Positions 1 through 64,000 of a stretch of DNA of 64,000 nucleotides are shown piece by piece. Every line of letters starts with the position of its first letter. The stretch's first letter is position 1. Under the pieces are notes generated by a model. It saw only the letters and a list, made by a program, of their open reading frames with translations, did not search any database and was not told where the DNA came from. This DNA comes from Flavobacterium nackdongense (GTDB lineage Bacteria; Bacteroidota; Bacteroidia; Flavobacteriales; Flavobacteriaceae): the NCBI RefSeq assembly GCF_004355225.1, contig NZ_CP037933.1:1674001-1738000 (forward strand), in the 5' to 3' direction. A program made the position numbers and the translations under genes.

Positions 1-1
1 C

Positions 2-424
2 GATTTGATTGTTGGAGCCGTATTAATTCCAGGAGCCAAAGCGCCTCACTTAATCACTCGCGATATGCTAAAATTAATGCACCCAGGAACTGTGGTAGTT
101 GATGTTGCGGTAGATCAAGGCGGTTGTATCGAAACTTGTACTCCAACAACCCACGAAAATCCAACATTCATCATCGATGATATCGTTCACTACTGTGTTG
201 CCAATATGCCAGGAGCCGTTCCTTATACTTCTACTTTGGCTCTAACTAATGCTACTTTACCTTATGCTTTGCAATTGGCCAACAAAGGATGGAAAAAAGC
301 GTGTGCTGAAAACGAAGAATTGAAAAAAGGACTCAACGTAGCCAACGGAAAAGTAGTTTATGAAGGAGTTGCCCAAGCTTGGGGATTGCCATTCGAAAAC
401 GTGGACAGCGTATTGCAGAACTAG
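2..424 (+). CDS. ald: Alanine dehydrogenase, C-terminal part (5' end outside window)
   Basis: This is the C-terminal 140 or so residues of an NAD-dependent alanine dehydrogenase, which interconverts alanine and pyruvate plus ammonia. The segment starting [15 protein letters not shown] and the following [12 protein letters not shown] are hallmark stretches of the NAD-binding domain of the Ald/PntA family. The frame is open to the window edge, so the real start lies upstream; an apparent TTG start at base 5 is only where the window cuts. The end fits the family (conserved [11 protein letters not shown] followed by about 75 residues). A terminator-like hairpin follows at 472-506. Confidence 0.93.
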
Positions 425-471
425 TGAAGCCTATAATTTATTAATAGTAAGACTTAAATCTTATAAAATTC

Positions 472-506
472 AAAATCCGTCAAGTTGTATAACGAGACGG
501 ATTTTT
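472..506 (+). terminator. Intrinsic terminator after ald
   Basis: Inverted repeat AAAATCCGTC (472-481) and GACGGATTTT (496-505), running into a short T tract. It sits 48 bases after the ald stop codon. Confidence 0.7.
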
Positions 507-586
507 GTATTAAAATGCACAAGCTTGACACAGATTTTTTCACAAATTCCCACAGATTAATTTGTGAAATCTATTTCAAATAAGCA

Positions 587-1996
587 CTACTCTTTCTGTT
601 TAGTCATATAATACACTGGAATTCCTGTTAGCATAATCAAAACACCCCAGCCACAAGTCGAGAATTTAGTCAACAACAACGAAACACAAACAGCCGACGC
701 AATTACAATGTACAACAACGGTAAGAAAGGATAACCAAAAGCCTTATAAGGTCTATCGGCATCGGGCATTTTATTGCGTAGAATAAATATTCCATAGATT
801 GTCAATATGTAAAATATCAATACGATAATGATTACAAAATCGAGCAAATCACCATATTTTCCTGTCAAACACAAAACCGAAGCCCAAATACATTGTACCC
901 ACAAAGCATATTCTGGCACACTAGCTTCATTTAGGCTGGCCGCTTTCTTTAAAAACAAACCGTCTTTTGCCATTGTGTAATATACTCTGGCTCCAGCCAT
1001 TATTGCACCATTATTGCAGGCAAAAGTCGAAATCATAATCATTACTGCAATAATAATGGTGCCCATATCACCAAAAGTATATTGGGAAGCCACGACAGCA
1101 ACTCTATCAGATTTTGCAGTTGCTATTTCGTCCAACGGAATAACTGCAAGATACATCAAATTAGTCAAGACATAAATAATGGTCACTATAAAAGTGCCAA
1201 GAAACAAACTTAGCCCCACATTCCGCTTTGGATTTTTGATTTCGCCAGCAATAAAAGTAACACCAACCCAAGCATCACTTGAAAACAAAGAACCTACCAT
1301 CGCTGCCGAAATCCCGGTAATTAAAGCCGTCCCGCCAATTGGCATCCAAGAACCATTATCCACATTAAAGGAACGAGTATTCCAAGCATCAGCCCAGTTT
1401 GCATTCCAAATATCGGCTTTGGCAGCCAAAAGAAAACCAAAAACAATCAAACCAAACAAAGACAAAATCTTGATAATTGTTAAAACGGTTTGCATTATTT
1501 TACTTTTTTTTACTCCTCTACTATTAATGTATGTCAATAAAACAATCATTACTATTGAAACAATTTGAGCCGCATTGAGTTTGAAAGAGCCTATTTCACA
1601 AAGAATATTTTCATCGCTTAAAGGCGGTACTAAATAAGCTGCAAATTTTGAAAAACCTACACCTACTGCGGCAATCGTTCCTGTTTGAATAACAGCAAAA
1701 AAACTCCAACCATAGAGAAAAGCAATTAGTTTATTATAAGCTTCCTTGAGATACACATATTGCCCGCCTGCTTTGGGGAACATCGCACTCAACTCGCCAT
1801 AACTTACTGCAGCAATCATTGTGATTAATCCCGAAATCACCCAGATTAAAGTAAGCCATCCTGCCGAACCTACTTGTCTAGCGATGTCTGAGCTTACAAT
1901 AAATATTCCCGAACCAATCATCGAGCCCACCACGAGCATTGTTCCGTCTAGTAATCCGAGTTCTCTTTTAAAATGTTCTTCGTTGTTGTCTTGCAT
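587..1996 (-). CDS. APC-family amino acid permease
   Basis: A 469-aa inner-membrane transporter of the amino acid-polyamine-organocation superfamily. It has about twelve hydrophobic segments. The N-terminal LGLLDGTMLVVGSMIGSGIF matches the TM1 glycine signature (GSGIF) that unwinds at the substrate site, and AMFPKAGGQYVYLKEAY matches the conserved TM3 region of the LAT/YfnA-like branch. The substrate cannot be told from the sequence. It is transcribed alone, with a probable -7 element (TATCTTTA on the minus strand, 2021-2028) shortly upstream of the start. Confidence 0.88.
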   Translation of the reverse strand: MQDNNEEHFKRELGLLDGTMLVVGSMIGSGIFIVSSDIARQVGSAGWLTLIWVISGLITMIAAVSYGELSAMFPKAGGQYVYLKEAYNKLIAFLYGWSFFAVIQTGTIAAVGVGFSKFAAYLVPPLSDENILCEIGSFKLNAAQIVSIVMIVLLTYINSRGVKKSKIMQTVLTIIKILSLFGLIVFGFLLAAKADIWNANWADAWNTRSFNVDNGSWMPIGGTALITGISAAMVGSLFSSDAWVGVTFIAGEIKNPKRNVGLSLFLGTFIVTIIYVLTNLMYLAVIPLDEIATAKSDRVAVVASQYTFGDMGTIIIAVMIMISTFACNNGAIMAGARVYYTMAKDGLFLKKAASLNEASVPEYALWVQCIWASVLCLTGKYGDLLDFVIIIVLIFYILTIYGIFILRNKMPDADRPYKAFGYPFLPLLYIVIASAVCVSLLLTKFSTCGWGVLIMLTGIPVYYMTKQKE

Positions 1997-2076
1997 ATTA
2001 TTTTGGTTTTTTTGGTTGGCTAAAGATATACTTTTTTTGGAAATTTCAGAAAATAGATAAAAAAGCAGTTTTATTT

Positions 2077-2200
2077 GGGCGTGCCCCTTCGTGAAAAACT
2101 TCGGGTCGGGCTGTACGTTCTCGCTTTTTTATCAATTGCCACGGGTTTAAACCCGTGGCAATTGATAAAAAGAGCTCCACTGCCATCCCTCACGCGGTCC
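2077..2200. repeat. Palindromic intergenic element with a 46-bp perfect palindrome
   Basis: The core at 2126-2171 is a perfect palindrome with 23-bp arms meeting at 2148/2149 (central GGGTTTAAACCC). It is flanked by GC-rich stretches (GGGCGTGCCCC at 2078-2088 and CCCTCACGCGG at 2188-2198) that are partly complementary, so the whole could fold as one long hairpin. I know similar flanks with variable stems from intergenic repeats in other Flavobacteria. The element at 6649-6725 has the same plan. Confidence 0.75.
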
Positions 2201-2210
2201 AACACCACAA

Positions 2211-2241
2211 GATTTGACAACTTTTTGAAAGTTGTCAAATC
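2211..2241. repeat. Perfect hairpin upstream of rnhB
   Basis: Arms GATTTGACAACTTT (2211-2224) and AAAGTTGTCAAATC (2228-2241) pair perfectly around a TTG loop. It lies 53 bp before the rnhB start. It may be a small repeat or a leader structure; there is no T tract on the rnhB side to make a clear terminator. Confidence 0.6.
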
Positions 2242-2294
2242 TAAAACCTACTATTTCGCAAAAAATGTTAATATTTGTCTTCAAATAGTTCCAA

Positions 2295-2993
2295 ATGCTG
2301 CATACAAATTTTTCGAATCGCATTCTAGAAGCCGGTACCGACGAGGCCGGTCGCGGTTGTTTGGCTGGTCCCGTTACGGCGGCAGCTGTGATCCTGTCCC
2401 CAACCCTCTCCAAAGGAGAGGGAGCTAAAACGGATGTTATAAAATTTCTATTAGAACAACTAAACGACAGCAAACAACTGTCTGAAAAAATCCGAGAAAA
2501 ACTCCGTCCCATTATCGAAGAATACGCTGTTTCGTTTGCTGTAACGCATTTGCATCCGAAAGAAATTGACGAAATCAATATCCTGAATGCCTCGATGAAA
2601 GGAATGCAGGAATCTATTTTGAAATTAAACACCACTCCCGAGTTCATAATCGTGGATGGCAATCGCGCTTTGAATGCTAAATTGGGTTTAAAAAACAGTT
2701 TTGGAAAACAATTTACAAAAGAAGAAATCGAATTTTTGAAATCGATTCCCAACCAAAGTATTATAAAAGGCGATTCGAAATATTTGAGTATTGCTGCCGC
2801 TTCCGTTTTGGCAAAAACCTATCGCGACGAATATATGAACGCTATTCACGAGGAATTCCCGATGTACAATTGGAAGAAAAACAAAGGCTATCCTACTATG
2901 GAACATCGTGAAGCCATCCGAAAATACGGCACTACCAAATACCACCGAATGAGTTTCAGATTGTTGCCCGAGCAGTTGAAATTGGAGATTTAG
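2295..2993 (+). CDS. rnhB: Ribonuclease HII
   Basis: A 232-aa RNase HII, which cleaves the RNA strand of RNA-DNA hybrids and removes single ribonucleotides from DNA. The active-site acidic residues are visible: D16-E17 in [10 protein letters not shown]121 in IIVDGNRAL, and D160/D178 in KGDSKYLS and YRDEYM. The start at 2295 leaves the usual short N-terminal extension before the first Asp. Residues 35-47 ([13 protein letters not shown]) are an unusual insert after the first beta strand. They are encoded by a palindromic repeat (2398-2424) and look like an in-frame insertion that spared all catalytic residues. A 201-aa frame on the opposite strand is a shadow. Confidence 0.95.
2398..2424. repeat. 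In-frame palindromic repeat inside rnhB
   Basis: CCCTCTCC (2404-2411) and GGAGAGGG (2415-2422) flank AAA and form a perfect hairpin within codons 35-42 of rnhB. The layout (CCC-rich arm, AAA or TTC loop, complementary arm, flanked by CCAA or TTGG) matches the elements at 16941-16964 and at 52950-53068. Confidence 0.7.
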
Positions 2994-3041
2994 GTTGTTT
3001 TTTAATAAAAATTCTTTTGATGATTTGTAAAGAATTATTTA

Positions 3042-3049
3042 TATATTTG
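3042..3049 (+). promoter_or_regulatory. Candidate -7 promoter element for the 3194 gene
   Basis: TATATTTG matches the Bacteroidota -7 consensus TAnnTTTG, with a TTTG 22 bp upstream (3016-3019). It is 145 bp before the coding start, with a partly palindromic stretch in between (CGCATAAA near 3073 and TTTATGCG near 3133). Confidence 0.4.
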
Positions 3050-3193
3050 TGTTGCATAAATTAAAAATTATCCGCATAAATACTAGTAAAAACTTGCGCA
3101 TAACATACCCATTTGGAATAAAAACTGGTAATTTTATGCGTATATAATGTAGTTGGCAAACAGTTTGAAAAAACGAAAGAAACAAACAAAGGA

Positions 3194-3802
3194 ATGAAGT
3201 TTCAAAAAAAAGATAAACTAGGTCTAATATTTACAACTATATTTTTACTCATTATTACGTTGTCAATATTTATTGATATAAACAAATACATTCCAAATTT
3301 CAGTGAATGTTTACCTCTTTTTATACCGTTTTTATATATTATTGATATTTTTGAATCCATTAGATATTCAAAAAACAAACCTGAAAACGAAATCAGAATA
3401 AAAAGTAATAACGATAATTATTATAGTATTATACCTTTCATTTTCGGTGTAATTTATTGTTTTTTTTCAATAATATTTTTCTTTATAACCGAAAATGAAA
3501 AATTATTATCTGTACTTTATTTTATATCAGGATTGATTTTTATTTTTAAGGGTTTAATTTTTATTCCATCAGTATTAGTTAAAAATGATAACGGAAAGTT
3601 GTATTTAGAAAACGGAAAAGAAATAAATAGTTTTGAAATTGAACATATTGAAAGTATAGTATTATCCGAAAGTGATATTAGATTAAACCTTCATAATAAT
3701 AAAAAGTATATTTTTTCACATCTTGAATTAAACGCCACTGAAATCGAAAAGACAACTATTTTTATTAAAAAGTACTTTAACATAAGTATTGAACATAAAT
3801 AA
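3194..3802 (+). CDS. Hypothetical membrane protein with soluble C-terminal domain
   Basis: I do not recognise this 202-aa protein. Four hydrophobic segments lie at about residues 10-30, 38-55, 75-97 and 103-128. They are followed by a charged 75-residue tail of alternating beta-like pattern (KLYLENGKEINSFEIEHIES), reminiscent of the PH-like domains of small Bacteroidota membrane proteins; that resemblance is only an inference. Codon use is very AT-rich. It is the first of three unrelated orphan genes (3194, 3952, 5054) in one orientation, separated by different inverted-repeat elements, so it may be part of an accessory cassette. Confidence 0.6.
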   Translation: MKFQKKDKLGLIFTTIFLLIITLSIFIDINKYIPNFSECLPLFIPFLYIIDIFESIRYSKNKPENEIRIKSNNDNYYSIIPFIFGVIYCFFSIIFFFITENEKLLSVLYFISGLIFIFKGLIFIPSVLVKNDNGKLYLENGKEINSFEIEHIESIVLSESDIRLNLHNNKKYIFSHLELNATEIEKTTIFIKKYFNISIEHK

Positions 3803-3810
3803 AACCGATT

Positions 3811-3943
3811 TGCCAACAGCTACTACAACGGATTTGGGCAATTGGCTTAATGGAAAGTTGGTTTTGTATTTGGGAATATTTGGCAAATCCGAAAATAGAG
3901 CTTAATTTAGTCCCAAACCCGCTGTAGTAGCGGGACGTTTGCA
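3811..3943. repeat. Imperfect inverted-repeat element between orphan genes
   Basis: The arms 3819-3838 (GCTACTACAACGGATTTGGG) and 3912-3931 pair at 18 of 20 positions. The outer edges are TGCCAAC (3811-3817) and GTTTGCA (3937-3943). GTTGGCA, the exact complement of the left edge, occurs at 3152-3158 before the preceding gene. Size and layout resemble integron attC-type recombination sites, but no integrase is visible, so this is a comparison and not an identification. Confidence 0.65.
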
Positions 3944-3951
3944 GTAATTTT

Positions 3952-4833
3952 ATGAAAAACCTAACAACCATATTTTTATTAGTAATATCATTTATTGCTC
4001 AATCTCAAAGTATTGAAAAAAAGCAATTAGATATTGCATATAAAACTAATTCAAAAGAATTACTTAAAGAATTTTTCTTGAAATGGGAAAATGATATAAA
4101 GCCTTTATCAAAAGAAGAAGAAAATATTCTAAATGACACTTTGAAGCAAGTTTATAATGCATATATTGAATTCTATAATCCAAGTCGAATACAAAAACTT
4201 GGCGGTTCAGAATTTGGAAATAAAATTTATAAAAAAGTAAAATATTATGTTGTTCAAAATAGATTGAAAATATTTTTTACGGACAAAATATATTATTCAA
4301 AAAAAGAAGTTGAACAATATATTCCTTTAAGAATATCCCAAAGTAAATTGTCAGATTCTATAAAGCAAAATTTACTAAAAAAGAACAATGGAAAATTATC
4401 TGAAAGAGTTATTGAAAGATACAATCCAAACAACATAAGATTTGAAAATCTAAAGTTTATAAAAAGGGATTCAATACTTAATTTTAGACCAAAAATCAAT
4501 ATTAGAAGTAGAAAAATTGTCTTTTTAAATAACAATTACGAAAAAGAAATTAGTCTTTTTTTAAGTGATTCTACAGACACAAAAATTTCGCCCAATGATG
4601 AAAAGGAAAATAGAAAAAAGTTCATCGAAAATTATATAAAAATATATGATGGACATTGGGGAGGATATTGGCAATTAACAACTTATCCAGAAGCTTATTC
4701 AATCATATTTGACAAGAAAATGAATTATGCTAAAATTTATTTTAGAATGATTTATCAAGGTGGAGAAGCAATATTAAAAAATGAAAATGGCAAATGGAAA
4801 CTAATTGAATCGAAATTAACTTGGATTGAATGA
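3952..4833 (+). CDS. Hypothetical secreted protein
   Basis: A 293-aa protein with an N-terminal signal peptide (hydrophobic NLTTIFLLVISFIAQSQS, likely cut after QSQS). The middle is lysine-rich and largely helical. The C-terminus has an aromatic segment (YDGHWGGYWQLTTYP) and ends in NGKWKLIESKLTWIE. The last 15 residues match the end of the protein at 5054 (NGKWKIVDSWRTWIS), which suggests a shared C-terminal fold of the kind used in small Bacteroidota periplasmic proteins. I can assign no function. It begins 8 bp after the repeat element that ends at 3943. Confidence 0.6.
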   Translation: MKNLTTIFLLVISFIAQSQSIEKKQLDIAYKTNSKELLKEFFLKWENDIKPLSKEEENILNDTLKQVYNAYIEFYNPSRIQKLGGSEFGNKIYKKVKYYVVQNRLKIFFTDKIYYSKKEVEQYIPLRISQSKLSDSIKQNLLKKNNGKLSERVIERYNPNNIRFENLKFIKRDSILNFRPKINIRSRKIVFLNNNYEKEISLFLSDSTDTKISPNDEKENRKKFIENYIKIYDGHWGGYWQLTTYPEAYSIIFDKKMNYAKIYFRMIYQGGEAILKNENGKWKLIESKLTWIE

Positions 4834-4871
4834 AAAAACTACCCCGCTAGCACTCGTTTGTCCACGTTCTC

Positions 4872-5026
4872 TGGTGCTCGATTGCATCGAGTACCTACAT
4901 AAATTAAAAGACAAAAAACGTAGCGTTTGCAACGCGGTTAATAAAAAAACAAGTGAAAAGAGCCGCGTTGCAAACGCTTTATTCAGTTTATAAAAGTAAG
5001 CAGGTACTCGATGCAATCGAGCACCA
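4872..5026. repeat. Nested double inverted repeat
   Basis: Outer arms 4872-4896 and 5002-5026 are perfect 25-bp reverse complements. Each contains its own palindrome, CTCGATTGCATCGAG on the left arm. Inner arms AGCGTTTGCAACGCGG (4922-4937) and CCGCGTTGCAAACGCT (4963-4978) are perfect 16-bp complements. It fills the space between two orphan secreted-protein genes and holds no gene. Confidence 0.8.
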
Positions 5027-5053
5027 GATTAGGAACGTTAAAAATCCGACAAA

Positions 5054-5668
5054 ATGAGAAATACAATTTTACTTTTTGCTTTCATTTCTATTTTGAGTTG
5101 CAAAAATTCTAACGTGGAAACCGATTTTGAAGATTCAAAAATTAAAGATATTAATCAAATTGTTGAAACAATAATTATTGAAGACACTTTAGAAGTTTTG
5201 AAAAATGGGAAAGATTCAAGAATGCTTTGTGAAGAATTGACCAAATTAAGAATTTATATTCCTGAAAAAACTAAAAAAGGTGAAATCTCTCAGCCACCGC
5301 CACCTCCATTTGGGAATGTTTCAATAGAAAGTTTGCTACATTATGGAAAAATAGGTTTTTTTAATGTTAAAGATTCGTTGACTCTGGTCAATCAAAATTC
5401 AAATCCTCAAATATTTAAAATTGACAAAGTTCTTTTTGATAAATTTAATTTAACAACAAGAGAAAAAGAAATTGGTAAAAAGAATACCAAAGAATCATTT
5501 GATTTTTACGAAATAACTATCCCCATTTTTTCTTTAGATAATAAAAAAGCATATGTAGAATTGAGCCATTATTGTGGACGTCTATGTGGAAGTGGAAAAT
5601 CTATTTATTTGGAAAAAATTAATGGAAAATGGAAAATAGTTGACTCTTGGAGAACTTGGATAAGTTAA
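5054..5668 (+). CDS. Hypothetical lipoprotein
   Basis: A 204-aa predicted lipoprotein: the N-terminus RNTILLFAFISILSCKNSN has a lipobox (ILSC) with Cys at about residue 16. A proline run (QPPPPPFG) follows near residue 75. The C-terminus holds AYVELSHYCGRLCGSGKSIY, with a CxxxC pair, and ends in NGKWKIVDSWRTWIS, matching the end of the 3952 protein. The function is unknown; small Bacteroidota proteins with this ending are generally exported. It lies between the nested repeat ending at 5026 and lipB. Confidence 0.6.
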   Translation: MRNTILLFAFISILSCKNSNVETDFEDSKIKDINQIVETIIIEDTLEVLKNGKDSRMLCEELTKLRIYIPEKTKKGEISQPPPPPFGNVSIESLLHYGKIGFFNVKDSLTLVNQNSNPQIFKIDKVLFDKFNLTTREKEIGKKNTKESFDFYEITIPIFSLDNKKAYVELSHYCGRLCGSGKSIYLEKINGKWKIVDSWRTWIS

Positions 5669-5778
5669 GAAAAACAACCACAAACAGCAAGAGTTTCGTT
5701 GCGTGTGCAGCGAGAACAATGAATTATTAATCCCCGAATAAATCAGTGACAATCTGTTCAATCCGTGTCATCTGTGGC

Positions 5779-6483
5779 CTATTTTGTCACAAACTCTGCT
5801 TCAAATAATTGAGTGAAATGTTTCAGAATTTTTGCTTTCACTTCGGCTTCATCGACTTTTTCTACACCGAGCTCTACGTTTAGGGAAGTTACCGCTTTGC
5901 CACGAATTCCACAAGGAATAATGTTGTCGAAATAACCCAAATCTACGTTTACATTTAAGGCAAAACCGTGCATCGTTACCCAACGAGAAGCACGAACACC
6001 CATAGCACAAATTTTTCTCGCAAATGGTGTTCCCAGTCCGAGCCAAACGCCTGTTTCGCCTTCGCTTCGTCCGCATTCCAATCCGTATTCTTGCAAAGTC
6101 AGGATGATAGATTCTTCAAGAAAACGCAGGTATTTATGAATATCTGTAAAGAAATTTTCCAAGTCTAAAATAGGATAACCCACGATTTGTCCGGGACCGT
6201 GATAGGTAATATCGCCACCACGATTGATTTTGTAGAAAGTCGCGCCTTTGGCTTCGAGTTGTTTTTCGTTGAGCAATAAATTTTCCAAGTCACCACTTTT
6301 CCCCAGCGTATAAACGTGAGGATGCTCAACTAAAAGCAGGAAGTTGGGAGTTGGAAGTTGGGAGTTAGAATTTCGGTTTTGGATTTTCAAATCGACAATG
6401 CCTTTGAATAATTCTTCTTGGTATTCCCAAGTAGTTTTATAATCTTGGAGTCCTAAATCTTGCAGTTGGATGGTTTTGTTCAT
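5779..6483 (-). CDS. lipB: Lipoyl(octanoyl) transferase LipB
   Basis: A 234-aa LipB, which transfers the octanoyl group from acyl carrier protein to lipoyl domains in the first step of lipoate synthesis. Family motifs are clear: HPHVYTLGKSG, RGGDITYHGPGQIVGYPI, and KICAMGVRASRWVTMHG with the catalytic lysine. The acyl-accepting cysteine is in IIPCGIRGKAVTS. Residues about 37-46 (NRNSNSQLPTPN) are extra compared with the family. They are encoded by a short degenerate tandem repeat (GTTGGGAGTTGGAAG) that appears to have been inserted in frame ahead of the HPHV motif. It is transcribed alone from a promoter at 6501-6508. Confidence 0.95.
   Translation of the reverse strand: MNKTIQLQDLGLQDYKTTWEYQEELFKGIVDLKIQNRNSNSQLPTPNFLLLVEHPHVYTLGKSGDLENLLLNEKQLEAKGATFYKINRGGDITYHGPGQIVGYPILDLENFFTDIHKYLRFLEESIILTLQEYGLECGRSEGETGVWLGLGTPFARKICAMGVRASRWVTMHGFALNVNVDLGYFDNIIPCGIRGKAVTSLNVELGVEKVDEAEVKAKILKHFTQLFEAEFVTK
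6336..6378. repeat. Degenerate simple repeat inside lipB
   Basis: About five imperfect copies of a 7-mer such as AGTTGGG/AGTTGGA (6340-6367). It is translated in lipB as a Ser/Asn/Pro-rich insert. It is the same class of low-complexity repeat as those around 43113-43150 and 50582-50690. Confidence 0.6.
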
Positions 6484-6500
6484 TGCCTTATTTTGAATTG

Positions 6501-6508
6501 CAAAGTTA
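6501..6508 (-). promoter_or_regulatory. -7 promoter element of lipB
   Basis: CAAAGTTA on the plus strand reads TAACTTTG on the minus strand, a perfect TAnnTTTG. It ends 17 bp before the lipB ATG, leaving a short leader. Confidence 0.6.
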
Positions 6509-6648
6509 CAAAGGATAGATTTAAGATTAATGATTAACGAATGTTGATTTTTGATTTAATAGATAAGACGCAAATACAACGGATTGGCACGGATTTAAAT
6601 TATTGGTATTTTTTTGGAAAGGTTTTATGAAAAACAAAAAGTTGTCGC

Positions 6649-6725
6649 TTAGCCCCGATAGTAGCGGCATCCTTTTGTGCCGGTGTTCGGCACAAAAGAT
6701 AGAGCGAATAGCGGGACGACTGCCT
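6649..6725. repeat. Hairpin intergenic element between lipB and lysS
   Basis: A perfect 11-bp stem (CTTTTGTGCCG 6672-6682 with CGGCACAAAAG 6688-6698, loop GTGTT) sits between the flanks AGCCCCGATAGTAGCGGCAT and GAGCGAATAGCGGGACGAC. I know flanks of this kind with variable stems as a frequent intergenic repeat or structured RNA-like element in Flavobacteriia; the Flavo-1 RNA motif is one name to test. The remaining 341-bp gap holds only promoters. Confidence 0.7.
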
Positions 6726-6794
6726 ATTGAAAAATCCATATTTCTGCTCCTGAAAATTCTGAAATCTGCTTTCTGAAATCTGCAATCTATTTGT

Positions 6795-6802
6795 TATCTT
6801 TG
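6795..6802 (+). promoter_or_regulatory. -7 promoter element of lysS
   Basis: TATCTTTG is a perfect match to TAnnTTTG. It ends 22 bp before the lysS ATG. Confidence 0.65.
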
Positions 6803-6824
6803 CACTCTTAAAAATCAGAATCCA

Positions 6825-8528
6825 ATGGCATTATCCGAACAAGAAATTATCCGAAGAGAAAAACTACAAGGCTTGCGCAATTTGGGCATTAACCCCTATC
6901 CAGCCGATCTTTTTCCTGTAAATCATACTTCAAAACAAATAAAAGAAAACTTTGAGGAAGGCAAGAAGGTGATTGTTGCCGGACGTTTGATGAGCGTGAG
7001 AGACCAAGGAAAAGCTTGTTTTGCCGAATTGCAGGATAGCGAAGGACGTATTCAATTGTACGTGAATCGTGATATGTTGTGTTTGGGTGAGGATAAAACT
7101 TTGTACAACCAAGTATTCAAAAAATTGACCGATTTGGGCGATTTTATTGGTATTGAAGGGGAATTGTTTACCACAAAAGTGGGTGCGCAATGTATTCGTG
7201 TAGATGAATTTACTTTTTTGAGTAAAACGTTACGTCCGCTGCCTTTGCCCAAAGTGGATGAAGAAGGAAAAGTGCACGATGCGTTCAACGATGCGGAATT
7301 GCGTTACAGAATGCGTTATGTGGATTTGACTGTGAATCATAATGTAAAAGAGACGTTCATCAAAAGAACTAAATTGTTCAACGCGATGCGTGGTTTCTTT
7401 AACGATGCGGGCTATTTGGAGGTTGAAACTCCTGTTTTGCAATCGATTCCTGGTGGTGCTGCGGCGAGACCTTTTATCACGCACCACAACTCGTTGGACA
7501 TCCCGCTTTATATGCGTATTGCGAACGAATTGTATTTGAAAAGATTGATTGTTGGTGGATTTGATGGTGTGTATGAGTTTTCGAAAAACTTCCGTAACGA
7601 AGGAATGGACCGAACACACAACCCAGAATTTACCGCTATGGAAATATATGTAGCCTACAAAGACTACAACTGGATGATGGATTTTACCGAGCGTTTACTA
7701 GAGCATTGTGCCATTGGCGTCAATGGAACTAGTGAAGCTACTTTTGGCGAACATAAAATTAGTTTCAAAGCGCCTTATGCTCGAGTGACGATGACCGATT
7801 CTATCAAACATTTTACTGGTTTTGATATTTCTGGCAAAAGCGAGGCTGAATTATTCGAAGCGGCTCGTGGAATGGGAATTGATGTGGATGAAACTATGGG
7901 TAAAGGAAAATTGATTGATGAAATTTTTGGAGCGAAATGCGAAGGAAATTATATTCAACCCACTTTCATTACCGATTATCCAAAGGAAATGTCGCCGCTT
8001 TGCAAAGAACACCGTGACAATCCAGATTTGACCGAACGTTTCGAATTGATGGTTTGTGGTAAAGAAGTAGCAAACGCTTACTCGGAATTGAATGACCCAA
8101 TTGACCAAAGAGAACGTTTTGAAGATCAAATGCGTTTGTCTGAAAAAGGAGATGATGAAGCTACCGGAACGATTGACGAGGATTTCTTGAGAGCTTTAGA
8201 ATATGGAATGCCACCCACTTCTGGTTTAGGAATTGGAATGGATCGATTGATGATGTTCTTGACCAATAATGCTTCTATTCAGGAAGTTTTATTGTTTCCG
8301 CAAATGCGTCCGGAGAAAAAACAAGTTCAAATTGAATTAACCAATGAGGAAAAATTGATTCTAGATTTACTCAAAACCAATGACAACAAAATGGATTTGG
8401 GAGTATTGAAAATCAAATCGGATTTGAGCGGTAAAAAATGGGATGCCGCCACCAAAGGTTTATCCAAACACAATTTGATTAAAGTAAGTCTTGTTGGTGA
8501 GAGTAAAATAATGGAATTGGTGGGATAA
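6825..8528 (+). CDS. lysS: Lysyl-tRNA synthetase, class II
   Basis: A 567-aa cytoplasmic enzyme that charges tRNA-Lys. The N-terminal OB-fold anticodon-binding domain (about residues 50-165) carries VAGRLMSVRDQGKACFAELQ. The class II catalytic core has motif 1 (FLEVETPVLQSIPGGAAARP form), motif 2 (YEFSKNFRNEGMDRTHNPEF) and motif 3 (GLGIGMDRLMMFL). About 65 residues follow motif 3 (ending SKIMELVG), a C-terminal extension often seen in Bacteroidota LysS. The start is fixed by the -7 element at 6795-6802. A hairpin terminator follows. Confidence 0.97.
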   Translation: MALSEQEIIRREKLQGLRNLGINPYPADLFPVNHTSKQIKENFEEGKKVIVAGRLMSVRDQGKACFAELQDSEGRIQLYVNRDMLCLGEDKTLYNQVFKKLTDLGDFIGIEGELFTTKVGAQCIRVDEFTFLSKTLRPLPLPKVDEEGKVHDAFNDAELRYRMRYVDLTVNHNVKETFIKRTKLFNAMRGFFNDAGYLEVETPVLQSIPGGAAARPFITHHNSLDIPLYMRIANELYLKRLIVGGFDGVYEFSKNFRNEGMDRTHNPEFTAMEIYVAYKDYNWMMDFTERLLEHCAIGVNGTSEATFGEHKISFKAPYARVTMTDSIKHFTGFDISGKSEAELFEAARGMGIDVDETMGKGKLIDEIFGAKCEGNYIQPTFITDYPKEMSPLCKEHRDNPDLTERFELMVCGKEVANAYSELNDPIDQRERFEDQMRLSEKGDDEATGTIDEDFLRALEYGMPPTSGLGIGMDRLMMFLTNNASIQEVLLFPQMRPEKKQVQIELTNEEKLILDLLKTNDNKMDLGVLKIKSDLSGKKWDAATKGLSKHNLIKVSLVGESKIMELVG

Positions 8529-8554
8529 GTTTATCCTCCAATTAATACTAATTT

Positions 8555-8585
8555 AAGGAGTTTCTGTTGAAGCTCCTTTTTTTAT
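8555..8585 (+). terminator. Intrinsic terminator after lysS
   Basis: AAGGAGTTTC and GAAGCTCCTT form a stem with one mismatched pair, followed by a run of T. Confidence 0.75.
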
Positions 8586-8682
8586 TCCTATCCGTAGTAC
8601 TGCAGCTAAATTTTTAGTCCATCACAGTTTATAGGATTGATCAATCACTTGCCCGGCGCGCAATCTACCGAATTACGAATCA

Positions 8683-8871
8683 CTAGAACAACGATTTTTT
8701 AGTAAGATAAGCGTGAATCTCCAATAGTACCAGAATGGGCATAACCAAAGGGAATAGTATAAATGTTGTCAATAGTTCAACGTCCCAGCCGTCTCCATTA
8801 TTTGCTTTTTTATTGGCGATTTCAAATGATACGATATAGGTAATTACGAGGTATAAGTTTATCAATAACAT
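8683..8871 (-). CDS. Small hypothetical membrane protein
   Basis: A 62-aa reading frame with two hydrophobic stretches (residues 1-16 and 33-50, the latter LLTTFILFPLVMPILVLLEI) linked by a short polar loop (ANKKANNGDGWD). No family is recognised. It stands alone between lysS and a long gene-poor stretch. The coherent two-TM layout is the only support, so it may be a real small membrane protein or chance. Confidence 0.4.
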   Translation of the reverse strand: MLLINLYLVITYIVSFEIANKKANNGDGWDVELLTTFILFPLVMPILVLLEIHAYLTKKSLF

Positions 8872-9449
8872 TAGCGTTGTATTTTTTGTAGGTTTGGGTT
8901 GTTTGATTCCCGTTTGCTGCGAAGGGGGGCTTCGCTACAAGGGAGATCGATTATTTTATATTTGTTGCAATTTGGTTTCTTCTTTAATTTTGGTAAAACT
9001 GTACTGACTGATGGTCAAATTCTTTTGTTGTACTTTTTCTGTTTTGAGAAGCACAAAATCCTTTGGACTAGAGGTTTCAAAATCTCTTTTACCGATTTTT
9101 ATTCTTTCGTTAGCAAATTTGCAGATCTCCAACGACATTTTATAACAATTAAGAAATCTGCAACTTATAAAAAACGAGAATTTTGTTTCAGTCCGTTAAC
9201 AGACTTACACTATAATCGTAATTCAAATGTAATTTAAAAAATCATAAGTTTTATAAAAAAATACGATAAAATGCATAAAATTACCGTTAAAATACATAAA
9301 TACTATTTTTATATAAAAATAATATTACAAAATATATTGAATTCCTTCACTTTTTTTGCTTAATTTATGAATTAAAACCACTTAAATAAATTTATTGCGA
9401 TAGTTTCTACTATTTATTGTGTTTTTTAGGTCAATATAAAGTTAATAAG
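8872..9449. other. Gene-poor AT-rich stretch
   Basis: No convincing gene is seen. A 112-codon frame on the plus strand (8899-9237) and a 60-codon frame on the minus strand (8956-9138) overlap each other. Neither has a recognisable motif, signal or ribosome-binding context. The section 9238-9400 is extremely AT-rich, with runs like ATACATAAATAC. It could hold a decayed gene. Confidence 0.5.
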
Positions 9450-9457
9450 TATTTTTG
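9450..9457 (+). promoter_or_regulatory. -7 promoter element of the M14 peptidase gene
   Basis: TATTTTTG matches TAnnTTTG and lies 25 bp before the ATG at 9483. It argues against a longer frame that could begin at 9417, since transcription would start near 9464. Confidence 0.6.
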
Positions 9458-9482
9458 GCAGGTTCCTAATTCAACCCCCATT

Positions 9483-11990
9483 ATGAAAAAACATTGCTAT
9501 ACCGTATTATTTTTAGTTTTCTTTCTTAACACAATTACCGCACAACTCAAAAGCCCATCGGATTACATACCCAACTACGGCAATCAAATCACGTATTACC
9601 ATCAGGTTGAAAATTATTTCAATTATTTGGTCACTGAATCCAAACTTATCAAAAAGCAAAAATATGGCGTTACTGCCGAGCAACGAGATTTGAATTTATT
9701 TTTCATTTCGACTCCCGAAAACTTGGCGAACTTGGAACAAATCAGAAACAACAATCTCGCAGCCATCGGAATGTCCGATACCAAAACAGCCAGCGTTGAC
9801 GACAAAGTAATCGTTTGGTTGAGTTTCAATGTTCACGGAAATGAATTTGCTGGCACCGAAAGCGCCATGACCGTAGCCTATGAACTTTTGAACCCAACCA
9901 ATGAAGCGACAAAAACTTGGTTAAAAAACACCATCGTTATCCTGGATCCTTGCATCAATCCAGATGGATACTCGCGTTACGGAAATTGGTTGCGCGAGAT
10001 TTCAGGCAAAAAAACACATCCAGGCTTATACGATAGAGAGCATATGGAGGTTTGGCCAGGTGGCAGATACAACCATTACATTTTTGATTTGAACCGAGAT
10101 TGGGCTTGGCAAACTCAAGCCGAAACCCAACAACGCATTGCCATATATAATCAATGGATGCCACAGGTACATACCGACGTGCACGAAATGGGCTATAATT
10201 CTCCCTATTTTTTCCCACCATCGGCCGAACCTTTGCACGAATTTATCGAACAATATCAAAAAGATTTTCATACGACTTTAGGAAAAAACATCTCAGCCAA
10301 ATTTGACAAACAAAATTGGATGTACAATACTAGGGAACGATTCGATTTATTTTATCCCAGTTATGGCGACACCTACCCCACGTACAATGGTGCAGTAGGA
10401 ATGACACTGGAACAAGGAGGAATAGGCGCTGGAAGAGAAATCACAATGGAAAATGGCACCAATGTCACTATAAAAGACCGCTTGACGCATCACGCCACAG
10501 CAGTGTTAACCATCGTAGAAAGTGCCTCCTCACAAAAAGATGCCTTGATTAAAGGGTTTAGAGATTTTAATAACAATGCCCGAAAAAAAATCAAAGGAAC
10601 ATACAAAACGTACGTTATGAAGAGCAATCCAAAACTCGAACAAATGGCCGTTTTATTGAAGAAAAACAATATCGATTTTGCTTATGCAGATGCTACTGCC
10701 AACGAATCTGGTTTTCATTACCAATCCAAAAAGAATAAGAGTTTCAAAATTGAACCCAACGATTTGATTATAAAAGTGGATCAACCCAGAGCCGTTTTGA
10801 CTCAGGTGCTTTTTGAACCCAATCAAAAATTGAATGACAGTTTATCCTACGATATTACTGCTTGGGCTATTCCACTTGCGTACGGAGTAGAAGCCTATGC
10901 CGTGAAAAACAATATCAACATCAAGACCAAACCAGGCCTTGCGGTTGTGGCAAAAAATGTTCCAGAATCAGTTTACGCCTTTCATATTCCTTGGAATAAC
11001 AGAACCTCAGCCCAAGTTATTGCTGCATTACATCAGGCGGGCATCAAGGTGAGATCGGCAATGAAAAAGGCTGTCTTTGGTGATATTACCATTGAACCTG
11101 GAGGATTGATTGTGAGCAAGGCCGAAAATCCAAAAATAGTCGATTTTGAAAAAACAGTTAGCGAAATTGTAAAAGTCAAATCCGATTACAATTGTATTGC
11201 TACGGGATTTTCATCCAACTCAAAAGATTTGGGAGGAGAAAACTTCAATTTACTAAAAGCTCCAAAAATACTTTTATTGTCGGGAAAAGGCGTGAATTCG
11301 ACCGAATTTGGCGCTACCTGGTTTTATCTCGACGAAACCATCAATTACCCGGTGAGCATTGTAGAAACAGCCAATTTCAGTCGAGTGAAATTATACAATT
11401 ACAACACATTAATTTTGGCCGATGGCTATTACGATCTTTCCAATGACCAAAAAACACAAATTGATGCTTGGATCAAAAATGGTGGAAGAGTGATTGCAAT
11501 GAACGCCGCAATTTCATTATTTGAAGACAGAGAAGGCTACGCTTTAAGTCCATTTGCCACAACCGAAGAAAAGGAAAAATCGGTGAAAGAAGAAAAGGAA
11601 TTGGAATTGAAAAAACGTTTCCTAGATTTTGAAGGTTCAGAACGCAGAGCGATTTCGGGTTCTATTCCGGGGGCAATTATCGAAAACAAAATCGACAAAA
11701 CCTACCCAATGGCCTTCGGACTTGGTGATTCGTACTACAGCCTTAAAACCGGTGAAAAGTGTTATCCGTTGTTGAAAAAATCAATCAATGTCGCATACGT
11801 GCCAAAGGAGTATTTAAGCTATGGATTTGTTGGTCACGAAATGAAGAAAAAACTAACCGAAACCGTCAGTTATGCGGTGGACAAAAAAGGCGAAGGTGCG
11901 GTGATTTATATGGTGGACAACCCACTGTTTAGAGGATTTTGGGAAAACGGAATCCTATTATTCAGCAATGCTTTGTTCTTGGTAAATTAA
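9483..11990 (+). CDS. Secreted M14-family zinc carboxypeptidase
   Basis: An 835-aa exported metallopeptidase. The chosen start (MKKHCYTVLFLVFFLNTITA) gives a clean signal peptide cut near TAQ; the frame continues 22 codons upstream, but that segment is not signal-like and precedes the promoter. Zinc-site motifs of the carboxypeptidase A fold are visible: NVHGNEFAGTESAM (HxxE), a downstream HTDVHEMGYNSPYFF (third ligand region) and MTLEQGGIGAGRE near the expected catalytic Glu. The C-terminal half (about residues 480-835) holds further domains including a glutamine-amidotransferase-like segment (NTLILADGYYDLS). Likely role: periplasmic or extracellular peptide degradation. Confidence 0.88.
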   Translation: MKKHCYTVLFLVFFLNTITAQLKSPSDYIPNYGNQITYYHQVENYFNYLVTESKLIKKQKYGVTAEQRDLNLFFISTPENLANLEQIRNNNLAAIGMSDTKTASVDDKVIVWLSFNVHGNEFAGTESAMTVAYELLNPTNEATKTWLKNTIVILDPCINPDGYSRYGNWLREISGKKTHPGLYDREHMEVWPGGRYNHYIFDLNRDWAWQTQAETQQRIAIYNQWMPQVHTDVHEMGYNSPYFFPPSAEPLHEFIEQYQKDFHTTLGKNISAKFDKQNWMYNTRERFDLFYPSYGDTYPTYNGAVGMTLEQGGIGAGREITMENGTNVTIKDRLTHHATAVLTIVESASSQKDALIKGFRDFNNNARKKIKGTYKTYVMKSNPKLEQMAVLLKKNNIDFAYADATANESGFHYQSKKNKSFKIEPNDLIIKVDQPRAVLTQVLFEPNQKLNDSLSYDITAWAIPLAYGVEAYAVKNNINIKTKPGLAVVAKNVPESVYAFHIPWNNRTSAQVIAALHQAGIKVRSAMKKAVFGDITIEPGGLIVSKAENPKIVDFEKTVSEIVKVKSDYNCIATGFSSNSKDLGGENFNLLKAPKILLLSGKGVNSTEFGATWFYLDETINYPVSIVETANFSRVKLYNYNTLILADGYYDLSNDQKTQIDAWIKNGGRVIAMNAAISLFEDREGYALSPFATTEEKEKSVKEEKELELKKRFLDFEGSERRAISGSIPGAIIENKIDKTYPMAFGLGDSYYSLKTGEKCYPLLKKSINVAYVPKEYLSYGFVGHEMKKKLTETVSYAVDKKGEGAVIYMVDNPLFRGFWENGILLFSNALFLVN

Positions 11991-12020
11991 TTTTGAAACC
12001 TTTTGGTTTTACAAGTACAA

Positions 12021-12052
12021 AAAAGGCGCTTCGATTATGAAACGCCTTTTTT
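12021..12052. terminator. Bidirectional terminator
   Basis: AAAAGGCG and CGCCTTTTTT form a hairpin with A and T tracts on both sides, between the convergent peptidase and phosphodiesterase genes. Confidence 0.85.
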
Positions 12053-12058
12053 ACTTGA

Positions 12059-12988
12059 TTAGATTTTACGAATTTTAATATGCTTCGACTTCAATTTCTT
12101 ATCATCGGCATACTTCATTAATTGAATTCCCGCTTCGATATGCCGGTCGGATGAAAGAATATTGGCTCCGTTTTCTATCAGTTTATAATACAAATCATCG
12201 CCCTTGGCAGCAGCACTTTTATCAATATTCCCCATCGTTCCCAAAATACAAGCTATTTTTCGGTCGTGCAAATATTGATACACTTCGGGTTTTGGCTCTG
12301 AAACGCCTACGAAAGCAACCATTTTTTCGGCTTTAACGCCTAGATTTTCCATACGTTCTACATCTTCTTTCCCTCTGGCAGAAACTGAAATCATTAAGTC
12401 GGGAGCTAATATAGCTACTTCGGCAGCCTGATTCGCATTATAGGTAATGATAACCGAATACGCCTCAGCTTTGTTTCTTCGAACGGCATCTACAATCATT
12501 TGCATCGGAACCCCTTTCTTGACATCGAGATTATAAATCACCTTGTCTTTTCCCCATTTCAAAACCTCGTCCAATGTCTCAATTTTATAAGGTGTTTGAT
12601 TGCCATCATTGTCTTCCAAAAACAATTGTTGCAATTCTTGATAGGTATAATCGTCAATTTTGCCCGTTCCCGTGGTGGTTCGGTCTAATGTATTGTCGTG
12701 CATCATCACCAAAACCGAATCTTTACTCAAGGCTATATCGGTTTCCACGATTGTAGGATTGTATTTTATGGAATTGGCAAATGTTGCTGTGCAGTTTTCT
12801 GGAAAACCTTTCACAGGACCGCCGCGATGCGCACTCACTAAGGGAATAAATGTATCGGAATAACTCAAAAACCGATGCAACTGTTTAGGTGTTTTGAATC
12901 GCAACAAATATTCGTTTTGTTGTGCAAAGCTGTCTAAAAAAAGCAGCAAAAATAAGGGAAGAATGAAGCCTTTTGATTTAATGAACAT
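12059..12988 (-). CDS. Glycerophosphodiester phosphodiesterase, secreted
   Basis: A 309-aa GDPD-family enzyme hydrolysing glycerophosphodiesters to glycerol-3-phosphate and alcohol. It has a signal peptide (GFILPLFLLLFLDSFAQ). Core motifs: VSAHRGGPVKGFPENCTATF, with the catalytic HRG and metal-binding Glu, and ETDIALSKDSVLVMMHDNTL (E-x-D and catalytic His). The barrel continues with ITYNANQAAEVA, and the C-terminus (ILSSDRHIEAGI) closes it. It is transcribed alone, from the promoter element at 13008-13015, toward a shared terminator. Confidence 0.93.
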   Translation of the reverse strand: MFIKSKGFILPLFLLLFLDSFAQQNEYLLRFKTPKQLHRFLSYSDTFIPLVSAHRGGPVKGFPENCTATFANSIKYNPTIVETDIALSKDSVLVMMHDNTLDRTTTGTGKIDDYTYQELQQLFLEDNDGNQTPYKIETLDEVLKWGKDKVIYNLDVKKGVPMQMIVDAVRRNKAEAYSVIITYNANQAAEVAILAPDLMISVSARGKEDVERMENLGVKAEKMVAFVGVSEPKPEVYQYLHDRKIACILGTMGNIDKSAAAKGDDLYYKLIENGANILSSDRHIEAGIQLMKYADDKKLKSKHIKIRKI

Positions 12989-13007
12989 ATCGTTTTGTTT
13001 TAGCGTA

Positions 13008-13015
13008 CAAAAGTA
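13008..13015 (-). promoter_or_regulatory. -7 promoter element of the phosphodiesterase gene
   Basis: CAAAAGTA reads TACTTTTG on the minus strand, a perfect TAnnTTTG, 20 bp ahead of the start codon. Confidence 0.6.
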
Positions 13016-13185
13016 GCCAATTCAATAGTCAAAAATTAAAATTTGAGTTTAATTAACTTAATGCTAACGATAATACCGATTCTCCGGAAGAATACTATTT
13101 TACTCCTTTCCACCTAAATAAACAAGTAAAAAACACTTCACTGTTCCTCACTTTGCAGCAAGCAGAATGGTTTTGGGTAAAAAAA

Positions 13186-13434
13186 TTACTTTTTAGTATT
13201 GTTTCCAGAAGGCAAATAATACAACCATCCAAATCCTATCAAAAACAGAATTAAAGAGGCGATAAAAGCAGGAATTAGTATTTCGCGATTGTTTTCTAAA
13301 GCGTTGTTTAGCGAAGCATACAACAACCAAATTTGGATGGTGACATTCAAAATTAAAATGAATATCAAGGTTGAAAGAATGTTATTCAGCTTGTTGGGAT
13401 TCGCCTGATTTTGACTGGTTCTAAAAGTACTCAT
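13186..13434 (-). CDS. Small two-TM membrane protein of the nitrate module
   Basis: An 82-aa protein with two membrane segments (about residues 20-41, STLIFILILNVTIQIWLLYA, and 53-74, ILIPAFIASLILFLIGFGWL). It follows the Rieske gene by 18 bp on the same strand, so it is probably co-translated with it. I recall small proteins of this shape (DUF6755-like) next to Rieske genes in Bacteroidota. The inferred role is a membrane anchor or assembly subunit of the nitrate reductase complex. Confidence 0.6.
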   Translation of the reverse strand: MSTFRTSQNQANPNKLNNILSTLIFILILNVTIQIWLLYASLNNALENNREILIPAFIASLILFLIGFGWLYYLPSGNNTKK

Positions 13435-13452
13435 AGCTTTTTATTTTCGTTT

Positions 13453-13968
13453 TTAAACTGTTTTTTCTTCTTGATGCGAAGCTCTCACAAAGATGTCATT
13501 TCCCTTGAAAAAAACTTCTAAACTTGGTAAAGCTCTTGGTGGAGGGCCTGCCAAAACTTCACCAGTTTTAGCATCAAATGAACCATTATGACAAGGACAG
13601 TAAATAACTTCGGTTCCCGGCTTGTAAAACACCGAGCACGATAAATGGGTACACTTTTGCTCATACGCTTTGAAATCTCCGCTTTCGAGGTGAATCAAAA
13701 TATAAGGGATTGTACTCCCTTCAATAACAAAGGCTCGAGTTCCTCCCACCGGAATTTCTTCTTTTTTGCAAACAAAATGCTCGCCTTCTACTTCTTCTTT
13801 GGGTAACAAATAGGCTTTGGCAGCTACGAGTCCACTACCCACCATCAATCCTCCTGAGACAAGGGTTAGGAATTTTGCAAAATCACGACGGCTTACATTG
13901 GTTGCTTGCTGCTTGAGAATTGGAAAGTCTTTCTTCCAATTTTTATTTAAATTATCTTCTTTTGACAT
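13453..13968 (-). CDS. Rieske [2Fe-2S] protein with Tat-type anchor
   Basis: A 171-aa Rieske iron-sulfur protein. Cluster ligands C106 and H108 (CTH) and C124 and H127 (CPCH) are present, with C111 and C126 in place for the stabilising disulfide of bc1/b6f-type Rieske proteins. Residues 26-35 (SRRDFAKFLT), followed by a hydrophobic stretch to about 50, form a twin-arginine signal that probably stays as a membrane anchor, placing the domain outside the cytoplasmic membrane. It lies 78 bp downstream of the ferredoxin gene. Inference: electron carrier between quinol or cytochrome b and other subunits of the nitrate-reducing complex. Confidence 0.9.
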   Translation of the reverse strand: MSKEDNLNKNWKKDFPILKQQATNVSRRDFAKFLTLVSGGLMVGSGLVAAKAYLLPKEEVEGEHFVCKKEEIPVGGTRAFVIEGSTIPYILIHLESGDFKAYEQKCTHLSCSVFYKPGTEVIYCPCHNGSFDAKTGEVLAGPPPRALPSLEVFFKGNDIFVRASHQEEKTV

Positions 13969-14046
13969 AAGACAGTTATCTGTTTTCGGTTATCTGTTTT
14001 TAATTTTTAACGTCCTGTGAAGTTCCCCTTTGGGTGGCAGGAACTA

Positions 14047-14616
14047 CTAATATATTATAAGTTCCGTGCTTCCTTTTGGCATCATAATATTGACTTTGGT
14101 ATTGACGGTTTCTTTTCCAAAAATAAAAGTATTGATGGGAGAACTGTTCGGACGCATTTCCTTGATTTCTTCCCTTGTTCCGTAGAACAAAGCACCACTT
14201 GGACAAACTGTGGCACACATTGGCTTTTTACCCACGCTGGTTCGGTCATAACACATCGTACATTTCATCATCAAATCATAGGACTCCTCTTTTTTGGGTA
14301 CGCCAAAAGGACAAGCCATGACACAATTCGAACAACCAATACATCTTTCGGTGTTGGCAGTGTGCACAATCCCGTTTTCGTCTTTAGAAATGGCATCGGC
14401 GGGACATACATTGGCACAAACTGGGTCGTCACAGTGCATACAAACCTGAACGGTGGTTTGAATTGTTGCCGCCCGATCGACATAATTCACGTGGATCAAG
14501 GTTTCGTGACCGTTCGTTTCGCATTCAGCGCAAGCCATTTCGCAGGCTTTACAACCAATGCAACGCTGCATATCTACAAAAAATTCCTCGTTTTTATTGA
14601 AACTGGTGTAATTCAT
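14047..14616 (-). CDS. Four-cluster ferredoxin subunit of molybdoenzyme
   Basis: A 189-aa NrfC/DmsB-type electron-transfer subunit. Four Cys sets are visible: [11 protein letters not shown] near residue 19, [28 protein letters not shown], and [20 protein letters not shown]. Together they would hold four [4Fe-4S] clusters. There is no signal peptide, so it is cytoplasmic. It starts 16 bp after the molybdopterin subunit and should dock on it, carrying electrons to the catalytic subunit. The 3' end coincides with a short palindrome-like stretch (14025-14047), another sign of the small repeats found in this genome. Confidence 0.9.
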
Positions 14617-14632
14617 ATTGCTCTTTTATAGA

Positions 14633-16849
14633 TTAAACACTTGCATACGCTGTTGATTCTGTTGAAGGTGCCGCAATTTCCTTAAGCGGTTCCAAATGAC
14701 AAGCACATACTTTAAACTCTGGAATTTTAGAAATGGGATCTAAGGTTCCCGGTGTTAATTGATTGGCCGATTTTTTTCCAGACCAGTGGTACGGGATGAA
14801 AACCGTGTCCTCCCGTATAGTTTCTACAATATTCGCCGGAAAAATTCCTTGACCGCGTCGGGTGGAAACTTTTACTAATTCTCTTTGTTTGATTCCGTAT
14901 TGTTGTGCCAATTTTGGATGAATTTCCAATAAAGGTTCAGGATATTGATCGACTAATTTTCCGATTCTTCGGGTTTGTGTTCCGCTCAAATATTGGGATA
15001 CCACACGACCGGTAGTCAAAACAACAGGATAATCAGCATCTACAACTTCGCCTGGAAGTTTATAAGGAGCTGGATTAAAATGTGCTTTTCCGTCCGGTGT
15101 TTTAAACTTTTTATCCTCCCACAATCTTGGCGTTCCGGGATGGTCTTCGGTTGGACAAGGCCAAAAGACGCCCATATTATCCTCAATTCTTTTGTAAGTA
15201 ATGCCGTTGTAATCTGCAGTTCCGCCTTTCGAGGCTACTCTCAATTCGTTGAAAATGGCTTCACTGTTTTCGTAGGTAAATTTATCTTCGGCTCCCAACC
15301 GTTTGGCTATCTCCAAAATAATAGAAGTATCTGTTCTAGCATCGCCCGGAGGAGTAACCGCTTGACGAATTCGGATCACTCTTCCTTCAGCAGAAGTGGT
15401 AGTTCCTTCTTCTTCTTCCTGTAATGAACCAGCCAGCACCATATCGGCGTGGCGCGCAGTTTCATTCAAGAAAAAGTCAATGCACACATAATATTCCAAT
15501 TTTTCTAAAGCTTCTCGAACGTAATTGCTGTTGGGTAAAGACACTAATGGATTGAAACAAATTGAAATCAATCCCTTTATTTCTCCACGGTGAATGGCTT
15601 CGATGATTTCGTAAGCCGAAAGCCCTTTTCCAGGCAAATCTTTCTCGTTGATTCCCCAGACTTCCGAAATATACTTGCGGTGTTCTGGATTTTCAATATC
15701 TCTGTTTCCCGGCAACTGATCACATTTGTGGCCGTGTTCTCTACCGCCTTGACCGTTTCCTTGACCGGTAATGGTTCCGTAACCGCAGTAGGGTCTACCT
15801 ATTCTTCCGGTAGCAAGTACCAAATTGATGCAACCCAAAACATTGTCCACTCCTTTCGAATGGTGTTCGATTCCGCGGGCGTGAAGCAAGAAACTGGTTT
15901 TGGCTTTGCCCCATAATTCGGCGGCTTCGCGTATTTTATTTTTATCAATTCCGGTTACTTCTTCCGCCCATTCTAGGGTATAGTCTTTAACGGCATCGAT
16001 TGTTTCCTGAAAACCAGATGTGTAATTGTCAATAAAATCGTGGTCTAACATATCGTGATCGACCAAATATTTCAGCATTGCACCATACAAAGCCGAATCG
16101 GTTCCGGGTCGAACATCCAAATGAATATCGGCAGTTCTCGCCAGCGGAATCATCCTCGGGTCTATCACTATAATTTTGGCACCGCGATCACGGGCCTTCC
16201 AGATCCAGTGTGTCAAGGTTGGAAAAGTTTCGCTAATATTGGCTCCAGCCACAATAATCACTTCGGCATATTCTAAATCGGAATAATTATTCGAAGCTCT
16301 ATCCAGACCAAATGCCTTTTTATTGCCCGCACCAGCACTCACCATACACAAACGCCCGTTGTAATCTAAGTTTTTGGTTTTTAGCGCCACACGAGCAAAT
16401 TTTCCAACAAGGTAACTTTTCTCATTCGTCAATGAGACTCCCGACAACATCGAAAAGGCATCATTGCCATATTTTTCTTGAATTCTTTTGATTTCGGAAA
16501 CCGTTTTGCTCATAGCCTCGTCCCAAGAAGTAGGCACAAATCCTTGTCCTTCCACTCTTTTCAGAGGAGTCATCAAACGGTCGGGATGGTTGTTTTGCAA
16601 ATACCGTTGTACACCTTTTGGACACAATCTTCCTTCATTAAACGGAAATTCCATCCAAGGCTCAAAACCCACGACTTTATTGTCTTTGACCGACAATTGA
16701 ATCCCGCATTGCATCCCACAAAAACAACAGTGTGTTTTTACCAATGCATCTGGCTCATCTCTTCCCGGATAGCCATCTTTTGGGCTATAATTTTTGTGAG
16801 GACCAAATTTAGTTACAATATTTTCCTCTGCTACTGGTAATTTTGCCAT
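14633..16849 (-). CDS. Molybdopterin oxidoreductase, nitrate reductase catalytic subunit (NasA/NapA-like)
   Basis: A 738-aa Mo-bisMGD enzyme, probably reducing nitrate to nitrite. The N-terminal [4Fe-4S] ligands are C41, C44, C48 and C76 (CCFCGMQC and LCPKG). C168 in [12 protein letters not shown] is the expected Mo ligand, as in NapA, NasA and formate dehydrogenases, whereas NarG uses Asp. The C-terminal MGD-binding domain runs from about residue 610 ([17 protein letters not shown]). There is no Tat signal, so it is cytoplasmic. It lacks the C-terminal [2Fe-2S] domain of some assimilatory enzymes. The neighbours (ferredoxin, Rieske, cytochrome b, NarK) make nitrate the likely substrate. Assimilatory or respiratory use cannot be decided by sequence. 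Confidence 0.85.
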
Positions 16850-16940
16850 TTTTATATTATTAGACCCCTAGCCCACAAAGGAGGAACTAGTTTTGGGTGT
16901 TTTTTTTGTTTTTTTTAGCTTCTTATTTTTGCTACAACAA

Positions 16941-16964
16941 CTCCCTCTTCGGGGGTTGGAGGGC
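16941..16964. repeat. Short palindromic repeat after the cytochrome b gene
   Basis: CTCCCTCTTCGGGGGTTGGA plus GGG has the CCC-arm, TTC loop, GGG-arm plan seen at 53047-53068. It sits directly at the stop codon of the cytochrome b gene. A related stretch is at 16862-16885. Confidence 0.55.
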
Positions 16965-16965
16965 T

Positions 16966-18015
16966 TTATCCAAATAAATTCCCGCCTTCCAATCTGGCTT
17001 TCAAATGGGCTTGTGCCAATCGGGATCTTTTTCCTTCTGGGCTCAAATCCAAATGCGAGGTTCCGTCTTCGTGCGAAAAATCGAAGCCCAATTGTTCTGT
17101 AACCGTTTTCAAATCCTGAATATGCAATTTGGTGGCAAACTCTTCGCCCGTGTGGGGACAAACCGCCATTCCCATTTTCATTCCTTGTTTTTTATAAATA
17201 TGCGCCCCGATTTGCGCCGGACGCTGAATGATATGAAAAAACTTTCCAAACGGAATCCAAATCAGGAACATAATTACTGTAACTGCGTGAAGTACTGCCA
17301 AGAAATCAAAGGCAAATCCTTTCATAAATTGATACGAATAAGTCAATCCTAAACCAGTTACCGAAATAGCAATTAATAATATAAGTGGCAACAAATCGCC
17401 CTCAAAAGTTTGGGTTGCGATTAATCCGGGATTGGTCAAACGTCTTCTTAAATAATACAATGATCCAAAAATTACCAAATAGGAAGACCAGTTCAAGGCG
17501 TGAAAAGTCAAAAAAGCAATTATCGAATCCAATTCAAAATCCATCACCTTGAAACCAAAAAAGTACGCCTCATAGGTAGAAATAGTGTTGGGCGCCATCG
17601 CAAAGTGAATCCATCCAAAAGTAAGCGGAATGGTAATCAAAAAAGCTGAAGTACAACCCACCGCAATCATAAAATGGGCAACCCAACGGTATTTTCCTCT
17701 GGGATAAATAAACTTTTGAAACGCAATATTCTCTACAGATTCTTTGGTGGCAAACCAAAAATGCGAAAACACTTTTCCGGTTATCAGATAGGTAATTCCG
17801 CGTTTGAAATAAATCCAAGTGGGCGGTCTTTGCAGCCAAACCGAATACCGATATACAATGCCGAAGAAGGCAAAAACAGTTCCGAATAAATACGTGATTA
17901 ATGCTGCATCAAAATTTTGTAAATTTCTGGAACCAAAAAACACAAGGACAATCATAAAAATCGAAAGTCCAGTTGCGATTAAAAGTGCTTTGGTATTAAA
18001 GGTTTTGTTTTTCAT
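16966..18015 (-). CDS. NarI-like cytochrome b membrane subunit
   Basis: A 349-aa integral membrane protein with about seven hydrophobic segments up to residue 265, then a soluble C-terminal tail of about 80 residues (GMAVCPHTGEEF to GGNLFG). The stretch FLAVLHAVTVIMFLIWIPFG, followed by KFFHIIQRP, copies the heme-ligand region of nitrate reductase gamma subunits (two His). Further His in KYRWVAHFM and FLTFHALNW could complete two b hemes. Role inferred: quinol oxidation and electron delivery to the molybdoenzyme. The cytoplasmic tail is longer than in NarI and may dock the other subunits. Confidence 0.78.
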   Translation of the reverse strand: MKNKTFNTKALLIATGLSIFMIVLVFFGSRNLQNFDAALITYLFGTVFAFFGIVYRYSVWLQRPPTWIYFKRGITYLITGKVFSHFWFATKESVENIAFQKFIYPRGKYRWVAHFMIAVGCTSAFLITIPLTFGWIHFAMAPNTISTYEAYFFGFKVMDFELDSIIAFLTFHALNWSSYLVIFGSLYYLRRRLTNPGLIATQTFEGDLLPLILLIAISVTGLGLTYSYQFMKGFAFDFLAVLHAVTVIMFLIWIPFGKFFHIIQRPAQIGAHIYKKQGMKMGMAVCPHTGEEFATKLHIQDLKTVTEQLGFDFSHEDGTSHLDLSPEGKRSRLAQAHLKARLEGGNLFG

Positions 18016-18132
18016 AAAATGTACTAATGCTGTTTAAACAAAATTTCCAAAGTGTTTTGCAATTATCTAAATCCGCAACACCATTTGTTATTACAAAGAA
18101 TCTAGCAGATATAAGAATTTGGATTATTAACT

Positions 18133-19725
18133 CTAACTTGGTCTTTCACATCCTCGACGATTATAAAACCACCAATTTATTATTGTTGCTAAGATAGTAA
18201 AAACAATTAAACCAATAAAGAACTGATTTACAGTTCCGTTGATCGTGATATTATTCCCAATTAATTTTGAAAAGATGAATGGACCAAAAGCTGCAATCGC
18301 GGCAGTCCAACCAATCACACCAGCCGCTTGACGTTGGTTTTCAGCAAAAATGATTGGATATTGACGAAAGGTACCCGCATTGCCAATTCCGGTAAAGAAG
18401 AACATTGCTAGAATCACTCCCACAAACAGCGGAAACTGATCCATACTTGTTGGCGAAACCAATCCTTGAGTTACTAAGATTACCGCTCCAGCTAGAATTC
18501 CAATTCCAGTGATAGTAGTCAAAATAGCGCCCCCTACTTTGTCGGCAACAAATCCAAAAGCAATTCGGCTAGCAGAACCAATCAATGGCCCATAAAAAGC
18601 ATACACCAATGGATCGGGAGCATTGGGAAAATCTCCGTACAAAAATTTAATCATCAACGGAAAGGCAGCCGATAAGCCAGCAAATGTTCCGAAAGTCATC
18701 ATATAAGTAATCGTGCAATACCAAGTGTGTTTGTTTTTGAAAATATCCATTTGCTCTTTGATAGAAGAATGCATCGGAATGCTTTTCAAGTAAAACCAAC
18801 TGATAACAGACAAAATTAGAAGAAAAGGAATAAACCAAAAAGCAGCGGATTGAATGTAAATATCCTTGTTCTGCACCGCTCCATTGTCGGGACTGATTTT
18901 GTTCAAAATTTTCTCAGCCAATTTTGGATTGGCATTAGCAATCGCTTTTGATTTTACTTTTAAAGGCAAAGCGGCAAATATTATGGCATTATCAGACGAG
19001 TTAACTGCAGCAGTAACCGAATCCAATACTGGTTTTTTTACATTCGCTAGAATTTTGGTTTGCACTTCGGCATCTAAATCAGTGAATACTTCTTTTTGTT
19101 TTTCAATGGTTGAATTTTGGAAAACACTAAGGGTTTCCTTCGCATCAATACTTGTAAAAACCGAAGCTGTTCCATAAATGCTCACACTCAATATTAGTGG
19201 AGTAACAAACTGTGCCAGTGACACTCCAAAATTTCCGATTCCGGCTTGAATTCCCAACGCGGTCCCTTTCAATCTTTTTGGAAAAAACAAGCTGGTGCTT
19301 GGCATATAGGAAGAGAAATCACCACCGCCAAAACCACAGGCAAATGCCAAAACGGCAAAGACCCAAAAAGGTGTATTGACATCCATCACGGCAAACCCAA
19401 TGCCTATAACCGGTATTAATTTAATCAACGTAGCCCAAGCCACCACGTGTCTTGTACCAAAAATGGGTAAAATAAAGGTGTGAATAATTCTTAGTATACC
19501 TGCTGCCAAACCGGGTATGGCTGCTAGCCAAAAAAGTTGATCTTTTGAAAAACCAAATCCAAGTCCAGGCAATTTGACGGCTATTACACTCATCAAAAAC
19601 CAAGAGGCAAAAGACAAAATCAATGATAATGTAGTTATCGTCAATGTTTTCCAAGCAATTTTACTTCCCGTGTTTTCCCAAAATTCTTCGTTTTCAGGTT
19701 CCCATTTGTCTAGCCAAGTTTTCAT
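18133..19725 (-). CDS. narK: Nitrate/nitrite transporter NarK (MFS), first copy
   Basis: A 530-aa major facilitator protein of the nitrate/nitrite porter family. The signature ACGFGGGDFSSYMPSTSLFF continues into PKRLKGTALGIQAGIGNFG, and the second-half equivalent FTGIGNAGTFRQYP is present. Compared with usual NarK proteins there is an insert of about 90 residues (roughly 185-275) after TM5. It is rich in Ala, Lys and Val, starts near SIDAKETLSVF, and is expected on the periplasmic face. It lies 64 bp downstream of a second NarK and upstream of the cytochrome b gene in the same orientation. Confidence 0.88.
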   Translation of the reverse strand: MKTWLDKWEPENEEFWENTGSKIAWKTLTITTLSLILSFASWFLMSVIAVKLPGLGFGFSKDQLFWLAAIPGLAAGILRIIHTFILPIFGTRHVVAWATLIKLIPVIGIGFAVMDVNTPFWVFAVLAFACGFGGGDFSSYMPSTSLFFPKRLKGTALGIQAGIGNFGVSLAQFVTPLILSVSIYGTASVFTSIDAKETLSVFQNSTIEKQKEVFTDLDAEVQTKILANVKKPVLDSVTAAVNSSDNAIIFAALPLKVKSKAIANANPKLAEKILNKISPDNGAVQNKDIYIQSAAFWFIPFLLILSVISWFYLKSIPMHSSIKEQMDIFKNKHTWYCTITYMMTFGTFAGLSAAFPLMIKFLYGDFPNAPDPLVYAFYGPLIGSASRIAFGFVADKVGGAILTTITGIGILAGAVILVTQGLVSPTSMDQFPLFVGVILAMFFFTGIGNAGTFRQYPIIFAENQRQAAGVIGWTAAIAAFGPFIFSKLIGNNITINGTVNQFFIGLIVFTILATIINWWFYNRRGCERPS

Positions 19726-19789
19726 ATTGATAGTATTTAAATTAATATTTAATTTTGTCTTTGAAATTCATCATTGACATTGTAATTCC

Positions 19790-21265
19790 TTAATGATTGT
19801 GCTCAATATCTTTGGTAAAACTCGGCGATTTCACTCTCAAAATATTGATAATCGTACGGTGCATCCACAGCAAACAAAGCACCGAAATAATAAAAATAAA
19901 AATCCAAGAACTAGTCCAAAGTCCGGTAGAATTCAAGAGATATCCGAAGATAATAGGACCTACGAAACCACCTAAACCACCGATCAATCCGACCATTCCT
20001 CCCACTACGCCTACTTCATTAGGAAAATATTCTGGTATGTGTTTGAAAACGGCGGCTTTACCGATTCCCCAAGAAATCCCAATCAGAATTACCAGCACCA
20101 AATACACCCACATATTGGCTTCAAACTTAATTTGAGTAATTCCTTTGGCTAGCAATTCTTTCTTTTTGACTTCTTGATTTTGTTGGACTACAATTTCTTG
20201 CCAGGAATTTTTAATCGGTAACATCGATGTGGTTCCGTTTTCTATACTTTCTTTTGAATGTATACTTTGTCCCTTTCCATCAATTTTGATTTCGGTAGCC
20301 GAGATTTGGGTAACTATTCCGCTTTCTGCAGCGAGAACACCCGGTCCCGCTGTAAACACTTCCATCTTAGGAAACATCAATAAAAAACTAATTACTATCG
20401 AAGAACCCAAAACCCAATACATTACTTTTCGAGCGCCAAATTTATCCGACAAATACCCACCCAAAGCTCTAATCACGCCCGATGGCAAACTGAACATTGT
20501 GGCAAACAGTCCTCCCATAACCAATGAGGTTTGGTACACGTTCATAAAATTGGGCAATAACCATTGCGAATACGCCACAAAACAACCAAAAACCAAGAAA
20601 TAATAGGCTCCAAATCGCCAAACTCGAACCGATTTCAACGGGGTTAAAAGCGTTTTGATATTTTTGGAATCGCCAGAAGGTTTTTTGTTTTTGGCAAAAA
20701 AGATAAAAATAAGCCCGATCATAACCAGCACAATGGCATAGGTTATTGGCAGCATTTTCCAACCATCTGTTGGGTCATTTTTCGAAAAAAAATTCAATAA
20801 AGTGGGCGCAACGAAAGTAGTGATGGCCGCACCCGCATTTCCCATTCCGAAAATTCCCAAAGCTCTTCCCTGCCAATTTTGAGGATACCAGACCGAGGTG
20901 AACCCAATTCCAACTGCAAAACTGGTTCCTACCAATCCAAAAAGGAAACTCAAAACGGCAAAACTCCAAAAAGAATCTGCAAATGGCAAGAGCAATAACG
21001 GAACAGAACAAAGCAACAAGAGTGACGAAAAAACAATTTTACCACCAAACTTATCCGTCAAAATTCCGACGGGCAGTCGAAAAATCGACCCTGATAAAAT
21101 AGGAATACCAAGCAACCAACCCACCTCGACTACAGTCCAATTAAAAATGCCTTTGTCGACTAAGAAGGTCACCAAAACTCCATTTAATGTCCAACACGCA
21201 AAACAAATGGTGAAAGCTAATGTATTTAAAAACAATATTTTGTGCGATTGTGATAAATTACTCAT
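19790..21265 (-). CDS. narK: Nitrate/nitrite transporter NarK (MFS), second copy
   Basis: A 491-aa nitrate/nitrite porter and the first gene of the minus-strand nitrate run. Motifs: LVGTSFAVGIGFTSVWYPQN, GRALGIFGMGNAGAAIT and the late GGMVGLIGGLGGFVGPIIFG. It carries its own insert of about 85 residues between late helices (from FTAGPGVLAAESGIVTQIS to ITQIKFEANMW), at a different place from the insert in the 18133 gene. The two paralogues could form a nitrate/proton symporter and nitrate/nitrite antiporter pair, as known for NarK1/NarK2; that assignment is inferred. An Rrf2-like box lies at 21321-21334. Confidence 0.88.
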   Translation of the reverse strand: MSNLSQSHKILFLNTLAFTICFACWTLNGVLVTFLVDKGIFNWTVVEVGWLLGIPILSGSIFRLPVGILTDKFGGKIVFSSLLLLCSVPLLLLPFADSFWSFAVLSFLFGLVGTSFAVGIGFTSVWYPQNWQGRALGIFGMGNAGAAITTFVAPTLLNFFSKNDPTDGWKMLPITYAIVLVMIGLIFIFFAKNKKPSGDSKNIKTLLTPLKSVRVWRFGAYYFLVFGCFVAYSQWLLPNFMNVYQTSLVMGGLFATMFSLPSGVIRALGGYLSDKFGARKVMYWVLGSSIVISFLLMFPKMEVFTAGPGVLAAESGIVTQISATEIKIDGKGQSIHSKESIENGTTSMLPIKNSWQEIVVQQNQEVKKKELLAKGITQIKFEANMWVYLVLVILIGISWGIGKAAVFKHIPEYFPNEVGVVGGMVGLIGGLGGFVGPIIFGYLLNSTGLWTSSWIFIFIISVLCLLWMHRTIINILRVKSPSFTKDIEHNH

Positions 21266-21320
21266 AATCGAAATTTAAATTTTAAAATGTTATAAAAGTA
21301 CAAGTTTATCGTTTAAAAAA

Positions 21321-21334
21321 GGATAAAAATGTCT
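21321..21334 (-). promoter_or_regulatory. Rrf2-type box upstream of narK
   Basis: GGATAAAAATGTCT differs at two positions from the GGACAAAAATGTCC consensus of the other three boxes. Its centre is 62 bp upstream of the narK start codon. Confidence 0.45.
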
Positions 21335-21397
21335 TTTTTTGTTTAAAAAAAGTATTTTAAAAAAAAGATAAATCCCTATTTTTGAATGCGTTGAAAA

Positions 21398-22660
21398 TTA
21401 TTTCAATGAAAATAGTCTGGGATTAAAGGAAATCATTAGCCAAGCCCAATTATTAGTTGATGCAGGATTAGTAACCCCTTTGAGCCGCTCTAAAGTAGCA
21501 GTGGCAAACATTTGAGAATATCCGCCGTTGATTTTAATGTCTTTATGAAGTGCATAACTAAATGTAAAATCGATCTCCGTTCCCAAATAATCATCCATTT
21601 TTTTATTTGACGCATCCAAAACTGTGGCTGGTGCGGAAAAATAATGTGGCATCAAAGTGAATTGCCATTTGTTTTGAGCGTAATTCAAAGTCAAATAAGC
21701 GTCTTGAAGCCCTACACTATTTTGATGATTTCCTACATAAAAATAATCCATAAACCCATTAAAGGCGTGGTTGGTTCCAAAAAGAGGGCTAAAAGATTTT
21801 ATGGAATTACTGGTATCATCCTGATTTTTTCCCGAAAGGAATTCATAGCCGAGCCCTGCCTTGAATTTCTCGGTAACTGCATATCCCAAATTGGCTCCAG
21901 CATACCAAGCGCTAACATTTTTATTGGTACTCTTTCCTGTTTGTCCATACAAACCTAAATTAGTGTCCCATTTTTTTTCTTTGAAGGAAAGATACGTTCC
22001 AAAGGTTTGCTTGTAATCGACATCCAATGGGGTATTGGGTTGACCGTATTCATAGCCCGTATTCAACATTAATAAACTCGTGTTCAATTTGTTTATTCGA
22101 GTATGATACCAAGCGTATTGCATTGACTTGTAACTGGTGGTGTATGCCGCTGTTGGTTCAATTAGGTTTTCAGCATTCGCATTAATAGCAAATCCAAGGT
22201 CCAATTGATGATTTTCAGGATGAAAAGTTAGCAGGACCGCATCGTGACTTTGCCCTTGTTGTGCCCAGTCTAACTCTCCAAAAATACGCTGATTATCATA
22301 GGAAATAACCTGACGTCCCAAACGGCTGCTCCATTTTGAATTGATTTCATATTGCGCCCAACCCTCAAAAACGGCTGTCCCATTTTTGTCCGCTTGCGAA
22401 GTCGTGGTAACATCTCCCCAAGTTCGAATGTTTTGAAGTGATAATTTCAATTTAATTTTTTCCTGTTTGAAGTTTAAATTCAAACGAGAACGTTGTGCGA
22501 TAAATGAAGTTGGACTTTCTCCGTTAGAAATTGGTGCTTTAAAACCGTTTCGGTATTCGTAGCGTGGACGAAGTTGTAAGTTGGCGTCGAATTCTTGGGC
22601 GAAAGCGCTCATTCCTGCCAGTCCGATAATTGATAAAGCGATTGTTTTTAAGGTATTCAT
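21398..22660 (-). CDS. Outer-membrane porin (alginate-export-like beta barrel)
   Basis: A 420-aa protein with a signal peptide (LKTIALSIIGLAGMSAFAQ) and alternating amphipathic strands to a C-terminal phenylalanine-containing end (ISFNPRLFSLK). The opening LQLRPRYEYRNGF and the SRLGRQVISYDNQRIFGE stretch are typical of the alginate_exp-type porins of Bacteroidota. It follows narK and has both a Crp/Fnr-type and an Rrf2-type box in its promoter, so it probably serves the nitrate system as an outer-membrane channel and not alginate export. The substrate is an inference from context. Confidence 0.78.
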   Translation of the reverse strand: MNTLKTIALSIIGLAGMSAFAQEFDANLQLRPRYEYRNGFKAPISNGESPTSFIAQRSRLNLNFKQEKIKLKLSLQNIRTWGDVTTTSQADKNGTAVFEGWAQYEINSKWSSRLGRQVISYDNQRIFGELDWAQQGQSHDAVLLTFHPENHQLDLGFAINANAENLIEPTAAYTTSYKSMQYAWYHTRINKLNTSLLMLNTGYEYGQPNTPLDVDYKQTFGTYLSFKEKKWDTNLGLYGQTGKSTNKNVSAWYAGANLGYAVTEKFKAGLGYEFLSGKNQDDTSNSIKSFSPLFGTNHAFNGFMDYFYVGNHQNSVGLQDAYLTLNYAQNKWQFTLMPHYFSAPATVLDASNKKMDDYLGTEIDFTFSYALHKDIKINGGYSQMFATATLERLKGVTNPASTNNWAWLMISFNPRLFSLK

Positions 22661-22793
22661 ATATTCAGTTAAATTAAAATTTATGTTGTTATCAAAAATA
22701 GACTTTATAAAAAATAAAATTAAAAAAAATATCTTGATAGGCTAATACGTCAAATGACCTCCAAAAGGCATTAAATTATTTTGCAAAATTACT

Positions 22794-22807
22794 AGACAAA
22801 AATGTCC
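22794..22807 (-). promoter_or_regulatory. Rrf2-type box in the porin promoter
   Basis: AGACAAAAATGTCC lies between the Crp/Fnr-type box and the -7 element, where a bound repressor would block RNA polymerase. Confidence 0.6.
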
Positions 22808-22812
22808 TTTAT

Positions 22813-22828
22813 TATGACAGAAGTCATA
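22813..22828 (-). promoter_or_regulatory. Crp/Fnr-type box in the porin promoter
   Basis: TATGACAGAAGTCATA, a palindrome of the form TATGAN6TCATA. Its centre is 33 bp from the centre of a perfect -7 element (TAATTTTG, minus strand, 22784-22791), the position of a class II activator site. Confidence 0.75.
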
Positions 22829-22879
22829 TTTTAATATAAAAGAAAGAAATTCAATCCTGGCGAATCTATTTTTCTTTGG

Positions 22880-22915
22880 AAAGCCGTTTTAAAATATACA
22901 TTTCGAAACGGCTTT
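22880..22915 (-). terminator. Possible terminator after ric1
   Basis: AAAGCCGTTT (22880-22889) and AAACGGCTTT (22906-22915) are perfect complements around a 16-base loop. There is no strong T tract. Confidence 0.4.
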
Positions 22916-23036
22916 AATGTAAGTATTAGGGAGCAAATCGTTTTGAAAACTGCTCAACCTCTACCCTTCTGATAATTAGTGTTCTTTCTGTTTTTGCACA
23001 ACTTTCGGTAAAAACTTAGAATGATTCTGATAGCAT

Positions 23037-23759
23037 TTACGACAATTCTTTTTCCAATTCAATGGCTCCTGGAAAAAGAATATTGTTTTCTAAATGAATG
23101 TGCAGGTGTAAATCTTGTTCAAATTCTTTGAGCAATGCAATTGCCACTCCATAAGTATTGCAAGCATCTTGTGGTGGAGTGTAATTGTTGCTCAAGGCTT
23201 CAATTTTCCTAAATCGTTCGCCTTCGTTTGAATGTTCTTGCATCATGGCTTCAATCGGATTTTGCACCGTTCCAAAAGGAGCGCCTTCCACTTTACAACC
23301 TTCGTGTTGGGCTTTTGCCAATTTTCGAACAAAGGGAAACAATAGTAATTCTTCTTTTTTCATGTGCATCGCCAATTCGCCAGCAGTGGCATAGAAATGT
23401 TCCTTAATTTCAAACAATTCAGGATGGCGTTCCCCGTGAACTCTGCAAATTTTATCCAAATAAGGTAAAATCTCTGCCGTTTTTTCAACTACATAACGAT
23501 GGTGTTTTTTTTCGATATAATCAGCCAATAAATCCAGCGGCCAAGAAGCATAGTCTATGGTTCTGTCTTCTTGTCCCTGAATTATGACATCTAAATCACG
23601 CAACACCATTTTTGAATCTATTTTTTTCTTATCGCAGGCATCAGCAATGTTCCTGTTGCCCTGACAGCAAAAATCTATTCCGTATTTTTTGAACACGGAA
23701 GCCGCACGATAATCTTTGGCCACTAATTCACCAATAATTTGATTTTCTTGAATATTCAT
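23037..23759 (-). CDS. ric: Iron-sulfur cluster repair di-iron protein (RIC/ScdA), first copy
   Basis: A 240-aa RIC-family protein (YtfE/ScdA/DnrN), which restores Fe-S clusters damaged by NO or oxidants using a hemerythrin-like di-iron site. The N-terminal ScdA_N domain is marked by FKKYGIDFCCQGNRNIADAC. The hemerythrin domain supplies His and Glu ligands in KHHRYVVEKT, RVHGERHPEL, HMKKEELLLFPFV, MQEHSNEGERF and LHLHIHLENNILFP. It is about 65% similar by eye to the copy at 24613. The gene follows the Rrf2 regulator at 23828 and has an Rrf2 box at 23792-23805, which fits NO-induced expression. Confidence 0.93.
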   Translation of the reverse strand: MNIQENQIIGELVAKDYRAASVFKKYGIDFCCQGNRNIADACDKKKIDSKMVLRDLDVIIQGQEDRTIDYASWPLDLLADYIEKKHHRYVVEKTAEILPYLDKICRVHGERHPELFEIKEHFYATAGELAMHMKKEELLLFPFVRKLAKAQHEGCKVEGAPFGTVQNPIEAMMQEHSNEGERFRKIEALSNNYTPPQDACNTYGVAIALLKEFEQDLHLHIHLENNILFPGAIELEKELS

Positions 23760-23791
23760 TTTTTTTGTATTTTAAGTTAGTATTTATTATC

Positions 23792-23805
23792 GGACAAAAT
23801 TGTCC
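23792..23805 (-). promoter_or_regulatory. Rrf2-type box upstream of ric1
   Basis: GGACAAAATTGTCC has perfect 5-bp arms (GGACA/TGTCC). Its centre is 39 bp upstream of the ric1 start codon, probably just past the transcription start. Confidence 0.65.
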
Positions 23806-23827
23806 ATTATTATTGCAAATTTTTTTT

Positions 23828-24262
23828 TTAACGTTTCAAAAAGGTTAATCCTTCTTTGAGATCCATTGACAGCGATTTGATTGATGTATTTTCCAGCATT
23901 TTTCTAAGTTCTTCTCGGACAAATTTAAATTGCCCGTGCAACGGACAAGGCTCGTCATCCCCGCATTTTTTTAATCCTAAACCACAACCATTATAAATAG
24001 CATCACCATCGATCGTATTGATTACGGCGCTTAAATTTACTTCCTCAAGTTGCTTTTGGTTCATAGAAAAACCACCGTGAGGTCCTTTATCAGAATTAAT
24101 GATAAAATTTCGAGAAAGCTCTTGCAATATTTTCGAAGTATAAGCCTCAGGTGAATCAACTGCCAACGCAATTTCTTTCAAACCCACCTTTTTGCCCAAC
24201 AGCGATTGCTCAGCAATAAAAATTGATGCTCTAATACCGTATTCACAAGCTTTTGAAAACAT
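23828..24262 (-). CDS. Rrf2-family transcriptional regulator (NsrR-like)
   Basis: A 144-aa winged-helix regulator of the Rrf2 family (NsrR, IscR). The N-terminus MFSKACEYGIRASIFIAEQS and recognition segment SPEAYTSKILQELSRNF are typical. Three cysteines in CGLGLKKCGDDEPC (Cx6Cx5C) would ligate an Fe-S cluster that senses NO or redox state. Its own promoter carries a matching box (24307-24320), which suggests autorepression, plus a Crp/Fnr-type box (24365-24380). It stands next to two RIC repair genes. Best guess: the NO-responsive repressor of ric1, itself, the porin and narK. A paralogue is at 28405. Confidence 0.92.
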   Translation of the reverse strand: MFSKACEYGIRASIFIAEQSLLGKKVGLKEIALAVDSPEAYTSKILQELSRNFIINSDKGPHGGFSMNQKQLEEVNLSAVINTIDGDAIYNGCGLGLKKCGDDEPCPLHGQFKFVREELRKMLENTSIKSLSMDLKEGLTFLKR

Positions 24263-24306
24263 TTTCTATTATTTGAAGACAAAGATACAACATAAATTCG
24301 CATAAC

Positions 24307-24320
24307 GGACAAAAATATCC
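24307..24320 (-). promoter_or_regulatory. Rrf2-type box upstream of rrf2 (autoregulation)
   Basis: GGACAAAAATATCC sits inside a longer imperfect palindrome (AACGGA...TCCGTT, 24304-24323). It lies just downstream of the predicted transcription start, 51 bp before the rrf2 ATG. Confidence 0.65.
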
Positions 24321-24364
24321 GTTATTTATTTTATGCAAAATAAGCACCCAATTAAGTTGCGTTT

Positions 24365-24380
24365 TATGATCTTAATCATA
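24365..24380 (-). promoter_or_regulatory. Crp/Fnr-type box upstream of rrf2
   Basis: TATGATCTTAATCATA has perfect 6-bp arms. Its centre is 33 bp from TTATTTTG (minus strand, 24336-24343), a near-consensus -7 element. Confidence 0.7.
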
Positions 24381-24497
24381 CCCTATGGCATAATTAATTT
24401 TTAATTCTTTCGCAAGAACTATTGAATAAAATTCCCTGAATTTGGATTCATTTTTTATCAACCTCCTGTTAATAAATAAATGATAAAAAAAAGAGAA

Positions 24498-24513
24498 TAT
24501 GACTTAAATCATA
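24498..24513 (+). promoter_or_regulatory. Crp/Fnr-type box upstream of ric2-nrdD
   Basis: TATGACTTAAATCATA. Its centre is 33 bp before TAGAATTA (24535-24542), a weak -7 element. It would drive the ric2, nrdD, glycyl-radical peptide, nrdG and rrf2 run. Confidence 0.65.
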
Positions 24514-24612
24514 GGATATAATTATAATAATAAGTAGAATTATACCCAGAAAAATAATTATAAATCAGAAGCCAATTCACTGATTATTAATCCACTATTA
24601 AAACAATTAACC

Positions 24613-25344
24613 ATGAGCTTACAAGAAATAACAACTATTGGTGATTTTGTAGCCAAGGACTATAGAACTGCTGAAATTTTTACAAAATACGAAATTGATT
24701 TTTGCTGTAAAGGGCAAAGAACCATTGATGAAGTTTGCAAAAAAATGAATCTAAACGAACCCCAATTATTACACGAGTTAAACGCTGTTTTAGCTACAAA
24801 AAATGATTCTGAAAATGATTTTGATTGTTGGTCTTTGGATGTATTGATAGATTATATCGAAAAAACACACCATCGATATGTCGAAGAAAAAACTCAAGCT
24901 CTAATTCCTTTTTTGGATAAATTATGCAACGTTCACGGAGTGAATCATCCTGAATTATGCGAAATAAATGCTCTTTTCAAAGAAGGTGCAAAAGAATTAG
25001 CATCACATATGAAAAAGGAAGAAATGATACTTTTTCCATTTGTCAAAGAAATGATTAATGCCACAAAAAGTCACGGAACCATCGGAAAACCTTTTTTTGA
25101 AACTGTAAAAAATCCGATTTCTGCAATGATGAACGAACATGAAACCGAAGGCGAACGATTTAGAGCAATTTCGGCTTTGACCAATAATTACACGCCACCC
25201 GAAGAGGCTTGCAATACCTACCAAGTAACCTATGCTATGTTGCAAGAATTTGAGCAAGATTTACACAAACATATCCATTTAGAAAGCAATATCTTATTTC
25301 CAAAAGCCAAAGCGCTAGAGAAATTTTTCTCGACAGAAGAATAA
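24613..25344 (+). CDS. ric: Iron-sulfur cluster repair di-iron protein (RIC/ScdA), second copy
   Basis: A 243-aa paralogue of the protein at 23037 with the same order of parts: ScdA_N domain (FTKYEIDFCCKGQRTIDEVC), then a hemerythrin-like domain with THHRYVEEKT, NVHGVNHPEL, HMKKEEMILFPFV, MNEHETEGERF and LHKHIHLESNILFP. It is the first gene of an operon with nrdD (42 bp downstream), so this copy is tied to anaerobic growth while the first copy follows the Rrf2 box. It may protect the radical-SAM and iron enzymes of the anaerobic ribonucleotide reductase; that is inference. Confidence 0.93.
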   Translation: MSLQEITTIGDFVAKDYRTAEIFTKYEIDFCCKGQRTIDEVCKKMNLNEPQLLHELNAVLATKNDSENDFDCWSLDVLIDYIEKTHHRYVEEKTQALIPFLDKLCNVHGVNHPELCEINALFKEGAKELASHMKKEEMILFPFVKEMINATKSHGTIGKPFFETVKNPISAMMNEHETEGERFRAISALTNNYTPPEEACNTYQVTYAMLQEFEQDLHKHIHLESNILFPKAKALEKFFSTEE

Positions 25345-25386
25345 AACAACCACAACCCAACATAAAAACCAAAACCAGTAAAAACT

Positions 25387-27498
25387 ATGGAAAAGTACGT
25401 TATCAAAAGGAACGGCGATTACAAACCGTTTGAGAGCTTCAAAATTGAAGATGCCATCACAAAAAGTTTCAAAAGTGCAACCATTGCCTTTGACGAAAGT
25501 GTTTTTGAAGATGTAATGAAAAGATTGCAATACAAAGAAACTTGGGCAGTCGAAGAAATTCAGGATTTAATCGAAAAAAGTCTTTTTGAAAAACAGTACT
25601 TTGAAGTAATGCGCTCTTTTATGTTGTACCGTCACACCCGAAAATTACAACGGGAACACGTAGCAGGTATCAATGAAGACACTACCTATGTCGATAGCTC
25701 ACAAACCATTGCAGAATACATAGAACAAACCGATTGGCGTATCAATGCTAATGCGAACACTTCTTATTCCAATGCGGGATTAGTGAATAATGTAGCAGGA
25801 AAAATTATTGCTAATTATTGGCTGGACAAAGTCTATACCAAAGAAGAAGGGTACGCGCATAGAAATGGCGATGTTCACATTCACGATTTAGATTGCCTAA
25901 CTGGCTATTGTGCAGGTTGGAGTTTACGCGTTTTGCTCAACGAAGGATTCAACGGAGTTCGTGGTCGTGTCGAAAGCAAAGCACCCTCACATTTTAGAGA
26001 AGCCTTAGGTCAAATGGCCAATTTTATGGGAATTTTACAAAGCGAATGGGCTGGCGCCCAAGCATTCAGTTCGTTTGATACCTATTTAGCTCCTTACGTT
26101 TTCAAAGACGATTTAGGATTTGACGATGTATTGAAAGCCATTCGCAGTTTTGTTTACAACTTGAATGTTCCTGCGCGTTGGGGACAATCACCTTTCACCA
26201 ATATCACACTGGATTGGGTAGTTCCAGAAGATTTGAAAACTCAAATTCCAACTAAAAACGACTTCCATTTCTTTGAAAATAATTTCAATCACGACCTTTT
26301 GGTTAGAGCTCAAGAACGTGGCGTTACCAAAGTTACCGATTTGCGTTACGAGCATTTCCAAAAAGAAATGAACCTCATCAACAAAGCTTATTATACGGTA
26401 ATGACCGAAGGTGATGCCAACGGACAACCCTTTACTTTCCCAATCCCCACAGTAAATATCACCGAAGAATTCGATTGGAACGGCGAAAACACCGATTTGC
26501 TTTTCGAAAATACCGCCAAAATTGGCTCCTCGTACTTTCAAAATTTCATCGGAAGCCAATACAAATTAGACGAAAATGGAGAAAAAATAGAAAACGAAAA
26601 TGCCTATAAACCCAATGCGGTTCGCAGTATGTGTTGTCGTTTGCAACTCGATTTACGTGAATTATTGAAACGCGGAAACGGTCTTTTTGGAAGCGCCGAA
26701 ATGACTGGAAGTATTGGAGTTGTGACCATCAATATGGCGCGTTTGGGTTATTTGTACAGAGGAAACAAGGACGAATTATTCAAACAATTGGACAAATTAT
26801 TATACATTTCCAAATCGACTTTGGAGAAAAAACGCGTGTTTATTCAGGAAATGTACGATAGAGGTTTGTATCCGTATACCAAACGGTATTTGCAACATTT
26901 CAGAAACCACTTTTCTACGATTGGTGTCAACGGAATCAACGAAATGATTGTGAATTTTACAGGAAGAAAAGATACGGTTACTTCTGCATCAGGAATTGAT
27001 TTTGCTTCTGAAATTCTAGATCATATTCGCAATCGAATGAAAGAATTTCAAGAAGAAACGGGAAATTTATATAATTTGGAAGCCACGCCAGCCGAAGGAA
27101 CTACCTATCGTTTTGCCAAAGAAGATAAAAAACGTTTCCCAAACATTTTCCAAGCCGGACAAGAAGACAACATTTATTACACCAACAGCTCCCAAATTCC
27201 TGTCGATCACACCGAAGACCCCTTTGAAGCTTTATTATTGCAAGACGAATTGCAATGCAAATATACTGGCGGAACTGTGCTCCACTTATATATGAGCGAA
27301 AAAATGAGTTCGCCAGAAGCCTGTAAACAGTTTGTCAAAAAAGTGGTTTCCAGCTTTAGGTTGCCTTACATCACAGTTACTCCTGTCTTTAGTGTTTGTC
27401 CTGTTCACGGCTATTTGAATGGAGAGCACGAATATTGCCCTAAATGTGATGATACCTTAATTGAATTTGAAAAATTGAAAAAAGAAAAATCAAAATAA
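25387..27498 (+). CDS. nrdD: Anaerobic ribonucleoside-triphosphate reductase, catalytic chain without glycyl-radical segment
   Basis: A 703-aa class III ribonucleotide reductase large chain making dNTPs without oxygen. An ATP-cone domain opens it (YVIKRNGDYKPFESFKIEDA, residues 3-22). The barrel has NGDVHIHDLD, PARWGQSPFTN and AVRSMCCRLQLDLREL. A zinc site closes it (C671, H674, C684, C687 in VCPVHGY and EYCPKC). The usual C-terminal glycyl-radical loop is absent: the protein stops 16 residues after the zinc site. That loop is encoded separately at 27536-27706, in another frame. It is co-transcribed with ric2 and nrdG. Confidence 0.93.
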   Translation: MEKYVIKRNGDYKPFESFKIEDAITKSFKSATIAFDESVFEDVMKRLQYKETWAVEEIQDLIEKSLFEKQYFEVMRSFMLYRHTRKLQREHVAGINEDTTYVDSSQTIAEYIEQTDWRINANANTSYSNAGLVNNVAGKIIANYWLDKVYTKEEGYAHRNGDVHIHDLDCLTGYCAGWSLRVLLNEGFNGVRGRVESKAPSHFREALGQMANFMGILQSEWAGAQAFSSFDTYLAPYVFKDDLGFDDVLKAIRSFVYNLNVPARWGQSPFTNITLDWVVPEDLKTQIPTKNDFHFFENNFNHDLLVRAQERGVTKVTDLRYEHFQKEMNLINKAYYTVMTEGDANGQPFTFPIPTVNITEEFDWNGENTDLLFENTAKIGSSYFQNFIGSQYKLDENGEKIENENAYKPNAVRSMCCRLQLDLRELLKRGNGLFGSAEMTGSIGVVTINMARLGYLYRGNKDELFKQLDKLLYISKSTLEKKRVFIQEMYDRGLYPYTKRYLQHFRNHFSTIGVNGINEMIVNFTGRKDTVTSASGIDFASEILDHIRNRMKEFQEETGNLYNLEATPAEGTTYRFAKEDKKRFPNIFQAGQEDNIYYTNSSQIPVDHTEDPFEALLLQDELQCKYTGGTVLHLYMSEKMSSPEACKQFVKKVVSSFRLPYITVTPVFSVCPVHGYLNGEHEYCPKCDDTLIEFEKLKKEKSK

Positions 27499-27535
27499 CA
27501 TTCAACTTTAAACCATTATAAACTAAAAAGTAAAT

Positions 27536-27706
27536 ATGAAAACAGAAACCAAAACCAATCCGATTTTAGAGGAAAATCAGCATTTGAGAACAAAATGTTT
27601 GGTTTACACACGCGTAATGGGCTATCACAGACCCGTAGAAAGTTTTAATATTGGAAAAAAAGGTGAACACAAACAACGAACTCATTTTACTGAAGGAAAA
27701 TGTTAG
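27536..27706 (+). CDS. Separate glycyl-radical peptide of the anaerobic ribonucleotide reductase
   Basis: A 56-aa gene. Its second half reads YTRVMGYHRPVESFNIGKKG, which matches the glycyl-radical loop at the end of ordinary NrdD proteins (RVxGYxRPVxxxNxGK). G29 would be the radical residue. It starts at ATG 27536, 37 bp after the nrdD stop and in a different frame, with its own purine-rich leader (AACTAAAAAGTAAAT). It ends at TAG 27706, overlapping the start of nrdG. Two Cys (C21, C56) flank the loop. It should bind NrdD and be activated by NrdG in trans. A recent frameshift is the alternative, but the intact ATG, leader and complete loop argue for a real gene. Confidence 0.85.
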   Translation: MKTETKTNPILEENQHLRTKCLVYTRVMGYHRPVESFNIGKKGEHKQRTHFTEGKC

Positions 27707-28379
27707 TAAGCCCATTTACAGCTTAACACCTTTCACTTTATTAGATTATCCGCATAAATCAGCCTGCATTCTTTGGTTTGCAGGCTGTAATATGCGTTGC
27801 TTGTATTGTTATAACCCCGAGATTGTGCTCGGAAAAGGAAGTCTTTCTTTCGAAAAAATTCTTTCGTTTTTACAGTCTCGAAAAAATTTGTTAGACGCTG
27901 TCGTTTTTAGCGGAGGCGAATGTTTATTGCATAAAAAAATCATTGACCTCATTAGCCAGGTCAAAAAAATGGGTTTTTTGGTAAAAATTGACACCAATGG
28001 CAGTTCGCCAGAAGTAATGCAACAATTACTAAATCAAAATTGGGTCGATTACATCGCATTAGATTACAAAGCGCCTAAATCAAAATTTCAATCGATAACC
28101 AAATCCGATTTGTATGATTCTTTTGAAGAAACTTTCGATTTAATTTTAGAAAGCAGAATTCCTTTTGAAGTTCGAACCACCTACCATTCTGACTTGTTAA
28201 CAGAAAACGATTTGACCGCAATGATTCAGTTTTTGGAAAGCAAAAATTATGTAGGCAATTATTACATTCAATATTTTAAAAACAATGTTGAAACCTTATC
28301 AAAACTAAATCATTCCAACAACAAAATTGATTGCGAAAAATTATCCACACCAACAATAAAGATTAGCATAAGAGATTAA
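27663..28379 (+). CDS. nrdG: Anaerobic ribonucleotide reductase activating protein (radical SAM)
   Basis: A radical-SAM activase that makes the glycyl radical on the reductase. The cluster motif is CNMRCLYC (CxxxCxxC) within ACILWFAGCNMRCLYCYNPE, followed by VVFSGGECLL (GGE motif). No ATG precedes the domain: GTG 27663 and TTG 27651 are the possible starts, both inside the 56-aa glycyl-radical gene, so translation is probably coupled. I chose GTG 27663. The C-terminus continues to about residue 238, longer than the smallest NrdG and like the NrdG2 subgroup. Confidence 0.88.
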   Translation: MNTNNELILLKENVSKPIYSLTPFTLLDYPHKSACILWFAGCNMRCLYCYNPEIVLGKGSLSFEKILSFLQSRKNLLDAVVFSGGECLLHKKIIDLISQVKKMGFLVKIDTNGSSPEVMQQLLNQNWVDYIALDYKAPKSKFQSITKSDLYDSFEETFDLILESRIPFEVRTTYHSDLLTENDLTAMIQFLESKNYVGNYYIQYFKNNVETLSKLNHSNNKIDCEKLSTPTIKISIRD

Positions 28380-28404
28380 TAATTATTGCTTAAACTCAAA
28401 AAAA

Positions 28405-28836
28405 ATGTTTTCAAAAACCTGTGAATACGCCATTCGTGCCACCATCTATATCGCAACACAATCGTACGAGAATAAAAGAGTTACGATAAAAGAAATTGCC
28501 GAAAATATTGATTCTCCTTTGTCTTTCACGGCCAAAATTTTGCAAGTTTTAGCCAAAAAAGGAATTGTGCAATCCATCAAAGGAATCGGTGGCGGTTTTG
28601 AAATCCCGAAAGAAGATATAAAAAAAATAAGTCTTTCTCAAATTGTGACAGCCATTGATGGCGATGTTATTTTTACGGGATGTGGCTTAGGTTTACATCA
28701 TTGCTCACAGGAACGCCCTTGTCCGCTTAACAAAAAATTCAAAAGCATCCGAGAAGATCTTGCCAAAATGCTCGAGAGCACTTACCTCGAAGAACTTGCT
28801 TTGGATATCAATTCTGGCGATTCGTTTTTGACATAA
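28405..28836 (+). CDS. Rrf2-family transcriptional regulator, second copy
   Basis: A 143-aa Rrf2 regulator paralogous to the one at 23828 (shared MFSKxCEYxIRAxIxIA start). The cluster motif is CGLGLHHCSQERPC (Cx6Cx5C). The recognition region (SPLSFTAKILQVLAKKGI) differs from the first copy, so the DNA targets may differ. It closes the ric2-nrdD-nrdG operon, 25 bp after nrdG. A plausible role is feedback control of this operon or of other Fe-S and NO responses. It is followed by a strong bidirectional terminator. Confidence 0.9.
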   Translation: MFSKTCEYAIRATIYIATQSYENKRVTIKEIAENIDSPLSFTAKILQVLAKKGIVQSIKGIGGGFEIPKEDIKKISLSQIVTAIDGDVIFTGCGLGLHHCSQERPCPLNKKFKSIREDLAKMLESTYLEELALDINSGDSFLT

Positions 28837-28843
28837 AAAAAAA

Positions 28844-28875
28844 TGACCTCAAAGAAAATAAAACTCTTTGAGGTC
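28844..28875. terminator. Bidirectional terminator
   Basis: TGACCTCAAAGA and TCTTTGAGGTCA are perfect 12-bp arms around an A-rich loop, between convergent genes. Confidence 0.85.
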
Positions 28876-28920
28876 AATAATAATATAAAAACTACTTTTT
28901 TAGACTTTAATTTAAAAATA

Positions 28921-30732
28921 TTAAGCGACCACCAATTCTGGCACTTCAACTCCAATTAGCTCATTGGTGTAATATTCCAATTGGTTTTGGATTGCTTCAA
29001 TACTACTTTCAAAATAATTTGAATTCGCAAAAAAGTTTTGGTAAAAGCCAATACCTTCTAACAAATTACTTTTGAAGGCTTTCAATTTCTTCACTTGCGA
29101 AGCATTAATTTCAGTCGAAATGTTTTTGATGTCATTTTTCAAATAATCAATATACATCTTTAACTCTTTAATGAATAAATTGGGTCTGTTTGGATCCGTC
29201 ATCACATTAAAATTGCCGTAGATATGTCGCACCATTTCCGAAAGCGAAACTTCTTTGTCAAAATAAGCCAAATTAGGCCCTGGACAAACAATCACACCTT
29301 GCGACTGCCCTTTTATTTCGATGTCATTTTCGAGGTAAGAGGCATTGGCTAGACCAACACAAAGACAAGCTTTCTCGGTAATATCGAATTTCATTCTATC
29401 ATACGCTTCTTGCGATAAAGTTTCTTTTATTTCGTTCAACTCGTCTAATTTTACATCTTGATATTTCTTAGACGAGGTACAAATTCCTTCGGGACCGAAC
29501 TCTTTGCTCAGCGCTAAAAACTTTTTCGGACACGAGCTTCCTGCTTTATCATCATCAATACGTTGTTGTTTGAACATTTCGTTTGAAGTACCTCGAACAG
29601 TATTAAACGGCACTCCCAACGGCGAAATATGACTTAAATACAAATCTTTTTCTTTGGCATTTTGCAACAATTCACGAGTTTCAGCGTCAACCGAAGTAGC
29701 TTCTGGCACCAATAAAAACGGTGTTCCCCAACCTACGGCATCCACATTGTAATACTCCATCATAAAATCGTGTTCTTCAGCAGTACCAACACCGCCTTGA
29801 ACCGTAATTTTCAATTCCAAAGGAGTTGAAGGAATTGGCAATCCTTTTTGCGCCAAGGCTTTCACCATAATATCGTGAGCAGATTGTACCAATTGGTCTT
29901 TTTTATGTTTGAATTCTTCCATAATCGGACCTAATAGAAATCCGTCGGTAGCAAAAGCGTGCCCACCGCAATTCAAACCTGATTCGATACGGTATTCCGA
30001 AACCCAAAGCCCTTTTTTAGCCAAGAAATTTCCTTGAATCATTGCCGAACGGTAATCACTTACTTTCAGAATAATTTTCTTTTTCAATTGGTTGTTTGCA
30101 TCTGGAAAAAAGCAAGGAAAACTTTCGAAATAAGCGAATAACCTTGGATTCATTCCCGCCGACAAAACGATGGAAGACGTCAAATTACTGTTGGCAAAAC
30201 CACGAAGCGCCGCGTGTGCATCATTGAATTCTACTGGCAATTGTTCTCCATTGGCAAAATTGTCTTTATCCAACTTTGTCATAATGTTGACATCAATATC
30301 TCCACGATAAATGTGCTCTTCGAGGTACTTTTTGATGTTTTCTTTCAAAGCCATTCCGTCTTCTAAAAGATGCTCTAATCCTTCTTTGATTTCCGATTTG
30401 TTCGGCAACATTGCAATATAATTTTCTAATGCCTGTTTGCTCTCTGATAATTCCGTCTTGAAATTTTCAAATTTTTCTTTTACAATGGTATCGACTAAGT
30501 TCAAATACGAAGTAATTCGTTCAGCGCGATAATCCTGAATTTTTTTGGTTATTTCTTGGTAAGGAACATCGAATTTTTCGCTGTAAAAAGCTCTCATTTT
30601 CTCAATTAGTTCATCATCCGCAAGCGCAATAACCGATGATATTCCGTATTTTGCTACTCGAATTGGACTATCAATGGTGAAAGCCAATCCCATCACTGGA
30701 ATATGAAATGTATGTAACTGTTTATTTGTCAT
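28921..30732 (-). CDS. Conserved protein of unknown function, possible flavin/TIM-barrel and Cys-rich
   Basis: I do not recognise a named family for this 603-aa protein. There is no signal peptide or TM segment. The N-terminus (HTFHIPVMGLAFTIDSPIRV) reads like a barrel entry. The middle holds LNCGGHAFATDGFLLGPIM and later TVQGGVGTAEEHDFMM plus VDAVGWGTPFLLVPEA. That last pair resembles the phosphate-binding end of nitronate monooxygenase-type FMN barrels (inference). Cysteines cluster in SSCPKKF, EGICTSS, KACLCVGL and VIVCPGPN, enough for a metal cluster. Helical arms lie near residues 50-140 and 530-600. A Crp/Fnr-type box precedes it (30797-30812), tying it to the anaerobic regulon. Confidence 0.75.
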   Translation of the reverse strand: MTNKQLHTFHIPVMGLAFTIDSPIRVAKYGISSVIALADDELIEKMRAFYSEKFDVPYQEITKKIQDYRAERITSYLNLVDTIVKEKFENFKTELSESKQALENYIAMLPNKSEIKEGLEHLLEDGMALKENIKKYLEEHIYRGDIDVNIMTKLDKDNFANGEQLPVEFNDAHAALRGFANSNLTSSIVLSAGMNPRLFAYFESFPCFFPDANNQLKKKIILKVSDYRSAMIQGNFLAKKGLWVSEYRIESGLNCGGHAFATDGFLLGPIMEEFKHKKDQLVQSAHDIMVKALAQKGLPIPSTPLELKITVQGGVGTAEEHDFMMEYYNVDAVGWGTPFLLVPEATSVDAETRELLQNAKEKDLYLSHISPLGVPFNTVRGTSNEMFKQQRIDDDKAGSSCPKKFLALSKEFGPEGICTSSKKYQDVKLDELNEIKETLSQEAYDRMKFDITEKACLCVGLANASYLENDIEIKGQSQGVIVCPGPNLAYFDKEVSLSEMVRHIYGNFNVMTDPNRPNLFIKELKMYIDYLKNDIKNISTEINASQVKKLKAFKSNLLEGIGFYQNFFANSNYFESSIEAIQNQLEYYTNELIGVEVPELVVA

Positions 30733-30796
30733 GATGTAGTTAAATAATTTGTTTATGGTTTAAGATGCAAATATCACAAAAGCAATCAACACAAAA

Positions 30797-30812
30797 ACTG
30801 ATAATTATCATA
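30797..30812 (-). promoter_or_regulatory. Crp/Fnr-type box upstream of the 603-aa protein gene
   Basis: ACTGATAATTATCATA: core TGATAATTATCA is a perfect palindrome, though the left flank departs from TA. Its centre is 33 bp from GATATTTG (minus strand, 30768-30775), near the -7 consensus. Confidence 0.55.
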
Positions 30813-30917
30813 CGGTCACGTACTTTTATCACAGACTAGCCGAAAACCACGTATATTCCTATCGTTTTATAGCAATTACAAAACATAATTTGAGTTTTTT
30901 GTTTTTTTAAATAAGTG

Positions 30918-30925
30918 TATATTTG
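30918..30925 (+). promoter_or_regulatory. -7 promoter element of nadA
   Basis: TATATTTG matches TAnnTTTG, 45 bp before the nadA ATG. Confidence 0.5.
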
Positions 30926-30969
30926 TAAAATAATGTAATTCCTCTGGCAATACTAAATTTTAGTAAGAA

Positions 30970-31896
30970 ATGAAAAATCTTAAAGAACGAATATTAGAAC
31001 TAAAAAAAGAAAAAAATGCGGTTATTTTAGCCCATTATTATCAAGAATCCGATATTCAAGATGTAGCAGATTATGTGGGTGACAGCTTAGGATTGTCACA
31101 AGAAGCGATGAAAGTCGAAGCGGATATCATTCTTTTTGCTGGTGTACATTTTATGGCCGAAACCGCCAAAATATTAAATCCGACCAAAAAAGTAATTCTA
31201 CCGGATTTGAAAGCAGGTTGCTCCCTTGCTGAGTCGTGTCCGCCTGAAGATTTTAAGAAATTTACCGAGGCGCATCCCGATCATATTGTCATCACTTATG
31301 TCAATTGTTCTGCCGAAGTAAAAGCCCTGACCGATATTGTGGTTACTTCATCGAATGCCGTAAAAATCGTAAATTCAATTCCAAAAGACAAACCTATCAT
31401 TTTTGCACCAGATAAAAATTTAGGCAAATATGTAATGGAACAAACGGGTAGAGAAATGTTGCTTTGGGACGGTGCTTGTGTGGTTCACGAAGCTTTTTCA
31501 TTAGATAAGCTCATTGCTTTATACAAGCAAAATCCAGACGCTCAAATCATTGCGCATCCCGAATCGGAGACGCACATTCTAAAAACAGCCAACTACATTG
31601 GTTCCACTGCAGGGATGATCAATTATGTAAAAACAAATCCGAGCAACAAATTTATCGTTACCACCGAGGCTGGTATTCTTCATAAAATGAAACAGGAAGT
31701 ACCGGATAAAATTTTAATTCCAGCACCTTCAAACGAAGATAATACTTGCGCTTGCAGCGAATGTGGTTATATGAAAATGAATACTTTACAAAAAGTGTAC
31801 AACTGTTTGCTCCACGAAAGTCCCGAAATTTTTGTCCCTGATACTATAATGAAAAAAGCACTGATTCCAATTGAACGAATGCTTGAACTATCTTAA
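30970..31896 (+). CDS. nadA: Quinolinate synthase
   Basis: A 308-aa NadA, the [4Fe-4S] enzyme that condenses iminoaspartate with dihydroxyacetone phosphate to quinolinate in de novo NAD synthesis. Motifs: [18 protein letters not shown] at the start, cluster cysteines in [23 protein letters not shown] and [14 protein letters not shown], and the substrate-binding [21 protein letters not shown] (split to short motifs HPESE and GSTAGM). Full length for the family. It is followed after 3 bp by nadB, so the pair is translated together. Confidence 0.97.
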
Positions 31897-31899
31897 TAA

Positions 31900-33426
31900 A
31901 TGATCCAAACAAACTACTTAATTATTGGTTCTGGCGTAGCTGGATTGACCTTTGCGCTTAAAATGGCGGAGGAATTTCCAGATAAAAAAGTTACGATTGT
32001 AACCAAAGCCAATGCCGATGAATCCAACACCAAATATGCTCAAGGCGGCATCGCTATTGTGACCGATAAAATGGTGGATTCCTATCAAAAACACATCGAA
32101 GACACCTTGATTTGTGGAGACGGTTTGTGTGATGAAGAAGTAGTAAAAATGGTCATTACCGAAGGCCCAAAACGATTAAAAGAATTAATCGAATGGGGTG
32201 CAAAATTTGACGAAAATAGCAAAGGAACTTTAGATTTAGGAAAAGAAGGCGGCCACTCCGAAAATCGAGTCGTACATCATAAAGACCAAACAGGTCAGGA
32301 AATTCAACGTGCCATTTCGCATCAAGTGCACCAAAAAGACAATATTTTAGTTTTGGATTATCATTTGGCCATCGATTTGATTACCGAACATAATCGCTGT
32401 TTGGGTGCTTACGTTTTAGATGAAAAAACAAATGAGATTCTAACATTTCAGTCTGATTTTACCTTGCTTGCTACTGGTGGAATTGGACATTTATATGGCC
32501 ACACTACAAACCCAGTAATTGCTACAGGAGACGGAATTGCAATGGCTTATAGAGCCAAAGCTAGTATCAAAGAAATGGAATTTATCCAATTTCACCCAAC
32601 GGCTTTATACGATGCATCAACTGGAACTTCTTTCTTAATTTCTGAGGCGGTTCGTGGCTTTGGGGCTTATTTGCGTACCAAAAACGGCCATCGTTTTATG
32701 CCTGATTATGATTCCCGAGGTGATTTGGCTTCGCGTGATATTGTATCGCAATGCATCGATTTAGAATTAAAAAAATCAGGTGACGATTGTGTGTATCTTG
32801 ATTGTTCCCATTTAGATATGGAGGCATTTATCAAGCACTTTCCGATGATTTATAAACATTGCCAAAAATTAGGGATTGACTTAGCAAAAGATTGGATTCC
32901 AGTAGTTCCTGCGCAACATTATCTTTGCGGCGGAATTGTGGTCGATAAAACGGGGAAAACCTCTGTTGAAAATTTATTTGCCTGTGGCGAATGTTCCCGA
33001 ACGGGCTTGCACGGTGGCAATAGACTCGCTTCAAATTCTCTTCTAGAAGCCTTAGTGTATTCGGATAAAATATATACTTATTTGGCCAAAACTACATTCG
33101 ACAAAAGCCAATTTGAGGGAAAAGTTACCGATTGGAAATTGGTTCCAAAACCAGTAATCAATCCCGATTATGTAGCCAAAAGAAAAGCAGAATTACAACT
33201 TTTGATGCGTCAAAATGCTGGAATTGTTCGGAATGACGTTGATTTGCTTCAAGCCAAAGACAAACTCACGCTTTGGAAAACGGAAATCGAAGAAAAAATA
33301 AACCAATATCAAATCAATGCTGATTTATGTGAGCTGCAAAATTTGATAACCATTGGAACACTTATAGTGCAACAATCTATCGATCGAAAAGAAAATTGCG
33401 GTGGTTTTGTTAAGGTGAATTCTTAA
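31900..33426 (+). CDS. nadB: L-aspartate oxidase
   Basis: A 508-aa flavoprotein oxidising L-aspartate to iminoaspartate for NadA. FAD-binding motifs: IGSGVAGLTFALKMAEEF at the N-terminus and LLATGGIGHLYGHTTNP mid-chain. Active-site region: SNTKYAQGGIAIV, ENRVVHHKDQTGQEIQRAI and EFIQFHPTALYD. The late ECSRTGLHGGNRLASNSLLE is a NadB hallmark. The C-terminal helical domain is complete. There is no nadC in this operon. Under low oxygen NadB can use fumarate or quinone, which fits an organism with anaerobic pathways. Confidence 0.97.
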   Translation: MIQTNYLIIGSGVAGLTFALKMAEEFPDKKVTIVTKANADESNTKYAQGGIAIVTDKMVDSYQKHIEDTLICGDGLCDEEVVKMVITEGPKRLKELIEWGAKFDENSKGTLDLGKEGGHSENRVVHHKDQTGQEIQRAISHQVHQKDNILVLDYHLAIDLITEHNRCLGAYVLDEKTNEILTFQSDFTLLATGGIGHLYGHTTNPVIATGDGIAMAYRAKASIKEMEFIQFHPTALYDASTGTSFLISEAVRGFGAYLRTKNGHRFMPDYDSRGDLASRDIVSQCIDLELKKSGDDCVYLDCSHLDMEAFIKHFPMIYKHCQKLGIDLAKDWIPVVPAQHYLCGGIVVDKTGKTSVENLFACGECSRTGLHGGNRLASNSLLEALVYSDKIYTYLAKTTFDKSQFEGKVTDWKLVPKPVINPDYVAKRKAELQLLMRQNAGIVRNDVDLLQAKDKLTLWKTEIEEKINQYQINADLCELQNLITIGTLIVQQSIDRKENCGGFVKVNS

Positions 33427-33508
33427 GGTGAAAAATAAATTCAACAGACTGTAATTAAAAATGAATTGATGAATTTATATTTTAATTGATTTTCATTAGA
33501 TTTATAGA

Positions 33509-34714
33509 ATGAAAAATAAATTCATTTTTTTACTACTACTGTTTCTACTTTTCGCTCTTGACATTACAGCTCAAGACAAGGATACTTATTTTGTTACTCC
33601 CAATAAAGACACCTTAGTTCAAAAAGACGGTATTGATTATTTGATTCAATTATTCAAAATCAATAAGAGTCAAGAAAAAATCGAAAATAAGAAAGTCCAT
33701 TTTTCGTTTTTTCCCACCGATACTAAAAATGCTGGTGGAAGGGTGCTCGTTTCGTCCTTTAATGCTACATTTTTGATGGGAGATAAATCCAATACCAATG
33801 ATTCGACTGTTTATTTGATACCTTATATTTCATTTAATAATCAATACGGCATCGAATTATATCCTACGATTTGGCTTAAAAACAACAGCTGGAATTTTGT
33901 TGGCGAATATTTTATTTTAAACTACCCGCAAGATACTTGGGGTTTGGGAGGAAATACCTCTGAAAACAATGAAACCTTAGTCGATGGCAAACAGATTCGG
34001 TTCCATCAAAATGTTCTGAGAGGAATTATGCCTAATTTTGCTGTGGGAATTGGTTATCAGTTTGATAAACATTACGATCTCGAAATCCTAAACAGTGATT
34101 TTATAAATAACCATCCAGAATTTTCAGCTGGAAAAAAGTACAAATCCATTTCCTCTGGTATTTCGATTCCCTTGGTGTATGACAGCAGAAAAAACATCAA
34201 CAATCCGCAAGAAGGAATGTATTCGAGTGTAACTTATTTGTACAATGACCCCAGCTTAGGGAGTGACACCAATTGGCAATCGCTTTTTATCGATGTTCGA
34301 AAATATTTTCCTTTTTCATTCGCCCGCAGTGTTCTTGCTGTACGATCGTATTATTGGACTATTTTATCAGGTAAAGTTCCCTATTTCGATTTGCCTTCTA
34401 CTCGGGCTGAACCAGGAACAGCTAGCTCTTCGCGCGGACTTCAAAAAGATCGATATCGAAGCAATGCCATTATCTTCCTAGAATCGGAATATCGATTTAA
34501 TATTACGCGAAACGGTTTTGTAGGTGGAGTTGTATTTGCCAACACGACCTCAGCCTCTGATTATGATACGCAACATTTCACCCATTGGCAACCCGCCGTT
34601 GGTACAGGAATTCGGCTGAAATTCAACAAATATACCAAAGTAAATGTTGCCTTTGATGTAGGATTTAGCAAGGATTTCACCAATGTTTATCTAAAAATTG
34701 GAGAGGTTTTTTAA
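33509..34714 (+). CDS. Outer-membrane beta-barrel protein (Omp85/surface-antigen type)
   Basis: A 401-aa protein with a signal peptide (KFIFLLLLFLLFALDITAQ). There are no POTRA-like repeats; the chain goes straight into barrel strands. The segment SISSGISIPLVYDSRKNINN, followed by PQEGMYSSVTYLY, is characteristic of the bacterial surface antigen (Omp85) barrel domain. The C-terminus VNVAFDVGFSKDFTNVYLKI gives the last strands. Proteins of this size in Bacteroidota are usually annotated only as BamA/TamA-related; the function is not known. Its stop lies 5 bp from that of the convergent TonB receptor. Confidence 0.8.
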   Translation: MKNKFIFLLLLFLLFALDITAQDKDTYFVTPNKDTLVQKDGIDYLIQLFKINKSQEKIENKKVHFSFFPTDTKNAGGRVLVSSFNATFLMGDKSNTNDSTVYLIPYISFNNQYGIELYPTIWLKNNSWNFVGEYFILNYPQDTWGLGGNTSENNETLVDGKQIRFHQNVLRGIMPNFAVGIGYQFDKHYDLEILNSDFINNHPEFSAGKKYKSISSGISIPLVYDSRKNINNPQEGMYSSVTYLYNDPSLGSDTNWQSLFIDVRKYFPFSFARSVLAVRSYYWTILSGKVPYFDLPSTRAEPGTASSSRGLQKDRYRSNAIIFLESEYRFNITRNGFVGGVVFANTTSASDYDTQHFTHWQPAVGTGIRLKFNKYTKVNVAFDVGFSKDFTNVYLKIGEVF

Positions 34715-34719
34715 TCCTA

Positions 34720-36717
34720 TCAAAAACCAAACGCAACATTCAAAAAGAAATTTCTACCTTTTCTGGGAATATTATTCCAATCTGAAAAAGTCGAATAATA
34801 GGTGTCGAAAAGGTTCTCGATTCCTCCTTTGACATTGCATTTCAACTTTTCGAAAGTAAAAGAATAGCCTGCATTTAAATTCAAAACAGCAAAATCTGGC
34901 GTTCTGTCTTCTCCATAAAAAGGACTGTATTGGGTTTGAGTAGCATTTCCCTGAACCGCAATTTCTGACGTAAATTTTCCTTTTCTGAAATCTAAAGATG
35001 AAAAATACCGCAGCGGACTGATGAAAGGCAAATTTCGATCCTCGAAATCTTTTCCATAACTATACACCAATTGGCCTTTCCATTTCAAATTGGTTGAAAA
35101 CTGGTATTCCAAATTCAAATCGGTGTTGAAAATTGTTGCATAATCTAATGCGGTATAGATTTTCACGCCGTTTGCCCCAATGGTCATCGGAATCAAAGAA
35201 TCATCAGGTTTCCCCACGATATAATTAGAAATATGAAAATAGGAAGACGACATTCTTGCACTCCATTTTTGAGTTTTATAGCCTACAGAAACGCTTCCTT
35301 CAAGCGAATTTTCATTGTTTAATTCTGGGTTTCCAATGTAATCGAACAAATCAAAACTATTGAATAAATAGAACCCATAGCCTTCCGAAACCGAGGGCGC
35401 TCGTTCGCCATACGCCAAGCCAAAACCATACGCAAAACCATTTTCATCATAGGAATAATTAGCAGAAATACTCGGTAAAATTCGGTTTTTGCTATCTTTC
35501 ATATTCGGATAAAAAATCTGCAAACTTTCTAATCCCAACTCGCTGGCAACCTGATTAAAGTGATTGGCTAAACTGGTCGAAAATTTCAAACTCGAATGGC
35601 AATTCAAGGCAATATTATCTTCTAAAAACAAGGCCGTATAAATCGTTCTCACGTCTGGCCAAGTGTACATAAACATCAATTTTTCATTAGAATCCTCCGG
35701 ATACATCGTCATTTCAGCCACCGAACGATTGTAAAATGAGTTTAAATCAACCATAAAATGATGGCTATTGAAAACTCCTTTTGCTTTCGAATAAAATCCA
35801 AAAGTATCGCTCCAACCCGGCATATCCATATGAATGGGAACCGAAGGTCGCTTGGTATCATCCATTTTATGCGTGATGGTATTGTAATATATTTTGGTTT
35901 CCCAGTTTTCAATACGAGATGATTCAGGAACATATTCCAATTTCAGTGAAGTGATTAAGGCTTCGGCCAAGGAAACATCCATAGGCAAAGCGGGATAACC
36001 CACATCAGTCGCTTTATCATAAATTATTGACCCTTCGAGTAATTTATTTTTATCAAAAGAAAACCCAGATGTTGCCGATATATTGAATTTCCGAAACTGC
36101 GAAAACAACACTTCCTGACCTTTTCCATCGGTATAATTCTCGGCATCTCGAAACATAAAATCGGTGTCTACATAAAACGATTTATCCGAATAATTTACGG
36201 CTGAACCAATAATTTTTTGCTGACTATTGGTTTCAAAACCAGCATTTATAGCCGTATCCCAGCCTAAATCGGAAAATCCAGTACGGTTTCTTTGCAAATC
36301 GACAGAACCACCTATTGTTGCTCCGTGACAAGCACCTTGTTGCCCTGATTGTATTGTCGCTTCAGACAAATTAGAAACCTCGACATAGGAAGTAATCGGA
36401 TCCATTTTATCGGTACAAGCGCCAAAAATCCGCATCCCGTCGATGGTTACCAACGTTCTTTCGGTAGGCATACTATTGATCAAAGGTTCCCAAGCGTAAC
36501 TCCCCCGACGAATCATATCCACCTTGGTCGATTGTTGCAAATACTCGTCAATTGTAGCCAATGGTTTGGCTTGTTGTTGATACAATTGTGCCTTTTTTCC
36601 AATTACAATAACTTCTTTTAAATCCTTTGGAATTATCGTATCTGTTGGTTTTTCTTGAGCAAAACTAATTTGGAAAATAGAGCAACACAAGCCTATAAAA
36701 AGTATAAAGTTTTTCAT
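34720..36717 (-). CDS. TonB-dependent receptor with CxxxM site, probable copper uptake
   Basis: A 665-aa outer-membrane receptor: signal peptide (MKNFILFIGLCCSIFQISFA), plug domain (about 35-145) and a 22-strand-type barrel ending in FFLNVAFGF. The start at 36717 gives the signal peptide; a frame from 36762 adds 15 non-signal residues and precedes the likely -7 element (36743-36750). In the plug, C101 and M105 (GACTDKMDPITSY) match the CxxxM copper site known from Pseudomonas OprC and its relative NosA. Another Cys (C130) and Met/His pairs (HMDM, AEMTMYP) occur. The neighbours are a Met/His-rich lipoprotein, a small Cys protein and the nos cluster. Copper as the substrate is an inference. Confidence 0.85.
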   Translation of the reverse strand: MKNFILFIGLCCSIFQISFAQEKPTDTIIPKDLKEVIVIGKKAQLYQQQAKPLATIDEYLQQSTKVDMIRRGSYAWEPLINSMPTERTLVTIDGMRIFGACTDKMDPITSYVEVSNLSEATIQSGQQGACHGATIGGSVDLQRNRTGFSDLGWDTAINAGFETNSQQKIIGSAVNYSDKSFYVDTDFMFRDAENYTDGKGQEVLFSQFRKFNISATSGFSFDKNKLLEGSIIYDKATDVGYPALPMDVSLAEALITSLKLEYVPESSRIENWETKIYYNTITHKMDDTKRPSVPIHMDMPGWSDTFGFYSKAKGVFNSHHFMVDLNSFYNRSVAEMTMYPEDSNEKLMFMYTWPDVRTIYTALFLEDNIALNCHSSLKFSTSLANHFNQVASELGLESLQIFYPNMKDSKNRILPSISANYSYDENGFAYGFGLAYGERAPSVSEGYGFYLFNSFDLFDYIGNPELNNENSLEGSVSVGYKTQKWSARMSSSYFHISNYIVGKPDDSLIPMTIGANGVKIYTALDYATIFNTDLNLEYQFSTNLKWKGQLVYSYGKDFEDRNLPFISPLRYFSSLDFRKGKFTSEIAVQGNATQTQYSPFYGEDRTPDFAVLNLNAGYSFTFEKLKCNVKGGIENLFDTYYSTFSDWNNIPRKGRNFFLNVAFGF

Positions 36718-36742
36718 CTGAAAAATGGTAAAATATCTTTGC

Positions 36743-36750
36743 CAAAGTTG
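36743..36750 (-). promoter_or_regulatory. Candidate -7 element of the TonB receptor gene
   Basis: CAACTTTG on the minus strand (one mismatch to TAnnTTTG). It supports the start at 36717 over 36762. Confidence 0.35.
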
Positions 36751-36967
36751 AATTCCTGGCAAAGACTATTGATTATAAACCTGAACTCGATTAATATTAA
36801 AAAGTTTAAACCACATAGAAAAAAAAATTAATAGAAAGACGCTTTGCTTATCATAGATGTCATAGCTATGAGTAATTAAAATGCCTATGACCCGAGCGAA
36901 GCGAACTGACGAAGTAAAATCCTTTTAAATTATATTTAAAAATCACTCTTGTCCGATGAAATGCAAG

Positions 36968-37109
36968 TATAGTCCCTACGGGACAAATTTACTATTCGTA
37001 ATCCTCTCGCTACCAACATTTAACCTCTACAAGGTATGCTCCGTTAGGAGCAAAATATTGGTAGTCAAAAAACAAGTCATTCGACCTCTAATGTCCCGTA
37101 GGGACTATA
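36968..37109. repeat. Nested inverted-repeat element between receptor and lipoprotein genes
   Basis: The outer arms TATAGTCCCTACGGGACA (36968-36985) and TGTCCCGTAGGGACTATA (37092-37109) are perfect complements, each with its own short palindrome (GTCCCTACGGGAC). Inside, CTACCAA...TTGGTAG encloses a TGCTCCGTTAGGAGCA palindrome (37037-37052). Elements built from such GTCCC/GGGAC hairpins are common intergenic repeats in Bacteroidota. The remainder of the 484-bp gap (36718-37201) holds no gene. Confidence 0.75.
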
Positions 37110-37201
37110 TTTGTTCGAGATTTTAGTTTCATTACAATTTTAATCGAACAACATTGTTTAAAAATCTATGTGGTTAAAAATTTTTAATTAAACTCGGTTT
37201 A

Positions 37202-38041
37202 TTAAAACTCTATTTCAAAGTAAATACTACTTGCTGGAACAGCATCGGTAATCGTTTCGCCTTTCAAGACAGTTCCGGATGCATTGAGCAATTGCAAATT
37301 CAATTTCCAATATCCCGTCATCGTAAGCGACAATTTTCCGTTGTATAAATCTCCAGCAACGGTTTGGGTTGCATCGACATTGTTCGGGGAACTGTGATTG
37401 CCCATACTTGGCATTCTAGGGTCAATTTTCAATTTGTAATTATCTACTACAGGAAAAGTCATCATATCTTGCATTTTCCAAACTCCTACCACCATATCGT
37501 TGATTCCTACTTTTGGATGATGCGGATCCACGTAAGCTACAATATATCTTGAGTTATCTGAACCCATAAATGAGCTTACTTTTTGTTTCGCCGAAGCCGG
37601 AACATCAATAACAGAAGTCATCGTATAAGCAGTTCCTCCAATAGTGTAGTCTACTTTTAAATCCCAATATTCTGTTGCGTTTTGCGCCATTTGAAAAACA
37701 ATATAGCCTTCATAAACAGAACCTTCAGCAGAAACTTTGGTCACGGGCGATTTAGGACAAGAATGGCTCATCATTGTCATATGCATCACGGGCATCCAAG
37801 AAACAGTCGCATTCTTTATGTATTGATTGGTCGCTTTGTCTTTTATTTTAAGTGCAATCTCGTTGAAACCTTGCTCCAAACCGCCCATATGTTTGTACAA
37901 TTCTATGGTATGTGTGGTGTTGGAGATTTCTTTAAATTGGGTCATTCCTTCTAATTCGTCAACTGAAGTATCATTTTTATCTGAAGTACAGGATGCAAAT
38001 ATGGTTACTAAAACCAATGGTAATATTCTTAAAAATTTCAT
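37202..38041 (-). CDS. Met/His-rich lipoprotein with two FixH/YtkA-like domains
   Basis: A 279-aa lipoprotein (lipobox TIFASC, Cys at about residue 18). It has two similar beta domains of about 110 residues. The first carries VSWMPVMHMTMMSHSCPKS, the second KIDPRMPSMGNHSSP. Both share the MPxM...H..P pattern, which suits Cu(I) or Cu(II) binding, and both end in a strand-rich segment (YWDLKVDY, YWKLNLQL). This tandem YtkA-like layout is seen in periplasmic metal-handling proteins. Position between the TonB receptor and the small Cys protein points to copper transfer across the periplasm. No family name is certain. Confidence 0.7.
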   Translation of the reverse strand: MKFLRILPLVLVTIFASCTSDKNDTSVDELEGMTQFKEISNTTHTIELYKHMGGLEQGFNEIALKIKDKATNQYIKNATVSWMPVMHMTMMSHSCPKSPVTKVSAEGSVYEGYIVFQMAQNATEYWDLKVDYTIGGTAYTMTSVIDVPASAKQKVSSFMGSDNSRYIVAYVDPHHPKVGINDMVVGVWKMQDMMTFPVVDNYKLKIDPRMPSMGNHSSPNNVDATQTVAGDLYNGKLSLTMTGYWKLNLQLLNASGTVLKGETITDAVPASSIYFEIEF

Positions 38042-38124
38042 TTCTATTTATTTAAATTTTGATAATAAAAAGCACATCAATAGTATCGCTATTGAATAAT
38101 GCCATTGTAAAAAACTGGGAAAAA

Positions 38125-38511
38125 TTAAGAAATGAAAATGGGTGGTCGAAAGACTGAAACACTACTCAAATAGGAGTATGAGTTCGAATAGTTGGCAGTT
38201 GCATGCTGCTTTTTGTCACAATAAATGGCTGTAAGGGTGAAAGAATTGATTTCTTCATAAAACAACACTTCCGATTCTTGAATCATTGTTTTTTTGTCTG
38301 AGGAAATTGGTTTTTCTCCCGAAGCCTCGGGATCTGAAGCCTTGGCCAATTCCTTCATCAAATGGCATTTACCGTTACATTGCAGTTTTGGCTTCGCTTT
38401 ATTGACACAGAGTACCTTGGTAATATATTCATAATTAACGACATAGTCCAATACCGGAAGTACTGGTTTCAGTAATATAAATATCGCCAATAGGAATAAC
38501 ATCTTTTTCAC
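38125..38511 (-). CDS. Small exported Cys protein of the copper locus
   Basis: A 128-aa protein with an N-terminal hydrophobic segment (MLFLLAIFILLKPVLPVLDY) and a conserved-looking cysteine patch, VLCVNKAKPKLQCNGKCHLM (three Cys and a His). I recall proteins with the CNGKCHLMKEL patch beside metal-related TonB receptors in Bacteroidota; the function is unknown. The start is uncertain: the GTG at 38511 would be leaderless because the predicted transcription start is at about 38511, and the ATG at 38502 keeps the hydrophobic segment intact. It is controlled by the Crp/Fnr-type box at 38546-38561. Confidence 0.65.
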   Translation of the reverse strand: MKKMLFLLAIFILLKPVLPVLDYVVNYEYITKVLCVNKAKPKLQCNGKCHLMKELAKASDPEASGEKPISSDKKTMIQESEVLFYEEINSFTLTAIYCDKKQHATANYSNSYSYLSSVSVFRPPIFIS

Positions 38512-38545
38512 GATGCAAATATAAAGCTTGAACTAAAAAAATCCT

Positions 38546-38561
38546 TATGATTCTAATCATA
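38546..38561. promoter_or_regulatory. Crp/Fnr-type box shared by divergent promoters
   Basis: TATGATTCTAATCATA. Perfect -7 elements lie on both sides: TATATTTG on the minus strand (38516-38523) and TATATTTG on the plus strand (38584-38591). Each has its centre 34 bp from the box centre. One bound dimer could activate the copper-locus gene and the regulator gene. Confidence 0.8.
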
Positions 38562-38652
38562 TTTTATATATATTTATGCCTAATATATTTGCGCTAACGC
38601 GCCATTTTTACCATTTTAATTGTTTTAAACTGACAGATAGCTACTTTGATTT

Positions 38653-39246
38653 ATGCAAATAGACATTGATTTACTTTACTCTTGGGGAGCGGTTGCTAAA
38701 AAATATAAAAAGAACGAAATCATTTTTGAAGAAGATGAAATGGCTCACTTTTATTATCAAATTATGGATGGAAGTGTCAGAATGTTCAATTCAAATGACG
38801 AAGGCAAGGAATTTACTCAAGGAATTTTTTGTTGTGGAGACGGTTTTGGGGAACCGCCATTATTTATCAATGAAACTTATCCAGCTAAAGCGGTTGCCAT
38901 TTTGGACAGTACCATCCTGAAACTATCTAAGGAAAAATTTCTTAAAATTCTGGACGAATATCCTTCTATACAAAAGCTGTTTTTGGTTTTAATGGCACAA
39001 AAAATCCATTCGAAGTCGAAGACTTCAAAAGAAATCATCAATCAAAAACCCGAATTTAGAATTGTCGCTTTTTTGAATTCCTTTAAGAAAAAATCAGGTT
39101 GTTCCAATGAAAAAATTTTGATTCCTTATACCCGGCAAGAAATTGCCAATTATACCGGACTTCGAGTAGAAACGGTAATACGGGTTTTTACCAGAATGAA
39201 AGCAAACAATAAAGTAGAAATCGTCAACCACAAAATATATTATTAG
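38653..39246 (+). CDS. Crp/Fnr-family regulator (DNR/NnrR-like)
   Basis: A 197-aa regulator: cAMP-like cupin domain (about 20-110, with FEEDEMAHFYYQIMDGSVRM and GDGFGEPPLF) and a helix-turn-helix (TRQEIANYTGLRVETVIRVF, recognition helix around 171-177). E173 and R177 match the ExxxR-type contact that reads TGA half sites in FNR relatives. The N-terminal cysteines of oxygen-sensing FNR are absent, so a heme or other NO/redox ligand is likely, as in DNR/NnrR. It sits on the bidirectional box it probably uses itself. The TATGAN6TCATA boxes of the window are its expected targets. Confidence 0.88.
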   Translation: MQIDIDLLYSWGAVAKKYKKNEIIFEEDEMAHFYYQIMDGSVRMFNSNDEGKEFTQGIFCCGDGFGEPPLFINETYPAKAVAILDSTILKLSKEKFLKILDEYPSIQKLFLVLMAQKIHSKSKTSKEIINQKPEFRIVAFLNSFKKKSGCSNEKILIPYTRQEIANYTGLRVETVIRVFTRMKANNKVEIVNHKIYY

Positions 39247-40464
39247 ATGCCATTGAATATCAAATTTTGGCTTAAACTTTCTTTACTAAACTTGTGCATT
39301 GTGGCCACACTAGGCGTTTTGATGCGTTATAAAATTGGTTTTGAATTTCCATATCTTGACCAAAAACACTTGCAACATTCCCATTCTCATTTTGCTTTCG
39401 CAGGTTGGCTGAGTCATACCCTGATGGTGTTGATGGTATATTATCTTCAAACTAAAATTGCCGTTTTTTCGGGTGAAAAATACAAAAACCTCATTATTGC
39501 CAACCTGATTTGTGCCTATGGAATGTTGGTTTTTTTTATCATTCAAGGCTACGGGATGATCTCAATAATTTTCTCGACCGCTTCCATTGTAGTTTCCTAT
39601 GTCTTTGCTTACCGATTCAACAAAGATTTAAAATCACTAGATTCCGATTTATTAGCCAAAAATTGGTTTAAAGCCGCCTTGTTTTTTAATGTAATTTCGT
39701 CTTTGGGCACCTTTTATTTGGCCTATATGATGGCTAGCAAAAACTTTGTTCAAGATTTATATTTATCATCCGTTTACTATTACTTACATTTTCAATACAA
39801 CGGTTGGTTTTTCTTTGCTTGTATGGGCTTAATTTTCGGCTTTTTAAACCTCCGAAAACCCGAACATCCCTTTTTTGAAAGCAGTTTCTATTTATTTGCC
39901 ATAACCTGCGTTCCGGCCTACCTCCTATCGATTCTTTGGTTGGATTTGCCTGTAATTCTTTATATAATTACAGTACTTTCGGCACTAATTCAAGTTTATG
40001 CTTGGTTCAAATTTGTGGTGATTTTAATAAAAATACGAAAAAATATACTGCAAAATTTCGCGCCTATTTTCCGATATCTGTTAGTATTTATTAGTTTTGC
40101 CTTTAGTGTCAAATTACTACTTCAATTGGGCTCGACAATTCCAGTGGTAAGCCAACTAGCCTTCGGATTCAGACCTATTGTTATTGCCTATTTGCATCTC
40201 GTGTTATTGGCTGTGATTAGTTTATTTGTTTTGTTTTTTATCTACGCAAATCAATTGTTTCCCATAACAAAAAAATTAAAAAACGGTTTGATTTTACTAA
40301 CTATAGGCGTCGTTTTGAATGAAATCATCTTAGCCGTTCAGGGAATATCTTCCTTTAGCTACACTATTATTCCGTATACAAATGAGTCCCTTTTTGTTGT
40401 GGCAATAGTGCTATTTGTAGGGATTGTACTGACCACTTTTTACTCTAAAAAAAGTGAAAAATAA
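39247..40464 (+). CDS. Twelve-TM His-rich membrane protein, heme-copper-oxidase-like in layout
   Basis: A 405-aa polytopic protein starting directly at the stop of the Crp/Fnr gene (TAG then ATG). I count twelve hydrophobic segments, as in subunit I of heme-copper oxidases and NO reductases. Histidines sit within membrane segments: HLQHSHSHFAFAGWLSH (helix 2), YLHFQYNGWFFF (helix 6) and IAYLHLVLLAVISLF (helix 10). The usual helix 7 His pair and the second helix 10 His are missing, so it is not a standard oxidase. It may bind heme or copper, sense NO, or be an orphan NorB relative. Function is not assigned. Confidence 0.65.
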   Translation: MPLNIKFWLKLSLLNLCIVATLGVLMRYKIGFEFPYLDQKHLQHSHSHFAFAGWLSHTLMVLMVYYLQTKIAVFSGEKYKNLIIANLICAYGMLVFFIIQGYGMISIIFSTASIVVSYVFAYRFNKDLKSLDSDLLAKNWFKAALFFNVISSLGTFYLAYMMASKNFVQDLYLSSVYYYLHFQYNGWFFFACMGLIFGFLNLRKPEHPFFESSFYLFAITCVPAYLLSILWLDLPVILYIITVLSALIQVYAWFKFVVILIKIRKNILQNFAPIFRYLLVFISFAFSVKLLLQLGSTIPVVSQLAFGFRPIVIAYLHLVLLAVISLFVLFFIYANQLFPITKKLKNGLILLTIGVVLNEIILAVQGISSFSYTIIPYTNESLFVVAIVLFVGIVLTTFYSKKSEK

Positions 40465-40472
40465 ACATCATT

Positions 40473-40488
40473 TATGATTACAGTCATA
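40473..40488 (+). promoter_or_regulatory. Crp/Fnr-type box upstream of the fasciclin gene
   Basis: TATGATTACAGTCATA, one mismatch in symmetry. Its centre is 33 bp before TTGCTTTG (40510-40517), a near-consensus -7 element. Confidence 0.7.
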
Positions 40489-40543
40489 AAATAAATGCCT
40501 GAAATTGAATTGCTTTGTGTAATAAAACTAAAGAATTTAGATT

Positions 40544-41098
40544 ATGAAAAAAACAATTCACTTATTACTAGTTGCCGTTTTGTTTACTGCCTTTGGTTGC
40601 AAACAAAATAGTGAAGCCGCAACCGAAAGCACAACCGAAAGCACCGAAGCTACCACAACAGGACAAGAAGCAGTCGTCGATTCGAACTCGGCACCAAACA
40701 TCGTTCAAGTTGCCTCTGGAAGCAAAGACCACACTACCTTAGTGGCGGCTGTAAAAGCAGCAGACTTGGTAAGATCGTTAAGTAATGCTGGCCCATTTAC
40801 CGTTTTTGCTCCTACAAATGCCGCTTTCGACAAACTACCTGCTGGAACTGTAGAAGGATTATTGAAACCAGAGAAAAAAGGGGATTTACAAAATATTCTA
40901 GGATACCACACCTATGTTGGCACTTTGAAAGTTGAATATATGCAAGAAGGACAAGAATTTGATATGGTTTTTGGTGGAAAAGTGAAAATCACTAAAAAAG
41001 GAGATAAAACTTTTGTCAATGGATCAGAAATACTAGCCTCAATACCAACCTCTAACGGAATAATTCACGTGATTGGCGACGTATTATTGCCAAAATAA
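40544..41098 (+). CDS. Fasciclin-domain lipoprotein
   Basis: A 184-aa lipoprotein (lipobox TAFGC, Cys at about 19), a Thr/Glu-rich linker to about residue 50, and one fasciclin (FAS1) domain: TLVAAVKAADLVRSLSNAGP, FTVFAPTNAAFDKLP, and the closing NGIIHVIGDVLLPK. FAS1 domains mediate adhesion or small-ligand binding. Single-FAS1 lipoproteins are often found beside nos genes in Bacteroidota, and this one has its own Crp/Fnr-type box, so it is part of the same programme. Its exact role there is unknown. Confidence 0.9.
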   Translation: MKKTIHLLLVAVLFTAFGCKQNSEAATESTTESTEATTTGQEAVVDSNSAPNIVQVASGSKDHTTLVAAVKAADLVRSLSNAGPFTVFAPTNAAFDKLPAGTVEGLLKPEKKGDLQNILGYHTYVGTLKVEYMQEGQEFDMVFGGKVKITKKGDKTFVNGSEILASIPTSNGIIHVIGDVLLPK

Positions 41099-41124
41099 AA
41101 TTACTAATTCATCTTATCTTGGTT

Positions 41125-41160
41125 AAAAAAAGCGTGTGTCTCGAAAAACACACGCTTTTT
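41125..41160. terminator. Bidirectional terminator
   Basis: AAAAAAGCGTGTGT and ACACACGCTTTTT form a strong hairpin between the convergent fasciclin and globin genes. Confidence 0.85.
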
Positions 41161-41174
41161 CTTTATCAATTAGT

Positions 41175-41546
41175 TCAAGCCAAAGTTTTATACATCATTG
41201 CTGCGGCGATTTTGATGGCTCGTTCCTTAATTTCCTCCGCCTTTACTCCAACGAATAATTCATCGACAGTACTGATGAAATAGTGATTCCACAGATTGAA
41301 ATGCGCAGCGGTCACTTTACTTTTTTGACTGAGTTTTTCGTGAGTTACCATAGGATTCCCTTCATAATTCCCAGAATAGAATAGAATGTTTTCAAAAAAA
41401 TCACAGACTTTCGGCGTGTGCTTTTCCCATTCTACCTGAGCCACTTCATCAAAGAAATAGCTGATGGTCTTGTCCGCTTTTATTTTGAGATAAAAAGCAT
41501 AGACAAGCCGTTCTATATCGGCCCTATTTTTGATGTCTGTTTTCAT
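41175..41546 (-). CDS. Group III truncated hemoglobin
   Basis: A 123-aa truncated globin (trHbIII). The conserved heme-pocket helix E region reads MVTHEKLSQKSKVTAAHFNL, and the proximal His region is HFNLWNHYF, followed by the H helix (RAIKIAAAMMYKTL). The start RADIERLVYAFYLKIKAD is typical of the group. It ends the nos run 54 bp after nosY. Such globins bind O2 and NO; protection of N2O reduction from NO is a reasonable role here but is inferred. Confidence 0.9.
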   Translation of the reverse strand: MKTDIKNRADIERLVYAFYLKIKADKTISYFFDEVAQVEWEKHTPKVCDFFENILFYSGNYEGNPMVTHEKLSQKSKVTAAHFNLWNHYFISTVDELFVGVKAEEIKERAIKIAAAMMYKTLA

Positions 41547-41600
41547 TTAATTTAATTATTAAACCCCAAAGTTTTTAAAAACATTTGAAGTTAGTTTAAA

Positions 41601-42368
41601 TTACAAATCTTTGTTTTTAAACTTTTTAAGCGAAATATAAAACGGAAAAATTACCCACAAACACAATAAAACAAAGGAAACGGTCAATCCCATTGCGGTG
41701 CCAAAAAAATCTTTAAAAATGGCTCCAGTATACCCCATCATTGCCGAAACATCGAGCTGTAACAATATCTGGATTCGCGCCAAATCTATTGGACTAAAAG
41801 CGGTAACCGCCACCATCGCTTTTTCGATTGGATAGTCTGATAATTGAAACAATAAGAACAAAACCAATCCATCAAAAAGCAAGGCGAAATATAGCCACGT
41901 CATTATGGCGATTCCGATTCCTTTCGCCTTGTCTCTGGTGAGAATCGAACTCAAAAAGGCCAAAGCCACAAATATTACCGAAATCAAACAGCCTACTACA
42001 ATCATCATTATTCCTACACTATCGGGGGCATTAATCAATAACGGAATTCCGGCACCAATAAAGAATGCAGCGACCATAGACAATGACAATCCTAGGAATA
42101 AACTCAACCAAATCTTTCTTCGTTTTACAGGCTGACTAAGCAAAAGTTCTATAAATTCCGATGAATTGTATAAATAAATTGTTGCAAAAAGAATGGAAAC
42201 TAATGGAACCGTGAATAAAATCACGTTCAAAATGGTGAGTAATCCTTTGGCTGAATTGTCTTCCAATCCAAATGAACTCCAAGAAAGTAGGGCCAGAATC
42301 AAAGTGTAACCCAATACGATCTTGTTTTTTAGAATGTCGAGAAATATGATTTTAATGATTCTGTTCAT
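41601..42368 (-). CDS. nosY: ABC transporter permease NosY
   Basis: A 255-aa membrane protein with six hydrophobic segments, the transmembrane part of the NosDFY transporter needed to build the copper sites of N2O reductase. The segment FIELLLSQPVKRRKIWLSLF is the cytoplasmic coupling region typical of NosY. It overlaps nosF by 4 bp (42365-42368), a sign of coupled translation. Confidence 0.88.
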   Translation of the reverse strand: MNRIIKIIFLDILKNKIVLGYTLILALLSWSSFGLEDNSAKGLLTILNVILFTVPLVSILFATIYLYNSSEFIELLLSQPVKRRKIWLSLFLGLSLSMVAAFFIGAGIPLLINAPDSVGIMMIVVGCLISVIFVALAFLSSILTRDKAKGIGIAIMTWLYFALLFDGLVLFLLFQLSDYPIEKAMVAVTAFSPIDLARIQILLQLDVSAMMGYTGAIFKDFFGTAMGLTVSFVLLCLWVIFPFYISLKKFKNKDL

Positions 42369-43108
42369 AATAAGGTTGCGAGTTTCGGGTTGTGAGTTAC
42401 GTGTTTCTTTTGTTTTAGAATACTAGCAATGGCTTTTGAAATTTTTTGTTCTCCTGTGGATTCCAATAAATCGGCGATCGTTTTATGAAAATGGACTTTG
42501 CCATCTTGCATAAAAATAATCTGGCTAATCATATCGTCCAATTCGCTCAAAAGATGGGAAGTAATCAGGATGAGTTTTCCTTTTTCTCGCTCCTTGATTA
42601 TTTTTTCCTTCAAAATTTCGGATGCCAATGGATCTAAACCCGCCGTTGGTTCGTCTAAAATCAACACATCGGGATTGAATAAAAACGCTAAAATGGCACT
42701 TACTTTTTGGGTTGTTCCTCCCGAAAGTGTCCGCATTTGTTTGTCGAATATCTTTTCGAGTTCGAAAGCTTTTATTAAATCTTCGTCCAAAACAGCATCA
42801 GAATTTCGGACTTTTTTAATCATTTCAATGATTTGGCCCACCGTCATATAATCAGGATAACGCCCTATTTGCGGCATATATCCTATTTGTTCCCGATATT
42901 TATATTTTTTAAGTATCGATTTTTGGTCAAACATAATATCGCCTTTGGTAGGAATCACCATTCCTAAAATACTTTTTATCAAAGTGGTTTTTCCACAACC
43001 ATTTGGACCAATTAGCGCAATGCATTCTCCTTTGCTGAAAGAAAGATTGACATCGTTTAAAACCTCTAATTTCCCGAATTTTTTATAAATATTTTTAATT
43101 TCAATCAT
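42365..43108 (-). CDS. nosF: ABC transporter ATP-binding protein NosF
   Basis: A 247-aa ATPase of the NosDFY complex. Walker A GPNGCGKTTL, signature LSGGTTQKVS, Walker B DVLILDEPTAGLD and switch His in ILITSHLLSELD are all present. The last 14 residues (KKHVTHNPKLATLL) are encoded by the low-complexity repeat at 42370-42405 and are not family-like, so the native C-terminus was probably replaced by repeat sequence. The order nosD, (four-helix gene), nosF, nosY fits known nos clusters. Confidence 0.92.
   Translation of the reverse strand: MIEIKNIYKKFGKLEVLNDVNLSFSKGECIALIGPNGCGKTTLIKSILGMVIPTKGDIMFDQKSILKKYKYREQIGYMPQIGRYPDYMTVGQIIEMIKKVRNSDAVLDEDLIKAFELEKIFDKQMRTLSGGTTQKVSAILAFLFNPDVLILDEPTAGLDPLASEILKEKIIKEREKGKLILITSHLLSELDDMISQIIFMQDGKVHFHKTIADLLESTGEQKISKAIASILKQKKHVTHNPKLATLL
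42370..42405. repeat. Low-complexity repeat at the nosF 3' end
   Basis: Imperfect copies of GTTGCGAGTTTCGGGTTGTG run through the last codons of nosF. The same words recur at 43113-43150 on the other side of nosF and around 43562-43680. Confidence 0.6.
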
Positions 43109-43112
43109 TTTT

Positions 43113-43150
43113 TTGTTGCGGGTTGCGAGTTGCGAGTTTCGTGCGGGTTA
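43113..43150. repeat. Low-complexity repeat left of the four-helix gene
   Basis: GTTGCGGGTTGCGAGTTGCG followed by AGTTTCGTGCGGGTTA, a degenerate 7-8-bp tandem repeat in the nosF/four-helix gap. Confidence 0.65.
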
Positions 43151-43160
43151 AACAAATGAC

Positions 43161-43553
43161 TTATTTATCAAACTTACTCCCTTTGTTATCGGATTTTACC
43201 AGATAAGACATAAAAGCTCCAATTTTTTTGCTTTCAGTTACCGTTTTTATTGTTAAAAATTCAAATTCCTCTTTATTAATGTGCTTTCGATCAAAAGCCC
43301 TATACAGTTGGGACCTTAATTCACCACAAGAACCTTTGGAATAACTCAAAAAATTAATAAATTCTCTTCTGCCATTTCTTTCAAAACCTTCTGCAATATT
43401 ATCCATTATCGAACCTGATGAGCGGTTCATTTGATTCTTTAGTTCAAAATCTTTACCGAGCGTAGTTTTTTCAAATAAATCCCAGACATCCTGACAGATT
43501 ATCCTACTTAATTGCCAAATTTCTAATTCTTCAAATGTGTTAATTGTAGCCAT
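43161..43553 (-). CDS. Four-helix-bundle protein (23S rRNA intervening-sequence/Avd-like)
   Basis: A 130-aa all-helical protein of the S23/IVP family: start FEELEIWQLSRIICQDVWDL, middle FELKNQMNRSSGSIMDNIAE, and GFERNGRREFINFLSYSKGS. The ATG at 43553 starts the conserved domain; a frame from 43640 adds 29 repeat-derived residues. Family members are found inside rRNA spacers and as partners of reverse transcriptases (Avd), but no reverse transcriptase is here. It interrupts the nos cluster between nosD and nosF and is bordered by low-complexity repeats (43113-43150, 43562-43680), which suggests insertion. Confidence 0.88.
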   Translation of the reverse strand: MATINTFEELEIWQLSRIICQDVWDLFEKTTLGKDFELKNQMNRSSGSIMDNIAEGFERNGRREFINFLSYSKGSCGELRSQLYRAFDRKHINKEEFEFLTIKTVTESKKIGAFMSYLVKSDNKGSKFDK

Positions 43554-43561
43554 ATTTATTT

Positions 43562-43680
43562 CGTTGCGGGTTAATATTATTTTCGGATTGGGAGTAAAAC
43601 TTCTCGCTACAAGATTACTCAATAATAACAATATTCCCAAACTATAGCGCTAACACAACACGAAACCCGTAACCCTCAAC
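43562..43680. repeat. Repeat-rich spacer between four-helix gene and nosD
   Basis: GTTGCGGGTTAAT (43563-43575) in one orientation and AACACGAAACCCGTAACCCT (43656-43675) in the other. The latter runs to the nosD stop. They match words of the repeat at 43113-43150. Confidence 0.5.
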
Positions 43681-44905
43681 CTGAAAACTTTTTCATTAAA
43701 GGCGTTTTGTCAATAAAATTATCAGGAGTTATGCTGGGCAAAATTTTCTCGGATTTGTCTAAAAGTGTAATCATAAAACTTCGGAACAGCAACATCGCCG
43801 AAGGATTATTTTCAGTAAGAACAGCAAACAAACTCAAGGGTCGAAAAGGCACGTCTCCAATGCCGTTTTTGTCTAAATCGTATCCTTCGTATTTGTCCCA
43901 ATAATTGCTGTCAAAAGTATTTAAAACAAGACTTCCGTTAGTGCTTATATCAAAAGTATTTCCAACAAAATTGTTGTTTTTGATGACGTTATCCATACAA
44001 CTTGCCTGAATTTTCATTCCCCAACCGTTGGCCTCAAAAATATTCTTTTCGACAAGAATTCTACTTGTTCCTTCCATATGAATTCCAGATGTGTTTTTGT
44101 CAAATTTGTTGCTGATGATATAACTATCCGAAATTTCTTTTAGGAACAAACCGTAAGCAGCATCACCCCAATTTTCTTCGAAATAATTATTGAACATTTT
44201 CACTCTTTGGGTATACATTACCGCAACACCGGCACCATTATTTTTAAAAACATTCGAAATATAGGCATCATCATTCGAAAACATAAAATGCAAACCGTAG
44301 CGAACATTATGCGTAGAAATATTTCTCCAGATGACTGAATTTGTAACAAATTCAAAATAAATCCCATCGCGATGACCTGAAACACTATTGGCAGTAATTT
44401 GAAGACTATCACTTTTCCAGCAATGAATTCCGTTTCCTATGAGTTGTTCCTGCTTTCCGTATGCATTTATCTTGTTGTTTTTGATAATGCAATTGGTTCC
44501 GTTTTGAATGTAAATCCCGAAGAAATTATTGTCGAGAATATTGTTTTGAATCACAACATTTTTTCGGTTGTAGACTTTTATGCCGCAAGGATCTTCCAAA
44601 GTTCCATAGCCTGAATTGATTACTTTAAAGCCTTTTACTAGTGCACCATCGGCTTTAACAGACAAAACTTCATATTTTTTTTGACCGTCTAATGTTGGAA
44701 AGTTTTTGCCGATGAAAACAATTTTTTTATTAATGACGATATTGCCTTCTCGATAAACGCCTTTGTAAACCAAAATAGTATCGTTCACTTTTGCAATTAA
44801 AATCGCTTTCTTGATTGATTTTACAGGTTTATTTACGCCAACTTCAATCAAGTTAGCTTGAAGAAAACTTGAAAACAACAGGAATATATAAAAGGATTTT
44901 TTCAT
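43676..44905 (-). CDS. nosD: Nitrous oxide reductase maturation protein NosD
   Basis: A 409-aa periplasmic right-handed beta-helix protein that works with NosF and NosY and NosL in CuZ assembly. A signal peptide opens it (KSFYIFLLFSSFLQANLI). Stacked parallel beta-helix turns follow, rich in Asn/Gly (NNILDNNFFGIYIQN, HFMFSNDDAYISN, NGAGVAVMYTQRV). The CASH-type region ends near DSNYWDKYEGYDLDKNGIGD, a NosD hallmark. The last residues lie at the repeat that borders the four-helix gene. Confidence 0.93.
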   Translation of the reverse strand: MKKSFYIFLLFSSFLQANLIEVGVNKPVKSIKKAILIAKVNDTILVYKGVYREGNIVINKKIVFIGKNFPTLDGQKKYEVLSVKADGALVKGFKVINSGYGTLEDPCGIKVYNRKNVVIQNNILDNNFFGIYIQNGTNCIIKNNKINAYGKQEQLIGNGIHCWKSDSLQITANSVSGHRDGIYFEFVTNSVIWRNISTHNVRYGLHFMFSNDDAYISNVFKNNGAGVAVMYTQRVKMFNNYFEENWGDAAYGLFLKEISDSYIISNKFDKNTSGIHMEGTSRILVEKNIFEANGWGMKIQASCMDNVIKNNNFVGNTFDISTNGSLVLNTFDSNYWDKYEGYDLDKNGIGDVPFRPLSLFAVLTENNPSAMLLFRSFMITLLDKSEKILPSITPDNFIDKTPLMKKFSG

Positions 44906-44920
44906 TAATTGGTATCAATA

Positions 44921-44953
44921 ACCTTTGTCAAAATTTAAAACTTTGACAAAGGT
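44921..44953. repeat. Hairpin between nosL and nosD
   Basis: ACCTTTGTCAAA (44921-44932) and TTTGACAAAGGT (44942-44953) pair perfectly. It lies within the operon, so it could shield or process the mRNA. Related words (TTTGACAA) occur in the hairpin at 2211-2241. Confidence 0.55.
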
Positions 44954-44962
44954 GCTCTAAAA

Positions 44963-45385
44963 TCATTTCGATAAAATAGCTTTCCAAGCCCTAGGTTCAG
45001 CGTTAAGTTTTGTTGCAAATTCTTTGGCATTCGATTCTTTAGAAAAAGCTATAATTCCACCTCTCATCGGACTTTGAATCGCACCTCCTGAAAGGAAAAA
45101 AGCAGTTTCGGCTGGAATTAAAACATTGTCTTGCGCAAAATCATTTACAAAATAAGCGCCCATTTTGGTATTGGAATTTTCTTTGCAATAATTCATCATA
45201 CACGAAATGTCATCAAATTTGTAAGCTCTGCCTTTTTCCGTAATTACTTCGGCTGCATATTTTCCATCGGCGATGCTCATTCCGCAAAAATCACAATTAT
45301 CGACGTTAATTTTTATGGGTTGCGCCTCTTTTAGACCACAAGATACTGCTAAAAAGAGAACTAGCATAGAAAAATAATGTTTCAT
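44963..45385 (-). CDS. nosL: Copper chaperone lipoprotein NosL
   Basis: A 140-aa lipoprotein (lipobox FLAVSC, Cys at about residue 16) that delivers Cu(I) to N2O reductase. The NosL core shows as NVDNCDFCGMSIADGKYAAE (CxxCGM-type copper site), DDISCMMNYCKEN, and KESNAKEFATKLNAEPRAWK at the end. Its start overlaps the stop of the upstream membrane protein gene by 4 bp. Confidence 0.92.
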   Translation of the reverse strand: MKHYFSMLVLFLAVSCGLKEAQPIKINVDNCDFCGMSIADGKYAAEVITEKGRAYKFDDISCMMNYCKENSNTKMGAYFVNDFAQDNVLIPAETAFFLSGGAIQSPMRGGIIAFSKESNAKEFATKLNAEPRAWKAILSK

Positions 45386-45972
45386 GGTTTTGCTTTTCTG
45401 AAAAATTTAAATTCAAGTAAAACTACCGTTGCAAGAAGAATTCCTGCCAGCACCAGCATCCAACCTCCGGTATCAGGAATAGAATAAGCACCAAAATTAA
45501 GCAGTTGCTTGTAACCGAGTAGTGGCGGTTGGTATGCCATTCCAGGAACAACAATCGCGGCATTTGGATCGAGATTATGCCCGTATTCATAATTCCATCT
45601 GTAAAAATCTACGGCGGCTAGAACCACAAATACTACATACGAAATTAAAAAAATCAGAACTGCTTTTCTACGCGCTATGAGAATTAAAACAATAGAAACA
45701 AGTCCATAAGCGCCGAAAATGTAGGGTAAAATCGTAAATTCAAAAAAGTTTTCAGTATGCAAGGTGGCCATTCCAATATAATGATTCAATCCGTTGATTA
45801 CTGCCACATCGCCACCAATTTTATTAGCGTGCAACTGCAAAACTAAACCTTCGGGGTATTGAGGCGCTTCTAATTCTATGCGCCACATTGGCACAAACAA
45901 AGAACCAATAAACAACAATCCTGTAACCAAAAGCAACACTTTTGAAACCAAAGAAATTTTATTCGTGTTCAT
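45382..45972 (-). CDS. Membrane protein of the nos cluster
   Basis: A 196-aa membrane protein. The ATG at 45972 is chosen because it gives a start typical for the family (MNTNKISLVSKVLLLVTGLL); a frame from 46005 adds 11 residues. Four to five hydrophobic segments, with a long extracytoplasmic loop (RIELEAPQYPEGLVLQLHAN) and conserved-looking HYIGMATLH and NFGAYSIPDTGGW stretches. Genes of this kind sit between nosZ and nosL in Bacteroidota nos clusters. It may take the place of NosR in electron delivery or copper assembly; no direct evidence. Confidence 0.75.
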   Translation of the reverse strand: MNTNKISLVSKVLLLVTGLLFIGSLFVPMWRIELEAPQYPEGLVLQLHANKIGGDVAVINGLNHYIGMATLHTENFFEFTILPYIFGAYGLVSIVLILIARRKAVLIFLISYVVFVVLAAVDFYRWNYEYGHNLDPNAAIVVPGMAYQPPLLGYKQLLNFGAYSIPDTGGWMLVLAGILLATVVLLEFKFFRKAKP

Positions 45973-46087
45973 AATTAATTTTCTTAAAGTAAAAAAATGA
46001 ACCATTAAGAAATTTAAGTTGATTAAGATGTGTAACTTAATATTCCTAATTTTCTTAATGGTTCGAAAAAAGTTAAGCTTGTTTTAA

Positions 46088-48064
46088 TTATTTAGTCGCT
46101 GGCACATTTGTACCCAAACTAAAAGTCAATGGGATAGTGCTTCCTGCCGGAGACACTCTAACATAACCTTGCATTTCTTGGTGTAGTGCGCTACAGAAAT
46201 CCGTACAATAGAATGGAACTATACCTACTTTTTTAGGCATCCATTTCAAGGTACAAGTTTCTCCTGGCATTATTAGCAATTCACCATTATCGGCTCCTTT
46301 TATGGCAAATCCGTGAGGGACATCCCAATCTTGCTCTAAGTTCGTCACGTGGAAATACACCTCATCACCTACTTTTATTCCTTCGATATTATCCGAAGCA
46401 AAATGCGAACGAATAGATGTCATATAAACGTCAACTCTATTTCCTTTTCGAACAACTTTCGATTCTTTTTCGCCTTTGGTTACAAAAGGATGATTGTTTT
46501 CCTCAATTTTATAGAATTTCAACTGACCGTTATTTCGAATCAAATCGGCTGGTGCTGCTTGCGCATAATGCGGTTCGCCAATGGTTGGAAAATCTAAAAT
46601 CAATTGCATTTTGTCACCGCTAATGTCAAATATCTGAGCACTTTGAGCCAATTCTGGACCTGTTGGCAAATACCTGTCTTTGGTGATTTTGTTGTAAGCT
46701 ATCAAATATTTTCCGAAAGGTTTTTTACTATCTCCGCCAGGAATACAAAGGTGTCCAACAGAATAATAAGTAGGAACTCGATCTAAAACTTTCAAAGATT
46801 TGATGTCCCATTTTACCACTTCAGACGAAACGAAGAAAGTAGTGTAGGCATTTCCTTTTCCGTCAAATTCAGTGTGCAATGGTCCAAGTCCTGGTTTTTG
46901 AACTTCACCGTGCAATGCAGCTTCGTATTTAATTACCGGAATTCCATCGTATTCTCCATCAAATTGTTTGTTTTTGATGGCGTTTTGCATTTTATCAAAA
47001 CTAAACACAGGAATCAAAGCAGCTAATTTTCCAGAACCTACAATGTATTCGCCAGTAGGATCGACATCACAACCGTGAGGCGATTTTGGACAAGGAATCA
47101 TATAACAAATGTCTTTTAATTCTTTGGCACTCAAAACCAAAACTTCGGTTCTCATTTCAGATTTGGCAGTATGTGTTTTTTCGTCATAACTATTGTGCAC
47201 ATATTTGGTAGCCACTTTTTTAGCTTTTCCCGCTTTGACATATTCTTCGGCTTTTTTCCAATTGACAGCCATAATAAAATCTTTGTCTTTTTGAGAAGCA
47301 TTCACTTCAAGCAAAGTATTGGCTTGTTCGGTATTGTAGCAAGAGAAGAAAAACCAACCGTGAGATTTCCCTTTTCCAGCGTGACTTAAATCGAAATTTA
47401 CTCCTGGAGCCTCAATTTGGAAAGCAATATCTAGTTCACCAGCTTTCCCTACTTTTACAAAACTCAAATAGCCTTTGAAGTTTTCTTTGTAGGTATTGAT
47501 AGGAATATCACCATTTACATTGTCCGGTGGAACGCTAAAACGAGTTCCCGCAACCACATATTCAGTATTTTCTGTAATGAAAGGAGAAGAGTGATTTCCG
47601 GCGCTATTGGGCAATTCGATAATTTCTTTAGTAGTAAATGTTTTCAAATCGACACGTGCAATCCGAGGCGTATTATTGGCATTGGCAAAAAGCCAACGTC
47701 CATCGACTTCTCCGTTGGTTTGTGATAATTCAGTATGATGCTGATCATCCCAAGGTACAAAACCGTGCGAAGTGTTTAGCATTGGCTTGGTTTCTTCATT
47801 GTAACCATAACCACTTTGCGGATCGGCAGAAAAAACTGGAATTACTCTAAACAATCTTCCGCTTGGCAAGCCATAAACACTCACTTGACCGCTAAAACCA
47901 CCTGAAACGAAATTATAAAATTCGTCATATTTTCCAGGTGCTACGTACGCTTTTTGCGCTGCATCACCACTAACTGCATCGCCTGAATTTTTGGGTTTGC
48001 AAGAGCTAAAAAATGCGGCTACCAAAACTATGGCGATACCCGCTTTTGTAAATGTGTTGTTCAT
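46088..48064 (-). CDS. nosZ: Nitrous-oxide reductase, clade II (Sec-type lipoprotein)
   Basis: A 658-aa N2O reductase reducing N2O to N2. The signal (KAGIAIVLVAAFFSSC, lipobox FSSC) lacks a twin-arginine motif, so it is Sec-exported and lipid-anchored, as in clade II. The beta-propeller carries CuZ histidines in DDQHHTEL, AGNHSSPF, FDLSHAGKGKSHGW, KSPHGCDVD, GPLHTEFDG and SVGHLCIPGG. The C-terminal cupredoxin domain has the CuA ligands H584, C620, C624, H628 and M631 (CTDFCSALHQEM). A cytochrome c precedes it by 31 bp. It is part of a Crp/Fnr-box operon. Confidence 0.97.
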   Translation of the reverse strand: MNNTFTKAGIAIVLVAAFFSSCKPKNSGDAVSGDAAQKAYVAPGKYDEFYNFVSGGFSGQVSVYGLPSGRLFRVIPVFSADPQSGYGYNEETKPMLNTSHGFVPWDDQHHTELSQTNGEVDGRWLFANANNTPRIARVDLKTFTTKEIIELPNSAGNHSSPFITENTEYVVAGTRFSVPPDNVNGDIPINTYKENFKGYLSFVKVGKAGELDIAFQIEAPGVNFDLSHAGKGKSHGWFFFSCYNTEQANTLLEVNASQKDKDFIMAVNWKKAEEYVKAGKAKKVATKYVHNSYDEKTHTAKSEMRTEVLVLSAKELKDICYMIPCPKSPHGCDVDPTGEYIVGSGKLAALIPVFSFDKMQNAIKNKQFDGEYDGIPVIKYEAALHGEVQKPGLGPLHTEFDGKGNAYTTFFVSSEVVKWDIKSLKVLDRVPTYYSVGHLCIPGGDSKKPFGKYLIAYNKITKDRYLPTGPELAQSAQIFDISGDKMQLILDFPTIGEPHYAQAAPADLIRNNGQLKFYKIEENNHPFVTKGEKESKVVRKGNRVDVYMTSIRSHFASDNIEGIKVGDEVYFHVTNLEQDWDVPHGFAIKGADNGELLIMPGETCTLKWMPKKVGIVPFYCTDFCSALHQEMQGYVRVSPAGSTIPLTFSLGTNVPATK

Positions 48065-48095
48065 TACATTTTGGTTTTAATTTGTTTACTATTTC

Positions 48096-48569
48096 TTATT
48101 TAACGCCATCGTTTTTGCGCATAAACTCAAGAATATTTCTAGCATCAGTATCGGTTAAGGACTGATTTGGCATACGCACCAAACAAATTTCTAATTGTGC
48201 TTGTAACTCTGGATCTTTATCAATCATAGGGTCAGGATTGGTTATGAAATTCATAATCCATTCTGGTTTTTGACGAGTTGAAACCCCTTTCCAACCCGGT
48301 CCAACTAATTTTTCATCTGTCAATTTGTGACAAGCAGAACATTTTACGGACTGAATTTTTTCGCCTTCGGCCGCCATCGCTGCATCTATTGTAGCTCCAA
48401 GCTCGACAGTGGTGTATTTTCCAAGCCCTCTTTTGGGATCATAAGATGAGGCATCCTTTGACGTTTCGGTAGCTGCTGCTCCTGTTGAAAAATCTTCTGT
48501 AGTATTTTCTTTTTTTCCACACGAAGCAAATAATGCTGCGGCAACAATAAATAATGATAATTTGTACAT
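48096..48569 (-). CDS. Mono-heme c-type cytochrome lipoprotein
   Basis: A 157-aa lipoprotein (lipobox LFASC, Cys about residue 17) with one class I cytochrome c domain: heme motif CSACH near residue 91 and likely Met ligand in VRMPNQSLTDTDA. It starts the nos operon and should be the direct electron donor to NosZ in the periplasm. Its promoter carries a perfect Crp/Fnr-type box (48625-48640). Confidence 0.92.
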   Translation of the reverse strand: MYKLSLFIVAAALFASCGKKENTTEDFSTGAAATETSKDASSYDPKRGLGKYTTVELGATIDAAMAAEGEKIQSVKCSACHKLTDEKLVGPGWKGVSTRQKPEWIMNFITNPDPMIDKDPELQAQLEICLVRMPNQSLTDTDARNILEFMRKNDGVK

Positions 48570-48624
48570 AAAAGTTAGTTTAAAAATTTCTAGAACAAAA
48601 TTGCGAATTGTTTTAACGAATAAT

Positions 48625-48640
48625 TATGATTGCAATCATA
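48625..48640 (-). promoter_or_regulatory. Crp/Fnr-type box upstream of the nos operon
   Basis: TATGATTGCAATCATA, a perfect 16-bp palindrome. Its centre is 33 bp from CAATTTTG (minus strand, 48596-48603), a near-consensus -7 element. Confidence 0.8.
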
Positions 48641-48757
48641 CTTTTTCATTTTTTCACCTCATTGACTATCAGTGCTGAACAAAAAATTTTGTTAAAAATT
48701 AAACCTTTAAAACTTTTCAAAGTCCTATTGCTATAATTTAAAAAAACATAATTTAAA

Positions 48758-49222
48758 ATGAAAAAATTAATTGTTATCGCACTACTAATGGTTGGGACAA
48801 CCATTTTTGCACAAGAAAGAAACAGAAAACATCAAGGAAGTGAAATGGAGCAATTTACACCTGAACAACAAAGCCAATTGATGCTCAAAAAGATGACTTT
48901 GGATTTGGACTTAAATGAAGCGCAACAAAAAGAAATGAGCGCTATTATTTCAGAGAATATGGCCAAAAAAGAAGCGATGAAGACTGAAATGAAAGCCAAA
49001 AAAGAAAAAGGAGTAGAACCTACGCAAGACGAACGTTTCGCTATGCAAATGAAAATGCTTGACGAACAAATTGCAACTAAAAAAAGAGTAGAAAAAATTC
49101 TGAATGCGAAGCAATTCGAAAAATGGAGCGCTCTAAAAGAACATCATAAAGGAGAAAGACCGGGAAAAAACAAAGAAAATCACCAAGGAAAAAATCAAGG
49201 TCAAAGACAAAGACAAGGTTAA
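48758..49222 (+). CDS. Spy/CpxP-like periplasmic protein
   Basis: A 154-aa exported protein with signal peptide (KKLIVIALLMVGTTIFAQE) and a helical core (MEQFTPEQQSQLMLKKMTLD and LNEAQQKEMSAIISENMAKK) of the LTxxQ type found in Spy and CpxP chaperones. The tail is Gly/Lys/Gln-rich (GKNQGQRQRQG). Role: probable envelope stress chaperone or metal-resistance helper. It is divergent from the nos operon with 188 bp between, and its own promoter is not obvious. Confidence 0.8.
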   Translation: MKKLIVIALLMVGTTIFAQERNRKHQGSEMEQFTPEQQSQLMLKKMTLDLDLNEAQQKEMSAIISENMAKKEAMKTEMKAKKEKGVEPTQDERFAMQMKMLDEQIATKKRVEKILNAKQFEKWSALKEHHKGERPGKNKENHQGKNQGQRQRQG

Positions 49223-49255
49223 GTAATAATAGTTAGTAGAATTGGTTAGTTTGTT

Positions 49256-49286
49256 AAACTTCCGGCTGGTTACCGGAAGTTTTTTT
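49256..49286 (+). terminator. Intrinsic terminator after the Spy-like gene
   Basis: AAACTTCCGG and CCGGAAGTTTTTTT, a strong hairpin with T tract. It also faces the end of hemL. Confidence 0.85.
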
Positions 49287-49300
49287 ATGTCCTCTTATTA

Positions 49301-50587
49301 CTAAAAAGTTTTAGAAACTTTATCGATAGCTTGAATGGTAAAATCTAAATCTTCATAAGTGAGTGCGTCGGTGATAAACCAAGTTTCATAAGCTGATGGA
49401 GCAATATATATTCCTTCTTGCAACAAGCCGTGAAAGAATTTTTTGAAGGTTTCATTATCGCCTTTTGCAGCTGTTTGAAAATCGAAAACTGGAGCAGCAT
49501 CAAAATGTACCGAAATCATTGAACCTACTCGATTAATCGTAAATTCGACCTTATTGGCTTTTAATACGCTATCAATTCCAGCAGCCAAATAAGCCGTTTT
49601 TTCTTCTAATCTTTTGAAAATTTCGCGATCAGAATCCAATGCTTGCAACATCGCCAATCCTGCAGCCATTGCCAAAGGATTTCCCGACAAAGTTCCCGCT
49701 TGATAAACTGGTCCAAGTGGAGCTAAATAATTCATAATTTCTGCTCGAGCCGCAAAAGCACCAACTGGCAAACCGCCACCAATTACTTTTCCGAAGCAAA
49801 CAATATCCGCATCGACATTTAATAATTCCTGAACTCCACCTCTAGCGAGTCTGAATCCCGTCATTACCTCATCGAAAATGAGGAGAATATCGTTTTCTGT
49901 ACACAATTGGCGCAAGCCTTCCAAGAACCCTTTTTTGGGTGGAATACAACCCATATTTCCGGCAACTGGTTCTACAATTATGGCGGCAATTTCGTTTTTA
50001 TTGGCTTCGATTAAAGTGGCTACATTGTCTAAATCATTGTATTTAGCAAGCAAAGTATCTTTTGCAGTTCCGGCGGTTACTCCGGGACTATTTGGCGAAC
50101 CAAAAGTAATAGCTCCGCTTCCTGCTTGTATCAAAAACGAATCGGAATGACCGTGATAACAACCCGCAAATTTGATTATTTTATCTCTTTTGGTAAATCC
50201 ACGAGCCAATCGAATGGCGCTCATACAAGCTTCGGTACCTGAATTGACAAAACGTATTTTATCGATATTGGGCACCATAGCAACAGCTAATTCCGCGATT
50301 TTAGTTTCAATTTCCGTTGGCATTCCGAAGGAAGTTCCGAGTTTTGCTTTTTCAATTACGGCATCAACAACGGGTTGAAAAGCATGACCCAAAATCATGG
50401 GGCCCCAAGAATTGATATAATCTATTAATTTGTTTCCATCTTCGTCATACAGATAGGCTCCTTTGGCACTTTTGACAAAAATGGGTGTTCCTCCTACTGC
50501 TTTGAAGGCACGAACTGGTGAATTTACTCCACCGGGAATTACTTTTTCTGCTTCTGCAAAAAGCTGACTGCTTCTTTGGTATAACAT
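49301..50587 (-). CDS. hemL: Glutamate-1-semialdehyde 2,1-aminomutase
   Basis: A 428-aa PLP enzyme converting glutamate-1-semialdehyde to 5-aminolevulinate in heme synthesis. Motifs: [19 protein letters not shown] at the start, [20 protein letters not shown], the PLP-site Asp in [17 protein letters not shown], and the Schiff-base Lys in [16 protein letters not shown]. Full length. It supplies heme for the cytochromes nearby but is not obviously co-regulated with them. Confidence 0.97.
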
Positions 50588-50690
50588 TTAGATTTTAGAT
50601 TTCAGATTAACGATTTTAGATTTTAGATTTACTTTTTCAATTGACATTGTGATTGTCATTGAAATTGCGATTGAAATTGTTATTGAATTT
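50582..50690. repeat. Low-complexity tandem repeats
   Basis: Degenerate copies of TTTAGATT (50588-50630), then copies of ATTGAAATTG/ATTGTCATTG (50638-50690). They fill the gap between hemL and the LysM gene and run to the 3' end of the latter. Confidence 0.7.
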
Positions 50691-51486
50691 TTAGATTCTG
50701 ACCTATTGAAATGGCATTGTCAAAAATATTGTTTTGTTTTTTTAAGTCTTCGATGGAAATATTAAATTTTTTGGAAATGGAATATAAGGTATCCCCTTTT
50801 TTAACTTCGTACAGATTTGCTTTCTCATCACTAACAACGACAGCCCTTGCATTTTGGCTTTTGTCTAAAAAATAAGCTTTGCCCAAAACCTGATTGTCGT
50901 ATTGATCCAAATGATAGCGTTCGATGTAACTAATTAATTTTTCAGGATATTTAGGATCTGTGGCATATCCTGCGGCTTTCAAACCTTTTGCCCACCCTTT
51001 ATAATCGCCTTTTTCCAATTTAAACAACGAAGCATACCGTGTTCTTTTGGAAACTATAGCCGCATGATCTTGATAGGATTCTTCTGCATTGCCATATTTT
51101 CGGAAGCATTCTTGAGTTGCATCGTCATCGTGTAGCGTCGTTTCACCTTTCCAATCGGTGTAGCATTTTATTCCAAAATGGTTGTTCGCGGTTGTGGCCA
51201 ACTTACCCTGACCGGCACCAGATTCCAAAATTCCCTGAGCCAATATGATGCTCGCGGGAATGCCATAATTCTTCATATTACTCATTGCAATATCTTTGTA
51301 ATGAAAAACATAGCCATTGATCAAATCTGAAGTAACCACCGTTTTTGAAGTCGATTCAATCACTTCGGAACCAGATACTTTTTTCTGGCTAGTCGCCGTC
51401 TTTTTTGGAGTTACAATAACAGATTTTGAGTTGCTACAACCTGTTAAAAATAAAATTACAACTAAGAGTACTATTTTTTTATACAT
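50680..51486 (-). CDS. Glucosaminidase-LysM lipoprotein
   Basis: A 268-aa lipoprotein (lipobox FLTGC, Cys at about residue 17). The glucosaminidase (FlgJ/mannosyl-glycoprotein-like) domain spans about 75-205 and shows IPASIILAQGILESGAGQGK with its catalytic Glu, NNHFGIKCYTDWKGET, and KGWAKGLKAAGYATDPKYP. A single LysM domain lies at the C-terminus (YEVKKGDTLYSISKKFNISI). Role: cleavage of peptidoglycan glycan strands during growth. The start overlaps the stop of the upstream PLP gene by 8 bp. Confidence 0.93.
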   Translation of the reverse strand: MYKKIVLLVVILFLTGCSNSKSVIVTPKKTATSQKKVSGSEVIESTSKTVVTSDLINGYVFHYKDIAMSNMKNYGIPASIILAQGILESGAGQGKLATTANNHFGIKCYTDWKGETTLHDDDATQECFRKYGNAEESYQDHAAIVSKRTRYASLFKLEKGDYKGWAKGLKAAGYATDPKYPEKLISYIERYHLDQYDNQVLGKAYFLDKSQNARAVVVSDEKANLYEVKKGDTLYSISKKFNISIEDLKKQNNIFDNAISIGQNLKIQ

Positions 51487-52474
51487 CTATTTCTATTGTT
51501 GGCAAATGCTTGTTTTTCAATTTAATATTCATCCCTGCGATTCCCTGAAGACCGCCGGTGTGAATGAGTAAGATTTTAGAATTTTCAGGAAAATAATTCT
51601 TTTCAATTAAATCCATAACGCCAAAAACCAGCTTTCCTGTATAAATGGGATCCAAGGGAACTTGATTTACTTTATAAAACTGATTGATGAAAGCGATTAA
51701 TTCGGGATTCACTTTACCATAACCGCCAAAATGATACTCCAAAATTAATTCCCAATGCTCATTATGTGCAAATTTACGAATTTCATCATTCAAAAAATCA
51801 CCTTTCAAAGCAGGAAAACCTAAAACTTTCTGATGTGGCAAAATACTATTGATTAAACCACTAATGGTGCCACCGGTTCCTACAGCTGAACAAACAAAAT
51901 CATATTGCGAATCTGCTTTAGACAAAATTTCTTCACAACCTTGAACCGCAAATGTATTAGTTCCCCCTTCTGGAACAAGATAAAAATCGCCAAATTCGTG
52001 TTTTAAGTTTTCAATAAAATAGTCTTCAGTTTTTTGGCGATAGTCTTCTCGAGTGACAAATTTGAATTGCATGCCACATTCCTGAGCAAATTTCAAAGTT
52101 GGATTTTCTGAAATTTTACTTTCCAATTCATCTCCGCGAATAATTCCTATAGTTTTGAATCCTTGCTCTTTTCCGGCATAAGCGGCGGCGGCAATATGAT
52201 TGGAGAATGCTCCGCCGAAAGTAAGTAAGCTGTTTTGATTTTCGGCTTTTGCTTGAAGCAAATTGTATTTGAGTTTTCGGAATTTATTGCCTGAAATAAA
52301 GGGGTGAATTAGGTCTTCACGTCTAATAAAAACGGAGATGTTGTCTTTGGGAGATAGTATTTCTTGAGTTAAGATGTCTTGCAAAACAATCGAGATTTGC
52401 TGCAAAGATACGTTAGAAAAGGATGATTTTTGCTTTAAAAACAATAGCGTTAAATATATTTGAAAAACGTCCAA
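51479..52474 (-). CDS. PLP-dependent ACC deaminase/D-cysteine desulfhydrase-family protein
   Basis: A 331-aa fold-type II PLP enzyme. The PLP lysine is in FISGNKFRKLKYNLL, the Asn-loop is LLTFGGAFSNHIAAAAYAGK, and the phosphate loop is SAVGTGGTISGLI. The substrate is not certain: relatives deaminate 1-aminocyclopropane-1-carboxylate or desulfurate D-cysteine. The 36 N-terminal residues before ILTQEILSPKDN are not family-like, and the start overlaps the upstream gene by 25 bp, so a later start (a TTG near 52400) is possible. Confidence 0.88.
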   Translation of the reverse strand: MDVFQIYLTLLFLKQKSSFSNVSLQQISIVLQDILTQEILSPKDNISVFIRREDLIHPFISGNKFRKLKYNLLQAKAENQNSLLTFGGAFSNHIAAAAYAGKEQGFKTIGIIRGDELESKISENPTLKFAQECGMQFKFVTREDYRQKTEDYFIENLKHEFGDFYLVPEGGTNTFAVQGCEEILSKADSQYDFVCSAVGTGGTISGLINSILPHQKVLGFPALKGDFLNDEIRKFAHNEHWELILEYHFGGYGKVNPELIAFINQFYKVNQVPLDPIYTGKLVFGVMDLIEKNYFPENSKILLIHTGGLQGIAGMNIKLKNKHLPTIEIDV

Positions 52475-52776
52475 AGAGACCTGTTTTTTGTATAATCCAT
52501 ATTTTTTTCATTGGCGTAAGCCTCGCGCTCAAAACTGATATTTCGATACGCTAAACTCCATTTTTTAAATTGTCCCAATCGGATTAGAAATTCGATAATA
52601 TACCAAACAAAAAAAGGAATAATCAGCAATTCGAGTTGCTGTTTCAGATGAATTTGTTCGTGATTTATAAATACTACATTTTCTTTATCCATTCTGAATT
52701 TCACAAAAACAAACGGAAAAACAGCCATTCCGCGATAGCCTTTCGGTATTAAATATTTGGTAACAATTAGAAACAT
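52450..52776 (-). CDS. Small membrane protein with HExxH motif
   Basis: A 108-aa protein with HEQIH (about residue 39), a hydrophobic segment (LLIIPFFVWYIIEFLIRLG) and a later FEREAYANEKN. The HExxH and downstream Glu layout resembles a stripped-down M48/M56 metallopeptidase, as seen in short Bacteroidota hypothetical proteins. Activity is unproven. It overlaps the next gene by 25 bp and is divergent from the DUF5522 gene. Confidence 0.7.
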   Translation of the reverse strand: MFLIVTKYLIPKGYRGMAVFPFVFVKFRMDKENVVFINHEQIHLKQQLELLIIPFFVWYIIEFLIRLGQFKKWSLAYRNISFEREAYANEKNMDYTKNRSLWTFFKYI

Positions 52777-52791
52777 TTGCTGTAAAGTATA

Positions 52792-52799
52792 TAAATTTG
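52792..52799 (+). promoter_or_regulatory. -7 promoter element of the DUF5522 gene
   Basis: TAAATTTG is a perfect TAnnTTTG, ending 5 bp before the ATG at 52805. The transcript would have almost no leader. Confidence 0.5.
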
Positions 52800-52804
52800 C
52801 CCTT

Positions 52805-52993
52805 ATGAAAGAACAAAGTAATGAAAAATTATTAATCGAAGGAGAAGATTTTTATTATACTCCCGAGGGTTACAAATGTTTTACCGAGAAACACCACTTA
52901 AAAAGAGGGTATTGCTGTAAAAGTGGTTGTAGGCATTGTCCTTATGAAAGCCCCCTAACCCCCAAAGGGGGAAAAAGAAGAGATTATGAATAA
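52805..52993 (+). CDS. DUF5522 Cys-rich small protein
   Basis: A 62-aa protein with the DUF5522 pattern: FYYTPEGYKCFTEKHHLKRG followed by YCCKSGCRHCPY. The five clustered Cys suggest metal binding; its function is unknown. The ATG at 52805 gives the family start; a frame from 52757 adds 16 unlike residues. The last 14 residues (ESPLTPKGGKRRDYE) come from a palindromic repeat (52950-52971) and differ from the usual short basic end. The gene precedes hutU by 17 bp. Confidence 0.85.
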   Translation: MKEQSNEKLLIEGEDFYYTPEGYKCFTEKHHLKRGYCCKSGCRHCPYESPLTPKGGKRRDYE

Positions 52994-53068
52994 AATAATT
53001 CGACTTTTATATGAGTAATTTACACGAGATAAAGCCTAACAGAGTTCCCCCTTCGGGGGTTAGGGGGC
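52950..53068. repeat. Paired inverted palindromic repeats spanning the DUF5522-hutU junction
   Basis: Left copy GCCCCCTAACCCCC plus AAAGGGGG (52950-52971). The right copy (53047-53068) is its reverse complement with one mismatch (TTC for the loop). Each carries a perfect 5-bp stem. The pair brackets the DUF5522 stop and the hutU start, and both copies are translated. Confidence 0.8.
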
Positions 53069-55044
53069 TGAAAGAACAAATCCAACAGGGAATTCCAACT
53101 ATTTTACCGCTTCCAAAACCGTTTGAAGCCAACATCAATCATGCTCCTAAAAGGAAAGAAATTCTTTCTGCAGCAGAAAAAAAACTGGCACTTCGCAATG
53201 CGCTTCGCTATTTTGAGCCACAACATCACGCCGTATTAATTCAAGAATTTGCCGAGGAATTAGAAACTTACGGCCGTATCTATATGTACCGTTTTCGTCC
53301 CGATTATACAATGTATGCCCGTCCCATTTCGGAATATCCCGGAAAATGCGAACAGGCAAAAGCTATTATGCTGATGATTCAGAACAATCTGGATTATGCC
53401 GTGGCGCAACATCCACACGAGTTGATTACGTATGGCGGAAATGGAGCTGTTTTCCAGAATTGGGCTCAGTATTTATTGACTATGCAATATTTATCGGAAA
53501 TGACCGAGGAACAGACCCTCACGATTTATTCGGGTCACCCGATGGGATTATTCCCTTCAAATAAAGAAGCTCCACGAGTTGTAGTGACCAATGGTATGGT
53601 CATCCCGAATTATTCTAAACCGGACGATTGGGAAAGAATGAATGCACTTGGCGTTTCGCAGTACGGACAAATGACCGCAGGAAGTTATATGTACATTGGT
53701 CCACAAGGCATTGTCCACGGAACTACAATTACGGTTCTCAATGGTTTTAGAAAAATAAAAACCAATCCCAAAGGCGGTTTATTTGTCACTTCAGGATTGG
53801 GTGGAATGTCTGGCGCACAACCCAAAGCGGGAAATATTGCGGGATGTATCACCGTTTGTGCTGAGGTTAATCCAAAAATTACCCAGATTCGTCACAGTCA
53901 AGGTTGGATCAACGAAATAATAGAAGATATTGACGAATTGGTCAAAAGAGTTGCTTTGGCGAAAGCCAATAAAGAAATTGTTTCTATCGCTTATTTAGGA
54001 AATGTGGTCGATGTTTGGGAAAAATTCGACCAAGAAAATATTCATATCGATTTGGGTTCCGACCAAACTTCATTGCACAATCCTTGGGCTGGCGGGTATT
54101 ATCCCGTAGGAATTTCATTCGAAGATGCCAATGAAATGATGGCCAATAATCCGGAATTATTCAAAGAAAAAGTACAGGAAACTTTGCGAAGACATACAAA
54201 TGCGATTAATAAACACACGGCAAAAGGGACTTATTTTTTTGATTATGGAAATGCTTTTCTACTAGAAGCTTCTCGTGCTGGTGCTGATATTATGGCCGAA
54301 AATGGAATCGATTTCAAATATCCGAGTTATGTGCAGGATATTATGGGTCCAATGTGTTTTGATTATGGATTTGGACCTTTTCGTTGGGTTTGTGCGTCAG
54401 GAAAACCAGAAGATTTACAAAAAACAGACACCATTGCTTGTGAAGTTTTAGAAGAAATGGCAAAAACAGCACCAGTCGAAATCCAACAGCAAATGCAGGA
54501 CAATATCCACTGGATAAAAGGAGCTCAAGAAAATAAATTGGTTGTGGGTTCCCAAGCTAGAATACTTTATGCCGATGCCGAAGGGAGAATGAAAATTGCC
54601 GAAGCTTTTAATCAGGCGATCGCTAAAGGCGAAATAGCCCCCGTGGTTTTAGGCCGCGATCATCACGATGTTTCGGGAACGGATTCACCATACAGAGAAA
54701 CCTCGAACATTTATGATGGTTCCCGTTTTACTGCCGATATGGCGATTCAGAATGTAATTGGCGATAGTTTTCGCGGTGCCACTTGGGTTTCCATTCATAA
54801 TGGTGGAGGCGTAGGCTGGGGCGAAGTGATTAATGGCGGATTTGGAATGGTCCTCGATGGTTCTGAGGCAGCTTCAAAACGGATCGAATCGATGCTTTTT
54901 TGGGATGTCAACAACGGAATTTCAAGACGAAGTTGGGCACGAAATGAAGGTGCTATTTTTGCGATAAAAAGGGCGATGGAAACACAACCTTTGTTGAAAG
55001 TAACTTTGCCAAATATAGTAAACGATGATTTGTTTGAAAAGTAA
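53011..55044 (+). CDS. hutU: Urocanate hydratase
   Basis: A 677-aa NAD-dependent urocanase of histidine breakdown, converting urocanate to imidazolone propionate. Characteristic stretches: TIYSGHPMGLFPSNKEAPRV, MTAGSYMYIGPQGIVHGTT, VTSGLGGMSGAQPKAGNIAG, and MGPMCFDYGFGPFRWVCASG with the active-site Cys. DHHDVSGTDSPYRETSN ends the NAD region. Residues 10-18 (RVPPSGVRG) come from the palindromic repeat at 53047-53068 and form an N-terminal insert. No other hut gene is in the window. Confidence 0.96.
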   Translation: MSNLHEIKPNRVPPSGVRGLKEQIQQGIPTILPLPKPFEANINHAPKRKEILSAAEKKLALRNALRYFEPQHHAVLIQEFAEELETYGRIYMYRFRPDYTMYARPISEYPGKCEQAKAIMLMIQNNLDYAVAQHPHELITYGGNGAVFQNWAQYLLTMQYLSEMTEEQTLTIYSGHPMGLFPSNKEAPRVVVTNGMVIPNYSKPDDWERMNALGVSQYGQMTAGSYMYIGPQGIVHGTTITVLNGFRKIKTNPKGGLFVTSGLGGMSGAQPKAGNIAGCITVCAEVNPKITQIRHSQGWINEIIEDIDELVKRVALAKANKEIVSIAYLGNVVDVWEKFDQENIHIDLGSDQTSLHNPWAGGYYPVGISFEDANEMMANNPELFKEKVQETLRRHTNAINKHTAKGTYFFDYGNAFLLEASRAGADIMAENGIDFKYPSYVQDIMGPMCFDYGFGPFRWVCASGKPEDLQKTDTIACEVLEEMAKTAPVEIQQQMQDNIHWIKGAQENKLVVGSQARILYADAEGRMKIAEAFNQAIAKGEIAPVVLGRDHHDVSGTDSPYRETSNIYDGSRFTADMAIQNVIGDSFRGATWVSIHNGGGVGWGEVINGGFGMVLDGSEAASKRIESMLFWDVNNGISRRSWARNEGAIFAIKRAMETQPLLKVTLPNIVNDDLFEK

Positions 55045-55046
55045 AA

Positions 55047-55667
55047 TTACCCTTTAATTTTCTGATTAAAATCGGATTCTTTTTCGATTACTTGACCGTC
55101 ATATTGGAGTTTCCAACCCATCGTATTGGTGAGAATCAGCATTTTCGAAAGTTCAGAAATCAATCGGTTTTTGGCATTGGATTTCAAAGAAGATTTCTCG
55201 ATTTTCTTCGACAAATTAGCTCGAACGGTTTTGCTTATTTTGTTGTAATCATCGCCAGTAAAAGGATTCATTGAACTTTGCTCTACATTATAATACTTAA
55301 TGTCCGGACTTATTTTTATTTCTTCTTTTGGGATATTGATAATGGTGATAATTTTGTTTTTTTCGTCGATATCGTATTTCATTTGGTGCAAATCATAGGC
55401 AACCGTCACATCGGCATTGACAATTACGATGGCTTTCTTCTCGAAAGAAACCATATCCATAAAGTATTTCTCTTGGTCTTTATAAGTGACCACTTCGGCA
55501 AAATGGCCTTCGGTAACCACGAGTTTTCCAACGTTTACAATTTGTTGCTGAATCAGATTCGTGTTGTAATCGATGGTGGATTCGTCTTCTTTTTTGAAAT
55601 CGCAGAATTTAAAAAGTAGAAAAATGGAGACTATGGCAACAAGGACGATGATGATTCTGTATTTCAT
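55047..55667 (-). CDS. DUF4230 membrane-anchored protein
   Basis: A 206-aa DUF4230 protein: N-terminal TM (IIIVLVAIVSIFLLFKFCDF), then a soluble extracytoplasmic domain with VVTEGHFAEVVTYKDQEKYF, AIVIVNADVTVAYDLHQMKY and a helical end. The family is widespread in Bacteroidota and Firmicutes; its role is not known. The stop lies 2 bp from that of convergent hutU, leaving no room for a terminator. Confidence 0.88.
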   Translation of the reverse strand: MKYRIIIVLVAIVSIFLLFKFCDFKKEDESTIDYNTNLIQQQIVNVGKLVVTEGHFAEVVTYKDQEKYFMDMVSFEKKAIVIVNADVTVAYDLHQMKYDIDEKNKIITIINIPKEEIKISPDIKYYNVEQSSMNPFTGDDYNKISKTVRANLSKKIEKSSLKSNAKNRLISELSKMLILTNTMGWKLQYDGQVIEKESDFNQKIKG

Positions 55668-55717
55668 TTCTTTTTTTTATAAAAGTAAATAAAATATTGA
55701 AATAGAATTTAAAAAAG

Positions 55718-56365
55718 TTAAATCAACTTATTGTCTTTGGCTTTTTGAACCGCTTCGAGTTTGTTGTGAACTTGTAGTTTAGTATAGATGTTTTCTACAT
55801 GTTTGCGAATGGTTCCTGCTGAAAGAAACAGATTTTCAGCAATGGCATTGTATTTTAATCCTTTGCTCAATTGTTCGAGAACTTCGATTTCACGAGGTGT
55901 TAAGTTGTACTGCTCTTGGTCTGAAATGCTTTCGAAAACAATGGGGTTCCTAAACAATTTCAGTGTTTTCATCGCGATGGATGGCGTCATTGTAGCACCT
56001 CCGTTCATCGTTTCAATAATCCCTTGATGCAACTCTTTAGGATTAACTTCTTTAAGCAAATAACCGTCGGCACCCGCTTTGATAGCATTGAAAATATTTT
56101 CATCATTATCAAAAACGGTGAGCATAATGATTTTGATTTGAGGGTATTTTTGTTTGACCAAACAAGTAGCTTCAATTCCACTCATTTTGGGCATTTCGAT
56201 ATCCATCAATATCAAATCGATAGTGTGGTTTTTTTCTAATTTCTCGATTAAATCAAGACCATTTATGGCAGTAAATTTCAGAGAGAAATCCTCGAAAAAG
56301 GATAGTTTTTCTTGAACCGTTTTTATTAAAAATGAATTATCATCTACGATAGCTATCTTTATCAT
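55718..56365 (-). CDS. NarL/LuxR-type response regulator
   Basis: A 215-aa response regulator. Receiver domain residues: DDNSFL acidic pocket, phospho-acceptor D in LILMDIEMPKMSG (about residue 56) and the switch Lys in GYLLKEVNP. A LuxR-type helix-turn-helix follows (LTPREIEVLEQLSKGLKYNA, then GTIRKHVENIYTKLQVHN). It overlaps the upstream kinase gene by 4 bp, so the two are a pair. Targets are unknown; the nearest are the T9SS-secreted proteins. Confidence 0.95.
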   Translation of the reverse strand: MIKIAIVDDNSFLIKTVQEKLSFFEDFSLKFTAINGLDLIEKLEKNHTIDLILMDIEMPKMSGIEATCLVKQKYPQIKIIMLTVFDNDENIFNAIKAGADGYLLKEVNPKELHQGIIETMNGGATMTPSIAMKTLKLFRNPIVFESISDQEQYNLTPREIEVLEQLSKGLKYNAIAENLFLSAGTIRKHVENIYTKLQVHNKLEAVQKAKDNKLI

Positions 56366-58293
56366 ATCTCCTTGTTTTTAAGCACTATTTCTATTTGAGT
56401 CCCTTCATTCGAAGAGGAAAGATGGAATTCTCCGCCAATTTCTTCAATACGTTTTTGCATATTGAGCAAGCCGTTCCCTTTTTCGATAGTTTTCACATCA
56501 AATCCGAGACCGTTGTCCTGAACCGTTATTTTTATTCGATTTTCAATTGGCTTGACATTGATAGAAATTACACTTGCATGGGCATATTTTATCGAATTGT
56601 TGACCGCTTCCTGAATGGTTCTGTAGATATTCATTCCTTGTATAGACGTGAGCTTTTGAGGCTTTAAAATTTCATCAATAGCAAACGAAAAGCTGATTTG
56701 GTCTTTGGCCTCTTTGGCTTTTTCGATATAATTATTAATTCTGATTTCTAAGTCTTCGAAGGTGATTTCGTTGCTATTCATTGCCCAAATGGTGTCCCGA
56801 AGTTCCAAAATAGTTTCTTTGGCAAAACTGGAAATATTGGATAGTTTGTTGTCTAATTTTTCGTTTGTAATTTCAAAAGCATATTTGATATTATCGACCG
56901 ATGAAATGATGAAAGTAAGCTGTGCTCCAATATTATCGTGCAAATCTCTGGAAATATTCAAGCGTTGCTCTTGCAATTTGTTTTGGCTTTCTATGAGCGA
57001 AATTGCGGATTTGAGTTCAAATTCCTGAGCTTGTTGTGTGTTTTTAAGTTTTTGTTGGCGGTAAATTAAGAAGCCAATTAGTGCGATGAAAAAAGTTAAA
57101 AGTGAAAGTCCAATTAGTAATATCTGTTTTTGTTTGGCTTCGGCTTCTTTTTCAAGTAAGAGTTTTTCTTTCTTTTCGGTTTGGTATTTTGTTTCGAGTT
57201 CAAAAACAGCTTTTGTTTTCTCCTCTGCAAAGAGGCTGTCTTTACCAGTGTTATATAAAGTTGAATAATAATACGCATCGTTATACTTTCCTATTGAAGC
57301 ATTAGCCTTAGAAAGATTTTTATAGCCTTCGATAAGTAATAAATGAGCTTGAGATTTTTTTGCAAAATCAATTCCTTTATGCGAAAATGCAATACTTTCT
57401 TCAAATTTTTTCTGCTTCGTCAAGCAGTTTGCATATGCAATCGTAGCTTCAGCTATTTCGAAAGAATTATTATACTTTTGGTATAATTGAATTGTTTCAA
57501 CATAGTATTTGTTTGCCGTTTCATATTGATGCAAACTATCATAGACTACTGCTATATTAAAAATAGGATAACAAACATATCGATCATAGCCCAGTTTTTT
57601 ATAACCGTTTTTGGCTAATTCAGAATATTTTAAAGATTCTTTATATTTTTTGAAATTTATTAAAATGGAACCTAAATTTCCCGACGAAATTGTTATGCCA
57701 ATCTCACTCTGAGCTTTTCGATATAAGTTGTAGGCATTTTGATAATAAACTAGTGCTTTCTTGTACTCTTTTTGAGCTTTGTATACAATACCAATATTGG
57801 TATTGACCATTGCTTGCTTTCCAAAATTCTTATTTAGTTCATAATAATGCAGGGCTTTAAAATAATTTGTCAAAGCCTGAGGAAACTGAGCTTTTGTGTC
57901 GAAAACAATTCCGATATTATTGTAAGAGTCAGCAATTCCTATAAAATCTTTGTTCTTTTGTCGAATTTGCAATGCCTTTTTATGAAAATATAATGCAGAA
58001 TCAAGTTCGCTTTTGTACTGATGAATATTGCCAATATTGTTATACGATAGCGCAACAAAAGAGTCGTTTTTAATTGCTATGGCTTTGCTTAAAGCTTTAT
58101 ACGAATAATATTCAGCCTTATCTAAATCACTGTTACTATATTCATCTGACAAGTTTGTCAGTGTCTTAAACTGCTTACTACTATTTCCTTTATTAAGAGA
58201 TTTTTTTAAACTATCAATAATGTGCTCTGACTTTTGAGCATTGGCTGAAAATGAAACTATTAGAAGAATTAATAAGTAGCAATATTTTTTCAT
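56362..58293 (-). CDS. TPR-containing sensor histidine kinase
   Basis: A 643-aa kinase. A signal peptide (YCYLLILLIVSFSANAQ) leads into about seven tetratricopeptide repeats (roughly 30-345, e.g. SALYFHKKALQIRQKNKDFI). One TM segment follows (QILLIGLSLLTFFIALIGFL). The cytoplasmic part has a HisKA_3 H box (RLNISRDLHDNIGAQLTFII) and ATPase boxes (EAVNNSIKYAHA, QDNGLGFD, GNGLLNMQKR). The TPRs would sense a periplasmic partner. This layout is common among Bacteroidota NarX/LuxR-type two-component pairs. Confidence 0.93.
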   Translation of the reverse strand: MKKYCYLLILLIVSFSANAQKSEHIIDSLKKSLNKGNSSKQFKTLTNLSDEYSNSDLDKAEYYSYKALSKAIAIKNDSFVALSYNNIGNIHQYKSELDSALYFHKKALQIRQKNKDFIGIADSYNNIGIVFDTKAQFPQALTNYFKALHYYELNKNFGKQAMVNTNIGIVYKAQKEYKKALVYYQNAYNLYRKAQSEIGITISSGNLGSILINFKKYKESLKYSELAKNGYKKLGYDRYVCYPIFNIAVVYDSLHQYETANKYYVETIQLYQKYNNSFEIAEATIAYANCLTKQKKFEESIAFSHKGIDFAKKSQAHLLLIEGYKNLSKANASIGKYNDAYYYSTLYNTGKDSLFAEEKTKAVFELETKYQTEKKEKLLLEKEAEAKQKQILLIGLSLLTFFIALIGFLIYRQQKLKNTQQAQEFELKSAISLIESQNKLQEQRLNISRDLHDNIGAQLTFIISSVDNIKYAFEITNEKLDNKLSNISSFAKETILELRDTIWAMNSNEITFEDLEIRINNYIEKAKEAKDQISFSFAIDEILKPQKLTSIQGMNIYRTIQEAVNNSIKYAHASVISINVKPIENRIKITVQDNGLGFDVKTIEKGNGLLNMQKRIEEIGGEFHLSSSNEGTQIEIVLKNKEI

Positions 58294-58335
58294 AAAATGA
58301 CTTTTATAGCATAAATATAATAAAATATCTCCAAC

Positions 58336-58611
58336 TTATCTTTTGGCATACAATTCTTCAAATATTTCGCAATTCAAATTAAAAATGGAATTGCTCAAGC
58401 TCTCGTTTGAAGATTTAAGTTTAACTCTTAAATCCTCTGAAAGTTGCACTTTTTGATTTTGATTCTCCAAATTGGATTTCATATCCAAAATAATTTCTTC
58501 TAGAAGCATTATCCGCCTCTGGAAGTCTAAGTTACTCTTTTTGAAACTTGCCACCAAGCCAAGTATTACAAAACAAAGCGCCCCTACTATTAGTATCAAG
58601 ATGTAAACCAT
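58336..58611 (-). CDS. Small membrane protein with coiled coil
   Basis: A 91-aa protein with one N-terminal TM (YILILIVGALCFVILGLVAS) followed by a heptad-rich helix (LLEEIILDMKSNLENQNQKV, then LSEDLRVKLKSSNESLSNSI). There is no known family. It lies 42 bp upstream of the kinase gene on the same strand, so it may belong to that transcript. Confidence 0.6.
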   Translation of the reverse strand: MVYILILIVGALCFVILGLVASFKKSNLDFQRRIMLLEEIILDMKSNLENQNQKVQLSEDLRVKLKSSNESLSNSIFNLNCEIFEELYAKR

Positions 58612-58624
58612 ATTTTCTTTTCAA

Positions 58625-60127
58625 TTAATTCACCATTAGTTTTTTGGTGGTTTTATTTCCTTCTTTTTCTATTTCCAGAAGATAAATTCCCTTGTTTACT
58701 GTTTGGTTTGTAGTTGTCGATTTCAACTCGAAATCTTTTATTTTTTGCCCTAAAAGATTATAAATAGTACATTTTGAACCAATTGAATTTTCATCGATTT
58801 GAATGTTGAAATTTCCCGTAGAAGGATTTGGATAGATTTCTGCCTTGCCCGCAAAAGACGAATTTGTTGATAATGGGACATCGTTTGTATATCGTACCAC
58901 TCCGTATTTGGTAAACGGACTACCATAAGTACTTCCCACTACTACGATCTTACTATCGGGCTGTAGTGCAACACTATTTGCAAAACAAGTATTAATATTG
59001 ACCACAGTTTCCACTTTACCGCTGTTTCCGAAAGTACTTTCGAAAACCCCACTAGTATTCAATTTCCAAACGCCAAATTTTCCATTTGAGGTACCAGCTG
59101 TTATGATTTTATTGTCCGATTGTACCAAAACATCACTTATGGTTTCATCTGTGGTTTGAATTACTATCCCATCCAAGTCAAAACTGGTGTCGAAAGTTCC
59201 ATTTGAATTTAATCTTGCTACAAAAGAGCTAAAAATTGCTCCATTTTGGTACCTTCCTCCTATTACAATTTTAGTGTCGGATGCAATAGCTACAGCGGTT
59301 GCATAATTATGATTCGAAGCAAAATCATACTTAAAAAAACCACTAGAACCAAATGAGGCATCCAAACTTCCATCAGGCAAATATCTCGCAACATAGATAT
59401 CATCATTTGCATTGCTTTGATAGCCAACTGCTACAATTTTTCCATCATTTTGAATGGCAATATCATAGACTGCTTCAGTTTTTGGCGAAATGGTTCTAAC
59501 GATCCCGTCGGAATCGAAAGTTGTGTCTAAACTTCCATCGGAGTTATATCGTAATAAAGCAAAATCCAAATTAGAATTAACTTTGGTTTGAATACCTACA
59601 ACAATTTTCCCGTCAGGCTGAATTTTAACCGCTTTTGCAAAATCTTCATTCGATGTTGGAATTTGAGTAAAAACCAAGCCATCTGAATCAAAAGTAGTAT
59701 CTAACGATCCATTTGCATTATATCGTACCACCGCAATTTGTGAATATCCCAAACTCGCATTGGTAAATGAATTTCCTGCAACCACAATTTTCCCGTCTTG
59801 TTGTAATGCTCCTGAAATTGCTTCAAAACCTTCCGTTCCGTAGGATGTTGTCACTTTTCCACTTGTCCCGAAAGAGCTATCAAAAGAGCCACTTGAATTA
59901 AGCCGTGCCAATGAAAATGACAAAGCACCACCCGTCAAAGAAGATCTGCCTCCAACAATAATTTTATTGTCCGGTTGCACCAATACAAATTCACCATAAT
60001 CATTTGGTGTTGCAAAGCCAAAATATTTTTTCCCATCTAAATCAAATGAAGTGTCTAAAACGCCATATTGTGCAAAAGCAAAAATTGGCAAAATCAATAG
60101 CCCTAATTGTTGTAATGTTGTCCTCAT
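58625..60127 (-). CDS. T9SS-secreted delta-60 repeat protein
   Basis: A 500-aa secreted protein: signal peptide (TLQQLGLLILPIFAFAQ), then about seven delta-60 (DUF5122) repeats of some 50 residues, each with FDSSFGTSGKV-like and QPDGKIVVGG-like words, forming a beta-propeller. The last 80 residues (IYPNPSTGNFNIQIDENSIG to KKLMVN) are a type A T9SS sorting domain, so it is exported through the outer membrane and anchored. Role: cell-surface propeller; ligand unknown. Confidence 0.88.
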   Translation of the reverse strand: MRTTLQQLGLLILPIFAFAQYGVLDTSFDLDGKKYFGFATPNDYGEFVLVQPDNKIIVGGRSSLTGGALSFSLARLNSSGSFDSSFGTSGKVTTSYGTEGFEAISGALQQDGKIVVAGNSFTNASLGYSQIAVVRYNANGSLDTTFDSDGLVFTQIPTSNEDFAKAVKIQPDGKIVVGIQTKVNSNLDFALLRYNSDGSLDTTFDSDGIVRTISPKTEAVYDIAIQNDGKIVAVGYQSNANDDIYVARYLPDGSLDASFGSSGFFKYDFASNHNYATAVAIASDTKIVIGGRYQNGAIFSSFVARLNSNGTFDTSFDLDGIVIQTTDETISDVLVQSDNKIITAGTSNGKFGVWKLNTSGVFESTFGNSGKVETVVNINTCFANSVALQPDSKIVVVGSTYGSPFTKYGVVRYTNDVPLSTNSSFAGKAEIYPNPSTGNFNIQIDENSIGSKCTIYNLLGQKIKDFELKSTTTNQTVNKGIYLLEIEKEGNKTTKKLMVN

Positions 60128-60175
60128 CTTGTTTTAATTTATTGTTAATAAACGATTTCATGGCATTCACATAAC

Positions 60176-61948
60176 CTACTTCACCATCAGTTTTTTAGTC
60201 GTTCTATTACCTTCTTTTTCAATTTCCAGAAGATAAATTCCTTTGTTTAAAGTTTGGTTTGTTGTTGTTGTTGTTGTTGTTGTTTTCAAATCGAATTCCT
60301 TTACTTTTTGACCTAAAAGATTATAAATAGTCGCCTTTGCACCAATTGAATTTTCGTCAATTTCGATATTGAAAATACCCGATGATGGATTGGGATAAAT
60401 GGTGATCTTGCTTTCAATTGGTTTTTTTGATAATCCTAATGCAGTTTGACCCATTTTATGCACAAACATATCGGCTGAACCACCTGTTGGAGTTAAAAGA
60501 GCAACTCCTGCATTGGGATCAAAATCTCCAGAATCACTTGTACTGCTGCCAAATGTTCCTGTAGTGTATATATTTCCAGAACCATCCACTACAATTGATT
60601 TCCCTATGGTGTCAGCGCCTGCGGTTACACTCGGAACCCCGCCAATTTGTTTTACCCATACAAAACTTCCCGAAGCGTTTAATTTTAAAATGTATGTATC
60701 ATCACCAAATCGATGCATAATCGATAAATTATAAATTCCTACTCCTACATCAAAATCAGTTGGTGAATCTGAATAAAAGTTTCCGGTCGTGTAAATATTA
60801 CCAGCCGTGTCAAGAGCTAAAGAAGCTACATCTCTAATAGTTCCTTCAAGCTGTTTTACCCATACATAATTACCGGCTGCATCTAATTTTGAAATAAAAC
60901 CGTCATCACCATAAGTGGGGCCGCTCAAATTGGCAACTGCTGCACTTGGATTAAAATCAACTGTACCTGAAAACATTCCAGCAGTAAATATGTTGCCTGA
61001 AGCATCAACTGCCATTCCTTTTAAAAACTTAGTTCCAGTACCGCTAAATTGTTTTGCCCAAACATAACTACCATTCAAATCTAATTTTAAAATAAACATA
61101 TCTTCGTTACCACCAAATGACCCTACACTGGTCAAATTAGCCACACCCGCATTGGGATCAAAATCAGTGGTTCCGCCAAAAGTTCCGCCCACATAGACAT
61201 TCCCTGCGGCATCTGATGTGATTAACCTACCTCTGTTGTAAGCAATGCCGCCCATTGATTTTGCCCAAACAAAATTGCCGTTGGTATCTAGTTTTGAAAT
61301 AAAAATATTTTCTACCAAAGCAGTCATTGTACTAACTCCAGCATTGGGGTCGAAATCGCAAGTGTCTGAAAAACTTCCTGTTGTAAACACATTCCCAGCT
61401 GGATCTACTGTAATAGCATAGCCACTATCTCCAAATATACTTCCCATTAGTTTTGCCCAAACAAAATTACCCGAAGCATCTAATTTCGAAATAAAAATAT
61501 CATTGTATCCCTTAGAAGTTAAATTACTTACACCAGCACCAGGGTCAAAATCTACTGTGCCATAAAAAAACCCAGTGGTATAAACATTACCAGCAGCGTC
61601 AACACCAACAGCCGTAGCATCTTTTAATTCAATACCTGCTAACTGTTTTGCCCAAACAAAATTGCCATTTGAATCAACTTTAGAAATGAAAATATCATTT
61701 TGATTATTAGCGGTGTTTGGATTATTGACCGATGTTAAAGTGCTTACACCAGCGCCGGGGTCAAAATCTATACTATTTTTAAATAGTCCTGTTGTGATTA
61801 CGTTGCCCGATGCGTCAACAACGCTGGCCCGTGGAGTTACAAACCCACCAAATTTCCCCATTTGTCTTACCCAAGTCAAGGAAGGAGTTTGTGCATTTGC
61901 AAAATAGCTTAAAAAGCAAACTACGAATAATAGTAATGATTTTTTCAT
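60176..61948 (-). CDS. T9SS-secreted SBBP-repeat protein
   Basis: A 590-aa secreted protein: signal peptide (KKSLLLFVVCFLSYFANAQ), then about ten SBBP repeats (words like VDAAGNVYTTGFFYGTVDFD, with NFVWAKQLAG between), a beta-propeller-type fold. The C-terminus is a T9SS sorting domain (IYPNPSSGIFNIEIDENSIG). Before the final strand it has a run of Thr (KTTTTTTTNQT) encoded by a trinucleotide repeat at 60261-60284. The sorting domain is nearly the same as in the neighbours at 58625 and 62050. Confidence 0.88.
   Translation of the reverse strand: MKKSLLLFVVCFLSYFANAQTPSLTWVRQMGKFGGFVTPRASVVDASGNVITTGLFKNSIDFDPGAGVSTLTSVNNPNTANNQNDIFISKVDSNGNFVWAKQLAGIELKDATAVGVDAAGNVYTTGFFYGTVDFDPGAGVSNLTSKGYNDIFISKLDASGNFVWAKLMGSIFGDSGYAITVDPAGNVFTTGSFSDTCDFDPNAGVSTMTALVENIFISKLDTNGNFVWAKSMGGIAYNRGRLITSDAAGNVYVGGTFGGTTDFDPNAGVANLTSVGSFGGNEDMFILKLDLNGSYVWAKQFSGTGTKFLKGMAVDASGNIFTAGMFSGTVDFNPSAAVANLSGPTYGDDGFISKLDAAGNYVWVKQLEGTIRDVASLALDTAGNIYTTGNFYSDSPTDFDVGVGIYNLSIMHRFGDDTYILKLNASGSFVWVKQIGGVPSVTAGADTIGKSIVVDGSGNIYTTGTFGSSTSDSGDFDPNAGVALLTPTGGSADMFVHKMGQTALGLSKKPIESKITIYPNPSSGIFNIEIDENSIGAKATIYNLLGQKVKEFDLKTTTTTTTTNQTLNKGIYLLEIEKEGNRTTKKLMVK
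60261..60284. repeat. Trinucleotide repeat in a T9SS sorting domain
   Basis: Eight copies of GTT (minus-strand AAC/ACA phase) encode seven Thr in the sorting domain of the SBBP protein. Copy-number change would stay in frame and lengthen a loop. Confidence 0.75.
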
Positions 61949-62000
61949 CTTTAAAGTATTTGGAAGTTATAGGTCAAAGAAATGACTTTTGTAAACACAA

Positions 62001-62026
62001 AAAAATACGACAACTGTCGTATTTTT
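62001..62026 (-). terminator. Terminator after the 62050 gene
   Basis: AAAAATACGACA and a near-complement GTCGTATTTTT around ACT. A and T tracts on both sides make it a good intrinsic terminator for the minus-strand gene ending at 62050. Confidence 0.8.
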
Positions 62027-62049
62027 CAATTAAATGATTTTCTAAAACC

Positions 62050-63234
62050 CTAGTTTACAAGCAGTTTTTTGGTGGTTTTATTTCCTTCTTTTTCAATTTC
62101 CAGAAGATAAATTCCTTGGTTTAAATTTTGATTTGTAGTCATAGATTTCAATTCAAATTCTTTGACTTTTTGACCTAGAAGATTGTAAATAGTGGCTTTT
62201 GCTCCTATTAAATTTTCAGTCACTTCGATATTGAAATTACCATAAGATGGGTTGGGGTAGATTTTGAAATTTACATTCTGAACACTTATAACTTGATCTG
62301 AAACACTTAAACTTGCTAAACTTTTTTTCCAGAGCTTCGCTTCCTGTATCACATACAAATCAGTTGAACTCTTACAAAGAAATTTGGCTGGACTAGCATT
62401 AGTAAATCCCGAAACATCAACCCAACTAACTCCTTGATTAGTAGTTTTATAGACGCCATAATCATTTCCTAAATATACCTCAGTTCCAATGCCTAGAAGG
62501 GAATAAACACCAACACTCGGCAGTCCACTTTTAGCAACTGTCCAACTGTCTCCTTTATTCGTTGATATTGTGACATCGTTCGTATTAACAGTTGCTTCAA
62601 ATAAGCTTATGTTTTGCAAATTATCTTTTATGTAAGCCAAGGAGCCCACTGTATTGTTCGGAATTCCAGTACTTTTACTTATCCAATTTTGATTTACACT
62701 ATCGTATTTGTAAACCTTTTGATTGACTCCTACAAACAAATCAGTATCAACTATTAATAGAGGTTCTGCAACTAAACCTACAATTCCAGAATTGTGTTGA
62801 GCCCAAGAACTTCCATTATCAGACGAAATATAAACTCCTTTATTTGTTGAAGTGGCGAATATCTTATTATTGAAAAAAGCAAAATTCCTAATTATAGTTG
62901 TCGAACTAATTCCAGTATTCGACAAAACCCAGTTATCTCCGCCATTTAGCGACTTAAAAACCGTTCCGTTTGTAGAACTCGCGTAAAGAACACCATTGAC
63001 ATAGGCTATATTCCATATTTGCATACTAGTTATTCCATTGTTTATTTGTGTCCAATTGAACCCTCCATCTGTAGAACGATAAATACCATTGCTTAAAGTT
63101 CCGAGATAAAGTGTGTCATTCTGAATTGTTAATGAATAAGGTAGCGCCCCAGCTGGATTGTTACATTTTGTCCATTGTGCCTTGGTCACCGTGTTTAAAA
63201 ACAGCACCAATAGTAAAGTAAATATTCTTCTCAT
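62050..63234 (-). CDS. T9SS-secreted BNR/sortilin-type propeller protein
   Basis: A 394-aa secreted protein: signal peptide (IFTLLLVLFLNTVTKAQ), then BNR/Asp-box type repeats (GIYRSTDGGFNWTQINNGIT, VFKSLNGGDNWVLSNTGIS, YISSDNGSSWAQHN, YKTTNQGVSWVDVSG), as in sortilin or YCF48-like propellers. A T9SS sorting domain ends it (IYPNPSYGNFNIEVTENLIG to KKLLVN). Role: surface or secreted protein; ligand unknown. Confidence 0.87.
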   Translation of the reverse strand: MRRIFTLLLVLFLNTVTKAQWTKCNNPAGALPYSLTIQNDTLYLGTLSNGIYRSTDGGFNWTQINNGITSMQIWNIAYVNGVLYASSTNGTVFKSLNGGDNWVLSNTGISSTTIIRNFAFFNNKIFATSTNKGVYISSDNGSSWAQHNSGIVGLVAEPLLIVDTDLFVGVNQKVYKYDSVNQNWISKSTGIPNNTVGSLAYIKDNLQNISLFEATVNTNDVTISTNKGDSWTVAKSGLPSVGVYSLLGIGTEVYLGNDYGVYKTTNQGVSWVDVSGFTNASPAKFLCKSSTDLYVIQEAKLWKKSLASLSVSDQVISVQNVNFKIYPNPSYGNFNIEVTENLIGAKATIYNLLGQKVKEFELKSMTTNQNLNQGIYLLEIEKEGNKTTKKLLVN

Positions 63235-63284
63235 AATAATAGTTTTAAAAATTATAAGTCAAAAATAGGCAGCGAACAAAAACA

Positions 63285-63312
63285 AAAAAATACGAAAAAA
63301 TTCGTATTTTTT
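63285..63312 (-). terminator. Terminator after the 63325 gene
   Basis: AAAAAATACGAA and TTCGTATTTTTT are perfect 12-bp arms with an AAAA loop, after the stop at 63325. Confidence 0.8.
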
Positions 63313-63324
63313 AAATTTCAAAAA

Positions 63325-64000
63325 TCAGTTTTTCATCAGCTCACTTTTTGGAATCTTGACCCTGCCAATAGCCGATTTTCCTTCTATTATTCTAGTAAAA
63401 TAAAGCATTTCGGTGGTTTCATCATAAAATGGAGAGCCTTCGAAACCATCGCTGTTTATCTTATTTCCAAGATTGATGGGCTCCGACCATTTTTTCCAAC
63501 TATCGTCCAATCGGTAAGAAACATAGATGTCATAATTTCCATAACTACTGAAACCGATGCTACTAAAAAACAGCGTTTTGGTATCGGACAACAACTGTGG
63601 CATTCCCTCATCGGCGGCTGAATTGATGACTTTACCCATATTTTGAAGCAGCCCATAAGTTCCGTCTTCTTTTTGGTTGGCAAAATACAAATCGGTTCCA
63701 CCTTGGGTGAAGTCGGTTTCGATTCCCATTATTATGATTTTACCATCGTTGGTGATGGTAATATCGGCGGTTTTTTCATAATTGTTGTAGGCGGCAATTT
63801 TCAGTGGTTTCAGACTTTGGAAATTTCCGTTTTTGTTTTCGAAGAATTCAAAACCTGTTTCTGTCGTGTTTTTCGTGTATTCCACGCCACCTTTGAGGAT
63901 AAAATTATCGCTATAAAATTCCATATAATTATAATCGTCATTCAAACTCAAACTTGGTTCTGCCACGGGAGGTTTTGCCCACTTTCCGTCCGCTTGTTTA
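63325..64000 (-). CDS. PD40/WD40-like propeller protein, C-terminal part (5' end outside window)
   Basis: The C-terminal 224 or so residues of a protein whose frame is open to the window edge; an internal GTG at 63966 is not the start. It contains WD40-like (PD40) repeats as in TolB-type propellers: SDTKTLFFSSIGFSSYGNYD with IYVSYRLDDSWKKWSEPINL and YDETTEMLYFTRIIEGKSAI. It starts DGKWAKPPVAEPSLSLNDDY. In Bacteroidota such propellers often precede OmpA domains, but this one ends right after the last repeat. There is no T9SS domain. Confidence 0.8.
   Translation of the reverse strand, partial: KQADGKWAKPPVAEPSLSLNDDYNYMEFYSDNFILKGGVEYTKNTTETGFEFFENKNGNFQSLKPLKIAAYNNYEKTADITITNDGKIIIMGIETDFTQGGTDLYFANQKEDGTYGLLQNMGKVINSAADEGMPQLLSDTKTLFFSSIGFSSYGNYDIYVSYRLDDSWKKWSEPINLGNKINSDGFEGSPFYDETTEMLYFTRIIEGKSAIGRVKIPKSELMKN

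Follow-up and report, generated by a model that had tools for sequence, protein, structure and literature searches.

To our knowledge, native glycyl-radical enzymes carry the radical glycine on the catalytic chain. The nrdD locus of Flavobacterium nackdongense raises the question of how a class III ribonucleotide reductase could work when its large chain ends before the glycyl-radical loop and this loop is encoded by a small gene of its own. We analysed the locus within a window of 64,000 nucleotides (the whole stretch of DNA studied; contig NZ_CP037933.1 of assembly GCF_004355225.1, positions 1,674,001 to 1,738,000), and compared it with related loci from bacteria, plasmids and viruses.

Anatomy of the locus

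The relevant features of the window, with coordinates counted from its first nucleotide, are as follows.

24613..25344, + strand: protein with ScdA_N and hemerythrin parts, of the iron-centre repair type, upstream of nrdD
25387..27498, + strand: nrdD, class III reductase large chain without the glycyl-radical loop (profiles, alignment); ATP-cone at residues 3-86, barrel, HIHD at 164-167, Cys175, MCCR finger loop at 415-418, zinc motif at 671-687 and a 16-residue tail
27397..27447, + strand: codons C671 to C687 of the zinc motif, past which the large chain has no further conserved element
27536..27706, + strand: separate gene for a 56-aa glycyl-radical loop protein, with a variable leader (residues 1-17) and a conserved core (18-51)
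27620..27622, + strand: Gly29 codon; this glycine, within RVMGYHRP, is the predicted radical site
27651..28379, + strand: nrdG, radical-SAM activase of the NrdG2 type; candidate starts at TTG 27651, at GTG 27663 or downstream
28405..28836, + strand: Rrf2-family regulator

NrdD is 703 aa long and ends 16 residues past Cys687, the last residue of the zinc motif (C671, H674, C684, C687). The Pfam family NRDD (PF13597) matched NrdD over profile positions 2-531 of 562 (541.5 bits, E 3.3e-162) and the 56-aa ORF over positions 532-562 of 562 (28.4 bits, E 8.4e-7, with a family cut-off of 26.2 bits), the two matches abutting on the profile with neither gap nor overlap. NCBIfam NF006126, which has 684 positions, was likewise divided between NrdD (3-651) and the 56-aa ORF (649-682). 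The ATP-cone was recognized by PF03477 (64.7 bits), and HIHD 164-167, C175, MCCR 415-418 and C671/H674/C684/C687 were invariant in a seven-row alignment; the meaning of the finger-loop, HxHD and zinc motifs is taken from PMC9669993 and PMC11226230. The parts that distinguish a class III NrdD are present (NRDD barrel, ATP-cone, finger-loop cysteines, HxHD, zinc motif and an adjacent radical-SAM activase), with the exception of a C-terminal glycyl-radical loop on the same chain, as the profile match stops at position 531 of 562.

The 56-aa ORF starts 37 nt past the nrdD stop, in the +1 frame relative to nrdD, and the gene order is nrdD, small loop gene, nrdG, the nrdG frame being assigned by TIGR02495 (NrdG2, 201.7 bits). 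Its product has the form expected of an autonomous cofactor: a small free-standing glycyl-radical-loop protein of 56 aa, with Gly29 in RVMGYHRP. NRDD was its only Pfam match at E values up to 1, and a sequence search of the PDB at E values up to 10 gave no match. These results bear out an earlier note on this DNA, which had described a 703-aa NrdD ending 16 residues after its zinc site without the loop, and the complete loop at 27536-27706 in another frame. The note had also stated that the loop gene overlaps nrdG, which holds if nrdG starts at the TTG or the GTG codon. An intact second nrdD elsewhere in the genome, with this copy decayed, had been named there as evidence against its reading; no second NrdD was found in the closed genome (one contig of 4.22 Mb), of which this is the sole NrdD. 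The same genome encodes one PF02867 reductase chain and two PF01228 enzymes.

Distribution, selection and evolution of the break

Among 150 Flavobacterium genomes, NrdD scored over the cut-off in 51 and the small gene was found in 52, which included all of these 51; the small loop frames encoded 53-92 aa. In the single genome with a small gene and no NrdD (G965), the gene lies 39 bases from a contig start. Only short nrdD remnants are left in G313 and G975; that of G975 has 27 residues, and the small gene is absent. Five regions in which long open frames gave the appearance of a fusion (e.g., G986, 808 aa) were checked, and all five proved to be split. In a sample of 149 genomes from the family, a close NrdD was present in four and was split in each of them; the weak matches in 38 other genomes corresponded to ATP-cones of other proteins and to a distant NrdD type, about 30% identical, with the loop on the same chain. 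At the level of the class (395 genomes), 11 of 11 were split, in seven families. In the phylum sample (395 genomes), NrdD was over the cut-off in 21 genomes, with 10 split, each accompanied by the small gene, and 11 fused, all of them outside the class. One further weak match in this sample (G271) has a stop inside. The earlier note had asked whether Flavobacteriaceae orthologues keep the break, and would have taken fused close relatives combined with a sequencing error as evidence against it. The break is kept in 51 of 51 NrdD-bearing Flavobacterium genomes and in the four of the family sample; it is a lineage trait.

In a broader survey, 80 named loci were kept from 533; an nrdD sequence and the separate gene were present on the contig in 78 of them, and the other two lie at contig ends. 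The nrdD frame was broken in two split loci, one of the 78 (L073) and L237. The NrdD chains of L141, L209 and L235, and the fused one of L240, were missed by the pattern used in the locus survey and found by later inspection. Across loci, the small-protein leader and the large-chain tail are variable, and the loop core is almost fixed. This core yielded a pS of 0.72 and a pN of 0.023 (pN/pS 0.033; 82 distinct 63-nt sequences), the search pattern, which lost no split sequence, lowering pN by fixing most of the 21 residues concerned; the other two frames gave pN/pS values of 1.85 and 11. Of 102 source sequences, 100 contain the core, and the remaining two (L036 and L042) are both fused. Purifying selection on the loop gene is strong. 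Cys21 (position -8) was found in 357 of 358 small proteins versus 15 of 36 fused C-termini, the former drawn from 360 proteins that comprise the 120 best matches of each of three queries rather than a random sample, two of them without the motif.

Searches of 5.8 billion proteins with the three queries returned 3605, 2317 and 6190 small relatives, some of which may be contig-end pieces of fused genes; Flavobacterium, Leadbetterella, Campylobacter, Cupriavidus, Hydrogenophaga and Caudoviricetes were represented among the 120 best per query. The names attached to small relatives at the source were anaerobic ribonucleoside-triphosphate reductase, hypothetical protein and oxidoreductase. Split loci occur in Bacteroidota, in alpha-, beta- and gammaproteobacteria, in Campylobacterota and in phages.

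Plasmid records were searched at the protein level with two queries, which returned 28 and 29 records. The 17 plasmid loci comprised 11 split loci in which nrdD adjoins the small gene (Cupriavidus necator H16, C. metallidurans, Aquabacterium, Bradyrhizobium, Paracoccus, Cereibacter, Shinella, Azospira, Sulfuricystis, Thiothrix and, from Campylobacterota, Sulfuricurvum; the nrdD frame of the Thiothrix plasmid is broken), five fused loci (two from Acidiphilium, and those of Acidithiobacillus, Actinomyces and Geoalkalibacter, the region being shared by the Acidiphilium cryptum and Acidithiobacillus plasmids, which are not independent) and one with the small gene only, pALVIN01 of Allochromatium vinosum, where no nrdD was annotated within the 9 kb seen. 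NrdD as studied by Siedow in 1999 reportedly has a mass of 76.2 kDa, which would fit the truncated chain of 676 aa. On C. necator pHG1, nrdD, the small gene (66 aa) and nrdG follow one another as in the window, a three-gene unit also seen on plasmids of Bradyrhizobium, Sulfuricurvum and others, and according to PMC2864759, which cites Siedow 1999, NrdDG is essential for complete denitrification in C. necator. The same source gives nrdDG of C. metallidurans as Rmet_5137 and Rmet_5139; on the megaplasmid, the small loop gene lies between these two genes.

Several neighbourhoods resemble that of the window, where ScdA_N/hemerythrin and Rrf2 genes flank the unit: its neighbours on pHG1 include norB, Rrf2 and hemerythrin genes; NnrS and napA were seen near the Sulfuricurvum locus and nosL near that of Shinella. 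The neighbourhood in Aquabacterium differs, with arsenic genes. ORFs at 14-21 kb of the window were read from the sequence as a putative nitrate reductase and putative nitrate transporters. The gene surroundings would suit a reductase that serves anaerobic growth on nitrate.

In IMG/VR, 58 contigs encode a relative of this small protein. PF13597 was applied to 50 of these as whole records (the other eight being L152, L154, L160, L164, L188, L197, L204 and L208, of which L164 carries an NrdD), and it detected an NrdD core in two, the C-terminal loop part only in 47 and nothing in one, counts that apply to records that may be fragments. In the record without a match, the loop was still visible in the sequence. 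Phage surroundings of the small gene were recognized in four of five contigs from which a total of ten proteins were tested. In L190 it is flanked by a portal and a minor head gene; in L153 it adjoins an amidase/endolysin gene, with a terminase 3.6 kb further on; in L155 a terminase is about 2 kb away, and in L161 a tail-fibre gene some 3.4 kb. The protein tested from L157 had no match. In an annotated phage collection, one relative was found with the window protein as query, none with that of L157 and two with that of L187. A version of 144 aa, encoded by the ANMV-1 virus, has its own two CxxC motifs.

A tree was built from 43 NrdD chains truncated at the zinc motif; in it, the split ones formed one group with three fused members inside, separated from the other fused enzymes with an SH-aLRT value of 100 (inner forks 86 and 92). 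With viral NrdDs included (45 chains), seven state changes were needed, five of them forced by starred branches: besides the main split clade, the viral L299, L284, L272/L273 and L287 were split among fused relatives, and Acidithiobacillus and L268 were fused inside the split clade, both trees being quick, midpoint-rooted inferences with SH-aLRT support only, from 43 and 45 chosen rows and with long branches flagged, L268 included. The break has changed state several times. In the fused chains of Acidiphilium, Acidithiobacillus and Actinomyces, which fall inside the split clade, the parts joined are the same two. The linker that connects the zinc motif to the loop was measured in 36 distinct fused C-termini: it has six residues in 25, eleven in eight and fourteen in three. 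Those with fourteen are the three plasmid chains within the split clade, which would be expected if their genes had been re-joined, whereas the linker of the viral L268 has the ordinary six residues and does not match this pattern. In the viral L272, L273 and L287, a long helix-like tail, judged by eye, ends the large chain and another begins the small chain, which suggests that the two might form a docking pair.

A probable two-chain reductase and the alternatives to it

From the anatomy, conservation, co-occurrence and selection described above, we consider that the locus very probably encodes a working two-chain class III ribonucleotide reductase, in which the radical would be carried by a small docking subunit. 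In one-chain enzymes, the barrel encloses the loop such that the glycine lies near the finger-loop cysteine, and the tail passes across the barrel top (PMC11226230); for NrdG, the loop domain flips out (PMC12662201). In the two-chain form, the large chain would hold the ATP-cone, the barrel, the catalytic cysteines and the zinc site, and the small chain the radical loop. NrdG would generate the radical on the small chain, at Gly29, and the loop would then sit in the barrel beside the MCCR cysteines as in one-chain enzymes, with the SFNxGKKGEHxQR tail over the barrel. The break would exchange the short linker for the large-chain tail and the small-chain leader, which probably dock, such that the large chain would retain the zinc platform, and the loop would come free together with its tail as one unit. 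We infer docking, activation of the peptide and exchange; the binding energy that separate chains cost counts against the two-chain reading.

What the split is for is a separate matter. The same two-chain enzyme may result from neutral fission, the chains staying together after synthesis with no exchange and no benefit towards oxygen, and to this we give a little short of an even chance. In its favour, the two genes are at most about 630 nt apart in the bacterial operons studied, and the fused members inside the split clade imply that a single chain is also viable. However, the repeated splits at one site (the five forced changes) and the virus records with a small gene and no detected NrdD suggest that the free part has a use of its own, and genes of nitrate, NO and iron-repair type lie near several loci. 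Oxygen cuts a glycyl-radical chain at the glycine, and a cut there would destroy the 56-residue part only, leaving the large chain reusable; that the two-chain reductase gains an advantage from such exchange is a tentative proposal, somewhat more probably wrong than right. Slightly more doubtful is the full form of this idea, in which the 56-residue protein would be a native exchangeable cofactor of NrdD, charged by NrdG, destroyed by oxygen and restored as a fresh copy, and the solitary phage and plasmid copies would be spare parts for the host reductase.

The pieces are adjacent and in order, and programmed frameshift, stop read-through or bypassing might unite them in one chain in the cell. 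However, in 105 split loci, which include some genomes represented twice, the small gene was in frame 1 relative to nrdD in 55, in frame 0 in 32 and in frame 2 in 18, and the distance between the two genes in 77 named loci ranged from an overlap of 83 nt to a gap of 287 nt, with 631 nt in L005 (small-gene starts being taken as the first ATG, overlaps may be overstated). All three frames and variable distances make a frameshift or read-through very unlikely, and we rejected joining in the cell as strongly disfavoured.

It is exceedingly improbable that the small protein serves another glycyl-radical enzyme, as YfiD does pyruvate formate-lyase: the two PF01228 proteins of the genome could be candidates for such a service, but NRDD is the only Pfam family that the protein matches at E values up to 1, its gene lies between nrdD and nrdG, and among the 395 phylum genomes the separate gene occurred in the ten with a truncated NrdD (the weak, stop-bearing G271 aside). 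Sequencing error or a decaying gene has next to no chance and is refuted for this locus by its relatives, since, despite the decay known in the group (the G313 and G975 remnants, the broken nrdD frames of L073 and L237), the same break is found in all close relatives examined, the loop core evolves under the constraint given above and the catalytic motifs are complete in the window.

Relation to known systems

The proposed two-chain reductase shares with the one-chain NrdD of Prevotella copri, T4 and Thermotoga the ATP-cone, NRDD barrel, HxHD, finger-loop cysteines, zinc motif, radical-loop sequence and adjacent NrdG, and differs in having the loop on a second chain and two tails of variable sequence in place of the short linker. 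NrdJa/NrdJb of Pseudomonas is also a reductase made from two consecutive genes, but of class II, with cobalamin, whereas the window protein belongs to the NRDD family. The pyruvate formate-lyase cofactors YfiD/GrcA and T4 Y06I are, like the protein of the window, small separate glycyl-radical-loop proteins, and phage-borne copies exist. YfiD belongs to the Gly_radical family PF01228, and its partner enzyme has a loop of its own, which is replaced after damage by oxygen; the small protein of the window is of the NRDD family, not PF01228, and, with an NrdD that lacks its own loop, it would be obligate rather than an extra for repair. Activation of YfiD was observed only when pyruvate formate-lyase was present in its cut form (PMC8683613); activation of the small protein may likewise need NrdD. 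According to Andorfer 2021, YfiD and Y06I are the only validated spare parts, both for pyruvate formate-lyase, and spare parts for other enzymes are a matter of speculation; the comparison with YfiD/GrcA made in the earlier note is fair in the sense of "works like".

In the open-licence literature searched we found no description of a split NrdD, and the two-gene architecture appears to be new for a class III reductase. If the exchange proposed here is true, this would be the first exchangeable radical-cofactor system outside pyruvate formate-lyase, and one common to several phyla. In a native two-chain form, the radical part could be swapped, labelled or mutated with the enzyme untouched, and the repair of oxygen damage by part replacement, a possibility raised for other enzymes in Andorfer 2021, could be tested directly. 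Such a form would also show that truncated-looking NrdD genes need not be errors. A possible function could then be offered for the phage family phrog_4132, listed as unknown: its profile, 179 positions long, was matched in its later part by the small protein of the window and by all three viral loop proteins compared with it. Some of the small copies already bear the name of the reductase in automatic annotation.

Cysteine at position −8 from the glycine

Cys21 of the small loop protein lies at position −8 relative to the glycine. A cysteine was found at this position in 357 of 358 small proteins (drawn from the best 120 matches of each of three queries), but in 15 of 36 C-termini in which the loop is fused to NrdD. 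Cys21 may be an anchor of the small protein onto the large chain.

Viral and plasmid genes

NrdD-type glycyl-radical loop genes were identified in IMG/VR contigs (L153, L155, L161, L190 and others), with no NrdD detected in the PF13597 search of these whole records. Phage head, tail and lysis genes surround the loop genes (L153, L155, L161, L190), and the three viral loop proteins tested match phrog_4132, a family of unknown function. The ANMV-1 archaeal virus (L234) encodes a free-standing loop protein of 144 aa (4207-4641) that itself bears two CxxC motifs. In the Allochromatium vinosum plasmid pALVIN01 (L236), a loop gene (4480-4689) adjoins a CHAP-domain gene, and the 9 kb fetched around it carry no nrdD annotation. 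In other viral loci (L246, L269, L283, L284, L287 and L301) the NrdD open frame spans 970-1035 aa, a length that leaves room for inteins or other insertions.

Remnants in Flavobacterium

Genome searches identified no loop gene in two Flavobacterium genomes with short nrdD remnants, consistent with loss of the entire unit:
G313, C1, 3608821-3608946, short nrdD remnant
G975, C1, 3767847-3767927, short nrdD remnant

Neighbours in the window

A 603-aa ORF adjoining the reductase unit had no Pfam match (E up to 0.01). Two other ORFs resemble each other in sequence and have an Rrf2 gene between them; another Rrf2 gene lies 3' of nrdG.
28921-30732, minus strand, 603-aa ORF
23037-23759, minus strand, first similar ORF
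24613-25344, plus strand, second similar ORF, ScdA_N/hemerythrin protein
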